DNA from: Adlercreutzia hattorii
Lineage (GTDB): Bacteria > Actinomycetota > Coriobacteriia > Coriobacteriales > Eggerthellaceae
Length of the DNA stretch: 64,000 bases
Reading direction: 5' to 3'
NCBI RefSeq assembly: GCF_011405655.1
Contig: NZ_AP022829.1
Span: 186,001-250,000, forward strand
The translations under genes and the position numbers were made by a program. The notes beneath the pieces are model-generated. The model was not told where the DNA came from. It saw only the letters and a list, made by a program, of their open reading frames with translations, and did no database searches. Positions 1-64,000 of the stretch are shown piece after piece. The number at the start of each line of letters is the position of its first letter. Position 1 is the stretch's first letter.

Positions 1-205
1 GCTCGAATTCATGTCGAGCCGCAACGGCGGCGGCGCTCAGTCCTACGGCGGCGATTTCGGCGGCAACCAGGGCTATGCTCCGGCGGCTCCGGCCTATAGT
101 GCTCCGGCTCCCATGCCCGCACCGGCTCCGGCGCCCGCGCCCATGCCCGCTGCACCGGTTATCGACGCTTCCTCTTCCGTGTACGATGATGACATTCCGT
201 TTTAA
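1..205 (+). CDS. ssb: Single-stranded DNA-binding protein SSB, 3' part only
   Basis: Only the last ~68 codons are in the window; the OB-fold lies upstream of base 1. What remains is the disordered linker, rich in Gly, Ala and Pro with an Ala-Pro-Met-Pro-Ala-Pro run, followed by the acidic tip ending DDDIPF. That tip is the conserved SSB tail which docks partner proteins of replication and repair. The gene sits 20 bp ahead of rpsR, as in the common bacterial rpsF-ssb-rpsR-rplI order, so it is probably co-transcribed with the ribosomal genes. Confidence 0.9.
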   Translation, partial: LEFMSSRNGGGAQSYGGDFGGNQGYAPAAPAYSAPAPMPAPAPAPAPMPAAPVIDASSSVYDDDIPF

Positions 206-225
206 GCGAAACGAAAGAGGTTAAT

Positions 226-486
226 ATGGCCGATTACGCTAAGCAGCCTCGTCGTAAGTATTGCCAGTTCTGCAAGGACGACGTGGAGTATATCGATTAC
301 AAAGATACTCAAATGCTGCGCAAGTACGTTACCGATCGTGGCAAGATCAAGCCCCGTCGCGTGACCGGTGCCTGCACCCAGCACCAGCGCGACATCGCGG
401 AAGCTGTTAAGCGCGCCCGCGTCATGGCTCTCATGCCCTATGCCGTTCCCGCTGTCAGCGGCCGTGGCGATCGCCGCAACCGCTAG
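226..486 (+). CDS. rpsR: 30S ribosomal protein S18
   Basis: 86 residues, normal length for S18. The N-terminal half has CQFC, and further on GACTQHQ supplies another Cys and a His. This is the arrangement of the zinc-binding (C+) form of S18. The family signature around YKD..LRKYVTDRGKIKPRR is intact. S18 binds S6 on the platform of the small subunit. An AGAGG ribosome-binding site precedes the ATG. It lies between ssb and rplI with short gaps, so it belongs to one operon with them. Confidence 0.97.
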   Translation: MADYAKQPRRKYCQFCKDDVEYIDYKDTQMLRKYVTDRGKIKPRRVTGACTQHQRDIAEAVKRARVMALMPYAVPAVSGRGDRRNR

Positions 487-503
487 GCGAAGGGAGGAGA
501 ACC

Positions 504-1088
504 ATGAAAGTTATTCTTCTGAAGGAACTCCAGGGCAAAGGCGGCGAGGGCGACGTCATCGACGTCAACCGCGGCTTTGCCAACAACTTCCTGCTGACCC
601 AGGGCTACGCGGTGAAGGCTACTCCGGGCAACCTGAAGCAGCTTGAGGAGCGCAAGAAGAACATCGCCAAGCGCGAGGAGACTCGCATTGCCGATGCCAA
701 CGCTCTGGCCGAGAAGCTGAACGACGCTACGGTGCGCGTTATCGCCCAGGTGGGCGAAGAGGGCGTGCTCTTCGGTTCCGTCACTGCTCCTCTGGTGGCC
801 GACGCCATCGCCGAGCAGCTCGACATCGAGATCGATCGTCGTCGTGTGGAACTGGGCAAGCCCATCAAGATGACCGGTACCTACCAGGTGCCCGTGTCGC
901 TGTACCGCGACATCAAGGGCACGGTGACCGTGATCGTTGCTGGCGAGTCCGAGGCCGAAGAGGCCATCGACGCTATCGAAGAGGCTATCGATATCGCCGA
1001 GACTCCGGCCGACGAGATGGTTGAAGTTGACGGCGAAGTTGCCGCCGACGGCACCGTCGAGGTTGAGGTGACCGAGACCGAGGAGTAG
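504..1088 (+). CDS. rplI: 50S ribosomal protein L9 with acidic C-terminal extension
   Basis: 194 residues against about 150 for typical L9. The N-terminal rRNA-binding domain (MKVILLKELQGKGGEGD, then VNRGFANNFLL) and the long helix are normal. The C-terminal domain ends near residue 150, and the last ~45 residues are a highly acidic tail rich in Glu, Asp, Ala and Val (ending VTETEE) that ordinary L9 lacks. A strong GGGAGGAG site precedes the ATG. A clear terminator follows at 1112, so this is the last gene of the ssb-rpsR-rplI operon. Confidence 0.96.
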   Translation: MKVILLKELQGKGGEGDVIDVNRGFANNFLLTQGYAVKATPGNLKQLEERKKNIAKREETRIADANALAEKLNDATVRVIAQVGEEGVLFGSVTAPLVADAIAEQLDIEIDRRRVELGKPIKMTGTYQVPVSLYRDIKGTVTVIVAGESEAEEAIDAIEEAIDIAETPADEMVEVDGEVAADGTVEVEVTETEE

Positions 1089-1111
1089 TCCTCGTCTTGC
1101 GAGACCCTTTG

Positions 1112-1140
1112 ATGGCCCCTCTTCGGAGGGGCCATTTTCT
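1112..1140 (+). terminator. Rho-independent terminator after rplI
   Basis: A perfect 10-bp stem (ATGGCCCCTC / GAGGGGCCAT) closed by a TTCG tetraloop is followed by TTTCT. It ends the ssb-rpsR-rplI operon. Confidence 0.85.
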
Positions 1141-1150
1141 ATAATGAGCC

Positions 1151-1166
1151 TGTTTCCCGTGAAACA
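1151..1166. promoter_or_regulatory. parS-like ParB-binding palindrome
   Basis: TGTTTCCCGTGAAACA matches the widely conserved bacterial parS palindrome TGTTTCACGTGAAACA at 15 of 16 positions. It lies in the gap between the rplI terminator and dnaB, a gene neighbourhood that is often close to the replication origin. A second parS-like core occurs at 22720. Binding by the chromosomal ParB is an inference. Confidence 0.6.
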
Positions 1167-1244
1167 GTGGCGGTAAGCCGAGTTCCGGCGTTCGCGGGAA
1201 GAAACGCGATACAATAGGCGCACCGACGACGCGAAGGATGTTTC

Positions 1245-2660
1245 ATGCCCTACCAGCCTCAGCCTCCCATGGATGCCAACAATACGCCCGGACTTGCGCC
1301 CCGCGCGCAGTTGCCTCAGAACATCGAGGCCGAGCAATCGGTGCTCGCCGCCTGTTTGCTCAACGGGGAGGTGACCGAAGAAGCGGTGATGCGGCTGCGT
1401 CCGGAAAACTTCTTCCGTCCGGCCCATCGCATCATCTTCGAGGCCATCATCAGCCTCACGAACCGCCATATTCCCGTTGACCCCATCGCTCTCGCCGACA
1501 CCTTGAAGTCCACGGGGCAGCTGGAGGCTGTGGGCGGCCGCGCCTATCTGGCCGAGCTGGCCGACAACACCTTCTCGCTCACCAGCTGGGAGCGCCATGT
1601 CGACATCGTCAAGAGGCAGTCCATTTTGCGCGAGCTCGTGTTCGCCGCTACGCAGATTAACGCTTTGGCCTACGACGCGCCCGATGATTTGGATCAGGTG
1701 GTGGAAGAGGCGGAGAAGACGCTCTTCAACGTAACCGAGAAGCGTGTCAGCTCGTCGTTCCGCAAGATGGACGAGTTGGTAAGCGATGCCTACGAGGAAA
1801 TTTCCCGCCTCGCCAATCAGAAGGACAAGATGGCCGGCGTTCCCACAGGCTTCAAGGACGTCGATGAGCTCTTTCATGGATTTCGCGGCGGCGACCTGGT
1901 TATTCTGGCGGCGCGTCCCGGTGTTGGCAAAACCTCCTTCGCTTTGAACCTGGCCACCAATGCGGCGAAAGCCGGCGCCGCTGTGGCGTTCTTCTCCTTG
2001 GAGATGGGAGCCGAGCAGCTGGTTCAGCGTATCCTGTGCTCTGAGGCCCGCGTGAATCTCTCGAAGCTGCGCAGCGGATTTATTGCCGAGGGCGACTGGG
2101 GCGCTTTGGCCGAAGCCTCGGGCAAGCTCTCCCAGCTGGATATGTTCATCGACGACACCCCGGGCCTTTCGGTGTTGGAGGCCCGCGCCAAGGGCCGCCG
2201 CGAGCTGCATGGCCTGAAAGAGGGCCAAAAGGGCCTCATCATCGTGGACTACCTGCAGCTCATGCAGCCGGGTCCCATGACGGCCAATAAATCTACCAAC
2301 GACCAAGTGAGCGAAATTTCCCGCGGACTCAAGATTCTCGCCAAGGAAATGAACATGCCGGTGCTCGCCCTGTCGCAGCTGTCCCGTGCCATCGAACAAC
2401 GCGGCAAGGACAAGCGCCCCATGCTTTCCGACCTGCGCGACTCCGGCGCCATCGAGCAGGACGCCGATATCGTCATGTTCATCGACCGTTCCATGAACGA
2501 GATCGAGGCGGAAAGCGAGTCGCGCCCCGATTTGGGTATGGCCAAGCTCATCGTCGCGAAGCACCGCAACGGCGCCACGCGCGACATCGACTTGGCCTTC
2601 AACCCCGAGTTCACGAAGTTCATGGACTTTATTGACGACTCCCGCGTGGGCGGCTTCTAG
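1245..2660 (+). CDS. dnaB: Replicative DNA helicase DnaB
   Basis: 471 residues, full length and without an intein. The N-terminal helical domain begins after a short Pro/Gln-rich leader (NIEAEQSVLAACLL). The RecA-like C-terminal ATPase domain has Walker A RPGVGKTSF near residue 226, the Walker B region IIVDYLQLM, and the C-terminal LIVAKHRNG motif. DnaB is the hexameric helicase that unwinds DNA at the replication fork. An AAGGA site lies a few bases before the ATG, and a TACAAT hexamer at 1210 may be the -10 of its promoter, although no convincing -35 is seen. Confidence 0.97.
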   Translation: MPYQPQPPMDANNTPGLAPRAQLPQNIEAEQSVLAACLLNGEVTEEAVMRLRPENFFRPAHRIIFEAIISLTNRHIPVDPIALADTLKSTGQLEAVGGRAYLAELADNTFSLTSWERHVDIVKRQSILRELVFAATQINALAYDAPDDLDQVVEEAEKTLFNVTEKRVSSSFRKMDELVSDAYEEISRLANQKDKMAGVPTGFKDVDELFHGFRGGDLVILAARPGVGKTSFALNLATNAAKAGAAVAFFSLEMGAEQLVQRILCSEARVNLSKLRSGFIAEGDWGALAEASGKLSQLDMFIDDTPGLSVLEARAKGRRELHGLKEGQKGLIIVDYLQLMQPGPMTANKSTNDQVSEISRGLKILAKEMNMPVLALSQLSRAIEQRGKDKRPMLSDLRDSGAIEQDADIVMFIDRSMNEIEAESESRPDLGMAKLIVAKHRNGATRDIDLAFNPEFTKFMDFIDDSRVGGF

Positions 2661-2669
2661 GATCTGTTC

Positions 2670-3950
2670 GTGCCGGAAACGCTGACATTCATCCACGCTG
2701 CCGACCTGCACATCGGTGCGCCGTTTCGCGGCCTGAGGGCGCTGTCCGACGAGTGGGCGCGCCGTTTGGTTGACGCCATCCCCGGCGCTTGGGATCGCGT
2801 GGTGGAAGCAGCTGTGTCGCGCAAGGTCAATTTCGTGGTCGTTTCCGGCGACATCTTCGATTCGGTTCGCGCGTCCTATCGCGACTACCTGCGTTTCTTC
2901 GATGGGCTGAACCGCTTAGACGCGGAGGGCATTCCTTCCTACCTGTGCACCGGCAACCACGATCCGCTGAGTCTTTGGCAGCAGGATTTCTTCGCGTTGC
3001 CCCCGTCCGCCACGATGCTCGCCGCCGATCGTCCCGATTTCACCCTGTACGAGCGCGACGGGCGTCCCCTTGCGGTCATCGGAGGCCGCGGCTACCCGAA
3101 CAAGGTGTGGTCGCCCAACGAGAACATCGCCGAGGGTATCACCTGCGCCGCCGCCATTCGGGCACTGGGCCCGCGCGCCGCCGAGGCGCCTTTTGCGGTG
3201 GGCGTGCTGCACACCGGGCTTACGTTCGATCCTGTGAAGGCTCCCACCGACCCCGTGGCATTGCTGCGCGCCGGGTTCGACTACTGGGCACTCGGGCATA
3301 TTCACAAGCGGTGGGTCAACGATGAGCGCGCGCCGCGCATTGCGTTTTCCGGCTGCATTCAAGGGCGCGATGTGCGCGAAACGGGTCCGCGCGGTGTTAA
3401 CCTCGTCACGCTGGCGGTTGACGCGCCACCGAAGGTGAGCTTCATTCCCACGGCCTCGGTGGTGTGGGAAAAGGTTCGCATCGACGTCTCCGATTGCACG
3501 AACATTCCGGCTCTGGTGTCCAAAACCATGCGGGAGCTGTTCGCGGTCAACGGCGACGCCTCCTGCGAGATGATGGTGTCGCGCATCATTCTCACCGGAG
3601 CGACCTCCCTTCACGAGGTGCTCGGCCGCCCCGGGGTGCTGGAAGAGGTGCGCGCCTCTTTGAACGATGCGTACTCGGAATTCTACTGCGATAGTCTCAT
3701 CGACGAGACAACGGCTCCCATCGATGAAGAGGCGTTGCGCGCCGAGGGGCTGTTCCCAGCGGTGTTTCTTCGCACCGTTGATCGGCTCTCCGAGGATGTC
3801 GAAGGGCAGATCGACTATTTACAGGAAGAATACCTCGCGCGCAACGTTCCCCTTACGGCGGCGCTTTCCGAGAAGAAGGCGCGTCAGCTCACGGACGAGG
3901 CTGCCCGGCTTGTGCTCGACTTGCTGCTGCAGGGGGGCGACGACCGATGA
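2670..3950 (+). CDS. YhaO/SbcD-type metallophosphoesterase (DNA repair exonuclease)
   Basis: 426 residues starting at GTG. The N-terminal calcineurin-like phosphoesterase domain shows the metal-binding motifs in order: HAADLHIG near residue 9, GDIFD near 60, GNHD near 94, and GHIHKRW near 209. This is the Mre11/SbcD nuclease core. The paired gene downstream has internal membrane segments rather than a zinc hook, so the pair resembles Bacillus YhaO-YhaN more than SbcD-SbcC. The genes overlap in an ATGA, which implies translational coupling and a joint complex. It starts only 9 bp after dnaB and is probably in the same transcript. Confidence 0.85.
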   Translation: MPETLTFIHAADLHIGAPFRGLRALSDEWARRLVDAIPGAWDRVVEAAVSRKVNFVVVSGDIFDSVRASYRDYLRFFDGLNRLDAEGIPSYLCTGNHDPLSLWQQDFFALPPSATMLAADRPDFTLYERDGRPLAVIGGRGYPNKVWSPNENIAEGITCAAAIRALGPRAAEAPFAVGVLHTGLTFDPVKAPTDPVALLRAGFDYWALGHIHKRWVNDERAPRIAFSGCIQGRDVRETGPRGVNLVTLAVDAPPKVSFIPTASVVWEKVRIDVSDCTNIPALVSKTMRELFAVNGDASCEMMVSRIILTGATSLHEVLGRPGVLEEVRASLNDAYSEFYCDSLIDETTAPIDEEALRAEGLFPAVFLRTVDRLSEDVEGQIDYLQEEYLARNVPLTAALSEKKARQLTDEAARLVLDLLLQGGDDR

Positions 3951-6172
3951 CCGAGCCGCGCATCTACCTTCGCTCTATCCACTTGGAGCGCTTCGGCCGC
4001 TTTCACGATACGGTGGTCGGGCCCTTCAGCGATCGCATGAACATCGTCCTCGGCGCCAACGAGGCGGGCAAGACGACCGTGGCCTCCTTTGTGGGCGGCG
4101 TGCTGTTCGGTTGGGAAGAGGCTCGAGGAAACCGGAACACCTACAAGCCCGAGGGGGCCGAGCGAGCGGGCTCGCTGCTTTTCGCGCGGTCGGCGGGGGC
4201 GGACGCGAGCGCGGGTGCGAGGGAAGACGAGGAGACGTTCGTGCTTTCCCGCGCCCGCAATGCCGACGGCCTGCAGGGAGACACCTTCCTGGTGGAAGAC
4301 ATCGACAAGGACACCTATCGCACGATGTTTTCCCTGAACAGCGATGAATTGCGCTCGCTGCGCAACACGACGGACACGACGGCGAAGTTGCTGACGGCCG
4401 GTTCGGGCACAGGTTCGTCGCCGGCCCACGCCCTCGCTCATGTGAACGAGCGCTTGGCGGCATTCACCTCCCGCGCCGCCTCGGCCGAGCAGTCGATCCC
4501 CCAGCTTCTGGCCCGGCGCAACGCCCTGCGTGCCGAGCAGCAAAGCGCGGCTGACGTCGCCGATGCCTATCGTGCCCAAGATCGCGAGCTGCACGAGCTG
4601 GAGCCCGAGCGCGCCGCCATGGGGGAGCGGGTGGAAGAGGCCAACCGCGTGATTGAGGCGCTCACCATGGCCAAAAGTTCTCTGGCGGCTCTGGATGCCG
4701 AACGCGACAAGCTTAAGGGGGATATCGCCCGGCTGGCCAAGAGCGAGGAGGAGGCAGCCAACAACTACGAACTTCACGAGCGTTCCTGCGGGCGCCGCCT
4801 CGCCCGCCTGACGGCCTCCGACGAGCGGGCCTTGCGTGACCGCTTGGAAAACCTCGCGACCCGTCAATCGCGGCAGGCCCATGCCGTGGAGGTGGCTCGC
4901 GCGAACTACACATCCTCCGTGGCAGTGTACGAGGCTCTGCAGGAAACGGCCGACGATGAGGCCGATCGCCGCAGCGAGCGATCGAAGAGGCGCATTCAGG
5001 TGGCATTCTGCGTGGTCATTCCCGCCGTGCTGTTTCTTCTGGGCGTCCCTCTTTTCATCGAGGGCCGTGCCCGCGGTGCTCTCAGCTATATGGCCATCGG
5101 ATTTCTCCTCTCCGTCTTCGCGGCGCTCATGGCCACCGGCGGCTTCGCCATGTTGTTCCGGCCGAACAAGGAGGAAGGCGCCCGCAAAGCCCGTTTCGAC
5201 GACGCCCATTGGGTGATGATCCAGGATAAGAAGAAGCTGGAAGCGTGCCAGGCTGAGGAGGGATCGGTGGCCGCGCAGGTACGCGAGGCGCTGGATGAAG
5301 AAGGGCTGGGCGAGGCCCAAGGGTCGGTGCGCCAGGCTCGGGCACTTCTTGACGAGGCCCGCGAGGCACGTCAGGCCATGGCGCTGTGTCGTCAGCGCCA
5401 GCAAGCGGCGGCCGCTCGGCGAGCGGATGCCGAGCATCGCCTTCAGGAAATCGCCTCTGAACGGGCGGCGGCGCTTCAGCGCGCTGGATTGTCGCCTGAA
5501 AGCGGGGTAGGCGATGTCGAGGAGGAGCTCGAGCGGCGCGTTCGCCAGCGCACGGGGCTCATTGAGGCGCTGGAGTCCATGAACCAGCGAGCAGGGGAGT
5601 TGGCCGCTGTCCTCGCCCAAGCCGAAACGGAGCGCGACTTCGATCGCATCAAAATTGAGGTGCAGGAAGTGACCACGCGCTTGGAAGAGGCGCGCACCGA
5701 TTTCGCGCGATTGCTTCTGGCCAAGCACATGCTGGAGGCGGCCATTGCCACCTGGGAATCGAAGCGCCAGCCAGAGGTGTATCTGCGGGCGAGCCGGTTG
5801 CTGTCCCTCATGACCGAAGGGCGGTGGACTCGCGTGAGCCTTACGCGCGAGGGCACTCTGGAGGTAGCCGACGCCCTCGGGCGCACGCGCCAGCCGGTGC
5901 ATTTGTCCCTCGGCACGTGCCAGCAACTGTACCTGGCCCTGCGTATTGCGCTTCTTACCTGCGCCGATAACGTGGGGAGGGCCATTCCCATCCTCGCCGA
6001 CGACATTCTCGTGAATTTCGACGAGCAGCGCCGGCTGGGGGCCGCCCGCGCTTTGGTGGAACTGTCGGAGCAGCGCCAGGTCATTCTCTTCACCTGTCAC
6101 GAAGGGGTCGCGAGGGCCTTGAAGAAGACCGCGAAGCAATCAGGACGCCCGGCGACGGTGATCAACTTATAG
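3947..6172 (+). CDS. YhaN-type SMC-like ATPase, partner of the upstream phosphoesterase
   Basis: 741 residues. Walker A GANEAGKTT is at about residues 36-44. The C-terminal half of the ABC-type nucleotide-binding domain has a signature-like LSLGTCQQLYLALRI and the Walker B region ILADDILVNFDE near residue 690. The Ala/Glu/Arg-rich segments between are predicted coiled coil. In the middle are two hydrophobic helices (about 350-368 and 378-405) where Rad50/SbcC proteins carry a zinc hook. Membrane-spanning middle regions are known from the YhaN group. It likely works with the upstream nuclease on DNA ends near the membrane. Its 3' end overlaps a converging small gene by 6 bp. Confidence 0.85.
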   Translation: MTEPRIYLRSIHLERFGRFHDTVVGPFSDRMNIVLGANEAGKTTVASFVGGVLFGWEEARGNRNTYKPEGAERAGSLLFARSAGADASAGAREDEETFVLSRARNADGLQGDTFLVEDIDKDTYRTMFSLNSDELRSLRNTTDTTAKLLTAGSGTGSSPAHALAHVNERLAAFTSRAASAEQSIPQLLARRNALRAEQQSAADVADAYRAQDRELHELEPERAAMGERVEEANRVIEALTMAKSSLAALDAERDKLKGDIARLAKSEEEAANNYELHERSCGRRLARLTASDERALRDRLENLATRQSRQAHAVEVARANYTSSVAVYEALQETADDEADRRSERSKRRIQVAFCVVIPAVLFLLGVPLFIEGRARGALSYMAIGFLLSVFAALMATGGFAMLFRPNKEEGARKARFDDAHWVMIQDKKKLEACQAEEGSVAAQVREALDEEGLGEAQGSVRQARALLDEAREARQAMALCRQRQQAAAARRADAEHRLQEIASERAAALQRAGLSPESGVGDVEEELERRVRQRTGLIEALESMNQRAGELAAVLAQAETERDFDRIKIEVQEVTTRLEEARTDFARLLLAKHMLEAAIATWESKRQPEVYLRASRLLSLMTEGRWTRVSLTREGTLEVADALGRTRQPVHLSLGTCQQLYLALRIALLTCADNVGRAIPILADDILVNFDEQRRLGAARALVELSEQRQVILFTCHEGVARALKKTAKQSGRPATVINL

Positions 6173-6382
6173 GTTAAACGGGTGTGGCTGCATGAACTCA
6201 GTCACCAGAAAGACCACGAAGGACAGCACGAGCAGAATCCCCACAACGATGCTGAAGATGCGCCGGTTGCGCTGCAGGCGTCGCAGTGCCGTGCGCCTTA
6301 CGAAGGCCCGATCGCCCTCGGGCGTGCCCAGGGGAGGATCTGCCGCAGGGGGCGTGCGGCGCGGTGGCTGGTTGTCGGTCAT
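6167..6382 (-). CDS. Small single-pass membrane protein, function unknown
   Basis: 71 residues on the reverse strand. A Pro/Arg-rich N-terminus is followed by a basic stretch (RRTALRRLQRNRR) and one strongly hydrophobic helix (IFSIVVGILLVLSFVVFLV), then a short C-terminus. The basic-then-hydrophobic layout suggests an N-in single membrane anchor. An AAGGA site lies 6-7 bp before the ATG, which supports translation. It converges on the yhaN-like gene with a 6-bp overlap. I do not recognise a family. Confidence 0.65.
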   Translation of the reverse strand: MTDNQPPRRTPPAADPPLGTPEGDRAFVRRTALRRLQRNRRIFSIVVGILLVLSFVVFLVTEFMQPHPFNL

Positions 6383-6466
6383 GTAGGGTCCTTCGCAAGC
6401 GGAAGCGTCTTAACTCCGTAAATCTTAGCACGAAGCCCTCCATTCCGAAGCATTAGCCTGTGCGGC

Positions 6467-6475
6467 TGGTATACT
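6467..6475 (+). promoter_or_regulatory. Extended -10 promoter for purA
   Basis: TGG followed by TATACT forms an extended -10 element about 60 bp before the purA ATG. No good -35 hexamer is visible at 17 bp, which is common for extended -10 promoters. Confidence 0.45.
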
Positions 6476-6535
6476 GAGCCCTTGCGGAATGTCGTTTTCA
6501 GGGCATTCCCCGCCCAACGTCGAAAGGACTTGAAG

Positions 6536-7861
6536 ATGCCCAGCACAGTGCTCGTCGGCGCCCAGTGGGGCGACGAAGGCAAGGGTAAGATCACCGACCT
6601 CATCGCCAGCGACTACGATTACGTGGTGCGCTTCCAGGGAGGCAATAACGCCGGCCACACCGTCATTCACGGCGACAAGAAGCTGGCGCTGCACCTGATG
6701 CCCTCCGGGGTCATGTACGAGAACGCCGTGCCGGTCATCGGCAACGGCGTCGTGGTAGACCCGGGCGTGCTCGTGAAGGAAATGGCCATGCTTGAGGCCG
6801 AGGGCATCTCCTGCAAGAACCTGAAGATTTCCAACGACGCGCACCTTATCATGCCGTACCACAAGGATCTCGATGGCGCCGACGAGAAGAGCCTCGGCGA
6901 CAAGAAGATCGGCACCACCAAACGCGGCATCGGCCCCTGCTACCAGGACAAGATGGGTCGCAAGGGCATCCGCATGCAGGACTTGCTGGACGAGAAGATC
7001 TTCCGCCTGAAGCTTGAGGCGGTGCTGGCCCAGAAGAACCCCATCTTGGAGAAGATTTACGGTCTGCACACCTACACGGTGGAGGAGATCTGCGACGAGT
7101 ACCTGCCTTACGCGCGCATTCTGGCTCCCTATGTGTGCGAGTCGGCCCATATGCTGAACGAGGCGCTGGGCGATGGGAAGTCCATCCTCTTCGAAGGCGC
7201 CCAGGGCACGCTGCTCGACATCGACCATGGCACCTACCCGTTCGTGACCTCGTCCAGCTGCTGCGCCGGCGGCGCCTCCACGGGCACGGGCGTCGGCCCC
7301 AAGGCCATCGACCGCGTGCTGGGCATTCAGAAGGCCTACATCACCCGCGTGGGGGAGGGCCCCTTCCCCACGGAGCTGAAGTTCCCCGAGAACGGCGGCA
7401 CCGGTCAGGATGCGGAGGACGGCGAGCTTCTGTGCGCCGCCGGTCATGAGTTCGGCGTCACCACGGGTCGCAAGCGCCGCTGCGGCTGGTTCGATGCCGT
7501 CATCGGGCGCTACGCCGCCGAGGTGAACGGGCTTACGGACGTGGCCCTCACGAAGCTGGACGTGCTTTCGGCCTTCGACACCATCAAGGTGTGCGTGGCC
7601 TACGAATGCGACGGCGTGCGCTACGACTACTTCCCCATGCAGCAATCGGTGCTGCACCACGCGAAGCCCATTTACGTGGAGCTGCCCGGCTGGAAAGACG
7701 AGGACATCACCGGTTGCCGCACCTACGAGGAGCTGCCGGAGAACACGCGCAAGTACATCGAGTATTTGGAAGAGGTGTGCGGCGTGCCCATGAGCATCAT
7801 CTCGGTTGGCCCCGATCGCGACCAGACGATTATCCGCATGTCCTGGTTGAGGGACGAGTAG
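6536..7861 (+). CDS. purA: Adenylosuccinate synthetase
   Basis: 441 residues. It catalyses GTP-dependent condensation of IMP and aspartate, the first committed step from IMP to AMP. The N-terminus carries the family signature [14 protein letters not shown], then [10 protein letters not shown], and the GTP/IMP-site segments TTKRGIGP and [13 protein letters not shown]. The ATG at 6536 is chosen because GAAAGGA lies 8 bp before it and the protein starts as in homologues. An in-frame upstream ATG at 6482 lacks both. purD follows after a 190-bp gap holding a very long hairpin. Confidence 0.96.
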
Positions 7862-7877
7862 CTTTTACCTGCTGTCC

Positions 7878-8007
7878 GGGCGCGTCCCCCCGAGAGGGGT
7901 GCCGTGCTCAGACAGATGCGAAATGCGCTCATCCGATTCCGGCTCGCGGAATCGTGGGGCGCACTTCGCATAACTGCGCGCGGCACCCCTCCCGGGGGGA
8001 CGCGCCC
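7878..8007. repeat. 130-bp long imperfect inverted repeat between purA and purD
   Basis: The outer arms at 7878-7904 and 7981-8007 are 27 bp each and complementary with one mismatch. Inside are a second pair, ATGCGAAATGCGC at 7916 against GCGCACTTCGCAT ending at 7971 (one mismatch), and a central CGATTCCG / CGGAATCG hairpin. The whole can fold into one nested hairpin with small internal loops. It carries no coding potential that I can see. It could be a miniature transposable element, a transcript-stabilising structure or a small RNA; the sequence does not decide. Confidence 0.75.
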
Positions 8008-8051
8008 TACGCTAAGAAACAACTTGCTGCAAAGCGAGGAAAGGAACGAAC

Positions 8052-9344
8052 GTGAACATTCTGCTGATCGGTTCGGGTGGGCGCGAACATGCCATCGCGT
8101 GGGCGCTGCAGAAGTCTCCGAACACCGACGTGCTGTACGTGGCGCCGGGCAACGGCGGCACGGCGGAAATCGCCGAGAACGTCGATCTGGATATCGCCGA
8201 CGGCGAGGCGCTGCTGAGTTTCGTGCACGAGCGCAACATCGGGCTGGTGGTCATCGGCCCTGAGGCACCGCTGGTCGATGGCGTGGCCGATCTGCTGCGC
8301 GCCGACGGCGTCCCGGTATTCGGGCCCAACGCCGACGGCGCTCAGCTGGAAGGCTCCAAGGCCTATTCCAAGGCATTCATGGAAGCCAACGATATTCCCA
8401 CGGCCGCTTACGGGCGCTTCGACGACGAGGCCGCTGCGCTTGCCTACGTGCGCGAGCAGGGCGCGCCCATTGTCATCAAGGCTGACGGCCTGGCGGCGGG
8501 CAAGGGCGTTGTGGTGGCCGAAACCGTGGAAGATGCCGAGGCTGCCGTGCGCGCCTGCTTCGACGGTGCCTTCGGCGATGCCGGCTCCACCGTGGTCATC
8601 GAGGAGTGCATGACGGGCCCCGAATGCTCGCTTCTGTGCTTCGTCACCGCCGGACAGTCGTTCCCCATGGCCCCCGCCCAGGATCACAAGCGCGCCTACG
8701 ACGGCGACTTGGGCCCCAACACCGGCGGCATGGGCGTGTACTCGCCGGTGCCCATCGTCACCGACGAGGAAATGGCTGCCATGGTGGCCATCATGGAGAA
8801 AGCGGCCGCCGCTACGGCCGTTGCTCCCTTCACCAGCGACTATCGCGGCACCCTGTACGGCGGCTTCATGCTGACCCCGGAAGGCCCGAAGATCGTGGAG
8901 TTCAACGTGCGCTTCGGCGACCCTGAGACGCAGGTCGTGCTGCCCCGCTTGGAAAGCGATCTGGTGGAGATCATGCTCGCGGTGGCCGAGGGGCGCCCCG
9001 AGGACGTGCAGCTGGAGTGGTCCGACGACTGGGCCGTTTCCGTGGTGCTTGCCAGTGAGGGGTACCCGGGCGCTTACGAAAAGGGCAAGGTCATCTTGGG
9101 CATCGAAGAGGCCGAGGAGCTGCCCGGCGTGACGGTTTTCCATGCGGGTACTCGCCGCAACTACGATGGCGAGCTGCTCACCAACGGCGGTCGCGTGCTG
9201 AATGTGGTGGCCAAAGGCGACGGCTTCGAAGAGGCTCGCGAGCGCGCCTACGAGGCCTGCGACCTCATCAACTTCGAAGGCAAGATGTACCGCCACGACA
9301 TCGGCAAGAAAGCTTTGCAGGGCCGCAGCGCGTGGGATCAATAG
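8052..9344 (+). CDS. purD: Phosphoribosylamine-glycine ligase (GAR synthetase)
   Basis: 430 residues starting at GTG with a GAGGAAAGGA site upstream. It makes glycinamide ribonucleotide, the second step of purine synthesis. The N-terminal domain opens MNILLIGSGGREHAIAWAL and APGNGGT. The ATP-grasp domain has KADGLAAGKGVVVA, DHKRAYDGDLGPNTGGMG (metal/ATP site) and EFNVRFGDPETQ. All are intact. It lies downstream of purA, but the intervening hairpin probably separates or modulates the two transcripts. Confidence 0.96.
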   Translation: MNILLIGSGGREHAIAWALQKSPNTDVLYVAPGNGGTAEIAENVDLDIADGEALLSFVHERNIGLVVIGPEAPLVDGVADLLRADGVPVFGPNADGAQLEGSKAYSKAFMEANDIPTAAYGRFDDEAAALAYVREQGAPIVIKADGLAAGKGVVVAETVEDAEAAVRACFDGAFGDAGSTVVIEECMTGPECSLLCFVTAGQSFPMAPAQDHKRAYDGDLGPNTGGMGVYSPVPIVTDEEMAAMVAIMEKAAAATAVAPFTSDYRGTLYGGFMLTPEGPKIVEFNVRFGDPETQVVLPRLESDLVEIMLAVAEGRPEDVQLEWSDDWAVSVVLASEGYPGAYEKGKVILGIEEAEELPGVTVFHAGTRRNYDGELLTNGGRVLNVVAKGDGFEEARERAYEACDLINFEGKMYRHDIGKKALQGRSAWDQ

Positions 9345-9383
9345 CCGCTGTCTAGAGGTTCAGCGCTAGGGATAGATTCCGTA

Positions 9384-9410
9384 GGGGCGGACCAAAGGTC
9401 CGCCCTTCTC
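9384..9410 (+). terminator. Terminator after purD; also a copy of an interspersed palindrome
   Basis: GGGCGGACC-AAA-GGTCCGCCC forms a 9-bp stem followed by TTCTC. The same GTAGGGGCGGAC arm recurs at 29776, so this may be a dispersed palindromic repeat recruited as a terminator. Confidence 0.7.
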
Positions 9411-9448
9411 AACCAAGGCAACCAGCCAAGAAAGAAGGAATGCGCGAT

Positions 9449-10894
9449 ATGCTTTCAGAACGAATGCTTTCCAAGGTAGTGGAGGCGTGCACGGCCAACT
9501 ACCTGCAGCTTAAGCCCTGCGACGAGGCGTTCATGCCCTCGCCCAACCCGGGGCAGCCTTATATGCTGTACATGCATGTGCCGTTCTGCGAGCGTTTGTG
9601 CCCCTACTGCTCCTTCAACCGCTTCCCCTTCCGCGAGGATCGCGCGAAGCCCTATTTCCAGAACATGCGCCGCGAGATGCGCATGCTGAAGGATCTTGGC
9701 TACGACTTCGATTCCGTGTACATCGGCGGCGGCACGCCCACCATTATGATCGACGAGCTGTGTGAGACTATCGATATGGCCCGCGATCTGTTCTCTGTCA
9801 AAGAGGTCTCCAGCGAGACAAATCCGAACCATCTCACCCATGAGTACTTGGAAAAGTTGAAGGGCCGTGTGCAGCGCCTGTCCGTGGGTGTGCAGTCCTT
9901 CGACGACGACTTGCTGCGCCAGATGGATCGCTACGAGAAGTACGGCAGCGGCCAGGAGATTCTCGAGCGCATTCAGGAGGCGTCGCCGTACTTCGTTTCC
10001 ATGAATGCCGACATGATCTTTAATTTTCCCGCGCAGAACGAGGACACGCTCATCCGCGACATTGAGATGGTGGTGGCCTCCGGCGCAAGCCAGACGACGT
10101 TCTACCCGCTGATGGCCTCGCCGTCGGTGCAGCGGTCACTGGCCGCCACGGTGGGCAAGGTGGACTACAACCGCGAGCGCCGCTTCTACGAGATCATCTG
10201 CGATCTGCTGCTGGGAGATTTGCCTGGCGGGCAGCCGGGCCTGTTCGAGTTGGGCAGCGCCTGGACGTTCAACCGCCGCGGCACCGGTGCGGCCGGCGAG
10301 GACGCCATGATCGACGAGTACGTGGTCGATTACGAGGAGTACCCGGCCATCGGCAGTGGCGGCATCACCTATCTGGGCGAGAATTTGTACGTGAACACGT
10401 TCTCGGTGCGCGAGTACAACACGGCCATCGAGGCGGGGCATATGTCCATGATGGGCAAGACCACGTTCTCGCTGCGCGACCGCATGCGCTACCGCTTTAT
10501 GATGCAGCTGTTCGGTCTGCGTCTTGATAAGCGCCAGTTTGCGCGCGATTTCGGCATGTCCGTCGAGCGCGGCCTGCCCGTGGAGATGGGCTTCATGCGC
10601 GCGTGCGGGGCTTTTGCCACCGACAACGCCGAGGAGCTGACGCTGACCCCCAAGGGCCGCTATCTGGTGGTGGTCATGATGCGCCAGTTCTTCATCGGTG
10701 TGAACAACCTGCGCGACCAGGCTCGCGCGGCGCTCACGGGAGAGGAGCGCGAGCTTATCTTCGGCGACGGGAAAGATTGCGGGACCGTGGTGGCCAAGCC
10801 GGCATCGGCCGACGCTGTCGCGGCGGAAATTGCTCGGGAAGAGGAGGCCTCGGCGATTCTTGATGGCACTCAAGCCGTGGCTTCGGGGGAATAA
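9449..10894 (+). CDS. Radical SAM protein of the HemN/HemW (coproporphyrinogen oxidase-like) family
   Basis: 481 residues. The SAM/4Fe-4S motif CERLCPYC (Cys 47, 51, 54) follows YMHVPFCE as in HemN/HemW proteins, with YIGGGTPT and the Gln/Ser-rich RLSVGVQSFDD downstream. Family members are oxygen-independent coproporphyrinogen oxidases, heme chaperones (HemW) or anaerobic heme-cleaving enzymes (ChuW/HutW). The long C-terminal region (~200 residues) is not diagnostic to me. The second ATG (9449) is preferred because AGAAGGA lies 9 bp before it, whereas it abuts the first ATG at 9440. A prepilin peptidase follows after 9 bp. Confidence 0.85.
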   Translation: MLSERMLSKVVEACTANYLQLKPCDEAFMPSPNPGQPYMLYMHVPFCERLCPYCSFNRFPFREDRAKPYFQNMRREMRMLKDLGYDFDSVYIGGGTPTIMIDELCETIDMARDLFSVKEVSSETNPNHLTHEYLEKLKGRVQRLSVGVQSFDDDLLRQMDRYEKYGSGQEILERIQEASPYFVSMNADMIFNFPAQNEDTLIRDIEMVVASGASQTTFYPLMASPSVQRSLAATVGKVDYNRERRFYEIICDLLLGDLPGGQPGLFELGSAWTFNRRGTGAAGEDAMIDEYVVDYEEYPAIGSGGITYLGENLYVNTFSVREYNTAIEAGHMSMMGKTTFSLRDRMRYRFMMQLFGLRLDKRQFARDFGMSVERGLPVEMGFMRACGAFATDNAEELTLTPKGRYLVVVMMRQFFIGVNNLRDQARAALTGEERELIFGDGKDCGTVVAKPASADAVAAEIAREEEASAILDGTQAVASGE

Positions 10895-10903
10895 ACGGCG
10901 CCG

Positions 10904-11605
10904 ATGACTTATGTTTCCATCATAACGCTGGTCACGTACGCCCTCGTGCTGGGGTTGCTAGCCGTCGTATCCGTTATCGATGTGCGGTCGCGGCGCGTGC
11001 CCAATGTGCTGGCCGGCGCACTGGGTCTTCTGTGGGTGGCTTGGCGTGTGGTGCTCGGGTTCGCGGGAGCGCACATGGGCTTGGGTTTCCGAGCTGAGTT
11101 CCTCGGGCCCGCGCCTGATGTGCTGGTGCCTCCCGGGTTGGAAATCGGCGGCATCTCCTTTGCGAGCGGCATCTTAGGCGCTGTGGTGCTCGGCGGAGGC
11201 TTGCTTGTGCTGACGACGGTTTACGAGCTTGTTCGGCGCAAGGAGGCTTTCGGCGGCGGTGATATCAAACTCATGGCCGTGCTTGGGTTGTTTCTCGGGT
11301 TAGAGCGCGGGGTTGTTTGCCTGCTGACGGCGTGCGTGCTCAGTGTCGCCTATGTGTTTGGCCGCGAGATTGGCCGCCGAGTGATGGGACGAGGGCGGCG
11401 CAGCTGTCGGAAAGGCGCGGGAGCGTCCGACGCGTTGCTTGGCCGAGGCCGCGGATCTTCCGATCCGGCTTCTGTTAGTGAGCCCTTCTTGAGCGGCGCC
11501 ATTCGGGAAGTTACCACCGAGCAGGATCGCGATTCCCTCCTCGCCGGCACGATGCCCTTTGCCCCTTTCATCGCCCTCGGCACCCTCGTCGCCTTCGTGG
11601 CGTAA
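10904..11605 (+). CDS. Type IV prepilin peptidase (A24 family)
   Basis: 233 residues, mostly hydrophobic, with about six membrane segments. The two catalytic aspartates of A24 peptidases are visible, in SVIDVRSRRVPN near residue 27 and in FGGGDIKLMA near residue 115. It lacks the N-terminal methyltransferase domain of PilD, so it resembles TadV/CpaA-type enzymes that cleave pilin leader peptides at the membrane. A basic loop near residues 160-185 is unusual. No pilus genes are near, so its substrates lie elsewhere. The Shine-Dalgarno is weak; translation may be coupled to the preceding gene. Confidence 0.85.
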   Translation: MTYVSIITLVTYALVLGLLAVVSVIDVRSRRVPNVLAGALGLLWVAWRVVLGFAGAHMGLGFRAEFLGPAPDVLVPPGLEIGGISFASGILGAVVLGGGLLVLTTVYELVRRKEAFGGGDIKLMAVLGLFLGLERGVVCLLTACVLSVAYVFGREIGRRVMGRGRRSCRKGAGASDALLGRGRGSSDPASVSEPFLSGAIREVTTEQDRDSLLAGTMPFAPFIALGTLVAFVA

Positions 11606-11619
11606 ACTGAGCACCAAAC

Positions 11620-11650
11620 ATGAGTCGAGGGGGCATTCCCCCCGACTCAT
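11620..11650. terminator. Hairpin between converging genes
   Basis: ATGAGTCGAGGGG pairs with CCCCCGACTCAT around a short loop. It sits between the prepilin peptidase and the reverse-strand ATPase, whose stop codon adjoins it. It has no strong T-run on either side, so it is a weak or bidirectional terminator at best. Confidence 0.5.
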
Positions 11651-12747
11651 CACTCATTCCGTTTGCGAAGGTGCTCGGCGAGGAAGGGGACGTCGAAAGC
11701 GACCTTTCCCCGGCCGGCGCTTTTGATGACGCCGCCCTCAATGAGCCGTCGACGGTATTTCTGCGCATAGTCGACCGTTGCACCCATGGCCTCAGCGATG
11801 GCGGCTATAGGCGCAGGATCTCCCAGTACGGCCATAGCTTCAAGAAAGTTTACGTCGCGTTCAGAAAGAGCGGCGAGCGTGGTGGCGCAGACGTCACTTT
11901 GGAAATCATCGCCCGAGGTTCGGAGCGCTTCGGCGAGGCTTTCTTCAGACACCTTGCCGTTTTCAGCATAGAGACAGGTGTAATGCCCCACAAGCTGAAG
12001 AAGATAGGGACTGCCAGCGGTGTACGCCGCCGCGTCACGGCGCAGATCGCTTGCTATAGCGATGCCAAGAGAGTCGAACGATCGCTTGAAGAAGGCATCC
12101 ACTTCCCCCTGCTCCAGCGGAGGAAGAGTAATCTTCCGCGCTCGGTTGAGGAACGTGAGCACTCTGTCGTTGAGCGTTGTGGAAACAGCTCCCGGCAGAC
12201 CGGCCATAACAAGGGACACATTCAGCCTCTCGCCCACCATTTCCTGGTAGGTGCCGATGAGGTGACGAACCTCCGGCGACGAGGCCTGCAGTTCATCTAT
12301 CAGGATAAGCGCCCCCCGATCTTTTGCAGTGAGTTGGCGGCACAGTTGCACGAGTCGCTGTTGGGGGCTTTTGGTTGTTGCCGCGTCCCTCTCTAGTTGG
12401 ATGCCCGCTGAGAAACCGAGCGCTCCTACGCTGCCGCCGGTGAGATGCAGCTTTCCGTCTGCAGATAGCTGACAGTCGTCCTCGAGCTTTTCGAGAATGC
12501 GCTCAAGCATGCCATCTGAGACAATGGTGGGGTTGGCCACGGCGAACCCCTGCTTTCGCATGCGGTCAGCCAGCTCCCAAAGAAGCACCGTCTTCCCGCT
12601 TCCTCGCTGGCCCAGTATCACAACAGCTCGCTCGCGGCTGCCCGGCCGCGATTGAAGGCCCTGCTCCAACTGGTCGAGTAGCTGTTCACGGCCCACCAGG
12701 AAAGAAGGGCGGTTACCGAAGGAGGGGGAGAACACCTCGTCATACAT
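11650..12747 (-). CDS. AAA ATPase with C-terminal winged-helix-like region (ORC/Cdc6-like), function unknown
   Basis: 365 residues. Walker A GQRGSGKT is at 46-53 and Walker B ALILIDELQ at 146-154, then a sensor-like LVMAGLPG. The tail after residue 280 (SERDVNFLEAMAVLGDPAPIAAIAEAMG) resembles a winged helix. Stand-alone ATPases of this type occur in mobile or defence neighbourhoods, but no substrate is known. It is divergent from another ATPase gene across a repeat-filled 296-bp region. A good promoter and three 19-bp repeats lie directly upstream, which suggests controlled, perhaps self-regulated, expression. Confidence 0.75.
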   Translation of the reverse strand: MYDEVFSPSFGNRPSFLVGREQLLDQLEQGLQSRPGSRERAVVILGQRGSGKTVLLWELADRMRKQGFAVANPTIVSDGMLERILEKLEDDCQLSADGKLHLTGGSVGALGFSAGIQLERDAATTKSPQQRLVQLCRQLTAKDRGALILIDELQASSPEVRHLIGTYQEMVGERLNVSLVMAGLPGAVSTTLNDRVLTFLNRARKITLPPLEQGEVDAFFKRSFDSLGIAIASDLRRDAAAYTAGSPYLLQLVGHYTCLYAENGKVSEESLAEALRTSGDDFQSDVCATTLAALSERDVNFLEAMAVLGDPAPIAAIAEAMGATVDYAQKYRRRLIEGGVIKSAGRGKVAFDVPFLAEHLRKRNE

Positions 12748-12750
12748 AGT

Positions 12751-12807
12751 TTTCCTTTCTTTCCTTTGTTTTCCTTTCTTTCCTATTATTTCCTTTTTTT
12801 CCTATTT
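12751..12807 (-). repeat. Three tandem 19-bp repeats over the reverse promoter
   Basis: Three 19-bp units start at 12751, 12770 and 12789. Each holds two TTTCC blocks (GGAAA on the transcribed strand), giving six blocks spaced 9, 10, 9, 10, 9 bp, close to one helical turn. The array covers the -10, the start site and the leader of the reverse-strand ATPase gene, so it looks like an operator. Confidence 0.75.
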
Positions 12808-12812
12808 GTCAA
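12783..12812 (-). promoter_or_regulatory. Sigma-70 promoter of the reverse-strand ATPase gene
   Basis: On the reverse strand a perfect TTGACA (12807-12812) is followed after 17-18 bp by ATAATA/TAATAG (12783-12789). The start codon is about 36 bp downstream of the -10. The promoter is embedded in the 19-bp repeats. Confidence 0.7.
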
Positions 12813-12964
12813 AGTGACGGGTAATTCGCCCGCAGTGCTGCGGCCCCGGTGTCGCTGCTCAGCAGTAGGACATCAGCTCTCAGCTGCCGCTGATTTAGGG
12901 GTGTTTTGTCGCAGGGCTCCTTGAGAGGCCTTCTGCGAAGCGCCATTGGACTACAACCCACAAA

Positions 12965-13024
12965 TTCGGATTTTAGTAAATTTTAATTCGGATTTTGGTA
13001 AAATGAAACTCGGATTTTAGTAAA
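12965..13024 (+). repeat. Three direct repeats with exact 22-bp period upstream of the DUF4143 ATPase
   Basis: Copies of TTCGGATTTTAGTAAA start at 12965, 12987 and 13009 (third copy begins CTCGG; second has one A-to-G change). The period is exactly 22 bp, about two helical turns. The second copy contains an extended -10 (TGG TAAAAT at 12996-13004), and the third forms an inverted repeat with AATCCGAG at 13026-13033, next to the ribosome-binding site. This looks like an autoregulatory operator. Confidence 0.8.
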
Positions 13025-13043
13025 CAATCCGAGAGGAGTCACT

Positions 13044-14348
13044 GTGGGTCAAGCATCCGTCAAGCCCCAAGGATACCTTCCTCGCCTCGTTGATGAGCAG
13101 GTGGAACGTTGTCTGAGGATATTCGGCGCCGTGGAGATAGAGGGCACGAAGTGGTGCGGAAAGACATGGACGGCGCGGCAACATGGCGCCTCCATCAGCT
13201 ACGTGGACGAAGAGCTGTCCCTGGCGCAGGACGACCCCTCGCTCATGCTCATGGGGGAGCGCCCGCATGTCATTGACGAGTGGCAGCACGTACCCGCCAT
13301 CTGGAACCTCGTGCGCCATGGTGTTGACGAGACGAGGGGCCTACGGGGCGCCTGGATCCTCACGGGCTCTTCGACGCCGCCCAATCACCGCAGCGCGGCA
13401 GGGGAGGGGGATAAAAGGCACAGCGGCGCGGGGCGAATCGGCCGCATCAAGATGTCCCCTATGACGCTCTCCGAATCGGGGGAATCCGAGAAAAGCGTCT
13501 CTCTCGCCCGACTTTTCGAGGAACCCCCTGTTCCGGTTATCGTCGGGGGCAATACGGAGCAGCTCGTCGATGTGACCTGCCGGGGTGGCTGGCCTGAAGC
13601 AGTCGACCTTTCTCCCTTGGATGCCCAGGCGATTGTCCGCGAGTACCTCTCTGCGATCTGTTATGAGAGCGCTCCCGACCAAGGTCTTGATCCTTTTGTT
13701 GCCGAGCGCATCATCGCCTCGCTGGCTCGCAATTTGGGGCAGGCTGCCACCTATGGCACCATTAGGGAAGACGCCCTGGGGTCAACGGGAGACGACCTCG
13801 CCGATCGCCAAATCGGCGAGTATCTCAGCTTCTTCAATCGTATCTATCTTGTCTCGGAGGTTCCCGGCTGGGAGCCCCCGTCCCGCTCGAAGAAACGCCT
13901 GCAGGTCAAGCCGAAGCGGTATTTGGCAGACCCTTCGCTCGCCGTCGCAGCGCTCGGCATGTCGCCGGCTGTCCTGCTCGAGGATTGGCAGACGTTTGGA
14001 CTGGTTTTCGAGAACCTATGTCTTCGCGACCTCGTTGCATATACCCGTGCGCATGAGCTCGCCCGCCCTATTCCCGTTCGCTACTACCGCGATGACTCCG
14101 GGCTCGAGGTGGACGCCATCGTGGAGCTGGCGGACGGCCGTTGGGCCGCCTTCGAGATCAAGACGAGTGAAAGTAAGGTCGACCAGGCGGTTTCGAATCT
14201 CAAACGGCTTCGCAAGAAACTCTGCGAGAACCCCCGAGCTCAGACGAGGCCCCCAGCGTTCATGGCCGTTATCGTGGGCATAGGGAAGTACGCGCGCGTC
14301 GTTGAGGAGGGCATCTACGTTATACCCATTCGTGCGCTGACGGCATAA
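13044..14348 (+). CDS. ATP-binding protein, AAA_14 + DUF4143
   Basis: 434 residues starting at GTG with GAGAGGAG 5 bp upstream. The AAA_14 domain has Walker A EGTKWCGKT near residue 37 and HVIDEWQHVP as the Walker B region. The DUF4143 part holds RYLADPSLAVAALG and the restriction-nuclease-like segment DDSGLEVDAIVEL...AFEIKTSE near residues 350-380. This family is widespread in anaerobes, usually as stand-alone genes, and its biochemical role is not settled. The E-V-D...E-I-K arrangement suggests a PD-(D/E)XK-type nuclease fold. The upstream iterons point to tight regulation. Confidence 0.85.
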   Translation: MGQASVKPQGYLPRLVDEQVERCLRIFGAVEIEGTKWCGKTWTARQHGASISYVDEELSLAQDDPSLMLMGERPHVIDEWQHVPAIWNLVRHGVDETRGLRGAWILTGSSTPPNHRSAAGEGDKRHSGAGRIGRIKMSPMTLSESGESEKSVSLARLFEEPPVPVIVGGNTEQLVDVTCRGGWPEAVDLSPLDAQAIVREYLSAICYESAPDQGLDPFVAERIIASLARNLGQAATYGTIREDALGSTGDDLADRQIGEYLSFFNRIYLVSEVPGWEPPSRSKKRLQVKPKRYLADPSLAVAALGMSPAVLLEDWQTFGLVFENLCLRDLVAYTRAHELARPIPVRYYRDDSGLEVDAIVELADGRWAAFEIKTSESKVDQAVSNLKRLRKKLCENPRAQTRPPAFMAVIVGIGKYARVVEEGIYVIPIRALTA

Positions 14349-14364
14349 TGCGGCAAAAAAGTTC

Positions 14365-14393
14365 TTGCAATGGGGAGGGCATCCCGCTAAAAT
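14365..14393 (+). promoter_or_regulatory. Promoter of tRNA-Phe
   Basis: TTGCAA and TAAAAT are separated by 17 bp, and the tRNA begins 38 bp after the -10. Confidence 0.65.
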
Positions 14394-14430
14394 ATACGGA
14401 CGCGCAAGGAACCAGTGGTTTCGCGCCTAT

Positions 14431-14506
14431 GGTCGGGTAGCTCAGTTGGTAGAGCAGCGGACTGAAAATCCGCGTGCCGAGGGTTCAAGTCCCCCTCCGA
14501 CCACCA
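14431..14506 (+). tRNA. tRNA-Phe (GAA)
   Basis: A full 76-nt cloverleaf: acceptor GGTCGGG/TCCGACC, D arm with AGCTCAGTTGGTAGAGC, anticodon loop CTGAAAA with GAA at 14464-14466, T arm with GGTTCAAGTCC, discriminator A and encoded CCA. A terminator follows 10 bp later. Confidence 0.97.
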
Positions 14507-14515
14507 TGAATTTGA

Positions 14516-14543
14516 AAAGACCCCCAGTCATGGGGGTCTTTTT
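14516..14543 (+). terminator. Terminator after tRNA-Phe
   Basis: AAAGACCCCCA pairs with TGGGGGTCTTT around GTCA and is followed by a T-run. Confidence 0.85.
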
Positions 14544-14712
14544 GTATCTGGGCAAATCCCCTGGTGGGCCCACGGAAGCAACGGCGATCATTCGCGGTTG
14601 CTCCAAACCACAGGACTCAGGGGAATCTCAGAAAGAATCTCTGAATTCAGAGATTAATATCAGAATTCAGAGATTCTTCCGAGATCGCAGGCTGTATCTT
14701 AAAAGGCACGGC

Positions 14713-15300
14713 CTAGAGCTGATGCAGTTCTACGGTGCCGTGCTCGTAGATGGCGTAGCTGGCGGAGCCGTCTTTGGGGTGGCCGACGCTGCCGGGGTTG
14801 ATGAAGGTGACCGCTGGCGCAGCGAAAGTCCCGGCTCCTCCTTCCCCGCTCGTGTCCCGCGCGGCCGCGATGCCTTTTGCGAACGCGGGTGCCGCTTCCG
14901 GCCCGATGCCTTTCACGTGGGTGTGGCCCGAGAGTACGAATGATCCTGCAGGAAGCCCCGCAACGGCGGCCGCCAAATCCAGATGCCCATGGGTGAGCAG
15001 CAGCGTCGTCCTCTCGTCCACTACCAGCGCATAATCGCCTAGGCAGGGGAAGTTCAGCACCATTTGATCCACCTCGGAGTCGCAATTGCCCCGCACTGCC
15101 GTGATGCGATCGGCCAGCCCGTTCAGCAGCTTCGCCACCTGGGCCGGCGCGTAGCCCTCGGGCAGGGGGTTACGCGGCCCGTGATACAGCAGGTCGCCAA
15201 GCAGCAGCAGCCGGTCGGCGCCCTCTTCGCGAAAGCGCGCCACCAGCATTTCAGCGGCTGGCAGCGCGCCGTGAATATCGGAAGCAATGAGATAGCGCAT
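14713..15300 (-). CDS. YfcE/MJ0936-family metallophosphodiesterase
   Basis: 195 residues. The motifs of this small phosphoesterase family are all present in order: SDIHG, GDLLYHG, GNCDSEV, LTHGHLD and SGHTHVKG. Family members hydrolyse phosphodiesters with Mn2+ in vitro, and their natural substrate is uncertain. The start at 15300 is chosen because AAGGAG lies about 7 bp before it and MRYLIASDIHG matches the usual N-terminus. The open frame continues upstream for ~89 codons without such support. It is a single-gene unit. Confidence 0.9.
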   Translation of the reverse strand: MRYLIASDIHGALPAAEMLVARFREEGADRLLLLGDLLYHGPRNPLPEGYAPAQVAKLLNGLADRITAVRGNCDSEVDQMVLNFPCLGDYALVVDERTTLLLTHGHLDLAAAVAGLPAGSFVLSGHTHVKGIGPEAAPAFAKGIAAARDTSGEGGAGTFAAPAVTFINPGSVGHPKDGSASYAIYEHGTVELHQL

Positions 15301-15417
15301 AGGGCTCTCCTTCAAAACGGGTACGCTCCCATAGCGCCCCATCGATAGTGCCTCGCCAGTATAGCAGCGCTCTTCGAAACATCGGCATTCGTCATAGATT
15401 GGCAATAGATCGTGCCG

Positions 15418-15445
15418 TTGACCTCCGTGTCGCAACAAATAATTA
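15418..15445 (+). promoter_or_regulatory. Possible promoter of the diguanylate cyclase gene
   Basis: TTGACC and TAATTA are 16 bp apart, in the 278-bp gap between two divergent genes and about 130 bp before the cyclase ATG. The match is moderate and no other signal was found in this gap. Confidence 0.35.
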
Positions 15446-15578
15446 CATGCGAGGAAGGAGTTGTTGCAGCAACGGCTTCCGAATGCGTCAGCGGTGGTAT
15501 GATCGTGGGGGAGAGAACGAGGCGCGAGGAACCGCAGCTGGCGGCTTTTCGTTTGGATGAAGCGCAAAGGGGCTGGTT

Positions 15579-16928
15579 ATGACGATATTTCATCGGGTGA
15601 CCGAGGGCAAGCTCGGCTCTCATGATGGGTGTGCGATCGAAGATGAGGTGTCCCAGGAATTTCTCGATCGCATTCCCGGAGGTCTGTTCCGCTATCGCGC
15701 CGACGATGAGGGCGGTACCATCGATTACGTGAGCCGCGATGTGCTGGAGCTGTTCGGCTGCGCTACCTACGAGGAATTCTGCGCCATTACGGACAACAGC
15801 TTTATCGGCATGGTCCACCCGGATGACCGCCGGCGCGTCACCGACGAGATAACCTCCCAGATCAAGTGCGGCAACACCTACGCGGTTACCTATCGGCTGA
15901 ATCGTCCCGACGGCGCCGAAGTATGGGTGGACGACCGCGGCCGCTATGTGGTGGACGACGAGGGACAGGCGTGGTTCTATGTCACCATCATCGACATCAC
16001 CGAGAAGATGAGCTACCAGCGCAAGCTGGAACGGGCCGAAGAGCGGGTGGAAATGCTCACAGTGCTCTCGCGCGACGTTATCTTCGATATCGACTGCCAG
16101 GCGCAGACCGGCGAGATCTTCGGCGATTTCGAGGCGCGCTTCAACCGTGAGCCGCAGTCGGACGACCTCATTTTGCAGAAGCGTTGCGACAAAGAATGCT
16201 CTATCGATCTGGAAGTGCACGACATCGAGCGCATTCGCGACATCGTTGCGCAAGGCGACTTCATCGATATGGAAACCTCACTACCCAATGCGGAAGGCGA
16301 CCCCATCTGGTGCCGCTACCAGTCTTTCGTGCTATTCAACGGCGTTGGTTGTCCCGTTCGCCATGTGGGTCGTCTTCTGGACACCCACGAGATGGTCATG
16401 CGCGAGGCCACCCTGCGGAAGAAGGCCGAGCTGGATGGCCTTACGGGCATCTTCAATCGCGAGGCCGCCATGACGCGCATCGAAAAGGCGTTGACGAGTG
16501 AGGATTGCGCCCAAGGTTGCAGTCTCTTTCTCGTGGACGTGGACAACTTCAAGCAGGTGAACGACGGTTTCGGCCACCCGGAAGGCGATCGGGTGCTGCA
16601 GGAGATTGCCGCGTTTCTCAGCCGGAACATGCGTAAGGATGACGTGGTGGCCCGCCTCGGTGGCGACGAGTTCGCCGTGTTTGCCGCCGGTCTCGTGCCT
16701 GGGCCGGCTTTAGACCGCGTGCTGTCCCAGCTGTCCGGCGGCATTTACGCCACAACGCCGCGCCCCGCCGATATGCCCGAGGGCTTACACCCCTCCATCA
16801 CCATCGGCGCGGTGGCCTGCACCCGCACGCCCGTCACCTTCGACGACCTGTACCAGGTGGCTGACGAGGCGCTCTATGTGGCCAAGCGCGCCGGCAAAAG
16901 CCAGGCGGCGCTGCGGTACCTCGACTAA
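15579..16928 (+). CDS. PAS-GGDEF diguanylate cyclase
   Basis: 449 residues, no membrane segment. A PAS domain (about 28-150: GGLFRYRADDEGGTIDYVSRD, then FIGMVHPDDR and VTIIDITEKM) is followed by a short coiled linker, a second PAS-like region (160-270) and the GGDEF domain (about 275-449). The active site ARLGGDEFAVF is intact with GGDEF at 361-365. RKDD, five residues before it, fits the inhibitory I-site RxxD. It should therefore make c-di-GMP under feedback control, in response to a cytosolic signal. Confidence 0.93.
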   Translation: MTIFHRVTEGKLGSHDGCAIEDEVSQEFLDRIPGGLFRYRADDEGGTIDYVSRDVLELFGCATYEEFCAITDNSFIGMVHPDDRRRVTDEITSQIKCGNTYAVTYRLNRPDGAEVWVDDRGRYVVDDEGQAWFYVTIIDITEKMSYQRKLERAEERVEMLTVLSRDVIFDIDCQAQTGEIFGDFEARFNREPQSDDLILQKRCDKECSIDLEVHDIERIRDIVAQGDFIDMETSLPNAEGDPIWCRYQSFVLFNGVGCPVRHVGRLLDTHEMVMREATLRKKAELDGLTGIFNREAAMTRIEKALTSEDCAQGCSLFLVDVDNFKQVNDGFGHPEGDRVLQEIAAFLSRNMRKDDVVARLGGDEFAVFAAGLVPGPALDRVLSQLSGGIYATTPRPADMPEGLHPSITIGAVACTRTPVTFDDLYQVADEALYVAKRAGKSQAALRYLD

Positions 16929-16950
16929 CTCGACTAATCCTTGCTCCGAT

Positions 16951-16999
16951 AAACGGCCGGCGCCCGTCTCCCTTCGAAGGAGCCGGGCGCCGGCCGTTT
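16951..16999. terminator. Bidirectional terminator
   Basis: A perfect 16-bp stem (AAACGGCCGGCGCCCG and its complement) ends in TTTT on the forward strand and serves the converging cyclase and lipoprotein genes. Confidence 0.8.
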
Positions 17000-17017
17000 T
17001 GTGATGTTCGCGAAAGG

Positions 17018-17926
17018 CTAGCTCACCGTGTAGAAGGCGTACTCGGCCTCGCCCTGGGGGAAGGTGGCCTTTATTTCGTAGAGGTAGTTCGGCTCGATGC
17101 GCAGGGCCGTGGTGCCGTCGTCGCCCAGGGTGTAGGGCACGTCCTCGCCATCGGCCTGCGGGTCAACTTTCGCCGTATCGCCTTTCACCAAGGGCTGGCG
17201 CTCGATTTCTACAGACGTCGGGTTCACGGAGAAGGCTGCGAAAGCGTCGACGCCGCTAGGGATGCGTGCGTCGATCACCGTCTCGTTCAGCGCACCGCTT
17301 CCGTCGGCGGCAAACCCATCAACCTGGGACGTGCTGGTTTGGCCGTCTTCTGTTTGCCACTGCCAGTCAAACTCGTAGGGATTCAAGACGACCGAGGTGT
17401 CGGCCTGATCCGTTTTGTAGCTGAGGCTGCCGACGGGTACTTGGCTCTGATCGGGGGCAGCGAATACGGTGTCCACGATGTCGGCGTACTGCTCGGCATC
17501 GGCAGGGCTGCCCGTTTCTAAGACTTCGACTTTAGTGATGCCAGGATACTGCCCCGGGTAGCTTTCCAGCATGATGCCGTTGCCCGTGACCTGCACGATA
17601 TTGCCCGCGACCAAGGCCTCTTCGTCGGTCTGCTGCCCGTCGACGATGATGGTCGCGTCATCAATTTCCGTAGGAATGTAGGGAGTCTGCGTCTCCTGGT
17701 CGACGAAAAGCACCTGATCGCCGTTGGCGTAGGCAACCATAGCGGTGCTGACGACGTCGCCCTGGGTCGCCTCGCTTGCTCCGTCAGCAGATCGATTACC
17801 CACGGCGTTGGGTTTGCCGGGCGAGTCGTTGGTGCCGCCGGTGCAGCCGGGCAACATGAGCATGAAGCTGGCGGCAGCAAGTGCCACCACGAGCAGAGCA
17901 AGGGAGGTGCGAATATGTTTCCTCAT
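17018..17926 (-). CDS. Putative secreted lipoprotein, function unknown
   Basis: 302 residues. The N-terminus has charged residues (MRKHIR), a hydrophobic stretch and the lipobox LPGC with Cys 28, so it should be lipid-anchored outside the membrane. The mature part is acidic, rich in Asp, Gln, Thr and Val, with no motif that I recognise. The start at 17926 has an AAAGG site upstream and gives a proper signal peptide; the reading frame stays open 55 codons further without support. The proC gene lies upstream on the same strand with a 218-bp gap. Confidence 0.75.
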   Translation of the reverse strand: MRKHIRTSLALLVVALAAASFMLMLPGCTGGTNDSPGKPNAVGNRSADGASEATQGDVVSTAMVAYANGDQVLFVDQETQTPYIPTEIDDATIIVDGQQTDEEALVAGNIVQVTGNGIMLESYPGQYPGITKVEVLETGSPADAEQYADIVDTVFAAPDQSQVPVGSLSYKTDQADTSVVLNPYEFDWQWQTEDGQTSTSQVDGFAADGSGALNETVIDARIPSGVDAFAAFSVNPTSVEIERQPLVKGDTAKVDPQADGEDVPYTLGDDGTTALRIEPNYLYEIKATFPQGEAEYAFYTVS

Positions 17927-18144
17927 GGCGAGACCTTTCAACGAGGAGCAGAGGGGCGTTTTGAAGGAATGCCTTGCGCTGTTCCAGAACGTCGCCTCCT
18001 TAATGCGGTTGACTTTCCCATGATAATGCACAGAAAAGCGAGGAGGATTTGAGCGATTGCGAAACGTTCCTGGCTTGCTACGCAATTTCACCCATTCTGC
18101 ACGGTTTTCCAGCGGAACGTGCCTGCGTGTGGATTTTGCGGCGC

Positions 18145-18981
18145 CTAAAGGGCCTTCGCCTTTTCTACGCAGGCGACGATGGCGTTCATGACCGACGCAC
18201 GGAAGGCACCCTCTTCCAGGGCTTTCACGCCTTCGATCGTGGTGCCGCCCGGTGAGCAGACCATATCCTTCAGGTCGCCGGGATGCCGTCCTGTTTCCAG
18301 AACGAGCTGGGCCGAACCGGCCACGGCGGCGGCGGCGAACTCGTAAGCCTGGGCGCGCGGCATCCCAGCGGCCACGGCCCCGTCGGCCAAAGCTTCGATG
18401 AACATGAAGACAAACGCGGGGGAGGAGCCAGCTGCGGCGCTGGCGGCGTCCATCAGACGCTCAGGAATAACGATGGCGCGCCCGAAGCTGCCCATGAGTT
18501 GCAGGCAGAGCGTCTCATCAGCGGCTGTTGCCCCAGGTCCTGGCGCCACGGCGGTGCACCCGGCGTTTACGAGGGCCGGGGTGTTCGGCATGCAGCGGAT
18601 GAGCCGCATGGCGGTAACATCGCGGTCGAAAAGGCCCGCGATGCGCTCGAGTGTGAGACCAGCGGCGATAGAGATAACCAGTGTGTTCTCGTTTACGACC
18701 TCGCGAATTTTGGCGATCACTTCAGGGAAGAACTGGGGTTTCACGGCGAGCACCAGCACATCGGCCGCTTCGGCAACTTCGCGGTTGCTGGCAGTGACGG
18801 CGATGCCGAATTGCTCGGCGCGCTTCTGTCGCGTGGCCTCGGTCTTGGCCGAGCCGATGATGTTGGCAGCGGTGATCACCGTCGCGTTGTCGTCTTCGCT
18901 GCTGAGCGTTGTGCCCTCGCGCAGCAGGCCACCGATGATGGCTGTGGCCATATTCCCCAGCCCAATGAAACCGATCTTCAT
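18145..18981 (-). CDS. proC: Pyrroline-5-carboxylate reductase
   Basis: 278 residues, normal length. It reduces pyrroline-5-carboxylate to proline with NAD(P)H. The Rossmann motif MKIGFIGLGNMATAIIGG is at the N-terminus, followed by LVLAVKPQ, LIRCMPNTPALV and the C-terminal dimer segment near residues 220-265 containing GSSPAFV and CSPGGTT. GGGAGGAT lies before the ATG at 18981. In-frame codons upstream lack any site. Confidence 0.96.
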   Translation of the reverse strand: MKIGFIGLGNMATAIIGGLLREGTTLSSEDDNATVITAANIIGSAKTEATRQKRAEQFGIAVTASNREVAEAADVLVLAVKPQFFPEVIAKIREVVNENTLVISIAAGLTLERIAGLFDRDVTAMRLIRCMPNTPALVNAGCTAVAPGPGATAADETLCLQLMGSFGRAIVIPERLMDAASAAAGSSPAFVFMFIEALADGAVAAGMPRAQAYEFAAAAVAGSAQLVLETGRHPGDLKDMVCSPGGTTIEGVKALEEGAFRASVMNAIVACVEKAKAL

Positions 18982-19058
18982 GGGAATCCTCCCCTTTCCT
19001 TTCTGCAAGGACCCGCAAACTGATTCCATCATTTTCGCGCGTCCAGAGGTGTTGAGTT

Positions 19059-19202
19059 CTCTCGAAACTCCCATCTATTTCTGGTTCGCCTCTCGAAACT
19101 TCCATCTATTTCTATTCTGCGGTTACTAGACTGATCTGGGAAAACGCAAAGAAGTTCCTGGTCAGCGCATTGGAGATAGATGGGAGTTTCGAGGGGCGAA
19201 CC
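19059..19202. repeat. Two direct and one inverted copy of a 24-31-bp motif
   Basis: CTCTCGAAACTCCCATCTAT begins at 19059 and recurs at 19090 with one change. A reverse-complement copy lies at 19172-19202. Copies two and three extend to 31 bp each (19083-19113 and 19172-19202) and would pair in a transcript. The 341-bp gap between proC and the permease holds nothing else except the terminator at 19211. The arrangement resembles the ends of a small non-coding element or a multi-site operator. Confidence 0.7.
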
Positions 19203-19210
19203 TAGTATAC

Positions 19211-19240
19211 AAGAAGAGCCCCCGACATGGCCGGGGGCTC
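19211..19240 (-). terminator. Terminator of the APC permease gene
   Basis: GAGCCCCCG and CGGGGGCTC pair around a 7-nt loop; on the reverse strand the stem is followed by TTCTTGT. Confidence 0.7.
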
Positions 19241-19322
19241 GAAAGATGCCGTGCGCTACGGCGGGCAAAGCTGCTGGATCGGTGGATGCCTTTCGGAACC
19301 GTTAGGCCCGCAGGAACAGCGG

Positions 19323-20726
19323 CTACACTTCCAGGTTCTTGAAGGCGTCGGGCACTTCTTTGAAGCCCTTGGAAATGACAGCGGCAATGATGAGGCCCAC
19401 GATGAACCAGCTGATGCCCACGCCATAGGTGAGCGCATCGAAGCCGGTGAACACGTAGATCAGAATAAGGATACCGATCCAGGGGCAGATGAGGTAGCGC
19501 AAGACGGCCTTGGCGCCGCGCTGCTTCTCCTTGCACCAGAAGTACCAAAACACGCCGAAGTTCAGGACGATGAACGACGCCAGCGCGCCGAAGTTCACCA
19601 TGGGGGCGAGCACCGTCATGCCGCCGAATTGACCGGCGGTCAGAGTGAGGACCAGCGAGAACGCGCCCAGGAAGATAGCGGCCACCCAGGGGGTCTGGTA
19701 CTTGGGATGCACCTTGCCGAGCACGCGGGGCAGCACGCCGTCGCGGCCCATGGAGAACAGCAGGCGCGAAGAGGCGATCTGGGCATTCATGATGTTGGCG
19801 ATGCCGATGGCGACGATGTTAATAACCAGCATGAAGTTCTGCAGCAGCAGACCGCCGGCAGCGTAGCAGGCATCGAAGAAGCCCATGTCGGGATCGGTAT
19901 TCGCCCAGTCGGGAAGAATGAGAGCGGCCACATAAGTCTGAGCCACGAACACGACGATCATGATGCACAGCGCGATGAGGATGCCCTTGCCGATGTTCTT
20001 CTCGGGCTTGTAGGTTTCCTCGGCCAGGGTGGACATGCCGTCGAAACCGAGGAACGACAGGCAGGCCAGGGATACGGCCGTGGCCACAAAGTGGAGGTCG
20101 ACCTCGCCGGGCTTGTAGAACGGCTCGGTGGAGAACTCGCCGTAGCCGCCGCCGCCGGAGACATACATGCAGCCCACAGCGATGAACACGATGAGCGCCA
20201 GGATCTCCACGGCGAAGATGATCCAGTCAACGCCCTTCGACATGGTGATGCCGCGCACGTTCACAAACGTGTTGAAAGCGATGAACACGACCACCCAAAG
20301 CCACCAAGGCGAGCCAGGCACGAGGGTGGTTCCCCAGTTGGCGACCATGACCAGCAGAAGAGAGGGCACCAGGATGTAGTCCAGCAGGATGAGCCAACCG
20401 GACATGAAGCCCACATGCGGGTTGATGGCGCGCTGCACGTAGGAGTACACCGAGCCCGCGATGGGGAACTTGCTGGACATCGCGGCGTAGCTCAGGGCTG
20501 TGAAGCTGATGGCAACGAATCCGATGATGTACACGAGCGGGGTCAGACCACCGGAATCAACCTGCAGCGAGCCCCAGATGGACTGCGGTGCGATGAGCAC
20601 CATGAACAAAACGCCGTACAGAACGACGTCGTGAAGCTGAAGGCCGCGCCTCAGCTCCTGCTTGTAGCCGAACGCCTCGATGTCCTCGCCGAGGCCGATA
20701 GTCGGCTCTTGGATGGGTTGTGACAT
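19323..20726 (-). CDS. APC-superfamily amino acid permease
   Basis: 467 residues with about twelve hydrophobic helices. The first helix region (VVLYGVLFMVLIAPQSIWG) and the Ala/Gly-rich second helix (SYAAMSSKFPIAGSVYSYV) fit the amino acid-polyamine-organocation superfamily. SFLGFDGMSTLAEET matches the conserved sixth-helix region. It probably imports amino acids or amines by exchange or cation symport; the substrate is not readable. AGAGGAG precedes the ATG at 20726, although the frame is open 58 codons further upstream. The acetamidase/formamidase lies next upstream on the same strand, but a terminator separates them. Confidence 0.9.
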   Translation of the reverse strand: MSQPIQEPTIGLGEDIEAFGYKQELRRGLQLHDVVLYGVLFMVLIAPQSIWGSLQVDSGGLTPLVYIIGFVAISFTALSYAAMSSKFPIAGSVYSYVQRAINPHVGFMSGWLILLDYILVPSLLLVMVANWGTTLVPGSPWWLWVVVFIAFNTFVNVRGITMSKGVDWIIFAVEILALIVFIAVGCMYVSGGGGYGEFSTEPFYKPGEVDLHFVATAVSLACLSFLGFDGMSTLAEETYKPEKNIGKGILIALCIMIVVFVAQTYVAALILPDWANTDPDMGFFDACYAAGGLLLQNFMLVINIVAIGIANIMNAQIASSRLLFSMGRDGVLPRVLGKVHPKYQTPWVAAIFLGAFSLVLTLTAGQFGGMTVLAPMVNFGALASFIVLNFGVFWYFWCKEKQRGAKAVLRYLICPWIGILILIYVFTGFDALTYGVGISWFIVGLIIAAVISKGFKEVPDAFKNLEV

Positions 20727-20950
20727 AGACGTCTCCTCTCTATCCCTTCCAAGTCTTCTCCTCGTGAATCGTGCGGCCCGTGATCCCTCCCAACACGGGT
20801 CGGGCGATTCCCCTTTCCTGCGCATTGTGCGCGGCCATAGCTTACCATTTGACTCAAGGTAAAAGGACAAGAACAAGGGAAAACTCGCCTGTATAGGCAT
20901 GATATTGGGGGAAGTGCGGGGAAGAGGGGCGAGGCGAGAACGTCAAACGA
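20727..20950. other. Intergenic region upstream of the permease
   Basis: No gene is seen here. The reverse strand contains CTATACAGG and TTGTCC-like hexamers, but no pair at proper spacing convinces me. Its right edge is the terminator of the acetamidase gene. Confidence 0.5.
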
Positions 20951-20951
20951 A

Positions 20952-20998
20952 TAAAAAAGCAGCAAAGCAGAAAGAGGCCGGCGTGCGAGCCGGCCTCT
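20952..20998 (-). terminator. Terminator of the acetamidase/formamidase gene
   Basis: AGAGGCCGGC and GCCGGCCTCT form a 10-bp stem; on the reverse strand a T-rich tract ending in TTTTTT follows. Confidence 0.75.
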
Positions 20999-21028
20999 CG
21001 GAGGGGGTGCTGTTGCGGGTGCTGGCGT

Positions 21029-21934
21029 CTACCCTACAAGCGGGGGGAACTCGGTCAGCTTCGGGGTGCCGATGCGCAGGGACAGTTGCACCTCGCAGGG
21101 CTTGCAGCCTTGGCTGATCTCCACGTCGGATTGAGCCGACATGTACATGTAGGTTTCCACGGCATCCCAGCCGGTGATGTTCATGAGCAGGCGCTGCATC
21201 TCTTTCGATGCGCACACGAGCGCCTCGTTGTATTCCTGGGCGCTGGCGTTCACGTACCACTTACCCGCCGGGCCGAAGGTCTCCAGTACCGGCCAGTGCA
21301 GCTCGAAGTTCTTCAGCACGTTCACGCGGACGGTGATCTGCGCGGCGATCTCGATGCCGGTGCCGCACAGCTCGGCGTCGCCCATGGTGGCGTGCACGTC
21401 GCCCATCTGCAGCAGCGCGCCGGGGACGCGCACGGGGAAGTAGAGACGCGTACCCTTGGTGATGAGCTTGTTGTCCATGTTGCCGCCGTAGTTGCCTACG
21501 AAGCCGTCGGCGGGGGCTCCCTCAGTGGGCGCGGTGCCGATGACGCCGATCATGGGGTTGATGGGGAAGCGCACGCCGTTGAAGTCGGCCATGCCGCCCT
21601 CGATCTTGATCTTCTTCGTGCGGTAATCGGTGCCCTCGAACAGCGGCCCGCAATGGTCGTCGGTGGCAATGGTGCCCTCGTCGGCCACCTGGATGTCGTA
21701 GATGTCCACGACAAGCACATCGCCCACCTCGGCGCCTTCCACGTACACAGGGCCGGCGGCGGGGTTGGTGATGTTGTAGGAGAAGTCCATGTCCTTCATG
21801 GTGACGGTTTCGTCGGTCAGACGGCCCGAGAAGCAGTCGAGCGTGTTGAACTGCAGCACCTCGCCCGGCTGGGCGGTGTAGCACGGCGGATTGTCCTTCG
21901 AGAACGCGTACACCCTGTCTTCGATGATTTGCAC
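21029..21934 (-). CDS. Acetamidase/formamidase family protein
   Basis: 301 residues, the usual family length. Motifs include VEGAEVGDVLVVDIYDI, DDHCGPLFEG, PINPMIGVIGTAP, GGNMDNKLI and the metal-site region QMGDVHATMGDAELCGTGIE. The family hydrolyses formamide or acetamide to ammonia and the acid. The GTG at 21934 is preferred: GAGGAGG lies 6 bp upstream and VQIIEDRVYAF is where homologues begin. A longer ATG start at 21991 has weaker support. The NimA-like gene lies 69 bp upstream on the same strand and may be co-transcribed. Confidence 0.88.
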   Translation of the reverse strand: MQIIEDRVYAFSKDNPPCYTAQPGEVLQFNTLDCFSGRLTDETVTMKDMDFSYNITNPAAGPVYVEGAEVGDVLVVDIYDIQVADEGTIATDDHCGPLFEGTDYRTKKIKIEGGMADFNGVRFPINPMIGVIGTAPTEGAPADGFVGNYGGNMDNKLITKGTRLYFPVRVPGALLQMGDVHATMGDAELCGTGIEIAAQITVRVNVLKNFELHWPVLETFGPAGKWYVNASAQEYNEALVCASKEMQRLLMNITGWDAVETYMYMSAQSDVEISQGCKPCEVQLSLRIGTPKLTEFPPLVG

Positions 21935-22003
21935 GGTTTCCTCCTCTGCTTGCGTGATGGCGCGACCCCTTGCCGCGCTGGGTTCCATCATACTCTTCTT
22001 AGA

Positions 22004-22465
22004 TTACTCGTGCAGGCGGGCCTTCGCGGTTAACTCGGTCGGGGTGATTTTCCACACGAGCGTGTGTGAAAGCTCCTCAGCCAGGGCGGTGTCGAAATGG
22101 GCGAGGTTCTCGGCAGCGTAGCGCTCGACGATGGCGTGCAGGGCGGCAATGCGCTCGGCGTCGTCGGTCACCTCGGCGATGGTGCCGCGCACCACGGCGC
22201 TGGCATACTCGGTGGAGTACGCCTCGGGCAGCGGCACGACATCGCGCACGCCTACCAGGCACACTGCGGGGTGCTCGCGCAGAAGCTTCGACTTTGTGCC
22301 GTGCTTGGCGGAATGAACGTAGATGGCGCCCTCGAGCACCGCCGGAGACACGGGGATGCTGTAGGGAAGCCCCTCGTCGTCGGTGGTCGAAAGTATGGCG
22401 TAGGGGCACGTCTCAAGCACGTCCCAGCCGAATTCCTCGCTTTGCTCGCGGTCCTTCCTGCGCAT
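22004..22465 (-). CDS. Pyridoxamine 5'-phosphate oxidase-like flavoprotein (NimA-like)
   Basis: 153 residues with the split-barrel FMN-binding fold. The opening MRRKDREQS, then CPYAILSTTDDEGLPYSIPVSPAVLEGAIYVHSAKHGTKS and NLAHFDTALAEELSHTLVWKI, fits the NimA/PNPOx group. Some members reduce 5-nitroimidazoles, but activity cannot be read here. An AAAGGGG site precedes the ATG. It may form a two-gene unit with the acetamidase downstream. Confidence 0.82.
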   Translation of the reverse strand: MRRKDREQSEEFGWDVLETCPYAILSTTDDEGLPYSIPVSPAVLEGAIYVHSAKHGTKSKLLREHPAVCLVGVRDVVPLPEAYSTEYASAVVRGTIAEVTDDAERIAALHAIVERYAAENLAHFDTALAEELSHTLVWKITPTELTAKARLHE

Positions 22466-22688
22466 GGATGCCCCTTTCGACGCTCGTGGATGCTGTCCGC
22501 ATTATAGCGCGGGAAACTTTAGGAGAGAGCATCGCCAATTCAATGCGGAAAAGTCATCAATGTTTAACTTATGGAATGGGAGCATTCTCGTGCTTTTCCT
22601 GGGGATAGGTGATTGAATACCTATCCCGTTTTTAGTACAGTTCCTCTGTAAGTCTAGCAATATACTAGACATTAATAAGATGAGCGAT

Positions 22689-22732
22689 GTCGGCCCCGGG
22701 CCGACGCTGATTGAAAAGAGTTTCACGTGAAA
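22689..22732. promoter_or_regulatory. Palindrome and parS-like core over the start of the LPXTG gene
   Basis: GTCGGCCC and GGGCCGAC form an inverted repeat at 22689-22705. GTTTCACGTGAAA at 22720-22732 is a contiguous 13-base match to the parS core and includes the GTG start codon (22727) of the surface-protein gene. ParB binding here would cover the translation start. Confidence 0.5.
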
Positions 22733-23947
22733 ACGCTGCTTACTTTTGCTTCGCGATCTCTTACTGCGCTGAAGGGTCGCCTCGGCGTGCCGGTGATGGC
22801 CGGCGTTCTCGCCCTTGCCCTTGCCGTGGCACCGCTTCCGGCCATGGCCATGGAAGATGACCGCACTGACGAGTCGGTCTTGACGGTCTCTGCGACCGCC
22901 AGCGATGAGGCGGCCGGCGAGAAGACCGGTGCCGACGCTAATGCCGATGAGGAGGCGACGCAAACGGTCACCATCTACCATTTCGAGCTCGTGCACTACG
23001 ACGACCCGACGCTCGAGGATTGGGGCGTTCCTGAGCTGACTGGTACGCGTCTGCTCGGCACCACGACGGTGGAAGGCTTGAAGCCGGGCGATGTGGTGAA
23101 GGCATGGGATCATGTGGGCACCAACCCCGGGTTCGCCTTCTTCGACGGCTGGCCGCGTGAGCTGACCGTTTCGGAAGACCCGTCGAAGAACGCCATTCGG
23201 CTGAACTACTTCCGTCAGTCCAGCGATGTGACGGTGAACTACTACGAGGCGTCCTTGCTGGACGCTTCAGGGTCGATGCCGCTGTACAACCATACGGTGG
23301 TCGAGACGATCGGCGATCATACGGTCGGGTTCACGAAGATGGGCAGCGAGGTACGTAGCAACGAGCTGTTCGCCGACGTTCTAACGGGCGATGAGCTGGC
23401 CGAGGCGACTGAACCCGTTGATGGTCTGGCCTATGTGGGCAGCTACCCCGAGGACGTGTTCGTGAACATGGACTCCTCGAAAAACGAGATCAACCTCGTC
23501 TACACGTGTCCTGTGGTGCGACCCGATGAGATTGAAGTGGGAACCGAATCGACCGAGACGCCCGACGATCCGGACGCGGGCGAGACGCCTGGTGATCCTG
23601 TCGCGCCGGAGGCTCCGGATGCAACGCCCGACGGGCCCTCCGACGGCGGCACGGGCGATGGGGGCAGCGCGCCGGGGACGCCGGGCGGCTCCTCGGGCAG
23701 CGGTTCGGACGCGAGCAAGCCGAACGCGGGAGCGACTTCCAACGGCGGCAGCCAAGGCACCCAAGTGATCGATGAGGCTGCGGCGGAGAATGCCAATCAC
23801 GCCGAAGCGGAGGCTGCTTCCAAAGACGGTGTGCTGACGCTTCCTCAGACGGGCGACGAGAAGGGCCTGGTGTTCGCCGTGATCCTTCTTGTGAGTGGCG
23901 TTGCCGCCGTTGGGGCCGCCATGGCGTTTCGCAAGATTCGCCGTTAG
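22727..23947 (+). CDS. LPXTG-anchored surface protein
   Basis: 406 residues starting at GTG. A signal peptide (hydrophobic core VPVMAGVLALALAVA, cleavage near AMA) leads into two related ~90-residue modules. Both carry the pattern D-P/D-SSKN-(A/E)-I-(R/N)-L and resemble MucBP-like repeats. An acidic, Gly/Ser/Pro-rich linker (about 270-350) follows, then LPQTG at 372-376, a hydrophobic helix and the basic end RKIRR. It should be linked to peptidoglycan by a class A or similar sortase, which is not in this window's host part. The Shine-Dalgarno is weak (AAAGAG), and the start lies inside a parS-like palindrome. Confidence 0.88.
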   Translation: MKTLLTFASRSLTALKGRLGVPVMAGVLALALAVAPLPAMAMEDDRTDESVLTVSATASDEAAGEKTGADANADEEATQTVTIYHFELVHYDDPTLEDWGVPELTGTRLLGTTTVEGLKPGDVVKAWDHVGTNPGFAFFDGWPRELTVSEDPSKNAIRLNYFRQSSDVTVNYYEASLLDASGSMPLYNHTVVETIGDHTVGFTKMGSEVRSNELFADVLTGDELAEATEPVDGLAYVGSYPEDVFVNMDSSKNEINLVYTCPVVRPDEIEVGTESTETPDDPDAGETPGDPVAPEAPDATPDGPSDGGTGDGGSAPGTPGGSSGSGSDASKPNAGATSNGGSQGTQVIDEAAAENANHAEAEAASKDGVLTLPQTGDEKGLVFAVILLVSGVAAVGAAMAFRKIRR

Positions 23948-24006
23948 CGCGCGTTTCTTCGTTGTACACTCTGGGAGGCAATCTTCAGTAAGAGGAAGCG
24001 ACAACG

Positions 24007-24540
24007 GTGGGAACGAATCAGGCACGCTGCGAACAACATTACGAGCAACGCTATGAGCAATGGGCGGCTCCCCTGCGGGGCCGCCCTGGCGTTGTTCGGG
24101 CGCTCAACATCGTCAACCGCGGCATCGTGATAGTGTTCTATGTGGTCTATGCTTTGTTGCTCGGGTGGGCCTGCGTGAGCGATCCGTGGAGGCTGGTTCC
24201 CCTCGTCGGCGTCACCGCCGTGGGGTTCGTCGCAGTGAGTTTCTTCCGGAGGCGGTTCAATGCGCCGCGGCCCTACGAGTGCTGCGCCATCGCGCCGCTC
24301 ATTGCTCGCGATGGCGCGGGGAAGTCGTTTCCGAGCCGGCACACCTTCTCGGCCTTCGCCATTGCGGCAAGTTGGTTCGCGGCCAGCGTGCCTGTTGCCG
24401 TTGTGCTGCTGGTCGCGGCCGGTGTGCTCGCGGTTTGCCGCGTTCTCGGCGGTGTACACTTTCCGCGTGATGTTGTTGCCGGTGCCTTCATCGGCTCTGC
24501 TACGGGTGCGCTTGCTGCTTTTCTTGCGGCGCTGCTCTAA
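24007..24540 (+). CDS. PAP2-family membrane phosphatase
   Basis: 177 residues starting at GTG. The three phosphatase motifs are present: RRRFNAPRP (motif 1, with Arg for the usual Lys), PSRHTFSA (motif 2) and RVLGGVHFPRDVVAG (motif 3). Four to five hydrophobic helices are visible. Such enzymes remove phosphate from undecaprenyl pyrophosphate or lipid phosphates at the outer membrane face. It stands alone between the LPXTG gene and the HTH gene. Confidence 0.88.
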   Translation: MGTNQARCEQHYEQRYEQWAAPLRGRPGVVRALNIVNRGIVIVFYVVYALLLGWACVSDPWRLVPLVGVTAVGFVAVSFFRRRFNAPRPYECCAIAPLIARDGAGKSFPSRHTFSAFAIAASWFAASVPVAVVLLVAAGVLAVCRVLGGVHFPRDVVAGAFIGSATGALAAFLAALL

Positions 24541-24758
24541 AGGCTTGACCTGGGGTTTGCAACCAGAAGGCGCTTGTGCGTTGCGGAAATTGATGCCGTA
24601 AGTTGGTAGAATGCACCTTGCGTGACAGGTAAAGTGGCCGTTGTTGATCAACCGAACTTGTCCTTTGGAGAAGGCGACGACTGATGGCACGAGTTCCTTC
24701 GCGGCGCCCGAAAGCACAGGGCAGCGGCCTTCCCTCGTTCAGAGAAAGTAGGCCCACC

Positions 24759-25874
24759 ATGAGCTTCCGCGATAACCTTCAACATCTTCGCGCTACCCAT
24801 GCGATGACCCAGGAACAGCTGGCCCTCATGCTCGGCGTCAGCCGTCAGTCCGTCACGAAGTGGGAGGCCGAGAAGTCCTATCCCGAAATGGACAAGCTGC
24901 TGAAGCTGTGCCAGATCTTCGACGTGACGTTGGACGACCTTGTGCAGGGCGATCTGACGACCAGCGCGCCCACCCCCGCTGTGCAAGCGCGCGCCGCCAT
25001 CTTGCGCGAGGCCGCCGGTGGGCCGCCTCAAGATGTGTGCGGCTACGACGAGCATATGCGCACCTTCGCGTGGAAGATCGCCTGGGGCGTGTTCGCCATT
25101 CTCGCCGGAGTGGCGCTGCTCATGGCCTGGGGCGGCTGGGCCGAGGCCTCGGTGCCTTCCCTGGAGGCCGTCGGGCTCATACCGCTGTTCGCCGGCATCG
25201 CCATCGGCCTCGCCTTCATTCTCACCGGCGCCTTCCAGCACACGGAGTTCCAGCGCAGCCACCCCTTCATCCAGGACTTCTATACCGCAGAAGACCGTCA
25301 GCGCGCCCAGCGGCTTTTCGCGTGGCTGCTTGTTGCGGGCATCGTGCTCATCTTCACGGGCATTGTGGCTCTTGCTCTGACCGAGGGGGCCAGCGAGTTT
25401 ATCCAGGAAGAAATGGCGGCGCTCATGATGGGGTGTGTCGCGGCGGGCGTGTGGTGCATCGTGTACGGGTCTATGATGCTGGGGCGGTTGAACGTCGCCA
25501 ATTACAACGACGCGCGCGAACAGACCATCGCCGAGAGCGACGAGGGGAAGCTCATCGTGAACTCCGATGCCGCGGCCCTGCGCGCGATGTACACCGACGA
25601 GCAGATTTGCTCGCTGCTCGGCGTGCCGGAGGCGACCGATGACGAGATCGGTCGTGCCCGGGCCCGTATCGAGCGCAAGCGACGCAAGGATCAGCTGGCG
25701 AGTGGCCTGTGCGCCATCATCATGATCGTCGCCACCATCGCCGGCCTCGTCATGCTGTTTGTGCCCGAGTACCAAACGCCCTACTTCTGGCTCGCGTGGG
25801 CCGTCGGAGGCCTGCTGTGCGCCGTGGCCGCCATCGCCGTGGGTTCCTTCGTGAAGGACCAGCCGAGCCAGTAG
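24759..25874 (+). CDS. XRE-family HTH protein with membrane segments
   Basis: 371 residues. The N-terminal helix-turn-helix (about 1-60: MSFRDNLQHLRATHAMTQEQ, LGVSRQSVTKWE) is typical of XRE proteins. Hydrophobic helices follow at about 110-130, 145-165, 195-225, 230-250 and near the C-terminus, so it is a membrane-tethered regulator-like protein. The usual family start MSF is chosen, although an in-frame ATG at 24684 has an equally good GAGAAGG site and would add 25 residues. It converges with the aminotransferase, with a 2-bp gap. Confidence 0.82.
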   Translation: MSFRDNLQHLRATHAMTQEQLALMLGVSRQSVTKWEAEKSYPEMDKLLKLCQIFDVTLDDLVQGDLTTSAPTPAVQARAAILREAAGGPPQDVCGYDEHMRTFAWKIAWGVFAILAGVALLMAWGGWAEASVPSLEAVGLIPLFAGIAIGLAFILTGAFQHTEFQRSHPFIQDFYTAEDRQRAQRLFAWLLVAGIVLIFTGIVALALTEGASEFIQEEMAALMMGCVAAGVWCIVYGSMMLGRLNVANYNDAREQTIAESDEGKLIVNSDAAALRAMYTDEQICSLLGVPEATDDEIGRARARIERKRRKDQLASGLCAIIMIVATIAGLVMLFVPEYQTPYFWLAWAVGGLLCAVAAIAVGSFVKDQPSQ

Positions 25875-25876
25875 CC

Positions 25877-27109
25877 TTACAGCGCCTCAGCGATGGCCTC
25901 GGCGAGGCGGCGGATGCCGTCGCGGATGGTCTCCTCATCGGCGTTAGTGAAGTTCAAGCGCATGGTGGAGCGAGCGCCCGGCTCAGCATAGAAGGGCTCG
26001 CCAGGCACGAAGGCGACGTTGCGCTCGAGGGCCTTCGGGAACAAGTCCATGGTGTTGATGCCCTCGGGCAGCGTCGCCCACAAAAACATGCCGCCCTCCG
26101 GCTTGGTGAAGGACACCTCGGCCGGGAAGCACTCGGCCATGGCGTCGGTCATGGCGCGGGCCTGGTCGCGGTACAAATTGCGGATCTTCACCAGGTGCTC
26201 GTCCAGGTCGTTGTGCTCCAGGTAATCCAAGATGACGTACTGGGCGAACACGTTGGTGTGCAGGTCGGCCGCCTCCTTGGCCGTGTTGATGGCCTTCAGC
26301 AGCGCGTGGTCCTTGGTGAGGATGTAGCCCATGCGGAAGCCGGGCGTGACCGTCTTCGAGAACGACCCCATGATGACGCCGTGGGGCAGCGCCGTGCCGC
26401 CGATGTAGGGTAGCGACTCGCCTTCGAAACGCAGCTCGCCGTAGGGATCGTCTTCCACGACCACGATGTTACGGCCGGTCAGCGCCTCGCGCACCTGGCG
26501 GCGCCCCTCGGCGGAGTAGGTGAGCCCCGTGGGATTCTGGAAGTTCGGAATGAGGTAGATCATCTTCGCGCCGGCGTCGAGTGCCGCGTTCAGCTCGTCG
26601 ATGTTCAGGCCGTCCTCGGTCAGTTCCACCTCGTGGAAGGTCGGCTGGTTCAGCGCGAAGGCCTGAATGGCGGCCAGATAGGTCGGCTTCTCCACGATGA
26701 CGCCGTCGCCCTTGTCCAGCAGCACCTTCCCCAGAAGGTCGAGGATCTGCTGGGAACCGGTGGTGATGAGCACGTCGTCGGCGGTGTAATCGGTGCCGAA
26801 GCGCTTGTTGTAGCGGCGGGCGATCCAATCGCGCAGCCCCTCGATGCCGGCGGTGGCGGAGTACTGAAAGGCGTCAGCGCCGCGCTCGGCCACCACACGC
26901 TGCATCGATTCCAGCAGCGCCTCCTGCGGGAATGAGATGGGGTTGGGCAGGCCGCCAGCGAAGGAGGTCACCGCGGGGTCGGAGGCGGCGGCCAAGATGG
27001 CGCGCACGAACGACGGCGGCGTGTTGGTGATGCCGTCGGACAGAAGCTCGTCGATGGGGAGTTCCCCGACGGCCTCGGTGGTCTCGGTCGCGATGGTCTC
27101 GTTGCTCAT
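25877..27109 (-). CDS. PLP-dependent aminotransferase, class I/II (2-aminoadipate transaminase-like)
   Basis: 410 residues. PLP-site motifs are intact: the substrate-binding TSFAGGLPNPISFP, ITTGSQQILDLLGK, the Asp/Tyr region IPNFQNPTGL, VVVEDDPYGEL, the Schiff-base lysine in GSFSKTVTPGFRMGY, and the C-terminal Arg in RLNFT. It most resembles the LysN/MocR-like group acting on aromatic, branched or 2-aminoadipate substrates; the exact substrate cannot be told. GGAGGCAAC precedes the ATG at 27109. The long upstream in-frame extension lacks a site. Confidence 0.9.
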   Translation of the reverse strand: MSNETIATETTEAVGELPIDELLSDGITNTPPSFVRAILAAASDPAVTSFAGGLPNPISFPQEALLESMQRVVAERGADAFQYSATAGIEGLRDWIARRYNKRFGTDYTADDVLITTGSQQILDLLGKVLLDKGDGVIVEKPTYLAAIQAFALNQPTFHEVELTEDGLNIDELNAALDAGAKMIYLIPNFQNPTGLTYSAEGRRQVREALTGRNIVVVEDDPYGELRFEGESLPYIGGTALPHGVIMGSFSKTVTPGFRMGYILTKDHALLKAINTAKEAADLHTNVFAQYVILDYLEHNDLDEHLVKIRNLYRDQARAMTDAMAECFPAEVSFTKPEGGMFLWATLPEGINTMDLFPKALERNVAFVPGEPFYAEPGARSTMRLNFTNADEETIRDGIRRLAEAIAEAL

Positions 27110-27481
27110 GGTGTTGCCTCCGCTCGGTTGAAAGCGCTTCGTCGATGGCGTTGCGTTCGTTGACTGACTTGCGTACCTTTCCATTTTTCCACGAACCGGC
27201 CCGTGTGCAACCATTATTTCGGCTTACGTGTAGAAGTGCTCCGCTTAGGGCGCAAAGTTCGGCGGCGAGTTGGGATAGCGGTATGGTTGGGATGATGTTG
27301 TGGTTAGGGTGTCGCTGAGGCCGGGGCGCGGCATGGGGGGCGCCGGCGAGGGAAGATGCCAAACCGCTTCATATTGCCGGCGCCAGGCGCGACGAGGGAT
27401 ACCGAACTGATGATCTTGCCCGGGCACATGCAATGCTGGGACATGAAAGGGCGGCCGAAGCCGCCCTGTGGGAATCACGCG
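27110..27481. other. Intergenic region with a terminator hairpin
   Basis: No gene is supported in these 372 bp. AGGGCGGC-CGAA-GCCGCCCT (27448-27467) is a perfect 8-bp stem with a tetraloop that probably ends the reverse-strand gene at 27482, although its T-run is poor. The rest shows no repeat or promoter that I can defend. Confidence 0.55.
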
Positions 27482-28096
27482 TTACAGCCGCGCTTTGAAG
27501 TCCTCGAACTTTTGGTGGATGGCGGTGCGCTTTTCGGCTCGCTCCTTCTCGCGATCGGCCTTCTTCTGGGCGCGCAGCTTCTCGCGAGCCTCTTTGGCCA
27601 GCTGCTTCTGCTCCTGTTCGGCCTGCTCCACCTCGTCGGCGATCTCGCCGGCATCCCAGCGGGTGATGGTGCACTGGTAGTCGGCCAGGCGCAGATCGAA
27701 GGCCTTCTCGTCGTTTTCCTGCACCAGTGCCACAATGGCCGTCTTGCCCTCGCCGAGCGCCTGGCTGCCGTACAGGATGAGCGAGCTGTTGTCGTCGGCG
27801 TCATTGGCGTCCATGATGCTGCCCGTGAGCAGCCCGATGCTGGCGCCGAGCAGCACGCCGAGCGGGCCACCGAGGATGCCCACGACGCTGCCGATAAGGC
27901 CGCCGGTCCAGGTGTCGTCGGTAGAGTCGATGCCGGAATCGAAGCCGTCGGCGGGGACGATCTTGCCGTCCTCGTTCTTAATCACTGCCATCTGCAAGAT
28001 GGTGTAGGCGGAGTTCACTGAATCGTTCTTCAGCTGGGAGAAGGCCTGGTAGGCCTGGGCTTCCACGTCGAAGGTGATCATAATCACGTTTTCCAT
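27482..28096 (-). CDS. DUF1269-like membrane-associated protein
   Basis: 204 residues. It opens MENVIMITFDVEAQAYQAFSQL, followed by a Gly-rich hydrophobic hairpin (TGGLIGSVVGILGGPLGVLLGASIGLLTGSI, about 65-95), which is the hallmark of DUF1269 proteins. The C-terminal 60 residues are a charged Glu/Lys/Arg/Gln-rich helix, probably coiled coil, which is longer than usual. AGAGGAA precedes the ATG. Its function is unknown; it may be a stress-related membrane protein. Confidence 0.75.
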   Translation of the reverse strand: MENVIMITFDVEAQAYQAFSQLKNDSVNSAYTILQMAVIKNEDGKIVPADGFDSGIDSTDDTWTGGLIGSVVGILGGPLGVLLGASIGLLTGSIMDANDADDNSSLILYGSQALGEGKTAIVALVQENDEKAFDLRLADYQCTITRWDAGEIADEVEQAEQEQKQLAKEAREKLRAQKKADREKERAEKRTAIHQKFEDFKARL

Positions 28097-28237
28097 GAGG
28101 TTCCTCTCGTTTACGGGTCAAGGGGCGCGCTGCCGTCCCGCTTTCAGGCAACAGCAGCTGCGTCGCATCATAGCCGCCAAAGAGAAGGGAACCGCCTGGG
28201 GCGCCCCGCCGTTACCGAACAGAGACGCCCTTGATGA

Positions 28238-29152
28238 TTAGAAGCGCTCTTCGTGCACCTTCCCCAGCAGTGCTTCATCGAAGGGGCGCCGCGGGGCTTC
28301 GGCTTCGGGCATGCCGAGAGAGAGGATGGCCTCCAGCTGGTAGGGGGCTGGCACCTTCAGGAGGTTCGCAACGAACTCGTGGGTCGAGCGTCCGTCGGCC
28401 GCCTGGCGCAGACGGCCCTGAATCCAGCAGCTGCCCACGCCCGAGGCTGCCGCCTCCAGCTGCATGTTCGCCATGACGATGGAGCAGTCCTCCACCCAGG
28501 TGTCGGCCAGAGTCGGGTCGGCCACGACGACGATGGCGGCGTCGGCTCCGGCGAGCATGGCCGCGCCCTGTTCGCGGCATTCGGCCAGGTCGTCCAGCAT
28601 GGCTCGGTCGTGCACGACGATGAGTTCCCACGGCCGCCGCGAGCGTCCCGACGCCGAGCGCAGTCCCGCCTCCAGGATGCGGTCGAGTAGCGCCTGCGGG
28701 ATCGGTTCGCCGGAATAGCGGCGCAAGCTGCGGCGACGCGCCATAGCGTCTAGCACATCCACGCCGCCCTGAGGCGCGAACTCGGCCTTGTTCGGCAGAA
28801 TCTCCAGCCAGCAGCCGTCGGGGTCTTCAATGAAGTACAGCCCCATGGCCTCGTTCACGTGGCAAATGCAGCCCATCTCCTCATGCAATGCGCGGGCGGC
28901 CTCGTAGTCGTCCACGGTGAAGGCCAGATGCGAGTCGCGGCCGCCGTTATCGTAGGGCTCGGTGCGCCCGCGGTTCCAGGTGAGTTCCAGCTGGAAGCCC
29001 GAGGCGTCGCTGCCCATGAACACGTTGGTCCACGAGCCGTCCTCGGGCCCCATGCGGCGAATCTCGGTCATGCCGAGCGCCTTCTCGTAAAACGCGACCG
29101 ACTTCTCCAAATCCAACACGTGCAGGCACCGGTGAATAGCTTTTCCGTCCAT
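28238..29152 (-). CDS. Fusion of a glyoxalase-type (VOC) domain with a nitroreductase domain
   Basis: 304 residues in one uninterrupted frame. Residues 1-125 are a VOC domain like lactoylglutathione lyase: HRCLHVLDLEKSVAFYEKALGM, then HLAFTVDDY and GLYFIEDPDGCWLEI. The metal ligands are visible (His 8, Glu near 56, His near 74, Glu near 117). After a short linker, residues 135-304 are an FMN nitroreductase: MARRRSLRRYSGEPIPQALL, LRSASGRSRRPWELIVV, and GVGSCWIQG. The parts are normally separate proteins. The role is probably detoxification or redox repair; the substrate is unknown. Confidence 0.85.
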   Translation of the reverse strand: MDGKAIHRCLHVLDLEKSVAFYEKALGMTEIRRMGPEDGSWTNVFMGSDASGFQLELTWNRGRTEPYDNGGRDSHLAFTVDDYEAARALHEEMGCICHVNEAMGLYFIEDPDGCWLEILPNKAEFAPQGGVDVLDAMARRRSLRRYSGEPIPQALLDRILEAGLRSASGRSRRPWELIVVHDRAMLDDLAECREQGAAMLAGADAAIVVVADPTLADTWVEDCSIVMANMQLEAAASGVGSCWIQGRLRQAADGRSTHEFVANLLKVPAPYQLEAILSLGMPEAEAPRRPFDEALLGKVHEERF

Positions 29153-29218
29153 GAGATTCCTTTCTCAAGCGTTCGCGAAGATGTGAGTCCGCTGGCATTT
29201 TAGCCGAGGACTGGCTCT

Positions 29219-29635
29219 CTACGACTTCGTCGTGAACTGGTTGCGGCACTTCGGGCACGTGATCTTCAGTGTTCCCTTGCCCTTGGGCACCGAAAGCGAC
29301 TGGCCACACTGCGGGCACTTCAGGAACTTGGTCGTCTTGCGCTGATCCCATCGCGTATTGAAGCGTGCCCAGGCAGCGCGCGGCTTGGCCGTGAGTGCGA
29401 TGTAGCGGGCGTTTTCCCGAGCGCGGGCGGCAATATTGCGCGAGAAGCAGCGGAACATGAAGTACAGCAGGAACACCATGCCGATAAGCGAGCAGATGCC
29501 CATGCCGGTAATGATTTCCAGGAATGTGAACAGCACGCCCATCCACAGCGACGCGCGCGCCAGCGCATCCGGCCCGTTGCGCCCGACCATAAAGTTTGCC
29601 AGTTTGTAGGGCAGATTTTGGAAGAAGTTGCTCAT
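29219..29635 (-). CDS. Membrane protein with C-terminal zinc ribbon
   Basis: 138 residues. Two hydrophobic helices (about 30-65) are followed by a basic region and a zinc ribbon with CPQC (107-110) and CPKC (127-130). AAGGAGG lies before the ATG. No function can be assigned; similar small proteins are listed as hypothetical zinc-ribbon membrane proteins. Confidence 0.75.
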   Translation of the reverse strand: MSNFFQNLPYKLANFMVGRNGPDALARASLWMGVLFTFLEIITGMGICSLIGMVFLLYFMFRCFSRNIAARARENARYIALTAKPRAAWARFNTRWDQRKTTKFLKCPQCGQSLSVPKGKGTLKITCPKCRNQFTTKS

Positions 29636-29775
29636 AGGTGCCTCCTTGGCTGTTCGACAGGCACCTTAGCATGGGCACAAATGGTTGCATGAAACAATTA
29701 TTAAACTGGCATAACTGCAACATCTCTTGATATCGTGCTGCTGAGAAGGCTTTATTGCTGGGCCGTCGAAACCCC

Positions 29776-29856
29776 GTAGGGGCGGACTTTAGTCCGCCCC
29801 CGTGTTCCGATAGTGGCTACGTCTGGGGTTGGGGGGGGGGTGACTAAAGTCGCCCT
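29776..29856. repeat. Palindromic repeat pair with a poly-G tract
   Basis: GGGGCGGACT-TT-AGTCCGCCCC (29779-29800) is a perfect 10-bp hairpin preceded by GTA, the same arm as at 9381. About 40 bp later a degenerate copy (GGGTGACTAAAGTCGCCC) follows a run of ten G at 29831-29840. It lies in the 600-bp gap before parA, outside the conjugative element. Confidence 0.65.
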
Positions 29857-29928
29857 CTGCGTCCTCTGCGGGAAGGCCGATCAACCATGTCGAAATATGT
29901 GTTTCTTCTCGAACGGGGAAAGGTGCGC

Positions 29929-29934
29929 TATAAT
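29929..29934 (+). promoter_or_regulatory. -10 box of the disrupted tRNA-Gly gene
   Basis: A consensus TATAAT lies 14 bp before the tRNA 5' end; TTCTCG 17 bp further upstream is a weak -35. Confidence 0.6.
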
Positions 29935-29947
29935 TCCCTTCACGCAT

Positions 29948-29984
29948 GCGGGCGTCGCCAAGTGGTAAGGCCCAAGCTTCCCAA
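29948..29984 (+). pseudogene. 5' half of tRNA-Gly (CCC); left attachment junction of the conjugative element
   Basis: GCGGGCG (acceptor), T, C, the D arm GCC-AAGTGGTAA-GGC, then CCAAGC and the anticodon loop TTCCCAA read as the first half of a tRNA-Gly with anticodon CCC (29980-29982). From 29985 the expected GCTTG strand and the whole T arm are missing. The break falls in the anticodon loop, a common crossover point for tyrosine integrases. ACGCCCG at 29993-29999 could still pair with the acceptor arm and is followed by ATTTTTC, so the truncated transcript may terminate there. Confidence 0.7.
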
Positions 29985-30044
29985 TCAATTTCACGCCCGA
30001 TTTTTCAGGAAACTCACAAAACAGACAATCACAAAAAACCAGTT

Positions 30045-30077
30045 CAAAGGCGTACTTTTCGACACGCCTTTGTTTTT
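30045..30077 (+). terminator. Terminator near the left end of the element
   Basis: CAAAGGCGT and ACGCCTTTG form a 9-bp stem followed by TTTTT. It would stop transcripts entering from the tRNA promoter before parA. Confidence 0.75.
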
Positions 30078-30109
30078 CCATCCGTTCGGGAAACAGGAGA
30101 AACGCGCGT

Positions 30110-30131
30110 TTTTGACGAACTTTTGACGAAC
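30110..30131. repeat. Two tandem 11-bp repeats upstream of parA
   Basis: TTTTGACGAAC occurs twice head to tail. It lies about 125 bp inside the element and 105 bp before parA. Each copy also contains TTGACG, a near -35 hexamer. Candidate roles are integrase arm-type sites, a partition site for the element's ParB, or promoter elements. Confidence 0.6.
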
Positions 30132-30235
30132 GTGCGCATTCTCGACCCCGCCGGACCATGCAACAGGGGCTTCGTTTGTGTTCGTTTCGTGGCCGCATCG
30201 TCGCTACCTGCCCTGCGAACCATTGGAGACCGCCT

Positions 30236-31063
30236 ATGAGCAGGTGCAAAGTCGTAGCGATAGCAAATCAGAAAGGCGGCACGGGCAAGACGACCACCGC
30301 CGCAAGCCTCGGCGTGGCGCTCGCCATGAGCGGGAAGCGCGTTCTGCTAATAGATGCCGACCCGCAGGGCGACCTCACCGCATCGCTCGGCTGGCGCAAT
30401 CCCGACGCGCTGGAAACCACGTTGGCGACCCATTTGGAGGCGGTCGCCCGCGACGAGCCGCTGGAACCCGATGCCGGGATATTGAAGCACCCCGAGGGCG
30501 TTGACCTGATGCCCGCGAACATCGAGCTGTCGGGCACAGAGGTGGCGCTCGTCACCGCCATGAACCGCGAGCGAACGCTCAAAGCATGGCTCGACGAGGC
30601 CAAGCACGGCTACGACTACGCCCTCATAGACTGCATGCCGTCCCTCGGCATGCTCGCCGTCAACGCGTTGGCCGCCGCCGATTCCGTCATCGTGCCCGTG
30701 CAGGCGCAGTATCTTCCCGCGAAGGGCATGACCCAGCTCGTCAAGACGATAGGGCGCGTGAAGCGGCAGATCAACCCACACTTGGAAATCGAGGGCGTGC
30801 TGCTGACGCTCGTTGACGGCAGGACGAACCTCGCCAAGCAGATCGAGGCCTCGCTGCGCGAAGGCTACGGGAAGACGCTGCGCGTGTTCGGCGCCACCGT
30901 GCCCTTGGCGGTGAGGGCTGCGGAGACGAGCGCCTACGGAAAGAGCATCTTCCAACACGACGCGAAAAGCCCCGTCGCGGCGGCCTACGCGAAGCTGGCG
31001 GAGGAGGTGCTCGAAGATGCCCAGAGAAAGCGCGATACCCATCGACCTGCCGTCGCTCGATGA
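30236..31063 (+). CDS. parA: ParA-family partition ATPase
   Basis: 275 residues. The deviant Walker A NQKGGTGKTT (11-20) with its signature lysine, then LLIDADPQGDLTASLG and YDYALIDCMPSLGMLAVNAL, define a ParA/Soj ATPase without an N-terminal HTH. It should move or stabilise the excised circular element together with the adjacent ParB. The ATG at 30236 has GGAG upstream; in-frame codons before it have no site. The 3' end overlaps parB by 47 bp in another frame, so the two are translated together. Confidence 0.93.
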   Translation: MSRCKVVAIANQKGGTGKTTTAASLGVALAMSGKRVLLIDADPQGDLTASLGWRNPDALETTLATHLEAVARDEPLEPDAGILKHPEGVDLMPANIELSGTEVALVTAMNRERTLKAWLDEAKHGYDYALIDCMPSLGMLAVNALAAADSVIVPVQAQYLPAKGMTQLVKTIGRVKRQINPHLEIEGVLLTLVDGRTNLAKQIEASLREGYGKTLRVFGATVPLAVRAAETSAYGKSIFQHDAKSPVAAAYAKLAEEVLEDAQRKRDTHRPAVAR

Positions 31064-31955
31064 CCTGTTCACCACGCAGGCCGAGCGCGACGAGGTGGGC
31101 TGCGAGAAAGTGGGGGTCATCCCCCTCTACATGATAGATCCCTTCCCGGACCATCCCTTCCGCGTCGATGACGACGCCTTGCGCGACATGGCCGAGAGCG
31201 TTTCCAGATTCGGCGTGCTCGTGCCCGCGCTCGTGAGGCCGAAGGAGAACGGGCGCTACGAGATGGTGAGCGGCCACAGACGCAAGCGCGCCGCCGAGAT
31301 GGCGGGGCTGGAGGCCCTTCCCGCCGTGGTTCGGGAGATGACCTACGACGAGGCGGTCATCGCGATGGTGGACGCGAACATCCAGCGCGAGAACGTGTTG
31401 CCGAGCGAGAAAGCGTTCGCCTACAAGATGAAAATCGACGCTCTGAGCCGGCAGGGGTACCGCTCCGACTTGACTTGTGCCCCAGTGGGGCACAAGTTGG
31501 CCAACGTACGCTCGCGCGACATTGTGGCGGAACAATCGGGGGAGAGCAAAAGCCAAGTACAGCGCTACGTCCGCCTCACGCACCTCAACCCCGATCTGCT
31601 CGACATGGTGGACGGCGGGTCGATGGCCATGCGCCCCGCCGTGGAGATCAGCTATCTGTCCGAAAGGGAGCAGGACGACCTGCTCGACGCCATGGGGATG
31701 GAGGCGTGCACGCCGTCCCACGCCCAGGCGATCAGGATGCGCAGGCTCTCGGAGCAGGGCGCGCTGTCGCGAGAAGCCATGGCGTCCATCATGGGCGAGC
31801 GCAAACCCAACCAGGTGGAACAGTTCCGCATCCCCCGCGAGAAGATAGAGCGTTTCTTCAAGCCCGGCACGAGCAGGGAGACCGTGGAGGCCCGCATAGT
31901 CAAGGCGCTCGAGCTCTTAGAGCGCCACGAGAGGAAGCGCGCCCGCGAGCGCTGA
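31017..31955 (+). CDS. parB: ParB/Spo0J-family partition protein
   Basis: 312 residues. The CTPase/ParB N-terminal domain shows RFGVLVPALVRPKENGRYEMVSGHRRKRAAEMAG (GHRR motif near residue 90) and ANIQRENVLPSEKAFAYKMK. The central HTH region is around residues 160-200 (DIVAEQSGESKSQVQRYVRL). The C-terminus is basic (ERHERKRARER). It would bind a centromere-like site on the element. No parS palindrome is visible inside the element; the 11-bp repeats before parA are a candidate site. GGAGG lies upstream of its ATG within parA. Confidence 0.92.
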   Translation: MPRESAIPIDLPSLDDLFTTQAERDEVGCEKVGVIPLYMIDPFPDHPFRVDDDALRDMAESVSRFGVLVPALVRPKENGRYEMVSGHRRKRAAEMAGLEALPAVVREMTYDEAVIAMVDANIQRENVLPSEKAFAYKMKIDALSRQGYRSDLTCAPVGHKLANVRSRDIVAEQSGESKSQVQRYVRLTHLNPDLLDMVDGGSMAMRPAVEISYLSEREQDDLLDAMGMEACTPSHAQAIRMRRLSEQGALSREAMASIMGERKPNQVEQFRIPREKIERFFKPGTSRETVEARIVKALELLERHERKRARER

Positions 31956-31983
31956 GGCCCACCGACAGGCCAAGGGGGACGTG

Positions 31984-32165
31984 CGCCCTGATCCAGCATA
32001 TGTTGCAACCAGGGCGTTTTCCGGGTTTCCCCCTCCCCACACCCCACCCCCTTCCGGGGATTACCAGCCGAAGAAGGGGATGGCAACCAACCTTGCCGGA
32101 AATAAAACCTCATACCGGAGAGAAACGAAAACCGAAGGCGGCTCTGCGGGGCCGCCTTCGGTTTT
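31984..32165 (+). terminator. Terminator region between parB and the sortase gene
   Basis: CGCCCTG...CAGGGCG with TTTT (31985-32022) is a weak first hairpin. A perfect 15-bp stem follows (AAAACCGAAGGCGGC, 32128-32142, and its complement, 32151-32165) and runs into TTTT. The second is a strong Rho-independent terminator that may be bidirectional. Confidence 0.8.
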
Positions 32166-32180
32166 GGAAGGGGGCAGCCA

Positions 32181-32972
32181 ATGAGCGAAGCCGACCACAA
32201 GCGACCGAGGCGGAGGGCGGCGGGCTGGCTTCTCGCCGGGATCCTGCTGCTCGCCCTCTGCGGGGCGATGGCCGCCTTCCAGGCATCGACCGCCGGAAGC
32301 GCCGCGTCGGTGGTGCCCAACCCCAGGGGGCAGCCGTTCGGAAGCCTGTCAGCGGCAGCGGTTTCCGCAATGGCTTCGAACGAATCGCCCACCGCGGCAG
32401 ATGCCGAAGGGGTCGATTGGGATTACTGGCGGGTTGTGAACCCCGCGATCGTCGCGTGGGTGAGCGTCGATGGCACCGCCATCGACTACGCCGTCGTGCA
32501 GGCGCCGGGCGGCGACCCCGATTACTACCTGAGCCACGACATCTACCGCTCGTGGAACCCCTACGGATGCCCCTACGTGGACGCGGCGTGCGACGGCGTG
32601 GGCGGCATGAGCGCGGTGGTGTTCGGTCACAACATGGGCGGCGGATTCGTGGCGATGTTCGCTGACTTCGCGCGCTACTCGGACGAGGCGTTCGCGCGCT
32701 CGCATCCGACCATCGAGCTGCAAACTCCCAACGGGGCCATGGAGCTTTCCGTGTCGGCGGTGGACGTGATCGACGGCAGCGAAAACGCCAAGCGGACGGA
32801 CTTCTCATCCGCCGACGAGATGCGCGCCTGGTACGCGCAACGCTTCGAGGAGTGCGACGTGCGCATATCGAACGACGAAAACGCTTCGCAGCTGTTCACG
32901 TTCGTGACCTGCTCGTACACGACCTACGCGAACGAGAGGACGCTCGTGTACGCGCAGCCCGCGGAAAGCTGA
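32181..32972 (+). CDS. srtB: Class B sortase
   Basis: 263 residues with an N-terminal membrane anchor (WLLAGILLLALCGAMAAF, about 16-33) and a sortase domain facing outside. Catalytic residues are visible: His 150 (VVFGHNMGGG), Cys 244 (FTFVTCSYTTYA) and Arg 253 (NERTLVYA). YYLSHDIYRSWNPYGCPYVD is typical of class B enzymes. The gene directly before the surface-protein gene is normal in Tn1549-like elements, and the two probably work together to present an adhesin that helps mating. AAGGGGG precedes the ATG. Confidence 0.93.
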   Translation: MSEADHKRPRRRAAGWLLAGILLLALCGAMAAFQASTAGSAASVVPNPRGQPFGSLSAAAVSAMASNESPTAADAEGVDWDYWRVVNPAIVAWVSVDGTAIDYAVVQAPGGDPDYYLSHDIYRSWNPYGCPYVDAACDGVGGMSAVVFGHNMGGGFVAMFADFARYSDEAFARSHPTIELQTPNGAMELSVSAVDVIDGSENAKRTDFSSADEMRAWYAQRFEECDVRISNDENASQLFTFVTCSYTTYANERTLVYAQPAES

Positions 32973-33065
32973 CGGCCTCAAAGCGAGAGAAGGGAGCACG
33001 GAATGTAAGGGCGATCCGAACGTCCGGCACGCAAACGCAGAAAACGACAACGCAAGGAGAAGAAC

Positions 33066-35357
33066 ATGAAAGCACAGGCAACCAACGGCCGCGCTGCGGG
33101 CAAGATAATCCGCTGCATGCTCGCGGCCCTCCTCGTCGCGGCGGCGGTGTTCGCGGGGCTTCCTTCGCGCAGCCAAGCGGCATACGCGGCAGACGGCTCG
33201 CTCAGCGACGCCACTTGGGAGGAAGTGAAAGGCGGCATAGAAGACCTGATGGGCACGCCCTACGTCTGGGGAGGCAAAGGCACCTCGGGCTGGGATTGCT
33301 CGGGGTTCGTCGGCTGGGTCATCGCCAACGTCTACGGGCTGAGCTGGCCCGGCGGAAGCCCCGGCAACTGCGGAACGGACGCCATCGCGGCGTTCTGCGC
33401 CGCGCACGAGACGTTCCGCGGCTCGTCGGCGGATGACTACAACGCCGCGTTCGCGGCGGGAACCGTGAAGCCGGGCGACGTCATCGTGTTCTCCAACGCG
33501 TCGGGTGCCACCGTGCACTGCGCCATCGCGGGCGAAGGCGCAACGGTCTATCACGCATGGAGCGAACACTTCGGCACCTGCAACGTGCGATTCGACTACA
33601 TGTGGGGCATCGACGGCGGGCACGGCAAGACCTACGCCAGCTTCGCCGTGTACAGGGGGCTGTCCGAGGGCGGCTTCGTCACGCTCGACAAGACGAGCGC
33701 CGATGCGTCGGTGACGGCCGGCAACGGCGAGTACACGCTCGCCGGCGCGGTCTACGGCGTCTACCAGGGCGGAAGCCTCGTGGCGCAGTTCACCACCGAC
33801 GAGAGCGGCCACGGGCAGACCTCCGAGAAGCTGCCCAACGGCGACTACGTCGTGCGCGAGATCAGCGCGCCAGCGGGCTACGCGCTTTCCCAGGAGGAGT
33901 TCCACGTGACGGTCGCCGGCGGCAACGTTCACGTGAACGCGCAAGACGCCCCCGTCACGGTGAATCTCACGCTCATCAAGAAAGACGCCGAAACCTTGCT
34001 GCCCGAGCCACAGGGAGCCGCATCTCTCGACGGCGCGGAGTACGAGGCCACCTACCTCCACGGCGGCGAATACGTGACCGCGAAGGGCGTCGTGGAGAAC
34101 TCGAAGCTGGCTTTCGAGGGCATCCCCCTCGGCACCGTGACCATCAAGGAGACGAAAGCGCCCGCCGGCTACCTGCCCGACCCCGAGGCCCACGAGATAA
34201 CCGTCACAGCGGACATGGCGGGCAGCGAATCGCCCGTTTTCGAACACGAGGTGGCCGACGAGCTCACTGAGCAGGTCATCCGAGGCGACTTGAAACTCGT
34301 GAAGGTCGGCGAGGGCGACCAAGGCCGCATGGCCGGCGTGCCGTTCCTCGTCACCAGCGCCACCACTGGAGAAAGCCACACCATCGTCACCGACGCCAAC
34401 GGCTGCGCATCCACCGCCGCGTCGTGGAACCCCCACACCGCCGACACCAACGGCGGCACGGCGGAGTCCGGCGTGTGGTTCGGCGGCGGGGAGCCCGACG
34501 ACGCCTTGGGCGCGCTGCCGTATGACGCCTACATCGTGGAAGAGCAGCCCTGCGAGGCGAACGCCGACCGGGAACTCATCCCCGCGTTCGAGGTGAGCGT
34601 GTACCGAGACGGCGCGACCATCGACCTCGGGACGCTGGTGAACTCGGACAAGCCGCACGTCTCCATCTCCAAAGCCGACATCGTGACGGGCGAGGAGCTT
34701 CCGGGCGCCACGCTCCAAGTGACCGACGCCGAAGGCAACGTGGTGGACGAATGGGTGTCCGGGGAAGAGCCGCACGAGATCGTGCTCGACGAGGGCTCCT
34801 ACACCCTGCGCGAGGAGATCGCCCCCGAGGGCTACCTGGTCGCAAACAGCGTGGATTTCGAGGTGGTGTCCGGCCAGGTTTCCCAGAAGGTGACCATGGA
34901 GGACGACTTCACCAAGGTCGATGCCGAGAAGGTGGACGCGGAAACGGGCGCGCCGCTTTCCGGGGCGGCCATGCAGGTGCTCGACGCCGAGGGCGCCGTG
35001 GTGGAGGAGTGGGTTTCCGCCGAAGAGCCCCACCGCATAGAGAAGCTCGCGCCGGGAACGTACACCTTGCACGAGGAAAGCGCGCCCGAGGGCTATGAGC
35101 TGGCGGAGGACGTTGAATTCGAGGTCGAGGCCACGGGCGACGTTCAGACAGTGACCATGGAGGACGAGGCGACCCCTGCGCCCGCAGTCGAAGGGGGCGA
35201 GCCCTTCGACAAGACCGGCGTGAACCTCGCGCCCTTGGCCGCCGTCTCGGCCGCCATCGCGGCGGCCGGCTTCGGATGCCTTGCCGTCGCTATGAAGCGG
35301 TGCCGCGAGAAGGACGCCGAAGAACTCGGCGAGCGCGAAATCCCCGAGATCCGATGA
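33066..35357 (+). CDS. NlpC/P60-SpaA surface protein (adhesin with peptidoglycan hydrolase domain)
   Basis: 763 residues. A signal peptide (about 1-40) leads to an NlpC/P60 domain with Cys 78 (GWDCSGFVGW) and His 151 (VHCAIAGEG). Five or so SpaA/Cna-B-type repeats follow, each with patterns such as GDYVVREISAPAGYAL, PAGYLPD, APEGYLV and APEGYEL. The C-terminal region is FDKTG (714-718), a hydrophobic helix and a ~21-residue charged tail. FDKTG is not a standard LPXTG or NPQTN signal. It probably cuts peptidoglycan and holds mating cells together, as the neighbouring sortase suggests. Confidence 0.88.
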   Translation: MKAQATNGRAAGKIIRCMLAALLVAAAVFAGLPSRSQAAYAADGSLSDATWEEVKGGIEDLMGTPYVWGGKGTSGWDCSGFVGWVIANVYGLSWPGGSPGNCGTDAIAAFCAAHETFRGSSADDYNAAFAAGTVKPGDVIVFSNASGATVHCAIAGEGATVYHAWSEHFGTCNVRFDYMWGIDGGHGKTYASFAVYRGLSEGGFVTLDKTSADASVTAGNGEYTLAGAVYGVYQGGSLVAQFTTDESGHGQTSEKLPNGDYVVREISAPAGYALSQEEFHVTVAGGNVHVNAQDAPVTVNLTLIKKDAETLLPEPQGAASLDGAEYEATYLHGGEYVTAKGVVENSKLAFEGIPLGTVTIKETKAPAGYLPDPEAHEITVTADMAGSESPVFEHEVADELTEQVIRGDLKLVKVGEGDQGRMAGVPFLVTSATTGESHTIVTDANGCASTAASWNPHTADTNGGTAESGVWFGGGEPDDALGALPYDAYIVEEQPCEANADRELIPAFEVSVYRDGATIDLGTLVNSDKPHVSISKADIVTGEELPGATLQVTDAEGNVVDEWVSGEEPHEIVLDEGSYTLREEIAPEGYLVANSVDFEVVSGQVSQKVTMEDDFTKVDAEKVDAETGAPLSGAAMQVLDAEGAVVEEWVSAEEPHRIEKLAPGTYTLHEESAPEGYELAEDVEFEVEATGDVQTVTMEDEATPAPAVEGGEPFDKTGVNLAPLAAVSAAIAAAGFGCLAVAMKRCREKDAEELGEREIPEIR

Positions 35358-35408
35358 GAACGCGCGCGGCGGGCGGGCGGCCCGCGAGGGCCATTCGCCA
35401 CCTGCCGG

Positions 35409-35546
35409 CTAGCGGTAGATGGAATACCCGGAGGTCGCGCTGTCGAGAGCCGAGAAAACGCCGAAAACGACGAGGCAAACGTAGGCGGCAGCCGCCAGAG
35501 CGAAAACGGCGGCCACCAGCCTGAGCAGGGCGAGCAGCTTCCTCAT
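35409..35546 (-). CDS. Small reverse-strand membrane peptide
   Basis: 45 residues on the reverse strand, in the 291-bp gap between the surface-protein and helicase genes. After MRKLLALLRL comes one hydrophobic helix (VAAVFALAAAAYVCLVVFGV) and a short tail ending GYSIYR. GGGAG lies 6 bp before the ATG, and codon third positions are nearly all G or C, as in neighbouring genes. It could be a small regulator or toxin-like peptide; nothing identifies it. Confidence 0.5.
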   Translation of the reverse strand: MRKLLALLRLVAAVFALAAAAYVCLVVFGVFSALDSATSGYSIYR

Positions 35547-35648
35547 GAAAAACTCCCGTCTATTGGAGGATTTGGCCGATTCTAACCAAGGGGCCCGCGG
35601 GAAATCACGCCTGCGAGCGAACCTACGAAGCTTCCGAGGAGGTGACGC

Positions 35649-38600
35649 GTGGCGAGCACGTACCGGACCATTGAAGAACTCTACCGAACGACCCTCGTCG
35701 CTTTGAGCGAAAGCCCCGAGGCGTGGAAGGCGTTCCTCGAATCGGCGGGCCGCAACTACAAGCTGCCCTTCCCGGAGCAGGCGCTCGTCCACGCGCAGCG
35801 CCCGGACGCCACGGCGGTGTTGGAATTGGAGCGCTGGGATGCCCTGTTCGGCCGGCGGGTGAAGCGCGGATCAGTCGGAATCGCCGTGTTCGGAGCCCCG
35901 GGAACGGGGCGGTTGCGCTACTACTTCGACGTGTCGGACACGGCGCCCGGGCGCGCCGCCCGCCCGCTGCCGCTTTGGGCTGGCGGCCCGGAGCAGGAGG
36001 CGGCCATCGTCGGCGCCCTCCATGAATCCTTCGGGGCTGATGCCAGGAAAGGCACCATCGAGGCCATCGCCGAGGCGGCGAGCGCCGCCGTACGCGAAAA
36101 CGCGGAATCGGCCGTCGCGGCCATCGGGGAAGCGCGCGGCGGAAGCGGCCTGGAACGCCTCGAAGCCCCCGAGGCCGGGGATCTGCTTCTGGAGCTCGCG
36201 GCGGCATCTGCCGCCTACGAGGCGGCGTCGCGCTGCGGCATCGAAGGCGGCGCGCTCATCACGCCGCGCGCGGCGGACGCCCTGCCGATGTTCGGCACGG
36301 TCCGGGCGATGAACGCGCTCGGCTGCCGCACGGCAAGCGCCGCCGCAGCCGTCCTGCGCGCGATAGCCCCCGCGATGCGGGAAAGAGCCCCGGAAGCATC
36401 CCATCGCACGTTTGCGCCCTTGGCCGCCGCCGTCCATAATCCGGCAAAAGAGCCCGATGAAAGGAGAGGCGATGGAGATGGCGTACAGGGAGGGCGGTGG
36501 TCTTCTGCTGCCGACCCTGGCAACGGAAGAGGAAGCGGCGGCGAACCTGGGGCCGTTCGCGCTGATGAGGGACGAATACCTGAGATCGAGCAAGCCCGAG
36601 CTGCGGGCGGACCTGCTGGCGCAGGGGGCGCTGGCGAGGCACCTGGCCGAGACGGAAGCCCTCGCGGAGGCGATGGCGGACGACCTGGCGGCCCGCGTGG
36701 CGAAGAGCAGGGGGTTGGACGAAGCGGCGAAGGTGGCGGATCCGGCAGCGTGGGCGGCGAAGATGGCCGAGGCGGCGGCAGCGGCCCGCGAAGCGGCGGC
36801 GATGAAGGTCGTGTACGCCTAGAAAAGCAGCGCGGCCAAGAGAAAATCAAGACAAGCCGAAGGGAGGCGGGCGACAAGCCCGCCTCCCGCCGTTCCGAGG
36901 CAAAGCCGCCCGAACAGGGCCAGCTGGCTTTCTCGTTCGACGATGGGGCAAATGAGCATCCCGAACAGCTCGCCACCCCGCTCGGGCGGCTGCGCGGCAA
37001 CATCGCGGCCATCGAGGCGCTCGCGGCCATCGAGGGAGAAGGCCGTCCGCCCGACGCCGCAGAGCGCGAGGCGCTCGCACGCTACGTGGGCTGGGGCGGC
37101 CTCGCCGACGCGTTTGACGAGGAATCGGGCAAATGGGCGCACGAGAAGGCCCGGCTGAGGCGGCTGCTCTCCGACGGGGAGTACGCGGCGGCCCGCGCGT
37201 CCACGCTCACGGCGTTCTACACCCCGAAGGAGATCGCGCGCCCCATATGGGAGGCCATCCGGGGCATGGGGCTTGCGGGCGGAAACATCCTGGAGCCGTC
37301 GTGCGGCACGGGCGCGTTCTTCGCCGCCATGCCGGAGGCGCTTTCGGACTGCCGCCTCGTCGGCGTGGAGCTCGACGGCCTGACCGCGCGCATCGCCCGC
37401 GCCCTCCATCCGTCCGCGGAGATCATCCACGGCGGCTTCGAGCACGCAGACCTCGACGACGAATCGTTCGACGTCGCGGTGGGAAACGTGCCCTTCGGTA
37501 GCTACCAGGTCGACGATCCCCGCCATCGGGACGAGGGGCTGCTCGTGCACGATTGGTTCTTCGCGAGGGCGCTCGACTTGGTGAGGCCGGGAGGCATCGT
37601 GGCTTTCGTCACGTCCAAAGGCACGCTCGACAAGAAGAATCCCGCCGCCCGCAGAAGGATCGCCGAGCGCGCCGAGCTCGTGGGAGCGGTCCGCCTGCCC
37701 AACACGGCCTTCTCGCCGCATGCCGAAGTCACGGCGGACGTGGTCATCCTCCAGAAGCGCGAGCGCGCCGAGGTCTGCGAGCCCGAATGGGCGCACACCG
37801 AGCGCGTCGAGGCGGGCATCGACGTGAACTCCTACTTCGCATCCCACCCCGACATGGTGCTCGGCGAGCTCGCCGCGACGACGAACGCCTACGGGCGGGC
37901 GGACTCCGAATGCAGGCCGAAGCCCGGCACCGACTTGGAAGAAGCGCTGCGCGAAGCCCTCGGCAAGATGACCGCCCGCATCCCCGAATGGGATGCGCCC
38001 GAAAGCGAGCCCGGCGACGCCATCCCCGCAGACCCGGACGTGCGCGACTGGTCCTACGCCGAATCTGGCGGCGCCCTCTACTTCCGCATGGGTCCCCTCA
38101 TGCACCGGCAGAATCCCTCGAAGGCGGCCGCTGAGCGAATCGGGGGAATGATCCCCCTACGGGATTGCGCCCGACGGCTCATAACGCTCGAAAAGGACGG
38201 CGCGCCCGATGCGGAGGTGGAGGCCGAGCGCGCAAGGCTCAACGCGCTCTACGACGCCTACGCGGCGAAGCACGGCATCCTGAACTCGCGCGCGAACGCC
38301 GCCGCGCTCAAGCAGGACTCGTCCTACCCGCTGCTGTGCGCATTGGAGATCCTCGACGGCGAGGGGAACTTCGAGCGCAAGGCGGACATGTTCTCCAAGC
38401 GCACGATACGGCCCAACGCGCCCGTGACGCACGCCGACGACCCCCAGGCGGCGCTGGCTGCCTCGCTGTCTGAACGCGGACGGGTCGATCTGCCCTACAT
38501 GGCGAGGTTGACCGGAATGGGGGAAAACGAACTGGCCGAAGCGCTGAAAGGCGCCATATTCCGCGTTCCCACGGCGACCGGAGAGCAGCCCGTCTGGCAG

Positions 38601-41600
38601 CCCGCCGACGAATACCTCTCCGGCAACGTGCGGGCGAAGCTGCGCATCGCCGAGCTGACGGCCGCGTCCGACCCCTCGTACATTCCCAATATCGAGGCGC
38701 TGCGCTGCGCCCAGCCGCCCGATTTGGGGGCGGCCGAGATAAGCGTGCGCCTCGGAGCGACGTGGATCCCCGCCGACGACGTGCGCGAGTTCGTGCTCCA
38801 CCTGCTCGACCCGCCCTACTGGGTCCGCGAACAGGTGGCCGTGAGGTATTCCGCCGCCACGGCGCAGTGGCGCATCGAGGGCAAGGGCCGCGACGGCTCG
38901 AACGTGCGCGCGCTGTCGACCTACGGCACGCGCCGCATGAGCGCCTACCACATCATCGAGGAGACGCTCAACCTCAAGGACGCGCGCGTGGTCGATTACG
39001 TCGAGGACGAAAACGGCAAGAAGAAACCCGTCCTCAACAAGAAGGAGACGGCGGTGGCGCTCGCCAAGCAGGAGGCCATCAAGGCGGCCTTCAAGGAGTG
39101 GGTGTTCTCAGACCAGGCGCGCAGGGAGAGGCTGGTCGCCGCCTACAACGAGCGGTTCAACGCCATCCGCCCACGCGAGTTCGACGGCTCGCACCTGGCG
39201 TTTCCCGGCATGAACCCCGAGATAGAGCTGAGGCCGCACCAGAGAAACGCCGTCGCCCGCATCCTCTACGGGAAAAACGCGCTTCTCGCCCACGAGGTGG
39301 GAGCGGGCAAGACATTCACCATGGCGGCGGCCGCCATGGAATTGCGGCGCATAGGGCTTTGCTCCAAGCCCCTGTTCGTCGTGCCGAACCACCTCACGGG
39401 GCAGTGGGCGTCGGAATGGCTGAGGCTCTACCCCGCCGCCAATTTGCTGGTGGCCACCAAGCGCGACTTCGAGCGGCGCAACCGCAGGCGCTTCTGCGCC
39501 CGCATCGCCTCGGGGGACTGGGACGGCGTGATCATGGGGCACACCCAGTTCGAGAAGATACCCGTATCGGTGGAGCGTCAGCGAGCGTTCATAGAGAGCC
39601 AGATCGCCGAGCTCTCCGACGGCATAGCCGAGATCAAGGCGCAGCACGGCGAACGGTTCAGCGTGAAGCAGATGGAGATCACGAAGAAGCGCCTGAACGT
39701 GAGACTCGCCAAGTTCGCTGACCAAACCGACAAGGACGACGTGCTCACGTTCGAGGAGCTCGGCGTCGACCGGATCTTCGTGGACGAGGCCCACTACTAC
39801 AAGAACCTGTTCTTCCACACCAAGATGCGAAACGTCAGCGGCATCGCCCAGAGCGAGGCCATGAAGTCTTCCGACCTGTTCATGAAGTGCCGCATCCTCG
39901 ACGAGCAGACCGGCGGACGCGGCACGGTGTTCGCCACGGGCACGCCGGTGTCCAACTCGATGGCGGAGCTCTACACCATGCAGCGCTACCTGCAATACGG
40001 CGAGCTGGAGCGCTTGGGGCTTTCCCACTTCGACTGCTGGGCGTCCACGTTCGGCGAGACGGTGACGGCATTGGAGCTGGCCCCCGAAGGCACGGGCTAT
40101 CGGCAGAAAACGCGCTTCTCGCGCTTCTATAACCTACCCGAGCTCATGTCCATGTTCAAACAGGTCGCCGACGTGCAGACGGCGGACACGCTGGCGCTTC
40201 CCACGCCCAAGGTGCATCTGCGCAACGTGGCGGTGCAGCCCTCCCCCGTCCAGCGCGAGCTGGTGGCGGGGCTCGCCGAGCGCGCCGAGGCGGTGAGGGC
40301 GGGCAGTGTGCCCGCCGAGAAGGACAACATGCTCCTCATCACCAACGACGGCCGCAAGATAGCCCTCGACCAACGCCTCGCCGACCCCGCGCTGCCCGAC
40401 TTCGAGGGCAGCAAGGTGAACGCTTGCTGCGAGAACGTGCTGCGCATATGGCGCGACGGCGCCGAGGAAAGGCTCACCCAGCTCGTGTTCTGCGACCTCT
40501 CCACCCCGAAGGGCGACGGGTCCTTCAACGTGTACGACGATCTGCGCCGCAAGCTCGAGGCGCGCGGCGTGCCCGAGGGCGAGGTGGCGTTCATCCACGA
40601 CACCGACACCGAGGCGAAGAAGCTCGCCGCCCTCTTCGGGAAGGTGAACGCCGGAGCCGTGCGCATCCTCATGGGGTCCACGCAGAAGATGGGCGCGGGC
40701 ACCAACGTGCAGCGCAGGCTCGCCGCCATCCACGACCTCGACTGCCCGTGGCGCCCCGCCGACCTCCAGCAGCGCCTCGGGCGCATCGAGCGCCAGGGCA
40801 ACATGAATGCCGAGGTGGAGGCGTACCGCTACGTCACCGAAGGCACCTTCGACGCGTACCTCTACCAGCTCGTAGAGGGAAAGCAGCGATTCATAGCGCA
40901 GGTCATGACTTCGAAGTCGCCCGTTCGCACAGCCGCCGACGTTGACGAGGCGGCGCTTTCCTACGCCGAGCTCAAAGCGCTCGCCACGGGAAACCCGCTC
41001 GTCAAGGAGCGCATGGGCCTCGATGTCGAGGTGTCCCGCCTGCGGATGCTGAAGGCCGACCACCTAGCGCAGAAGTACGCGCTGGAGGACAAGGCCGCCA
41101 AGGACTACCCGCAGCGCATGGCGTCGCTGTCGGCGCGCCTCGAATCGCTGGAGGCCGATGCCGCGAAGGCAAGGGCGAACCCGCCGCCGACGAAGGAGGC
41201 ATTTTCGATGGAAGTGCGCGGCACCGCCTTCCGGGAGCGTGCGGCGGCAGGCGAGGCGGTGCTCGCGGCGCGCGGCGAGATGACCGAGACGGGGGCCATG
41301 CCGCTCGGGTCGTACCGGGGGTTCTCCCTGGAGTTGACGTTCGACCGCATGAGCGCGGCGTTCGAGATGCGCATCGTCGGCGAAGCCGAGCACAAATGCG
41401 AGCTGGGCGGTGATGCGGCAGGCGCCGTGACGAGGCTGGACAACGCCATCGCCAAGATGGGCGCGGAGGCTGACGAGTGCCGCGCGCGCCTCGAAGAAGC
41501 CCGCAGGCAGATGGAGGCTGCGCGCACCGAGGCCACCAAACCTTTTCCCCACGAAGGCGAGCTGAAAGAGAAGTCCGCCCGCCTCGCGGAGCTCGACGCC

Positions 41601-41693
41601 CTGCTCGACGTGGGAAAAAGCGGCCCCGAGCAGCTGTGCGACGACGGTCATGAGCCGGAACGTGCCGAAAAGAAAAAGGAGTTCGAACGGTGA
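35649..41693 (+). CDS. Giant DNA methylase-helicase of the ICE
   Basis: 2014 residues starting at GTG with GAGGAGG upstream. The N-terminal ~250 residues contain [20 protein letters not shown], typical of these ICE proteins. Residues ~265-410 are a Gly/Arg/Glu-rich linker. An N6-adenine methylase domain follows ([13 protein letters not shown] near 547, NVPFGSY near 614), then a superfamily 2 helicase domain ([10 protein letters not shown] near 1215, [10 protein letters not shown] near 1378, LGRIERQGN near 1711) and a coiled C-terminus. It probably supports DNA processing or protects the element from restriction. The linker overlaps a separate gene in another frame (tnpV-like). Confidence 0.88.
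36472..36822 (+). CDS. tnpV: TnpV-like protein encoded inside the methylase-helicase gene in another frame
   Basis: 116 residues. The sequence pattern [72 protein letters not shown] and the end VVYA follows the TnpV family of transposon-associated small proteins (same length, same MRxxYLxxxxP and AWxxxMxxxxxxAEE-like layout). AAGGAG lies 5 bp before the ATG. Third codon positions are almost all G or C in this frame but mixed in the frame of the host gene. TnpV's role is unknown. It lies wholly within the linker-coding part of the large gene. Confidence 0.75.
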
Positions 41694-41752
41694 GGGCGCA
41701 CACCGCGCCGCGCGAGATGCGCCTCATCGCCGGCAAACCGGAATCGGTCGAT

Positions 41753-41788
41753 GGAGCGCCTTGGCGGCAACGCCGGGGCGTTCCTTTT
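41753..41788 (+). terminator. Terminator or attenuator between helicase and methyltransferase genes
   Basis: GGAGCGCC pairs with GGCGTTCC (one G-T pair), an inner GGCG-GCAA-CGCC hairpin stacks inside, and TTTT follows. It lies in the 113-bp gap before the next ATG. Confidence 0.6.
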
Positions 41789-41806
41789 CGCGAAGGGGGA
41801 ATGTTT

Positions 41807-42475
41807 ATGAAAGTGCTCGAACTGTTCAGCGGAACGCGCTCCATCGGCGAGGCGTTCGAAAAGCGGGGCCACGAGGTGTTCTCGGTGGAGTGGGACGAAT
41901 CGCTGCCCGCCGACCTCCACGCCGACATCGAGTTCCTGAAAGCGCCGGACGTCCTGCGCGCATTCGGCCGGCCCGACGTGGTGTGGGCGTCGCCGGACTG
42001 CGCCACGTTCTCCATGGCGGGCATATCGCGCCACAGGCGCAAGAACGCCAACACCGGCAACCTGGACCCCGTGAGCGACTACGCGCTCAAATGCGACCGG
42101 GTGGATCTGGCGATGCTCCGCCTCATCCGCGATCTGAGGCCGGCGCTCTACTTCATAGAGAACCCGCGCGCGGGCCTGCGCAAGCAGGACATGATGGCGG
42201 TCATCCCCCGCCACACCGTCACCTACTGCCAATACGGCGCGAGGGCCATGAAGCCGACCGACATATTCACGAACGCCTCCGACCCGCGATTCTGCCCGCC
42301 GTGCCGCAACGGGGCGCCCTGCCACGAGTCGGCGCCGCGCGGGTCGAAGTCCGGCACGCAGGGCCTGGCGAACGCGCGCGAGCGCGGGCGCATCCCCGAG
42401 AGGCTGTGCCTGCACATCGTTGACGTGTGCGAGCGCGAGGTGCCCATCCGAAAGGCGGCGGGGCTATGCCGGTGA
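41807..42475 (+). CDS. C5-cytosine methyltransferase-like protein with altered motif IV
   Basis: 222 residues. The SAM-binding start MKVLELFSGTRSIGEAFEKR matches C5-methylases, and VWASPDCATFSMAGISRHR (Cys 65) sits where the catalytic PCQ motif is expected; the Cys stays but Pro-Cys-Gln has become Asp-Cys-Ala. YFIENPRAGLRKQDMM matches the ENV/ENP region. Several Cys at CPPCRNGAPC could bind zinc. The target-recognition part is short. Activity is uncertain. The ATG at 41807 is preferred because GAAGGGGG lies about 7 bp upstream. The 3' end overlaps the next gene by 10 bp. Confidence 0.75.
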   Translation: MKVLELFSGTRSIGEAFEKRGHEVFSVEWDESLPADLHADIEFLKAPDVLRAFGRPDVVWASPDCATFSMAGISRHRRKNANTGNLDPVSDYALKCDRVDLAMLRLIRDLRPALYFIENPRAGLRKQDMMAVIPRHTVTYCQYGARAMKPTDIFTNASDPRFCPPCRNGAPCHESAPRGSKSGTQGLANARERGRIPERLCLHIVDVCEREVPIRKAAGLCR

Positions 42476-43011
42476 AAAGCGCGGCAGCAGCGCCGCCAGG
42501 CGGCTTCACCGGCGCCGGCGGGGCGGCCTTCTCGTCGGCGCGCGACGACTGGGAGACCCCCGCGTGGCTGTTCTCGGCGCTCGATTCCGAGTTCCACTTC
42601 ACCCTTGACGCGGCGAGCTCGGACGCCAACGCCAAATGCGAAAGGCACCTCACCAAACGAGACGACGGGCTCGCGGCTGACTGGGGCGGCGAGAGAGTGT
42701 GGGTGAATCCGCCCTACGGCCGGGGCGTCGGGGCATGGGCGCGCAAGGCGGCAATCGAGGGCGCCAAGCCGCGCACGACGGTCGCGCTGCTGGTGGCGGC
42801 GCGCACGGACACCGAGTGGTTCCTCCGTTACATCCTCGGCCATGCAGAGATAAGGCTCGTTCGCGGCCGCATCAGGTTCGAGCTCGCCGGCGTCGCTCAG
42901 GGCCCCGCGCCCTTTCCGAGCATGGTCGCCGTGTTCGGGGAGGGCGCCGCCCCCGGCAAGGTGTCGTCAATAGCCAACGCCGCAGCGCGCGGCGGGAAGG
43001 GGGCTTCGTGA
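42466..43011 (+). CDS. Phage-type DNA N6-adenine methyltransferase (Dam, PF05869-like)
   Basis: 181 residues. DDWETPAWLFSALDSEFHFTLDAASSDANAKC and the catalytic NPPYGRGVGAWARKA (N81-Y84), then ALLVAARTDTEWF, follow the phage DNA N-6-adenine-methyltransferase family. It may mask GATC-like sites on the transferring DNA. It overlaps its neighbours on both sides (10 bp before; GTGA overlap after), so the three methylase genes are translationally coupled. Confidence 0.9.
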   Translation: MPVKSAAAAPPGGFTGAGGAAFSSARDDWETPAWLFSALDSEFHFTLDAASSDANAKCERHLTKRDDGLAADWGGERVWVNPPYGRGVGAWARKAAIEGAKPRTTVALLVAARTDTEWFLRYILGHAEIRLVRGRIRFELAGVAQGPAPFPSMVAVFGEGAAPGKVSSIANAAARGGKGAS

Positions 43012-44351
43012 GGTACGTGAGCCTTTTCTCAGGCATAGAGGCGGCGAGCTGCGCGTGGGGGCCGCTCGGCTGGGAGGCGGTCGCCTTCAGCGAGATCGAC
43101 CCGTTCTGCAACGCGGTTCTCGCTACTCGCTTCCCGAGCGTGCCCAACCTGGGAGATATATCGAAGGTCGAGTGGAAGGAGATGCGTGGCGAGATCGACG
43201 TTGTCATCGGCGGAAGCCCGTGCCAGAGCTTTTCCGTCGCCGGAAAGAGAACGGGGCTCAAAGGCGAGTCGGGCCTCATGCTCGAATTTATTCGAGCTGT
43301 ACGTGAGGTCATGCCGAGATGCTTTGTCTGGGAGAACGTCCCGGGAGCGCTCTCGAGCGAGAACGGGGAGGCTTTCCGATGCCTGCTCCGGGCGATGGAT
43401 GAGGTCGGGTACGGTCTGGCATGGAGAATTCTGGACGCGCAATTCTTCGGCTTGGCCCAGCGACGCGAGCGTGTCTTTCTTGTCGGAGTGCTTGGAAGCG
43501 CCGCCCGTGCCTGCGAGGTACTATTTGAGCCCCACTGCATGCGCTGGGATCATCCGCCGGGCAAGGAGAAGAGGGCGCTCCTTGCCGCCGCAGCTGGAGG
43601 AGGCGCTCGAACGGCAGGCTTCAAGTACTCCGCCGCCCCCGCCAGCGGGTCGGTAGGCCACGCCGCCGAGCAATCGCCCACCCTCACGGCCGACTGGCAC
43701 GCGCCCGCCGTCTACGGCATCGTTGGCAACTCCATAGGCCGAAAGCCTGAAAACGGGGGCAATGGCGCGGGCTTCTGCGACCCCGACGAGAAAGGCATGT
43801 ACACCCTCACCGCCGCCGACCGCCACGCCGTGGCCCTGCCTGCGGGCGGGCCGCCGCGCGAGGCCCTGTGCCTCGCGTCCACCCATGCGAACGCGCACGT
43901 GGGCGACGGCCTGTGCGGGTGCCTCACGGCGAACGCCGCCAAGGGGCCGCCCATGGCGTGCCTTTCGGGGGACGCGGCCAACGCGGCGTGCGACGTGGAC
44001 CTGGCGGGCACGCTGAAGGTGGGCGGCTCCCCGTCGTGCGTGGGCCCCGTCGCGGCGTTCGCCCAGAACACGCGCGACGAGGTGCGCTTCGTCGGCGGGT
44101 CGGGCAGCCACGTGGGCGCGCTCGCCGCGCATCCCGGCGTCAAGCAGGCGAGCCACGTCCTGCAGGGTCCGGCGGTCAGGCGGCTCACGCCGTTGGAGTG
44201 CGAGAGGCTGCAAGGCTTCCCGGACAACTGGACGAACGTGGAGTTCCGCGGCAAGCCGGCTCCGGACGGCCGTCGTTACAAAGCCCTCGGAAACGCCATG
44301 GCCGTCCCGGTCGTCAAATGGATCGGCGAGAGGGTGGAGAAGGCCGTTTAG
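43008..44351 (+). CDS. DNA C5-cytosine methyltransferase
   Basis: 447 residues starting at GTG, with AAGGGGG 5 bp upstream. All key motifs are present: motif I VSLFSGIEAASCAW, motif IV GGSPCQSFSVAG (Cys 72), motif VI WENVPGAL, motif VIII QRRERVFLVG and motif X RYKALGNAMAVPVVKWIG. The long section between (about 170-380) is the target-recognition domain and looks ICE-specific. No partner restriction gene is adjacent, so it is probably a solitary, protective methylase. Its end overlaps the reverse-strand DUF4238 gene by 38 bp. Confidence 0.94.
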   Translation: MRYVSLFSGIEAASCAWGPLGWEAVAFSEIDPFCNAVLATRFPSVPNLGDISKVEWKEMRGEIDVVIGGSPCQSFSVAGKRTGLKGESGLMLEFIRAVREVMPRCFVWENVPGALSSENGEAFRCLLRAMDEVGYGLAWRILDAQFFGLAQRRERVFLVGVLGSAARACEVLFEPHCMRWDHPPGKEKRALLAAAAGGGARTAGFKYSAAPASGSVGHAAEQSPTLTADWHAPAVYGIVGNSIGRKPENGGNGAGFCDPDEKGMYTLTAADRHAVALPAGGPPREALCLASTHANAHVGDGLCGCLTANAAKGPPMACLSGDAANAACDVDLAGTLKVGGSPSCVGPVAAFAQNTRDEVRFVGGSGSHVGALAAHPGVKQASHVLQGPAVRRLTPLECERLQGFPDNWTNVEFRGKPAPDGRRYKALGNAMAVPVVKWIGERVEKAV

Positions 44352-45225
44352 CCTCGGCGAAAGAGCGGGCCTCTTCCAGGGTCCGCCTGTCCTTCGCTAC
44401 GACGAAGCGGACGAAGTCCGCCTCGAAGTAGGCGGCGTTGAGCCTGACGACATCGCGCGCGCCGAGCAGCTCGCAACCTCCCATCCCCCGACGGGGGCCG
44501 GGGCCGTAGATGACGGCCGCATTCGGGCTGATAGGGCAGTACAGAGAGGAGAGGCGATCCCGCCCCCCTGTTTCCCGAACAACGGGGAGGACGGGGAAAG
44601 ACGCGGTGGCGAACGAGGCGCACCCGGGCGCGCGCAGGACGATCCCCTCCATTTCGAGCAGCTCTCCTACGATGAGCCCTTGGTAGGACCCGTCGCCCGT
44701 ATCTAGCAGCAGGCGGCGCGTGACGCCTTCCGCCGCCACCCCCTCGAACGCGCCCTCGTGCCCCAGAGCCCTCATAAGGTCGCGATACGGAGAGAGGTCT
44801 TCTTCCGAAGCCGACAACATAAGCTCATTCCGGAGGGGCTTGAACACGCTGGGATGGCGAGCAATCGCATTCGCCACAAAAGACGCGATGATTCTCGCGT
44901 CGTCATCGCCGACGCACGTGAACGGGGCGTTCGGCACGCACAGGGCCGCCACCCTTTTCAGGACGGGGGCAAAAGCGCTCTCCAGTTCGCAGAGGCCGTC
45001 CTCAGTGTAGTTCGGATAGACGAATTTCCCCTTGTACCAGTTGGGGTCGTTCGATAGGGATTCGTACAGGTACCTCTCCGCACAGAAATCGCCAACCGAG
45101 GGTGTAAATATTCCCCCCGACTCCTTATCTAGCGCGAACACCGTGTCGCCGCTCCCGCAAAACCCACGCAAGTAGAACTTCGGAACGTAATGCTGCTTCT
45201 TCTTTTTCGGCCCTTTTGTGTTCAT
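44314..45225 (-). CDS. DUF4238-family protein
   Basis: 303 residues. The N-terminal KKKKQHYVPKFYLRGF is the DUF4238 signature (QHYVPxFYLxxF), and DDDARIIASFVANAIARHP fits the middle of the family. The biochemical activity is not known; such genes often occur in mobile or defence regions. The ATG at 45225 is chosen as it directly precedes the conserved segment, although an in-frame TTG at 45240 is possible. It runs against the flow of the ICE genes, downstream of the Abi gene and a structured RNA-like element, and is probably cargo. Confidence 0.75.
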   Translation of the reverse strand: MNTKGPKKKKQHYVPKFYLRGFCGSGDTVFALDKESGGIFTPSVGDFCAERYLYESLSNDPNWYKGKFVYPNYTEDGLCELESAFAPVLKRVAALCVPNAPFTCVGDDDARIIASFVANAIARHPSVFKPLRNELMLSASEEDLSPYRDLMRALGHEGAFEGVAAEGVTRRLLLDTGDGSYQGLIVGELLEMEGIVLRAPGCASFATASFPVLPVVRETGGRDRLSSLYCPISPNAAVIYGPGPRRGMGGCELLGARDVVRLNAAYFEADFVRFVVAKDRRTLEEARSFAEAKRPSPPSRRSI

Positions 45226-45330
45226 GGAAGTCACCGCCAAACCGAGCTCCGCCGTCGGGCAAACGAGGGCGATCTGCCGGACGTCGGTTCGGAAGACGCA
45301 GTTGAAGCGACGTGAGAGCCAACCAAGCCC

Positions 45331-45400
45331 AAAAAACTAGAGCCAATCCCAGCGGGATTGGCCCATACAAAACCCGAAGGTTTTTGAATCTGAGGTTATG
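45331..45400 (-). ncRNA. Candidate structured RNA next to the Abi gene (AbiF-type)
   Basis: Read on the reverse strand after the Abi stop codon: AAAACC-TTCG-GGTTTT (45369-45384), a 6-bp stem with a TTCG tetraloop; then GCCAATCCC-GCT-GGGATTGGC (45342-45362), a perfect 9-bp stem followed by TCTAGTTTTTT, a textbook terminator. A perfect TTGACA (45421-45426) within the 3' end of the Abi gene and CATAAC (45395-45400) 20 bp later could drive a separate short transcript of about 60 nt. AbiF-type genes are known to have an associated structured RNA (the abiF RNA motif), which is why I call it; family membership is not verified. Confidence 0.5.
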
Positions 45401-45406
45401 GTGCCA

Positions 45407-46429
45407 TCAGCCGAGCGCCTTGTCAATGAGATTCGCCAGAAACCTCAGGTACGACACGAACCCGTTCTGGACGCCGTAGCTCTCGCACGTGCCGAGAAGA
45501 CTCGCGCGCAGCCCTTCCAGCAGCGCCGTCGAACGGGGACAGAGCGCCGGCCCTCCCAATCGGTCGAACATCACGAGCGTCTCGAGGAGCTGCTGCATAC
45601 GACGGTTCCTTAACTTGGCGCGGCGCGTCTTGCTGTTGCCGACGCCTTTCTCGGCGAGCCAATCGTAGACCAGGCTGGAAAGCGCGTAATCGCACTCGTT
45701 GGAGCCGTCCATCCCGTTGACTATGCAGCTGCCGTGGGAACAGCAGTTCCTCACGGCCTTCACGCCCTTGAGGATGTAGTGCTCCTCCCGCATGACGGCG
45801 TCGTCCCATCGCTCGGAGCAGAACAGGCAGAAGGCCAGCGCCGTTCCGAACGTGACCACCTCCAAAAACGCCCATACGGGCATCGCGTCTCGGTAATGGC
45901 CGATGATGCGCCCGGTGTAAACGTCGCCGACGATGCCGGCGGACATGCGCGAGGAGAGATCCCGCTCGATGTAGCTGCGGTATCTCCTCTGTTGCGCCCT
46001 CATGAAATCGGCGACTATGCCGTAGCCGTCCTCGTCGTCGAGCCTGGAGGCGCGCGTCACCATGGAGGTCTTGGCCAGCCGCTCCACGTCTTGCGAGACA
46101 GCTAGGAACGCCTTGCGGAGCTCGTCGTCGAGCGCATCGAGAGCCAGCAGGTCGGCGAAGTCAAGCCTCACGTACTTCCCCCGGTCGTCGCCGGACGCGT
46201 GCTTCTGGAACAGCCTGCGGCATGACGCGAGGTGCACGAAGGTTCCCCGGCGGGCCAAAGCGTCCGCGGCTTGCTCCTCGCCGCATCGCTCGAACGAGAC
46301 GCCTTTCGCCTTCAGAAGCGCAACCTGCTCCTCCGGGTTCAGCATCGGCTTGAGCCCCGTCACCTCGTGCGCGCCCTCCCCGATGCTCCATGCAGTGTAT
46401 GTTTCACTCGGATTCACCATGCCCGCCAT
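45407..46429 (-). CDS. Abi_2 (AbiD/AbiF-type) abortive-infection protein with HEPN motif
   Basis: 340 residues. The pattern KPMLNPEEQVALLKAKGVSF, RRLFQK, YVRLDFADLLALDALDDELR, MPVWAFLEVVTFGTALAFC and KAVRNCCSHGSCIVN follows the Abi_2 family. RNCCSH (Arg 227 to His 232) is the RX4H motif of HEPN ribonucleases. Family members stop phage growth, presumably by RNA cleavage. The ATG at 46429 has AGGGG a few bases upstream. It is on the reverse strand, divergent from the primase gene. It forms a cargo pair with the DUF4238 gene and the RNA-like element in between. Confidence 0.85.
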   Translation of the reverse strand: MAGMVNPSETYTAWSIGEGAHEVTGLKPMLNPEEQVALLKAKGVSFERCGEEQAADALARRGTFVHLASCRRLFQKHASGDDRGKYVRLDFADLLALDALDDELRKAFLAVSQDVERLAKTSMVTRASRLDDEDGYGIVADFMRAQQRRYRSYIERDLSSRMSAGIVGDVYTGRIIGHYRDAMPVWAFLEVVTFGTALAFCLFCSERWDDAVMREEHYILKGVKAVRNCCSHGSCIVNGMDGSNECDYALSSLVYDWLAEKGVGNSKTRRAKLRNRRMQQLLETLVMFDRLGGPALCPRSTALLEGLRASLLGTCESYGVQNGFVSYLRFLANLIDKALG

Positions 46430-46567
46430 TCTACCCCTTTCAGCGTCTCTTGGGCACGCCGCGTTCCGCGCATCTCGAATCGGCATGGCGAAGCGAAGGC
46501 GAATGGGGGCACGCCGCGCCGCTCCGGCGGCCACAGGCAAATCCGAAGACAAGAAAAGGACGAAAAC

Positions 46568-47536
46568 ATGCCATACGTCGACCCTGAAATCATCGCTGAA
46601 GTGAAGCGGGTTGACCTGCTTACTTACCTGCAAGAGCGCGAACCCGACGAGCTAGTGCGCATTTCGCCCGGCGTCTACTGCACGAAGGAACACGACAGCC
46701 TTAAGATCTCCAACGGCAAGTGGTTCTGGTGGAGCCGGGGTCTCGGCGGCAGGAGCGCGCTCGACTTCCTCGTCAAAGTGCGCGACATGGCCTTCCTCGA
46801 CGCCGTGGAGCATCTGCGGGCCGACCGCCCTGCCGTTGCGAGAGCATCCCCGCCCGCGCATGCCGCCCCACCGGCGAGCGCGCCGCGCCCGGCGTTTCGC
46901 CTCCCACGCCGGTGCGCCGACGACGATGCGATGCGGTACCTCGAATCGCGCGGCATCTCGCGCAGCCTGCTGAAGGGCCTCGTGGATGCCGGAGACGTCT
47001 ACGGCACCATGCGCGGCGGGGTCGCGTGCGCGGTGTTCGTCGGCAGGGACCGCACGGGCGTTCCGAGGTACGCGGCCTTGCGCTCGTGCGAGGGAGGCTT
47101 CAAGGGCGAGGCTCCCAGATCCGACAAGCGCTTCGCGTTCTCCCTGCAAAGCGTCCGAAACAACGGCGTGCTCCATGTTTTCGAGAGCGCCATAGACGCG
47201 CTTTCCTACGCGACCATCCTCGAGCACGAGGGCAAGCAGACGGCCAGCTTGGGGATGCTGTCCCTCGGCGGGGTGTCGGTCCCCCATGCGCGCAACGGAG
47301 CCCCGAAGCTGCCGCTCGCCCTCGCGCAGCATCTTGACGACCGCCCATACATCGCCTCGTTGGCCTTGCATCTCGACAACGACGAGGCGGGCAGGCGGGC
47401 CGCCCGCGAGATCGCGCGCGCAGCCGCTTCTCGCGGCGTGGCGGCGTCGATGGAGCCTCCCCCGGAGGGTAAGGACGTGAATGAGTTCCTCTTGGCCCGC
47501 CGCTCCAGAGGCCGAGCGCCCGACAGGGGAAGGTGA
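46568..47536 (+). CDS. DUF3991/Toprim primase-like protein
   Basis: 322 residues. The N-terminal DUF3991 part shows VDLLTYLQEREPDELVRISPGVYCTKEHDSLKISNGKWFWWSRGLGG, and the Toprim part shows LHVFESAIDALSYATI and LHLDNDEAGRRAA (DxD). Zinc-ribbon cysteines of a full DnaG are absent. Such proteins sit next to the mobilisation genes in many ICEs and probably prime the transferred strand. AAAGGA lies 8 bp before the ATG at 46568. Confidence 0.87.
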   Translation: MPYVDPEIIAEVKRVDLLTYLQEREPDELVRISPGVYCTKEHDSLKISNGKWFWWSRGLGGRSALDFLVKVRDMAFLDAVEHLRADRPAVARASPPAHAAPPASAPRPAFRLPRRCADDDAMRYLESRGISRSLLKGLVDAGDVYGTMRGGVACAVFVGRDRTGVPRYAALRSCEGGFKGEAPRSDKRFAFSLQSVRNNGVLHVFESAIDALSYATILEHEGKQTASLGMLSLGGVSVPHARNGAPKLPLALAQHLDDRPYIASLALHLDNDEAGRRAAREIARAAASRGVAASMEPPPEGKDVNEFLLARRSRGRAPDRGR

Positions 47537-47560
47537 TCTTTCTTTCGGCGGGTTGCGAAG

Positions 47561-47647
47561 TCCGCCGCCGAGGCGGCGGAAAACCGTCGCGTACCAGCAA
47601 GCAACGCCGAGCGCTGGCGCTCGGCAGACGCAGGGGGCACCCCCTGC
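47561..47647. other. Candidate origin of transfer (oriT)
   Basis: Three perfect hairpins with two-base loops stand in a row just before mobC: TCCGCCGCC/GGCGGCGGA (47561-47580), GCCGAGCGC/GCGCTCGGC (47606-47625) and GCAGGGGG/CCCCCTGC (47630-47647). Inverted repeats directly upstream of MobC and a MOBP relaxase are the usual place for oriT. CCCTGCAACCCCGCG after the last stem contains CCTGC, similar to the MOBP nick region. The nick site itself is inferred. Confidence 0.6.
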
Positions 47648-47670
47648 AACCCCGCGAAGGGAGGCGGCGA

Positions 47671-48000
47671 ATGGAAAGGCGCACGCGCAAGGCCACGGTG
47701 AGGCTCACGGAGGAAGAGCTGGCGCGGCTCAAAGAGGCGGCGCGCAGGGCGGGCTGGTCGCAGGAGGCGTACCTGCGCGCGCTCATAGGGGGCATCGACC
47801 CGAGGCCGAAGCCGCCGCCCGACTACCTGGCGATGACCCGCGAGCTGCACGCCATCGGGAACAACCTCAACCAGATCGCGCGCAAGGCCCACGCCCTCGG
47901 CACCGTGGACGCCGCCCGCTACGACGCCGAGGCGCGAAGGCTCGAAGCCGCGCTCCGCGAGATCGTGGCGGCGGTCAAAGAGCCGGGAAGGAGGCGATGA
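47671..48000 (+). CDS. MobC-like relaxosome protein
   Basis: 109 residues. RKATVRLTEEELARLKEAAR is a ribbon-helix-helix DNA-binding start, and TRELHAIGNNLNQIARKAHAL is the conserved MobC motif. It binds near oriT and helps the relaxase. The ATG at 47671 is chosen for AAGGGAGG upstream; the frame is open further 5' through the oriT-like region without support. The relaxase starts 1 bp after its stop. Confidence 0.9.
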   Translation: MERRTRKATVRLTEEELARLKEAARRAGWSQEAYLRALIGGIDPRPKPPPDYLAMTRELHAIGNNLNQIARKAHALGTVDAARYDAEARRLEAALREIVAAVKEPGRRR

Positions 48001-48001
48001 G

Positions 48002-49348
48002 GTGGCCGTCACGTCGATTTGGAAGGTCGAAGGGCGCCTGGCGCGCGTGCTCGGGTACGCCGGGAACCCGGACAAGGCCGAAGGCTCGCCCGACGAGTGG
48101 GAGCTCCAGGGCGTGGGCGCCGCCATCCTCTACGCCGCCGACCCCGGCAAGACCGAGCGGCAGCTGTACGTGACCGGCGTCAACTGCCTGCCCGCCACGG
48201 CGCTGGAAGAGATGAACGCGACCAAGCGCCAATACGGCAAGACGGGCGGCATCGTGGCCTTCCACGGATACCAGGCGTTCGCGCCCGGCGAGACCGACCC
48301 CGCCACGGCCCACGAGGTGGGCGTCGCCCTCGCCCAAGAGCTGTGGGGCGGCCGCTTCGAGGTTGTGGTGGCCACCCATCTGGACAAGGCCCACCTCCAC
48401 AACCACTTCGTGGTCAACTCTGTGTCCTTCGCCGACGGCAGGCGCTTCCACCGAGACGCCGCCTGCTACCGCGCGATGCGCGAAGCGTCCGACGAACTGT
48501 GCCGGGAGCATGGTCTTTCGGTGGTGGAGAGCCCCGGGCGCGGCGGCGCGCGCCACCACGCCGAATGGCGCGCCGAGCGCGAGGGGCGCCCCACGTGGCG
48601 CTCGCTCGTGAAGGCCGACGTGGACGAGGCCGTAGGGCGTGCGGCGAGCATGCGCCAGTTCCACGCGAACCTGCGCGCGATGGGCTACGACGTGAAGGTG
48701 GGCAAGGACATATCGGTGCGCCCGCCCGGCAAGGAGCGTTTCGTGCGCCTGCGCCGCAATTTCGGGGACGCGTACTCGCAGGAGGGCATCGGCGCGCGCA
48801 TCCTCGCCAACAGCCGCCAGCGCCTGCCCCTCGGCAGGCCGAGGCCCGCTCCCAAGGAGCGCCCGCCCGTGCCGAAGGGCACGCTCGTGAGCCTGTACCG
48901 CAGGTACATGGCGCTGCTCAACGGCGCGAAGAGGCAGAGGGCGCCAGGCGGGCGGGCGCATTTCCTGCTGCGCGAGGATCTGCGCGAACTCGAAGCCATA
49001 TCGGGGGAGCTCGCGCTGCTCGCGCGCGAGGGGATAGAGACGCGATCCCAGCTGGCGGCATACGAAAGAGCCTTGGCCGACAAGTCCGAGGCGCTGCAGG
49101 CCGAACGCCGCGCGCTGCGCAACGAGGCGAGGCGCTCCAAGGCGGCGGGATCCCCCGCGCCCCCAAACCCCCGCATCGCCGAGATAGCGTCGGAGCTGCG
49201 GGGCGCAAGGCGCGAGGCGCGCGCCTGCGCGCGCATCCGGGCAAGAAGCGCCGAGCTGCCGGCCCGCATCGCGCAGATCGAGGGCGCCGAAGCGAACAGA
49301 GAGGAAAGGCAGGTGGAAGGTCATGGACGCATCGAGCGAGGCTGCTGA
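48002..49348 (+). CDS. MOBP-type relaxase
   Basis: 448 residues starting at GTG with AAGGAGG 7 bp upstream. The N-terminal relaxase domain has the three-histidine metal motif THLDKAHLHNHF (His 126, 131, 133, 135). SIWKVEGRLARVLGYAGNPDK at the start is where the nicking tyrosine is expected (Tyr 19), followed by LYVTGVNC. The C-terminal third is an Arg/Ala/Glu-rich helix. It nicks oriT and leads the strand into the recipient. It overlaps the next gene by 26 bp. Confidence 0.92.
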   Translation: MAVTSIWKVEGRLARVLGYAGNPDKAEGSPDEWELQGVGAAILYAADPGKTERQLYVTGVNCLPATALEEMNATKRQYGKTGGIVAFHGYQAFAPGETDPATAHEVGVALAQELWGGRFEVVVATHLDKAHLHNHFVVNSVSFADGRRFHRDAACYRAMREASDELCREHGLSVVESPGRGGARHHAEWRAEREGRPTWRSLVKADVDEAVGRAASMRQFHANLRAMGYDVKVGKDISVRPPGKERFVRLRRNFGDAYSQEGIGARILANSRQRLPLGRPRPAPKERPPVPKGTLVSLYRRYMALLNGAKRQRAPGGRAHFLLREDLRELEAISGELALLAREGIETRSQLAAYERALADKSEALQAERRALRNEARRSKAAGSPAPPNPRIAEIASELRGARREARACARIRARSAELPARIAQIEGAEANREERQVEGHGRIERGC

Positions 49349-50048
49349 GCAGATCGTGAGGATGACGCTCGAGGGAACCGAGGTGGCGCTGCGCATCACG
49401 GGCGCCGGCGCGAAGAACGCGGCCGCCATGCTGCTGGCGGCCGCGGCGAGCAACGAGAAAACCAAGGGCAGGGCGCGGCTTTCGGCGATGCTCAAATCGG
49501 GCCGTGAGCTGCGCGTGTTCCCCATCCGCTTTGACGATCTGAAAGGGTTCGCGAAGGAGGCCCGACGCTACGGCATCGCATACGCCGTCGTGAAGCAGAA
49601 GGACGGCGAATCCGTCGATCTTCTGGTGCGGGCCGAGGACGCGAGCAAGGTGAACCGCATCGCGGAGAGGCTCGGCCTGTGCCGCATGAGAGACGACGCC
49701 CGCGAAGCGCCCGAGCCGCGCGAGGGGAATCGGCACGATGGGCGCGCGCACGCCGCGCAGGCGCCGCGCGCACCCGAACAAGCTGCGGCGCTCCTCGATG
49801 ATTTGCTGGCATCGCCGGGCGACAGCGACGCCTCCCCTTTAGCGCAAGCCCCGGCGGAAAGCCGTCCGTCAGGGCCTACATCCGCGAGAAAACGGCTCTC
49901 AGAAAAGGATGGTGAGGCAGCGCGCAAGCGCTGCGGCAGGCTGTCCGTGCGCGCGGAGATGCGCGCCATATCGGCGGCACGCGAAATGAGCGGCGAAGCG
50001 CATGCGACTCGCAAGCCCATGGCGCGCGCCCTGGAGAAAGGAAGGTAG
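49323..50048 (+). CDS. PcfB/DUF3801-like conjugation protein
   Basis: 241 residues. The segment RVFPIRFDDLKGFAKEARRYGIAYAVVKQ, with LLVRAEDASKVNRIAERLGL, is the DUF3801 (PcfB) core. PcfB proteins link the relaxase-DNA complex to the coupling ATPase. The C-terminal ~110 residues are low-complexity, basic and Ala/Arg-rich. It lies between relaxase and coupling protein, as expected for this role. Confidence 0.82.
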   Translation: MDASSEAAEQIVRMTLEGTEVALRITGAGAKNAAAMLLAAAASNEKTKGRARLSAMLKSGRELRVFPIRFDDLKGFAKEARRYGIAYAVVKQKDGESVDLLVRAEDASKVNRIAERLGLCRMRDDAREAPEPREGNRHDGRAHAAQAPRAPEQAAALLDDLLASPGDSDASPLAQAPAESRPSGPTSARKRLSEKDGEAARKRCGRLSVRAEMRAISAAREMSGEAHATRKPMARALEKGR

Positions 50049-50051
50049 AGC

Positions 50052-50918
50052 ATGCAAGATATCTACCGGATGATGGAAGAACGCAGTAGCCGGGAATTCG
50101 CGCCGGAAGGCGAGTTCGACAAGCAAGCGTGGGCGGAGCGGAAGCAGAGCGAGCGCCAAGAGGCATTCGACCGCGCCGACGCCGCCGCGCTGCGCGCGAA
50201 TTCGGATCCAGCGGCGCTGGAGACGTACATGCGGGTGGCGGCGCAGCTGCCCCACCATTCCGCCACGAACATCCTGCTCATAGCCGACCGCATGCCGAAC
50301 GCGACGCGCGTCGGCACGGCTGAGCATTGGCGCAGGCAGGGAGCGTCGGTGAGGCGCGGGCAGAAGGCGATCCCCATCATCGAACCCGTCAAGGAGTACG
50401 TGCGCGACGACGGCAGCATCGGCGTCTTGTACGACGTGCGCAAGGTGTTCGACGTGTCGCAGACCACCGCGCGGCCATGCCTGCCGCGCAGAGTGGACCC
50501 TCACGCCGCGCTCGCGGCGCTGGTCGCTCGCTCGCCGACGAGAATAGAGCCGGTTGACGACCTCGGCGTCGTCCCCGCCGAGTACGATCACGCCTCGGGG
50601 GCCATACGGGTGCAGCGAGGGCTCGATGAGCCGCAGCTGCTCTCGGCGCTGATAGTCGAGGCGGCGCATGCCAGCATGGCGCTCGGCCTCGATGCCTACG
50701 ACAGGGAGACGCACGCCGCGAAGGCCGACCTCGCGGCGGGCATAGCCGCCCGCCGCCTGGGACTCGAATGTTCGGGAGCCGTCGCCGCGCCCGCGCCACT
50801 GGAAGCGAGCGCGCGCGAGGTGAGGGACGCCTTGGGCGAGATCGGCAAGGCCGCGCGCGACGTGTCGGAGCGCATGGCCCCGCCCGAAAGGCGGCGCGAC
50901 AGGTCGGAGGGCAGATGA
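50052..50918 (+). CDS. ArdC-like protein with incomplete zinc-protease motif
   Basis: 288 residues. The N-terminal part (PAALETYMRVAAQLPHHSATNILLI, then GTAEHWRRQGASVRRGQKAIPII) follows the ArdC N-terminal ssDNA-binding domain found in ICE proteins. In the C-terminal half, LIVEAAHASM stands where ArdC proteins have HExxH; the first His is Val, but E-x-x-H remains. It may protect or coat incoming DNA without protease action. Its stop overlaps the VirD4 start in ATGA. Confidence 0.7.
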   Translation: MQDIYRMMEERSSREFAPEGEFDKQAWAERKQSERQEAFDRADAAALRANSDPAALETYMRVAAQLPHHSATNILLIADRMPNATRVGTAEHWRRQGASVRRGQKAIPIIEPVKEYVRDDGSIGVLYDVRKVFDVSQTTARPCLPRRVDPHAALAALVARSPTRIEPVDDLGVVPAEYDHASGAIRVQRGLDEPQLLSALIVEAAHASMALGLDAYDRETHAAKADLAAGIAARRLGLECSGAVAAPAPLEASAREVRDALGEIGKAARDVSERMAPPERRRDRSEGR

Positions 50919-52735
50919 GGCCCCCGACGGCTGGCGAGGCGGCAGCCGCCGCGCTCGCCGCGCCGCTGGCGGCGTGGGCGGGGTTCGTCGCCGCCCCCGC
51001 CTTGGACGGCGGGGGGTCGCTCGCCTCGCTCATCGCGGCGTTCTCGGATCCCTTTTCGACGAAGCCCACGGCGGGCGGCGCGCGATGGGCGCTGCTGTTC
51101 CTGGTCCTGTATGCCGCCTGCGCGGCGGCGTGGCTGCTCACCCGGCGCAACCTGCGCCCCGGCGAGGAGCACGGCAGCGCCCGGTGGGGTGACGCCCGCC
51201 GCATCTGCCACCGCTACCGGGGGCGCGACCCCGCAGGCGACAAGCTGCTCACGCGCAATTTTCGCATGAGCTACGACACCCACGCCCACAGGCGCTCGAT
51301 GAACACGCTCGTGGTGGGCGGCTCGGGCGCAGGCAAGACGCGCGGGTTCAGCCTGCCCAACGCCTGCCAGGCCAACACATCGATGGTGGTGCTCGACCCG
51401 AAGGGCGAGATCGTGCGCGCCGTGGGCGGGCTGCTCGAATCGAGGGGCTACGAGGTGCGCGTGCTCGACCTCGTGCGCATGGAGAGGTCCCACTGCTACA
51501 ACCCGCTTTCCTACATCGAGTCGGACGCGGACGCGCAGCGGCTCAACACCAACCTGTTCAAGGCGACGACTCCCAAGGGCGCGCAGAGCCAGGATCCTTT
51601 CTGGGACACGGCCGCCGGGATGCTGCACCTGGCGCTTCTGCTTTACCTCGTGCACGAGGCACCGCCCGAGGAGCGCAACTACGCCACCCTCATGGAGATG
51701 CTGCGCGCCGGCGAGGTGCGCGAGGACGACGACGATTACGCCTCGGTGCTCGACGAGCTGTTCGACCGGCTGGAGATGAGGGACCCTGGCCACATCGCGC
51801 TCAAATACTACCGCAGCTACCGCTCCGGCTCGGCCAAGACGCTCAAATCCATCCAGGTGACGCTCGCCTCCAGGCTGGAGAAGTTCAACCTCGACGCCCT
51901 GGCGTCGCTCACCGCCACAGACGAGCTCGACCTGCCGTCGCTCGGGGAGCGCAAGGTGGCCCTGTTCGCAGTCATACCCGACAACGACACCAGCTTCAAC
52001 TTCCTGGTGTCCGTCCTCTACACGCAGCTGTTCCAGCAGCTTTTCGCGCTCGCGGACGGAAAACACGGCGGGCAGCTGCCCGTGCACGTGCACTTCCTCA
52101 TGGACGAGTTCGCCAACGTGAGCTTACCCAATGATTTTGAGAAGATACTCTCCACCATGCGCGGGCGCGGGGTGTCCGCGTCGATCATCATCCAGAACAT
52201 GGCGCAGCTGCGGGCGCTGTTCGACAAGCAGTGGGAGTCCATCGTCGGCAACTGCGACGAGTTTTTGTACCTGGGCGGCAACGAGCAATCCACCCACAAG
52301 TACGTCAGCGAGCTTCTGGGCAAGGAGACCATCGACCTCGACACGCACGGCAGGACCACCGGGAGGGGCGGCAGCTGGTCCACCAACCAGCAGATCTCGG
52401 GGCGCGAGCTCATGACGCCCGACGAGGTGCGCATGCTCGACAACTCCCGCGCGCTGCTCTTCGTGCGCGGCGAGCGCCCCATCATCGACTTAAAGCTCGA
52501 CATAGCGCGGCATCCCGCCGCGCGGCTCACCCCCGAGGGCGGCGCGCCGCCCTACGAGCACGGCGCCTGCCCGCTGGCAAGCGCCGCCGTGGCGCCCTAC
52601 GAAGGCGTTGCCCCCGCGAGCGCGCAGGCCGCGCCTGCGGGCTGCGTCGTGCTCGACGGGGAGGAGGCCGAGGCAGCGCTCGCGGCGGAGGCGGCGGGCG
52701 GGAAAGGAGAACCAACGCATGAGAAAGACCACTGA
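50915..52735 (+). CDS. VirD4/TraG-type coupling ATPase
   Basis: 606 residues. The first 70 residues hold two membrane helices (AAAAALAAPLAAWAGFVAA and WALLFLVLYAACAAAWLL). The ATPase core has Walker A GGSGAGKTRGF near 137, DPKGEIVRAVG, and Walker B HFLMDEFANV near 397, then NCDEFLYLGGNE. It couples the relaxosome to the type IV secretion channel. The ATG at 50915 overlaps the previous stop and has GGAGG upstream. The C-terminal 60 residues are Ala/Pro-rich. Confidence 0.94.
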   Translation: MRPPTAGEAAAAALAAPLAAWAGFVAAPALDGGGSLASLIAAFSDPFSTKPTAGGARWALLFLVLYAACAAAWLLTRRNLRPGEEHGSARWGDARRICHRYRGRDPAGDKLLTRNFRMSYDTHAHRRSMNTLVVGGSGAGKTRGFSLPNACQANTSMVVLDPKGEIVRAVGGLLESRGYEVRVLDLVRMERSHCYNPLSYIESDADAQRLNTNLFKATTPKGAQSQDPFWDTAAGMLHLALLLYLVHEAPPEERNYATLMEMLRAGEVREDDDDYASVLDELFDRLEMRDPGHIALKYYRSYRSGSAKTLKSIQVTLASRLEKFNLDALASLTATDELDLPSLGERKVALFAVIPDNDTSFNFLVSVLYTQLFQQLFALADGKHGGQLPVHVHFLMDEFANVSLPNDFEKILSTMRGRGVSASIIIQNMAQLRALFDKQWESIVGNCDEFLYLGGNEQSTHKYVSELLGKETIDLDTHGRTTGRGGSWSTNQQISGRELMTPDEVRMLDNSRALLFVRGERPIIDLKLDIARHPAARLTPEGGAPPYEHGACPLASAAVAPYEGVAPASAQAAPAGCVVLDGEEAEAALAAEAAGGKGEPTHEKDH

Positions 52736-53051
52736 GGGGAAGAAGGCCCGCCCCGCAGCCCGCGCGCGGCTCATGGCGGCAATCGCCGTCTGCGCCGCTT
52801 CGGCCTTGGCGCTGGAGCCGCCTGCCGCGTTCGCGGCGACCGACCCGATAGCGGCGGTGGACAACCTCTCCACGTTCATCTTCGGGCTCATCAGGAGCGT
52901 CGGGCTCATCCTGCTCGGCTTCGGCGTGGTGCAGGTGGGCATGTCGCTCAAGAGCCACGACCCGTCCCAGCGCGCCAACGGCTTTTTGACCCTGGCGGGC
53001 GGCGTGGTCATCACGTTCGCGAAGGAAATCTTGGACATCATCGTCGGATAG
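52719..53051 (+). CDS. Small pilin-like membrane protein (Maff2/VirB2-like)
   Basis: 110 residues. A signal-like N-terminus (RLMAAIAVCAASALAL, cut near AFAA) is followed by two hydrophobic helices (STFIFGLIRSVGLILLGFGVVQVGM and GFLTLAGGVVITFAKEILDIIV). This is the layout of VirB2/Maff2-like proteins of Tn1549-type elements. GGAAAGGAG precedes the ATG, which overlaps the VirD4 3' end by 17 bp. Confidence 0.8.
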   Translation: MRKTTEGKKARPAARARLMAAIAVCAASALALEPPAAFAATDPIAAVDNLSTFIFGLIRSVGLILLGFGVVQVGMSLKSHDPSQRANGFLTLAGGVVITFAKEILDIIVG

Positions 53052-53085
53052 GCCCGTCGCGCGGGCCCCGAAAGGAGGCGGGCCG

Positions 53086-53925
53086 TTGGATTCGGACAAC
53101 TGGGTGGTCAGCAACCTCCAGGGAGCGCTCGACACGTGGAACGAGAAGATGGGCGAGATCGTGGGGTTGCTCACGGCGTCGCCCGCCGACTTCCGGGGCG
53201 GCGGGATATGGGACGCGGTGCTCTCCATCCACGGCGCCGTGCAGGCGGTGGCGCTCGCGCTCCTCGTGCTGTTCTTCCTGTCGGGCCTCGTGAAGACCTG
53301 CGGCTCGTTCGCCGAGGCCAAGCGCCCGGAGGTGGTGTTGAAGCTGTTCGTGCGGTTCGTGCTGGCGCACGCCGCCGTCGTCTACGGGCTTGAGCTCATG
53401 ATGGCGTTCCTCGACGTGGTGCAGGGGCTCATCGGCGACATGATGGACACCGTGGGCTTCGCGTCGGCCGCGCCCGCCGCGCTGCCCGGCGAGATGGTGG
53501 AGGCCATCGAGGACGTGGGCTTCCTCGACGCCATACCCCTGTGGGCGGTGACGTTGCTCGGCGGGCTGCTCGTCACGGTGCTCTCGTTCATCATGATACT
53601 GGCGGTGTACGGCAGGTTCTTCAAGATATACATGTACACCGCGCTCGCGCCCATACCCCTGTCCACCTTCGCGGGCGAGCCGAGCCAGTCGGTGGGCAAG
53701 GCGTTCCTCAAAAGCTACGGGGCCGTGTGCCTCGAGGGCGCGGTCATCCTGCTCGCATGCGTCATATTCTCGCTGTTCGCATCGGCGCCGCCGGTGGTGG
53801 ACGCCGAGGCTCCCGTGGTCACGCAGGTGTGGTCGTACGTGGGAGAGCTCGCCTTCAACATGCTGGTGCTCACGGGCATGGTCAAGATGGCCGACCGCGT
53901 GGTGCGCGAGATGATGGGGCTTTGA
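53086..53925 (+). CDS. VirB6/TrbL-like conjugation membrane protein
   Basis: 279 residues starting at TTG; AAAGGAGG lies 8 bp upstream, which decides this start. Five to six hydrophobic helices are seen (VQAVALALLVLFFLSGLV; FVLAHAAVVYGLELMMAFL; LWAVTLLGGLLVTVLSFIMIL; GAVILLACVIFSLFA). RFFKIYMYTALAPIPLSTFAGEP is characteristic of the TrbL/VirB6 family in Gram-positive ICEs. It forms part of the inner channel. Confidence 0.87.
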   Translation: MDSDNWVVSNLQGALDTWNEKMGEIVGLLTASPADFRGGGIWDAVLSIHGAVQAVALALLVLFFLSGLVKTCGSFAEAKRPEVVLKLFVRFVLAHAAVVYGLELMMAFLDVVQGLIGDMMDTVGFASAAPAALPGEMVEAIEDVGFLDAIPLWAVTLLGGLLVTVLSFIMILAVYGRFFKIYMYTALAPIPLSTFAGEPSQSVGKAFLKSYGAVCLEGAVILLACVIFSLFASAPPVVDAEAPVVTQVWSYVGELAFNMLVLTGMVKMADRVVREMMGL

Positions 53926-54028
53926 CGCCCCTCCCCTTTCCCGAAACAACCGAACGAACACATTGCCCGCGCCGCGCGCGGGGCGCTTTACGCGCCCGCT
54001 TCGCCGCGCAGGCAGAGAGGAGCAAGAA

Positions 54029-54412
54029 GTGGAAGTGAAGGTCAACCGAGAGATACGCGAGTATACCGAGGGGGTGTTCTTCGGCATGTCGCTTCGGCAG
54101 TGCGTCTTCGCGCTGCTCGCCTGCGTCGCCGCCGTGGGGCTCTACTTCGGGCTGTCGCCCTTCCTGAGACTGGACGAGCTCTCCTGGGCGTGCATCGCGG
54201 GAGCGGCCCCGTTCGCCGCGCTGGGGTTCGTCACCTGGCACGGCATGGCGGTCGAACGCGCGGCGTGGGCGTGGGCCAAATACGCGCTTTTGACCCCCAA
54301 GGAACTGCCCGCGCGCCCGCAGAACCTGTACTACGAGGCCGTCTGCACGCCGCATCGCGCGAAGGGCATCCGCCGCGAGAAAGGAGGGCATCATGGCCGC
54401 ACTCGCAGCTAG
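54029..54412 (+). CDS. PrgI-family conjugation protein
   Basis: 127 residues starting at GTG with GAGAGGAG upstream. VNREIREYTEGVFFGMSLRQCVFALLACVAAVGLYF and a second helix (WACIAGAAPFAALGFVTW) define a PrgI-like two-helix protein. It always precedes VirB4 in these elements and probably replaces VirB3. The last 20 bp overlap VirB4. Confidence 0.88.
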   Translation: MEVKVNREIREYTEGVFFGMSLRQCVFALLACVAAVGLYFGLSPFLRLDELSWACIAGAAPFAALGFVTWHGMAVERAAWAWAKYALLTPKELPARPQNLYYEAVCTPHRAKGIRREKGGHHGRTRS

Positions 54413-56702
54413 GCGGCGCAAAGGCGGCACGCGGTTCGTCCCGCCGAAAACCGCCGAGGACGCCGTGCCCGTGCGCCGCATCTGGCCCGACGGCGTGTGC
54501 CTCACCGACGACGGCGAGTACGCGAAGACCTGGCGCGTGAGCGACGTGAACTACGCGGCGGCGTCAAAGGAGGATAAGGAGGCCATGTTCCTGGGCTACT
54601 CGGACCTGCTCAACTCTTTCGACTCCGACGCGCGGGCCAAGGTCACCGTGGCGGTGCGCAGGCTCGACGCCGAAGCCCTCGGGCGGCGCATCCTCATACC
54701 GCCCAAGGGCGACGGGCTCGACCGCTACCGCGAGGAGTACAACGCCATGCTCATGGAGAAGGCCACGGGGGCGAATTCCATGGTGCGCGAGATATACCTT
54801 ACCATCGCCGTGGGAGGGAGAAGCATCCAGGAGGTCCGCTCCTACTTCAACCGCGCGTCGGCGGAGACGGCCGCGCACCTCGCGCGCCTCGGGGCGCACT
54901 GCGAGGAGCTCGACGCAGAGGGCAAGCTGCGGCTTCTGAGGGGCTTCTACCGGGGCGGCGCCGACGACCTGCCCATCGACGTGCGCGCCTCGATGCGCCG
55001 GGGGCACTCGTTCAAGGACGCCGTTGCGCCCGAGGGCGCGGGCATTGAGGCCGACCGCCTGCGGGTGGGCGGCCGCTGGGCGCGCGCCCTGTACCTGACC
55101 GACTACGCGTCCTACATCAAGGACGGCTTTCTGGCCGAGCTTACCGACGCGAGGCGCGCGATGGCGCTTTCCATAGACGTCGTCCCCGTGCCCACTGACG
55201 AGGCGGTGCGCGAGGTGGAGCGGCGACTGCTCGGTGTGGAGACGAACATCACCAACTGGACGCGCCGGCAGAACGCCAACATGAACTATAACGTGGCCGT
55301 GCCCTACGACATGGAGCAGCAGCGCAAGGAGAGCCGCGAGTTCCTGGACGACCTCATGTCGCGCGACCAGCGCATGATGCTCGCCACGGTGACGCTCGTC
55401 CACTTTGCCGACACGCCTGAGGAGCTCGACGCCGACACCGAGGCGCTGCTCTCGTGCGCGCGCAAGCACCTGTGCCGCCTCTCGGTCCTGCGCTTCCAGC
55501 AGCTCGACGGGCTGTCAACCGCGCTGCCCATAGGCGTGCGTCGCATCGAGGCGATGCGCACGCTCACCACCGAGAGCCTCGCCGTGCTCATGCCGTTCCG
55601 CGTGCAGGAGATCATGGAGGAGGGCGGCATGTACTTCGGCGAGAACGCCATATCGCGCAACCTCATCCTGTGCGACAAGTCGCGGCTCCTGAACCCCAAC
55701 GCGTTCGTGCTGGGCGTGCCGGGCTCGGGCAAGAGCTTCTCGACCAAGGAGCTCATAGCTATGCTTGCGCTCTCGACCGACGACGACATAGTGATATGCG
55801 ACCCCGAGCGCGAGTACGCCTCGCTCGCCGAGGCACTGGGCGGCGAGGTGGTGCGCATCGCGGCGGGCAGCCCCCACCACATCAACGCCATGGACATGGT
55901 GGAGGGCTACGGCGAGGGAGGCAACCCCGTGGCCGACAAGAGCGAGTTCGTGCTGTCACTGTTCGAGCAGCTCGACCGCCGGGGACTGGGGCCGCAGGCC
56001 AAGTCGGTCGTGGACCGCTGCACCTCGGCGGTGTACGCCGACTACCTGCGCGGCGGCGAGGCGCCCACGCTCGCCCACCTGCGCGACAAACTGCTCGCCC
56101 AGCCCGAGCCGCAGGCGCGCGACCTGGCGCTTTCGCTGGAGCTGTTCACCTCGGGCACGCTGGACGCGTTCGCCCACCCAACCAACGTGGACACCCGCAA
56201 CAGACTCCTCGTCTACGACATCATGGACCTCGGCCGTCAGCTCAAGACCATGGGGCTGCTCGTCATCACCGACGCGATGCTCAACCGAGTGACGGACAAC
56301 TGGCGCGCGGGCAGGCGCACGCACATCTTCATAGACGAGTTCCACGTGGTGTTCGAGAACGAGTACTCCGGCGCGTTCTTCAACAGCGCGTGGCGCCGCT
56401 TCCGCAAGCGCAACGCCTATCCCACGGCCATCACGCAGAACGTGGAGTACCTGCTCGATTCGGTCTTAGCCTCCACGATGCTCTCCAACTCCGAGCTCAT
56501 CGTCATGCTCAATCAGGCGGCCGCCGACCGCGGGAAGCTTGGCGAGCTCCTCAACATCAGCCGCGAGCAAATGGGCTACATCACGAACGCCGAGGCGGGC
56601 TGCGGCCTCCTGCGCTACGGCGGCGCCATCGTGCCGTTCGCCAACCACTTCCCGAGGGGCACCGAACTCTACCGTCTCATGACCACGAAGCCCGGGGAGT
56701 GA
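54393..56702 (+). CDS. VirB4/TraE-type ATPase
   Basis: 769 residues. The N-terminal region (to ~420) fits the VirB4 N-domain; the ATPase has Walker A GVPGSGKSFSTKE near 442, DPEREYASLAEALGG, and Walker B HIFIDEFHVVF near 645, then AWRRFRKRNAYPTAITQNVE. It powers the secretion channel. AAAGGAGG precedes the ATG. The next gene starts 21 bp later. Confidence 0.95.
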   Translation: MAALAARRRKGGTRFVPPKTAEDAVPVRRIWPDGVCLTDDGEYAKTWRVSDVNYAAASKEDKEAMFLGYSDLLNSFDSDARAKVTVAVRRLDAEALGRRILIPPKGDGLDRYREEYNAMLMEKATGANSMVREIYLTIAVGGRSIQEVRSYFNRASAETAAHLARLGAHCEELDAEGKLRLLRGFYRGGADDLPIDVRASMRRGHSFKDAVAPEGAGIEADRLRVGGRWARALYLTDYASYIKDGFLAELTDARRAMALSIDVVPVPTDEAVREVERRLLGVETNITNWTRRQNANMNYNVAVPYDMEQQRKESREFLDDLMSRDQRMMLATVTLVHFADTPEELDADTEALLSCARKHLCRLSVLRFQQLDGLSTALPIGVRRIEAMRTLTTESLAVLMPFRVQEIMEEGGMYFGENAISRNLILCDKSRLLNPNAFVLGVPGSGKSFSTKELIAMLALSTDDDIVICDPEREYASLAEALGGEVVRIAAGSPHHINAMDMVEGYGEGGNPVADKSEFVLSLFEQLDRRGLGPQAKSVVDRCTSAVYADYLRGGEAPTLAHLRDKLLAQPEPQARDLALSLELFTSGTLDAFAHPTNVDTRNRLLVYDIMDLGRQLKTMGLLVITDAMLNRVTDNWRAGRRTHIFIDEFHVVFENEYSGAFFNSAWRRFRKRNAYPTAITQNVEYLLDSVLASTMLSNSELIVMLNQAAADRGKLGELLNISREQMGYITNAEAGCGLLRYGGAIVPFANHFPRGTELYRLMTTKPGE

Positions 56703-56723
56703 CGAAGCAGAAAGGAGGCCGCC

Positions 56724-58301
56724 TTGCCGAGCGACATCAAGGAGCGCGTCGTCGCCAGGAACGTGAAGACCCTCGACCGCGCGGCGCTTCTCCAAAAGGC
56801 GGCGCGGCCCGCAGCGCTGCGCGTCGGCGAAACGGCGAAGGCGGCAAACCCCGCACACACACGCGAACGAAGGGGCGATGAAGCCGAAGGCGGCTGGGCG
56901 GCGGCGCGCGGCGAATCGGAGCGAACGGCGCACGAGGGCTTCGCGGCCACAGCGAACGGTGCGCGGGTCGCCCGCGCAATCCGGCGGCGCAATGTCCCCA
57001 AGGAACGCGCGCGCACGACCTTCCCGTCCGCAGAGCGCGGCGAACGTCGCACGCCGAGGGGTTGCGCGGCATCCTGCGGGCCAAGCCGCGAAGCATTGAG
57101 TCCTTCGCCGAGAACGCCCCGGTCGGCGAATGCGCGCGCCCGAGATGCCATGCGCGCGAGGGCACAGGCGGCGTCGCGCGCACGCGCGGCCTGGACGTCT
57201 CGCAAGGCCGCGGCGAAGGGCGCGAACGCCGCCGCGCGGCGGGCGGCAAACAGCGCGGGCCGTTTCGCGCGCATGGCCGCGCTCCAGGCGCGGGCGGCAG
57301 CAGCGGCGCTCGCCGGCCTCGGCTCGTCCGCAGCTGCGGTGGTCGTGGTGGCGTGCCTCGCGGCATTCATCGCCACCTCGGCGTTCGGCATCTTCCTCAT
57401 GGGCGGCGATATGGGCGACGGAAACCCCTCGCTCCGCGAGGTGATGGCGGAGATAGACGCCGAGCACGCCGCCAAGGTGGAGGAGGCCAAGGCGTCGGCG
57501 GAGTGCGACGAGGCTTCGGTTTCGGGCAGCAAGAACCCGTGGAAGGAAACCCTCGCCGTGTTCGCGGTCAAGCTGGCGGCGGATGCCGACAACCCGCTCG
57601 ACGTGCTGACGCTCGACGCCGCGCGGCAGGATGCGCTGCGCGCCGTGTTCTGGGACATGAACTCCATCGAGGTCAAAATCGAAGAAGCCGAGCCGAGCGG
57701 TTCCGACGGTGAAGGCACCCCGCCCGCCAAGATGCTGTGCGTCGTTCTTTCAGCCAAGACCCCGGAGCAGATGGCGTCGGCTTACGGGTTCGACGCGGGA
57801 CAGCTCGAAACGCTGCGCGAGCTTCTGGACGAGCGCTACGACGCCGCATGGCGGGCAGTGCTCCACGGAACCGCGGGCGGCGGCGTCGACATTGTGGAAG
57901 TCGCCGCGAGCCAGCTGGGCAACGTAGGCGGCCGGTCGTACTGGTCGTGGTACGGGTTCGAGAACCGCGTGGAATGGTGCGCGTGCTTCGTGAGCTGGTG
58001 CGCGAACGAGTGCGGATACATCGATTCGGGCGAGATGCCCAAGTTCTCCTACTGTCCCACGGGCGTGCAGTGGTTCAAGGCCGCAGGCCGCTGGCTGCCG
58101 GGAGGCAGCGCGCCGGCACCCGGGGATATCGCGTTCTTCGACTGGGATGGCGACGGCGTCTCAGACCACGTGGGCATCGTGGAATCGTGCGACGGCTCAA
58201 CCGTGCACACTATCGAAGGCAATTCGGACGATGCGTGCAGGAGAAGCGCCTACGGCGTCGGAAGCCCTTTCATTATGGGGTATGGGGCGTGCTCTTTCTA
58301 A
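56724..58301 (+). CDS. CHAP-domain lytic enzyme of the conjugation apparatus
   Basis: 525 residues starting at TTG with AAAGGAGG upstream. The first ~195 residues are basic, Arg/Ala-rich and probably cytosolic. One membrane helix lies at about 196-228 (AAAVVVVACLAAFIATSAFGI). The outside part ends in a CHAP amidase with EWCACFVSWCANECGY (catalytic Cys near 420) and DHVGIVES (His). It opens peptidoglycan for the transfer channel, as VirB1-like enzymes do. It is the last recognisable transfer gene, and its stop overlaps a reverse-strand gene by 4 bp. Confidence 0.9.
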   Translation: MPSDIKERVVARNVKTLDRAALLQKAARPAALRVGETAKAANPAHTRERRGDEAEGGWAAARGESERTAHEGFAATANGARVARAIRRRNVPKERARTTFPSAERGERRTPRGCAASCGPSREALSPSPRTPRSANARARDAMRARAQAASRARAAWTSRKAAAKGANAAARRAANSAGRFARMAALQARAAAAALAGLGSSAAAVVVVACLAAFIATSAFGIFLMGGDMGDGNPSLREVMAEIDAEHAAKVEEAKASAECDEASVSGSKNPWKETLAVFAVKLAADADNPLDVLTLDAARQDALRAVFWDMNSIEVKIEEAEPSGSDGEGTPPAKMLCVVLSAKTPEQMASAYGFDAGQLETLRELLDERYDAAWRAVLHGTAGGGVDIVEVAASQLGNVGGRSYWSWYGFENRVEWCACFVSWCANECGYIDSGEMPKFSYCPTGVQWFKAAGRWLPGGSAPAPGDIAFFDWDGDGVSDHVGIVESCDGSTVHTIEGNSDDACRRSAYGVGSPFIMGYGACSF

Positions 58302-58855
58302 GAAATCTCTATCCATCTTGCCAATAAAGGCAGCTCCAAATGACGCAAAACATCGTTGCACTCGTAGATGGTTAGGCTGTCGTTCATGGACAGCAACTCT
58401 CTGTATGCCTCATGAAGCTTACACCCTCCAAGGTAATAACCCGCCGCATTGAAAAGATTCTCGGATTCTTCCAAAGAGAGTCCGAGGCCTACGCAAAATT
58501 GCATCACTGTTTCTGGTTTAGGACGATCTGCAAGTTGACCATATTTGATTCGCTCGTAAGTTTTCTCCGACAGCAAAGTACGTCTGCAGAACTCGCTTTT
58601 TGAAATGCCAAGCTTCAAGACGTACTTCGCAGAAAGCAGAGAAAATGGTGCTGTCTCTCTTTCTGACCCGCTGCTATCGTGTTCGATTGACGCTGGAGTG
58701 CCATAAGCTTTCCCCATCGTCTTCTTGAAGAGGCGGTCTCTTAGTCGATAGCAACACTCCGTTACTTTTTGAGTAATGGCATCCTCCTTCACGGCTGGGC
58801 ACCTACCTCGGTTGGCGCTGCCAGCGCAATAAGCCCTGGGGGATTTAGTCTTCAA
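58298..58855 (-). CDS. HTH-like protein of unknown function
   Basis: 185 residues starting at TTG, chosen because GAGGGAG lies 7 bp upstream. Residues ~75-140 (LLSAKYVLKLGISKSEFCRR, LSEKTYERIKYGQL, PKPETVMQFCVGLGLSLEES) look like a helix-turn-helix of the XRE type, followed by a segment similar to those of small HTH proteins with a NLFNAAGYYL ending. GC content is clearly lower than in neighbours, which suggests separate acquisition. It could regulate the element or the AT-rich region beside it. An internal ATG (MGKAYG) is an alternative start. Confidence 0.6.
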   Translation of the reverse strand: MKTKSPRAYCAGSANRGRCPAVKEDAITQKVTECCYRLRDRLFKKTMGKAYGTPASIEHDSSGSERETAPFSLLSAKYVLKLGISKSEFCRRTLLSEKTYERIKYGQLADRPKPETVMQFCVGLGLSLEESENLFNAAGYYLGGCKLHEAYRELLSMNDSLTIYECNDVLRHLELPLLARWIEIS

Positions 58856-59269
58856 GGTCGAACTCCCTCAAGCCAACCTCCTTTTGGCGCCTGCGTTGTT
58901 TTGCTCTCAAACCGAATTGCTCCCGGGATACATGCTTTTCACTGTCTCCATCAGAAAAAGAAGAGGGCGTAATCGCAAGCTATTTGCAAAGCGTGCCTTT
59001 CTAACCACATGGCTAAAAAATCTTTGCCACCTGCAAGCAAAAAAGCGCGTGCAGGGAGCTAGTGGGCTGGAGAGACCGATTTGATTCTGAGGATATCAGG
59101 AGACCCCCTTCGTCGCTTCAAATACACTTCTCTACTACTCGCTTACGACATATTGCCGAGCCGGGTATCAAACCAGTTTTTCTGTTAATCAAACTAAAAC
59201 TGATTTGTAAAACACGGCTTTAAAAGAACGGTTGTGCAGGTTTCAATCGAAAGCCACCAACAAAAAAGT
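58856..59269. other. AT-rich intergenic region
   Basis: This stretch has a visibly lower GC content than both sides and no supported gene. The reverse strand holds the leader of the HTH gene. I searched it for the missing 3' half of tRNA-Gly and for a copy of the 29980 junction and saw neither. Confidence 0.55.
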
Positions 59270-59298
59270 TAGACATAGAAACCTTTTATCCTTATAAT
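59270..59298 (+). promoter_or_regulatory. Strong sigma-70 promoter of the ABC transporter operon
   Basis: TAGACA (five of six consensus bases) and a perfect TATAAT are 17 bp apart. TAGACA and TGTCTA (59320-59325) form an inverted pair flanking the -10 and start region, a possible operator. Confidence 0.7.
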
Positions 59299-59344
59299 GT
59301 CCTTGTTCTAATTGGACAGTGTCTATCTAAATATAAAGGAATAG

Positions 59345-59368
59345 ATGCTGATGTACGGGATGATATGA
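59345..59368 (+). CDS. Seven-codon leader peptide ahead of the binding-protein gene
   Basis: ATG to TGA encodes MLMYGMI, with AAAGGA 4 bp upstream. It ends 19 bp before the preferred start of the binding-protein gene. Three of seven residues are Met. It could couple or attenuate translation of the operon. With so short a frame this may be chance, although the ribosome-binding site is better than that of the next ATG (59373). Confidence 0.35.
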   Translation: MLMYGMI

Positions 59369-59387
59369 AAAAATGATTGGAGCGGAT

Positions 59388-60965
59388 ATGTCACAAGATG
59401 AAACAATGCTGGGGAAAGGGGTTCTTTCTCGCCGTGACTGCGTGAAGCTGATGGGAGGCTTCGCCATCGCCATGGGCACGGGGTCGCTGCTTGCTGGCTG
59501 CTCGTCGGGCACCAGTGATTCCGGCGAGGGCGCTTCTCAGTCGGATGAGACGCCCAAGACGTTGCGGGTTGCCATGATGGGCAGCTCGACGGACACGTTG
59601 GATCCAGCCACCTTCAGCACGCTTCTTCCGTTGGCGATTGCGCTCAACGTGTACGACTCGCTTATCCTCCTGCGCAACGGCGTGGTGGAGAACTCGCTTG
59701 CCGAAAGCATCGAACCCAACGAGGATGCGAGCGCTTGGACCGTCACCCTTAAGGACGGTGTGAAGTATCATGACGGCGAGACCGTCACGGCTGAAGATGC
59801 GCTCTACAGCCTCCAGTACGCCGGCACCTCACCCATGTACTCGTCGTTCTACGCGAACGTCGATTGGGAGGGCAGCTCGGTTGTGGACGAGCGCACGTTC
59901 ACGCTCCAGCTTCTCTCGCCGCAAGCCACCTTCTGGGACGAGGTCGTTTCCGCCGTCACCTTCGTGTTCCCGGCGGGCAGCGCCGGTGACGATTTCTCTG
60001 GCGACATCGGCAGCGGGCCCTTCAAGCTCGTTTCCTTCTCTCCCGACACTGGAGCCGTGCTTGAGAAGAACGCCGATTACTGGGGAGGCGCTCCGGCCAT
60101 CGACACGGTTGAGATCGTCCCCATCACCGATCCCGAGACGAGGTACACGGCGCTCACGAGCGGCGAGGTCGACTTCGCCCACCAAATCTCGACGACGAAC
60201 GCGGCCACGCTCGAAGGCCAGTCCGGCTTCAACGTTTTGAACGGCGGCATCGAGAATTCGAGTTCTTTCCGCTTCTGCCTCAACGCGTCCGCCGCGCCTT
60301 TCGATGATCCCGAGGTACGCGAGGCCCTCAAGCTTATCGTCGACCGCCAGACCATGAACGACACCATCTTCCGCTCTGCGGGTGTGGTTGGCAATGATGT
60401 GCTTGGCCAGGGTATGCCGGGCTACAATGATTCCCTCGAGCAGCGTGCTTACGACTTCGACACCGCCAAGAAGGTGCTCGAAGAAAAGGGCGTGACCGAG
60501 CTCGAGATCACGACCGCCGAAACCACCACCGGCGTCAACGATTCTGCAGAGATGCTCAAAGCCCAGCTGGAGAAGGCGGGCATCACGGTGTCGGTGAAGG
60601 AGATCGATCCGACGACGCTGTTCTCCGACATGAACAACATCTACGGAGCGCAGATTTTCGCAACCTATCTCATCAATCGCCCGTATATCGCTTCGGCCGT
60701 CATGTACACCGGTGGCAGCTCGCCGTACAACTTCAGCCAGTGGAAGGATGACGAGTACGATTCCCTCTTGGCCCAAGCAACCTCGGCAGTGGATGAGGCC
60801 GACCGGGCGGAACTCCTCAACCAAGCACAGGAGCGTCTCTGGGCCGAGGGCGGCGATATCGTTTGGGGATACTGCGCCGATCTGAGCGGGCAGGTAGATG
60901 GCCTCGACGGCATAGACATCACGCTCTCGGTGCCCCTGTTCGCCAAGGCAACCCTCTCCGCTTAG
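59388..60965 (+). CDS. ABC transporter substrate-binding lipoprotein (SBP family 5; peptide/nickel type)
   Basis: 525 residues. The N-terminus has SRRDCVK, a twin-arginine-like motif, a hydrophobic stretch and the lipobox LAGC with Cys 38; it may therefore use the Tat route. The mature part follows family 5 binding proteins: TLRVAMMGSSTDTLDPATF, LAESIEPNEDASAWTVTLKD, VKYHDGETVTAEDALYSL, and GSGPFKLVSFSPDTGAVLEKN. Peptides, nickel or similar ligands are possible. GGAG lies 5 bp before the ATG at 59388; the ATG at 59373 lacks a site. Confidence 0.9.
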   Translation: MSQDETMLGKGVLSRRDCVKLMGGFAIAMGTGSLLAGCSSGTSDSGEGASQSDETPKTLRVAMMGSSTDTLDPATFSTLLPLAIALNVYDSLILLRNGVVENSLAESIEPNEDASAWTVTLKDGVKYHDGETVTAEDALYSLQYAGTSPMYSSFYANVDWEGSSVVDERTFTLQLLSPQATFWDEVVSAVTFVFPAGSAGDDFSGDIGSGPFKLVSFSPDTGAVLEKNADYWGGAPAIDTVEIVPITDPETRYTALTSGEVDFAHQISTTNAATLEGQSGFNVLNGGIENSSSFRFCLNASAAPFDDPEVREALKLIVDRQTMNDTIFRSAGVVGNDVLGQGMPGYNDSLEQRAYDFDTAKKVLEEKGVTELEITTAETTTGVNDSAEMLKAQLEKAGITVSVKEIDPTTLFSDMNNIYGAQIFATYLINRPYIASAVMYTGGSSPYNFSQWKDDEYDSLLAQATSAVDEADRAELLNQAQERLWAEGGDIVWGYCADLSGQVDGLDGIDITLSVPLFAKATLSA

Positions 60966-60982
60966 CGAATCGGACGAAGGGC

Positions 60983-61960
60983 ATGTCACCGAACGCCAAC
61001 CGTACGGGAGGGCACCGCGCACTGCGGATACTCTCCCGTATTCTCCTCTTCGCGATCTCGCTGATCTTCACGTGTCTGCTCGTGTTCCTCGCCCTTGAGG
61101 CTCTGCCCGGCGATGCCGCCACGCAGCGTCTCGGATTACAGGCGACTCCCGAGCGTGTGGCCGAGCTCACGCAGCAATACGGCCTCGACAAGCCGGTACT
61201 CTATCGTTTCGTTCTCTGGTGCGCTCATGCGCTGCAGGGCGACTTCGGAACCGTTCTTGCGTCGGGATTGCCCGTAGCCGACGCTATGGTCGGCCCTCTT
61301 GCGCGAACTGGAGTGATTTTTGCGATCTCGCTTGTTTTGGTGATTGTGGTCGGCACGGCTGGTGGCATTTTCGCGGGTCTTCATGGCGGCAAGGCGGCAG
61401 ACAAGATTGTGAGTACGCTTGCGCTTGCTGTTGTGGGAACACCCGAGTTCGTTGTCGGATTCTTTCTCATCTTGGTATTCGCGACGCAGCTCGGGTGGTT
61501 TCCCGCCGTATCGCTTCTTCCCGTTGGGAGCGGCTCGATGTTCGACAAGCCCATCATCATGGTGCTCCCCATCGTCGCCATATCCCTCATCGGGGCTTGC
61601 ACTCTTGTGCGTCCGGTGCGCGCCGTGGTCGAGCGGGAGAACCAAACGCTTCATGTCGAATCGGCCCGACTTTCTGGTCTGCCGGAAAGAAGGGTGATCG
61701 TCAAAAACCTCTTGCCCGGAATCATTGCCCCCGTTGCGCAGTCGGCGGCTTCGGTCGTACCTTATCTTATTGGCGGCACGGTCATCATTGAATCCCTTTT
61801 CAGCTTTCCCGGCTTGGGTACGCTCCTTGTCAACGCCGTGCTGAACCGCGAGCCCGATTTGCTCATGGCTTGCTCGGCGGTTGTCATAGCGGTGTCGCTT
61901 GCGGCTTTCTGGATTGCCGACGGGTTGGGAAGGGGGCGGTCCCGTGAGATCGAAGCATAG
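60983..61960 (+). CDS. ABC transporter permease (DppB/NikB-like)
   Basis: 325 residues with six hydrophobic helices. ALPGDAATQRLGLQATPERVAELTQQYGLDKPVLYRF is the typical extracytoplasmic start of DppB/NikB proteins. The EAA-like loop reads VVERENQTLHVESARLSGLPERRVIVKNLLP. GGTVIIESLFSFPGLGTLLV matches the conserved C-terminus. It begins 17 bp after the binding-protein gene, with GAAGG upstream, and overlaps the next permease by 17 bp. Confidence 0.93.
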   Translation: MSPNANRTGGHRALRILSRILLFAISLIFTCLLVFLALEALPGDAATQRLGLQATPERVAELTQQYGLDKPVLYRFVLWCAHALQGDFGTVLASGLPVADAMVGPLARTGVIFAISLVLVIVVGTAGGIFAGLHGGKAADKIVSTLALAVVGTPEFVVGFFLILVFATQLGWFPAVSLLPVGSGSMFDKPIIMVLPIVAISLIGACTLVRPVRAVVERENQTLHVESARLSGLPERRVIVKNLLPGIIAPVAQSAASVVPYLIGGTVIIESLFSFPGLGTLLVNAVLNREPDLLMACSAVVIAVSLAAFWIADGLGRGRSREIEA

Positions 61961-62759
61961 TGTTAGCGAGAAGCTGCTCTCTTGGCCCGATTTTGTGCTT
62001 CTCGTCTTCTTCGTCGCGTTTCTCGCTCTTGCGCTCGCCGGATCGCTTTCCCCGACAGACGGGACAAGCACCGTGGGGGCCGCGTTCATGCCTCCGAGCG
62101 CCGAGCATCCTTTGGGCACCGACGGGCTTGGCCGCGATGTTTTGGCGCGCCTCATGCATGGCGGCGCGCACCTTATCGCCGTTGCCGCTGTTTCCACCGC
62201 CGTCGCCGCTGCCGTGGGCGTGGCTCTCGGGTTCGCCGTGAGCGCGAAGGGCAGGTTCGCCGATGTGTTATCGTACCTGCTCGATCTGCTGCTGGTCATT
62301 CCTTCGATACTCGTGGTCATGGTTCTTGTGTTCGGGCTTGGTTCGGGAGTGGGGACGATGATCGTGGTGACCACGGCGGTGTCGGCACCCTACATAGCCC
62401 GGTACACGCGCTCGCTCGTTCGTCCCGTGGCCGCATCGCCTTATGTGACGGCGGCGCGTCTTTCCGGCGATTCGGCGGCGAAGACGGCTGTGCGCGAGGT
62501 GCTTCCGAACTTGGCGGTTCCCTTGGCAACCACGGTGGGCATGAGGTTCATCAACTCCGTCTATCTTGTTGCGACGGCCGCTTTTCTCGGGTTCGACCCC
62601 CTCGGAACGGGCTCCGACTGGGGAACCATGATACAGACGGGCGTCACGGGCATCAGCCTGAACCCGTGGGCCGCGCTTGCTCCCACTATCGCGATTGCCT
62701 GCATCACCATATCGGGCAATCTTCTGCTTGATCGAATAGGGAAAAGGAGCAACCTGTGA
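61944..62759 (+). CDS. ABC transporter permease (DppC/NikC-like)
   Basis: 271 residues starting at GTG, with AAGGGGG upstream. HPLGTDGLGRDVLARLMHGG is the hallmark of DppC/NikC permeases; the EAA-like loop reads YVTAARLSGDSAAKTAVREVLPN. Five to six hydrophobic helices are seen. Its stop overlaps the GTG start of the ATPase gene (GTGA). Confidence 0.93.
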   Translation: MRSKHSVSEKLLSWPDFVLLVFFVAFLALALAGSLSPTDGTSTVGAAFMPPSAEHPLGTDGLGRDVLARLMHGGAHLIAVAAVSTAVAAAVGVALGFAVSAKGRFADVLSYLLDLLLVIPSILVVMVLVFGLGSGVGTMIVVTTAVSAPYIARYTRSLVRPVAASPYVTAARLSGDSAAKTAVREVLPNLAVPLATTVGMRFINSVYLVATAAFLGFDPLGTGSDWGTMIQTGVTGISLNPWAALAPTIAIACITISGNLLLDRIGKRSNL

Positions 62760-64000
62760 CGAACGGATCGGACGCGATTGTCGAGATAGCGGGCCTTTCG
62801 ATTGCAACTCTCGGGGGTAAACGCGTTATCGACGATCTGTCGATAGAGATTTTGGCCGGAGAAAACCGCGCTCTCGTCGGAGAATCGGGGTCGGGCAAAA
62901 CCACGCTCGCCCTCGCGCTCATGGGACGCATCCGCAGCGGCCTCGTCCACGAGACCGGAACGATCTTCGTCGACGGGGCGGACGTGCTTTCTCTCAAAGG
63001 CTCATCGCTGAGGCGCTACCGGGCGGAAACGGTATCGTGGCTGTCGCAGGACCCCGCTCTCTCGCTCACGCCCCACATGACGGTGCGCGCGCTGCTGTCA
63101 GAATCCGTCCCGATGGACGACGAGGACGCGCTCGGCTTGCTTGGCAGGGTGGGCCTCTCGGGCGTCAAAGGGCTGCTCGACCGGAAGCCGCGCTCGCTTT
63201 CCGGAGGGCAGCGTCGACGTGTGGCCATCGCCAAGGCCATCGCGTCGAAACCTCGCGTGCTTATACTCGACGAGCCCACTGCCGGCCTCGACGGAGCCAC
63301 CGCCGATGAGGTCGTGGCCACCATCAAGGGAATCTGCGCCGAATCGGGAATGAGCGTCGTCGCCATCACCCACGACCTTGATGTGGCCGGCAAGTTCGCC
63401 GAATCCGTCACCGTCCTCAAAGAGGGCTGCGTTCTCGAAACGGTTTCGCATTCCGAGCTGATGAACAACCCTGGAACCGATTACGCCCGCAAACTCGTTG
63501 ACGCCCAGCGGCTTGAACGGCGTCCTGGCGATGAAATGGATTCATCCGCCGGTGCCCCTGTGTTTTCAGCATCAAGCTTCGATGTCGTGACGCCCGACGG
63601 CAAGGTTGCAACGAGGAATGCCGCGTTTTCGATCAATCATGGCCGGGGGCTTTCCCTTTTCGGGCCTTCGGGGTCGGGCAAGAGTACGATTGTCAGGGCC
63701 ATCACGGGAGAGCGCCCTGCGGAAAGAGGTTCTGTGGCGCTCGATTTGGGCGATGGGGGTATGCATGTTCTCGCGCCCTCGTTCAAGGATCGGTCGCAAA
63801 CCGAGCTTGCCGCCGTGCAGATGGTGCCACAGGATCCTGCGACAAGCCTCAATCCCGCGCTTTGCGTGGACACCCAGCTTTCTCGCGCCGTCAGGCGGGT
63901 GCATCCTCGCTGGTCGAGAAAAGAGGTGAAGGAGCGGGTTTCGGAGCTTTTGGCCTTGGTGCGTTTGCCCGATGAGATCAAACACCAGTATCCCCGCTCG
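62756..64000 (+). CDS. ABC transporter ATPase, two fused domains (3' end beyond the window)
   Basis: 415 codons are in the window with no stop. It starts at GTG with AAAGGAG upstream. The first nucleotide-binding domain has Walker A GESGSGKTT near 42, Q-loop VSWLSQDP, signature LSGGQRRRV near 148 and Walker B LILDEPTAGLD near 169. The second begins near residue 270 with Walker A GPSGSGKST near 303 and MVPQDPATSLNPAL. It corresponds to DppD and DppF fused in one chain. It powers the permease pair upstream. Confidence 0.93.
   Translation, partial: MTNGSDAIVEIAGLSIATLGGKRVIDDLSIEILAGENRALVGESGSGKTTLALALMGRIRSGLVHETGTIFVDGADVLSLKGSSLRRYRAETVSWLSQDPALSLTPHMTVRALLSESVPMDDEDALGLLGRVGLSGVKGLLDRKPRSLSGGQRRRVAIAKAIASKPRVLILDEPTAGLDGATADEVVATIKGICAESGMSVVAITHDLDVAGKFAESVTVLKEGCVLETVSHSELMNNPGTDYARKLVDAQRLERRPGDEMDSSAGAPVFSASSFDVVTPDGKVATRNAAFSINHGRGLSLFGPSGSGKSTIVRAITGERPAERGSVALDLGDGGMHVLAPSFKDRSQTELAAVQMVPQDPATSLNPALCVDTQLSRAVRRVHPRWSRKEVKERVSELLALVRLPDEIKHQYPRS

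Follow-up and report, generated by a model that had tools for sequence, protein, structure and literature searches.

Two ATPase genes stand back to back in the chromosome of Adlercreutzia hattorii, and the region between them contains two different arrays of short direct repeats, one upstream of each gene. What reads these repeats, and with what effect on the genes that they precede? The locus lies in a 64,000-nucleotide stretch of DNA, here called the window (contig NZ_AP022829.1, positions 186,001 to 250,000), and its features are listed in Table 1.

Table 1. Features of the locus, with positions counted from the first nucleotide of the window
Feature	Position	Strand	Basis
2.75-kb insertion with both ATPase genes, flanked by pilD and the promoter of tRNA-Phe	11606..14354	.	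Empty site in same-genus genomes
365-aa ATPase of the AAA_16 (ATPase_2-like) type, winged helix at the C terminus	11650..12747	-	Domain match; model pLDDT 86
Operator-like repeats upstream of the AAA_16 gene: three 19-bp units containing six GGAAA blocks with 9-10 bp spacing	12751..12802	-	
Sigma-70-type promoter of the AAA_16 gene, TTGACA-16-AATAAT	12785..12812	-	Consensus scan, 11/12 matches
Operator-like repeats upstream of the DUF4143 gene: three copies with a period of 22 bp, AATTCGGATTTTAGTAAATTTT	12963..13028	+	
Possible extended -10, TGGTAAAAT, within the middle 22-bp repeat	12996..13004	+	By eye only
Inverted repeat CTCGGAT (13009-13015) / ATCCGAG (13027-13033), ahead of the RBS	13009..13033	+	
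AAA_14-DUF4143 ATPase/nuclease-like protein, 434 aa, PADLOC PDC-S01	13044..14348	+	Domain and PADLOC matches; AlphaFold mean pLDDT 90
Codon for residue 255, which opens helix H254-266 and covaries with repeat bases 16-17	13806..13808	+	
Codons for residues 351 and 352, which lie in a loop flanked by two strands of the PD-(D/E)XK-like domain; 351 covaries with base 7, 352 with base 5 (less sure)	14094..14099	+	
Putative catalytic D357, E371, K373	14112..14162	+	Conservation in 118 sequences
tRNA-Phe(gaa), conserved gene next to the insertion spot	14431..14506	+	

Two ATPase genes and their upstream arrays

The product of the plus-strand gene matches DUF4143 (PF13635) with 99.1 bits, against a gathering score of 28.1, and the PADLOC model PDLC04790 of the candidate defence family PDC-S01 with E = 7.7e-55; PDC-S01 models also match all 15 members of a set of its relatives (set A1). 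In an alignment of 118 DUF4143 relatives, D357 and E371 are kept in every sequence and K373 in 117, a D...ExK arrangement that we take to be the PD-(D/E)XK nuclease motif, with these three as putative catalytic residues. The predicted fold of this protein is closest, among solved structures, to 2qen (Z 15.4, 250 aligned residues, 4.3 A), followed by 2fna, RPP1 and CED-4, and a Foldseek search, with TM-scores of at most 0.42 on the query, likewise placed plant NLRs and CED-4 among the best matches, with Orc1/Cdc6 also high. 2qen, 2fna, CED-4 and the NB domains of plant NLRs are of the STAND type. A solved sequence relative was also sought with a profile of the DUF4143 relatives against the PDB, which yielded only two chance-level hits (E 0.12 and 0.52).

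The model of the AAA_16 protein has 2qen, archaeal Cdc6/Orc1 and 2fna as its closest folds. This protein gave nothing above cut-off in NCBIfam and weak matches in PADLOC, the best with E = 5e-4. As for the defence module tentatively suggested in the initial annotation, the DUF4143 gene matches a candidate family, and its neighbour has only these weak PADLOC matches. Elsewhere in the window, an AAA_27/SMC-like ATPase of 741 aa is encoded at 3947-6172.

The array of the AAA_16 gene proved to be as first described, with six GGAAA blocks 9-10 bp apart in three 19-bp repeats; on the forward strand, the complementary TTTCC starts at 12751, 12760, 12770, 12779, 12789 and 12798 (spacings 9/10/9/10/9). 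The pattern TTTCCTTTNNTTTCCT, with up to two mismatches allowed, matches the window five times, always inside this array, with 0.12 matches expected. A promoter scan returned two sites, both on the minus strand, with 0.2 expected, and the array extends from the spacer of the AAA_16 promoter across the -10 element and on towards the start codon.

The three copies of the other array follow each other directly (12963-12984, 12985-13006 and 13007-13028), which bears out the reported 22-bp period. Sites matching TCGGATTTTRGTAAA at up to three mismatches number three in the window, all in this array and each with 0 mismatches, compared with a chance expectation of 0.65 and with at least three sites in 3 of 100 shuffles. 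The claim that both arrays overlap promoter elements stands for the AAA_16 gene, with its promoter at 11 of 12 consensus matches, and is weaker for the DUF4143 gene, for which the plus-strand scan was empty and TGGTAAAAT was picked out by eye. Helical phasing, also claimed for both arrays, is only approximate, given that 22-23 bp correspond to about 2.1-2.2 turns. The inverted repeat at the ribosome-binding site is present, but a hairpin formed by it is not unusual (z -1.5, with 13 of 200 shuffles folding equally well), and it was discarded as a candidate regulator.

Both genes arrived at a spot that varies within the genus. The purD-hemN-pilD-tRNA-Phe neighbourhood is readable in seven of eight same-genus relatives, and in all seven the ATPase pair is missing at the pilD/tRNA-Phe junction, an absence from related strains that had been proposed as a check and is found at this place. 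In L341-L343, the tRNA promoter region directly follows the pilD stop codon, and in L346-L348, the spot holds a short stretch without a match in the window segment. Because the spots of the relatives are either empty or otherwise filled, we regard the 2.75 kb with the two genes as a precise insertion into a variable spot. In another relative, L344, a 1102-aa open frame (4900-8206) is present there. The adjacent tRNA gene, to which the initial annotation drew attention, is the only one in the window and belongs to the conserved surroundings of the spot.

In 5 of 60 genomes, members of both families occur no more than about 2.5 kb apart, divergent here, in tandem in three and convergent in one (count and orientations assigned by eye). 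With so few neighbouring pairs, a varying orientation and absence from the seven readable relatives, the pair was rejected as a conserved module. What survives of the proposed compact self-regulating unit is a separate array for each ATPase and, as detailed below, covariation that supports self-reading by the DUF4143 protein, rather than the pair acting as one unit. As for an addiction module, a second component was not seen at the locus, and the two genes do not form a conserved unit.

Distribution of the arrays from paralogues to phyla

The genome, a single contig of 2.91 Mb, encodes six close DUF4143 relatives, including the window gene, and six AAA_16 relatives, the sixth of which is a fragment. 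All six DUF4143 paralogues have their own 22-23 bp array, each of a different sequence (for example, AACTCGGAAAAACATGAATCAAA, ATCCAACTTCCGTAATGAAAACG and CCAAAACTAGTAACAGGAATTTA). Clear arrays of 9-10/18-20 bp, again all different, precede four of the six AAA_16 genes, the remaining two being L014, where the array is weak, and the fragment L015. A 16-mer of the 22-bp repeat, allowing up to two mismatches, is confined to its own array in the 2.9-Mb genome; the repeat of L005 is similarly confined, and for these two repeats, the only ones searched, a regulon elsewhere in the genome was rejected. In total, PF13635 has 15 matches in this genome (G000) and 23 in G003, a strong lineage-specific expansion. 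At about 105500-105700 of G000:C1, an array with a period of about 30 bp lies between a DUF4143 gene of another subfamily and a truncated AAA_16 gene (L187/L193).

For a broader survey, 350 bp upstream of each gene were taken from 60 genomes of the same taxonomic family, and the highest-scoring repeat with three copies of 11 bases was sought at periods of 8-60, with a threshold of 26/33. A 22-23 bp array reached this threshold in 43 of the 64 DUF4143 genes, leaving 21 without an array above it; a single case was found among 51 AAA_16 genes, and likewise one among 211 control genes taken from genomes of this family. For periods of 9, 10 or 18-20 bp, the counts were 28 of 51 in the AAA_16 set, 2 of 64 in the DUF4143 set and 4 of 211 among the controls, and at 29 bp, 5 of the 51 AAA_16 genes and none of the 211 controls qualified. 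Dinucleotide shuffles scored 26 or more, at any period, in 0 of 1280 cases for DUF4143 and 2 of 1020 for AAA_16. Upstream regions of homologues, which the initial annotation had proposed to compare, contain arrays of like kind.

Several variants were noticed in the course of the survey. In a divergent AAA_16 subclade (L066, L123-L125 and L288), the units are 29 bp long, contain paired CAGTAAA-like boxes and lie shortly past a -35-like TTGAC(A/C) site. In L200 (G023:C41:70000-83000), four tandem P-loop genes of this kind have one array each, with periods of 23, 23, 23 and 11. We also considered divergence driven by incompatibility, under which arrays within a genome would be more unlike than those of different genomes at equal protein identity; this idea was dropped because the difference was not significant, with a permutation p of 0.09 (48 arrays, 46 within-genome pairs).

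Across bacteria and archaea, the sample drew on named genomes and comprised the 80 best-ranked of 553 confirmed loci; 79 of the 80 had enough upstream DNA. Among these best 80 of 553 loci, a 22-23 bp array scoring at least 26/33 precedes 68 of the 79 genes, and in a free search over 8-60 bp, 62 of the 67 genes that scored at least 27 had their best score at 23 bp. Within the same best 80, arrays occur in Actinomycetota, Bacillota, Bacteroidota, Spirochaetota, Oxalobacter and Fibrobacter as well as in seven of the eight testable archaeal loci, and the 11 of 79 genes without one include those of Acidimicrobiaceae, Longimicrobiales and Verrucomicrobia loci. Control windows elsewhere in these 80 of 553 loci reached the score in 5 of 770 cases, of which one lies ahead of another DUF4143 gene, one is a copy of the gene's own array placed downstream, and three are neither. 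All seven viral-contig loci have an array, two of them sharing one, and relatives of the two ATPases are few on plasmids (13 and 20 of 72,556 records). Over 118 arrays, with extension restricted to 22-24 bp, 306 of 316 intervals measure 23 bp; 68 arrays have three copies and 36 have four. In L252, from a Bacteroides MAG, a 300-nt direct repeat (2178-2477 and 3795-4094, 81% identical) that includes the array flanks the DUF4143 gene, possibly as the remnant of a tandem duplication.

These arrays are a property of subfamilies rather than of all DUF4143 or AAA_16 proteins, because only 3 of 30 loci from a phylum-wide PF13635 search reach 26/33 or more at 22-24 bp (with the first start codon taken as the gene start and four regions shorter than 300 bp) and because the threshold is not reached by any of the 16 AAA_16 genes taken outside the order. 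In another DUF4143 subfamily, near L196 (L355-L384; 30 loci fetched, 29 tested), arrays of 32-34 bp with differing sequences precede 17 of the 29 genes, compared with 0 of 211 controls.

Covariation of protein residues with repeat bases

The DUF4143 repeats, aligned as 23-mers by an EM register search, share a skeleton of about GCCAAAnnnnCCGAATnA, with the variable bases at about 5-8 and 13-17. Corrected mutual information was calculated for 417 protein columns and 17 bases, that is, 7089 pairs, among which residue 255 with bases 16 and 17 ranked first and second and residue 351 with base 7 third. In the AlphaFold model, the helix H254-266 is taken as the recognition helix of a winged helix-turn-helix, and the loop 351-352 adjoins the conserved D357, E371 and K373. 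The pairings 255/16 and 351/7 are chemically sensible. At position 255, aspartate goes with C at base 16 in 20 of 23 cases, lysine with G in 13 of 15, proline with A in 6 of 7 and, less strictly, glutamate with C in 12 of 20. At position 351, lysine goes with C at base 7 in 27 of 27 cases (G on the opposite strand), and aspartate and glutamate go with G in 25 of 26 and 6 of 6, respectively (C on the opposite strand). Residues 191 and 192 also scored high by mutual information, with (191,8) and (192,15) at ranks 4 and 7; the former pair was null among the sister pairs described next, and no claim is made for either residue.

As controls for relatedness, the covariation was examined at matched protein identity and in subsets. 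Base 16 is shared more often by pairs that share residue 255 in every identity bin (above 60% identity, 0.72 versus 0.23). Among 58 disjoint nearest pairs, 48 of which had called bases, (255,16) again ranked first of 7089, and the base is kept in 14 of 18 pairs with the same residue versus 5 of 30 with different residues; the p value of 4e-5 is uncorrected and becomes about 0.28, not significant, after correction for 7089 tests. In the same sister pairs, (351,7) ranked 30 and (352,5) 1261. The 70 cross-phylum arrays alone place (255,16), (351,7) and (352,5) at ranks 1, 2 and 10, and the 48 family arrays alone place (255,17) first, but (255,16) at rank 740 and (351,7) at rank 6669.

The residue-base code was fixed on the earlier set before it was applied to new genes. 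A search of 40 named genomes gave 47 new paralogues, of which 40, from 19 genomes, formed the held-out set, with the gene located for 36; these are paralogues in genomes that also contributed training genes, and the register model comes from the training set. An array scoring at least 26 precedes 32 of the 36. Base 7 was predicted correctly from residue 351 in 18 of 20 cases (baseline 0.45, p 3e-5), all of them with K or R at this position, D and E being absent from the predictions, and among 12 genes with other residues at 351, base 7 is C in one (Fisher p 7e-6). From residue 255, base 16 was predicted correctly in 11 of 15 cases (p 0.006; K/G 4/4, P/A 3/3, D/E to C 4/8). The rule linking residue 352 to base 5 failed, with 5 of 10 correct, which is not significant. 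Because of the covariation and the held-out prediction for 351/7 and 255/16, the DUF4143 protein very probably binds its own array.

For the AAA_16 family, array and protein similarities were compared in those 42 genes, out of 72, that had usable arrays. When overall identity is discounted, array similarity is followed most closely by ten protein windows, all of them in 289-345, the part of the protein with the winged helix; the best single position, F10, lies outside the winged helix. By eye, protein motifs and arrays pair up as YAQKYR with GGAAA, NYASQYKRRL with TGCAAAA, GHVSTYKKRL with GCTAA(A) and NEFNPYRQRL with CAGTAAA. These comparisons suggest that the AAA_16 protein probably reads its array in units of about 9.5 bp through the C-terminal winged helix, a reading with less support than that of the DUF4143 protein.

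Proposed self-regulation, alternatives and known systems

Judging from sequence comparison, we consider it probable that both of these STAND-like ATPases act as their own DNA-binding regulators, each reading its own array and most likely repressing its own gene. We infer physical binding in which the DUF4143 protein would occupy, side by side, at least three direct repeats spaced 22-23 bp apart upstream of its gene, most likely with one protomer per 23-bp repeat. The second half of the repeat would be read by the winged helix, through residue 255 at base 16, and the first half, about one helical turn away, by the loop of the nuclease-like domain, through residue 351 at base 7 and, less surely, residue 352 at base 5. 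The AAA_16 protein would do likewise with its own winged helix, and each paralogue would be insulated from the others by its private repeat sequence.

Since the promoter is covered or adjoined by the arrays, repression of the gene by its own bound product is the most likely outcome. Repression is favoured given that the AAA_16 array overlies a near-consensus promoter and that DUF4143 arrays often end near the best -10 match, which in 26 of 98 arrays of this class lies 24-29 bp beyond the point where the last repeat begins (a count taken without a shuffled control). The geometry makes autorepression of the DUF4143 gene likely. Placement of the last repeat just before the -10 element also suits activation, and it is possible, if considerably less probable, that the array serves as a site of activation or a platform for assembly, on which the ATPase oligomerises and switches the gene on, or that the locus mainly stores the protein. 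STAND-type proteins act as oligomers, and folds of this type are among the best matches of the DUF4143 model (2qen, 2fna, CED-4 and plant NLRs). The AAA_16 array, which covers the -10 element behind a near-consensus promoter, suits repression instead.

The position of the covarying loop, next to the conserved D357, E371 and K373, raises a different option, namely, that the array is the substrate of cleavage or recombination by the nuclease-like domain, as in an iteron- or transposon-like element, with regulation being secondary. Iterons are arrays of about the same size, the two genes form a precise insertion, and the gene in L252 is flanked by an 81% repeat of 300 nt that includes the array. 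We nevertheless find this unlikely: arrays are rare away from the gene's upstream region (5 of 770 windows), integrase or replication genes were not seen in the 2.75-kb insertion, and L252 is the only flanked case noticed. Recognition of the arrays by an unrelated host regulator is very improbable; binding by the ATPase is indeed deduced by comparing sequences, but six paralogues have six different arrays, the bases track residues of the ATPase, and the two repeats searched occur nowhere else in the genome. Chance or slippage in AT-rich upstream DNA, which does yield short tandem repeats, can practically be dismissed: none of the 1280 dinucleotide shuffles and a single one of the 211 control genes reached the threshold, one period of 23 bp recurs from archaea to bacteria, and 32 of 36 held-out genes have an array.

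Self-regulation through a private array can be extended, in a speculative and rather doubtful scheme, to the function of PDC-S01. This family would include STAND-like ATPase-nucleases pre-assembled on a private promoter array, the bases of which are read by the winged helix and the nuclease domain according to a co-evolving code, with each paralogue constituting its own 'immunity group'. Titration or remodelling of the complex during infection would then release expression and nuclease activity together.

Among proteins with comparable folds, the archaeal ATPases 2qen and 2fna are among the best matches for both window models, and CED-4 and the plant NLR NB domains for the DUF4143 model only. 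To our knowledge, array binding has not been described for 2qen, 2fna, CED-4 or plant NLRs. Repeats of about 20 bp are bound by archaeal Orc1/Cdc6, which combines an ATPase with a winged helix, and by the iteron Rep proteins of plasmids (PMC4980987), which read two half-sites; Orc1/Cdc6 origins and iterons differ from the window array, which fronts a single chromosomal gene.

PDC-S01, an ATPase fused to a PD-(D/E)XK domain, resembles the window protein by profile match, with protection against phage being a candidate function only. It is reported to rank as the fourth most common defence across prokaryotes and among the commonest defence candidates of bacteria and archaea, with tens of thousands of genes (PMC12988326), and, in a rumen survey, as the most frequent single locus (PMC13356809). 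Most such candidates await validation. Unlike the present analysis, these descriptions, in their accessible portions, make no mention of upstream arrays or self-recognition.

Repressors that control their own genes through direct repeats have precedents, also in defence islands. RptR, in an island with type I RM and DarTG2, is reported to repress its own promoter via three direct repeats that overlap the -10 element (PMC12255303). As described there, RptR is a helical dimer of 79 aa with a conserved TAGCTA site, whereas the regulator proposed here is the ATPase, with paralogues that have their own sites. The RepA proteins of repABC plasmids are reported to autorepress individual operons specifically (PMC4492784): as proposed here, paralogues in the same genome each repress their own operon, but these are ParA-type partition proteins on plasmids.

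In a literature search that left most subscription journals outside its coverage, we found no account of these arrays; the new element, relative to the literature searched, is a STAND-like ATPase-nuclease with a private, co-evolving array in its own promoter. The private array and the residue-to-base code give each protein a DNA target, and therefore binding, regulation and nuclease action are directly testable. The code would make gene-operator pairs predictable from sequence and, if the proposal is true, these families would constitute a large natural set of mutually insulated self-regulators.
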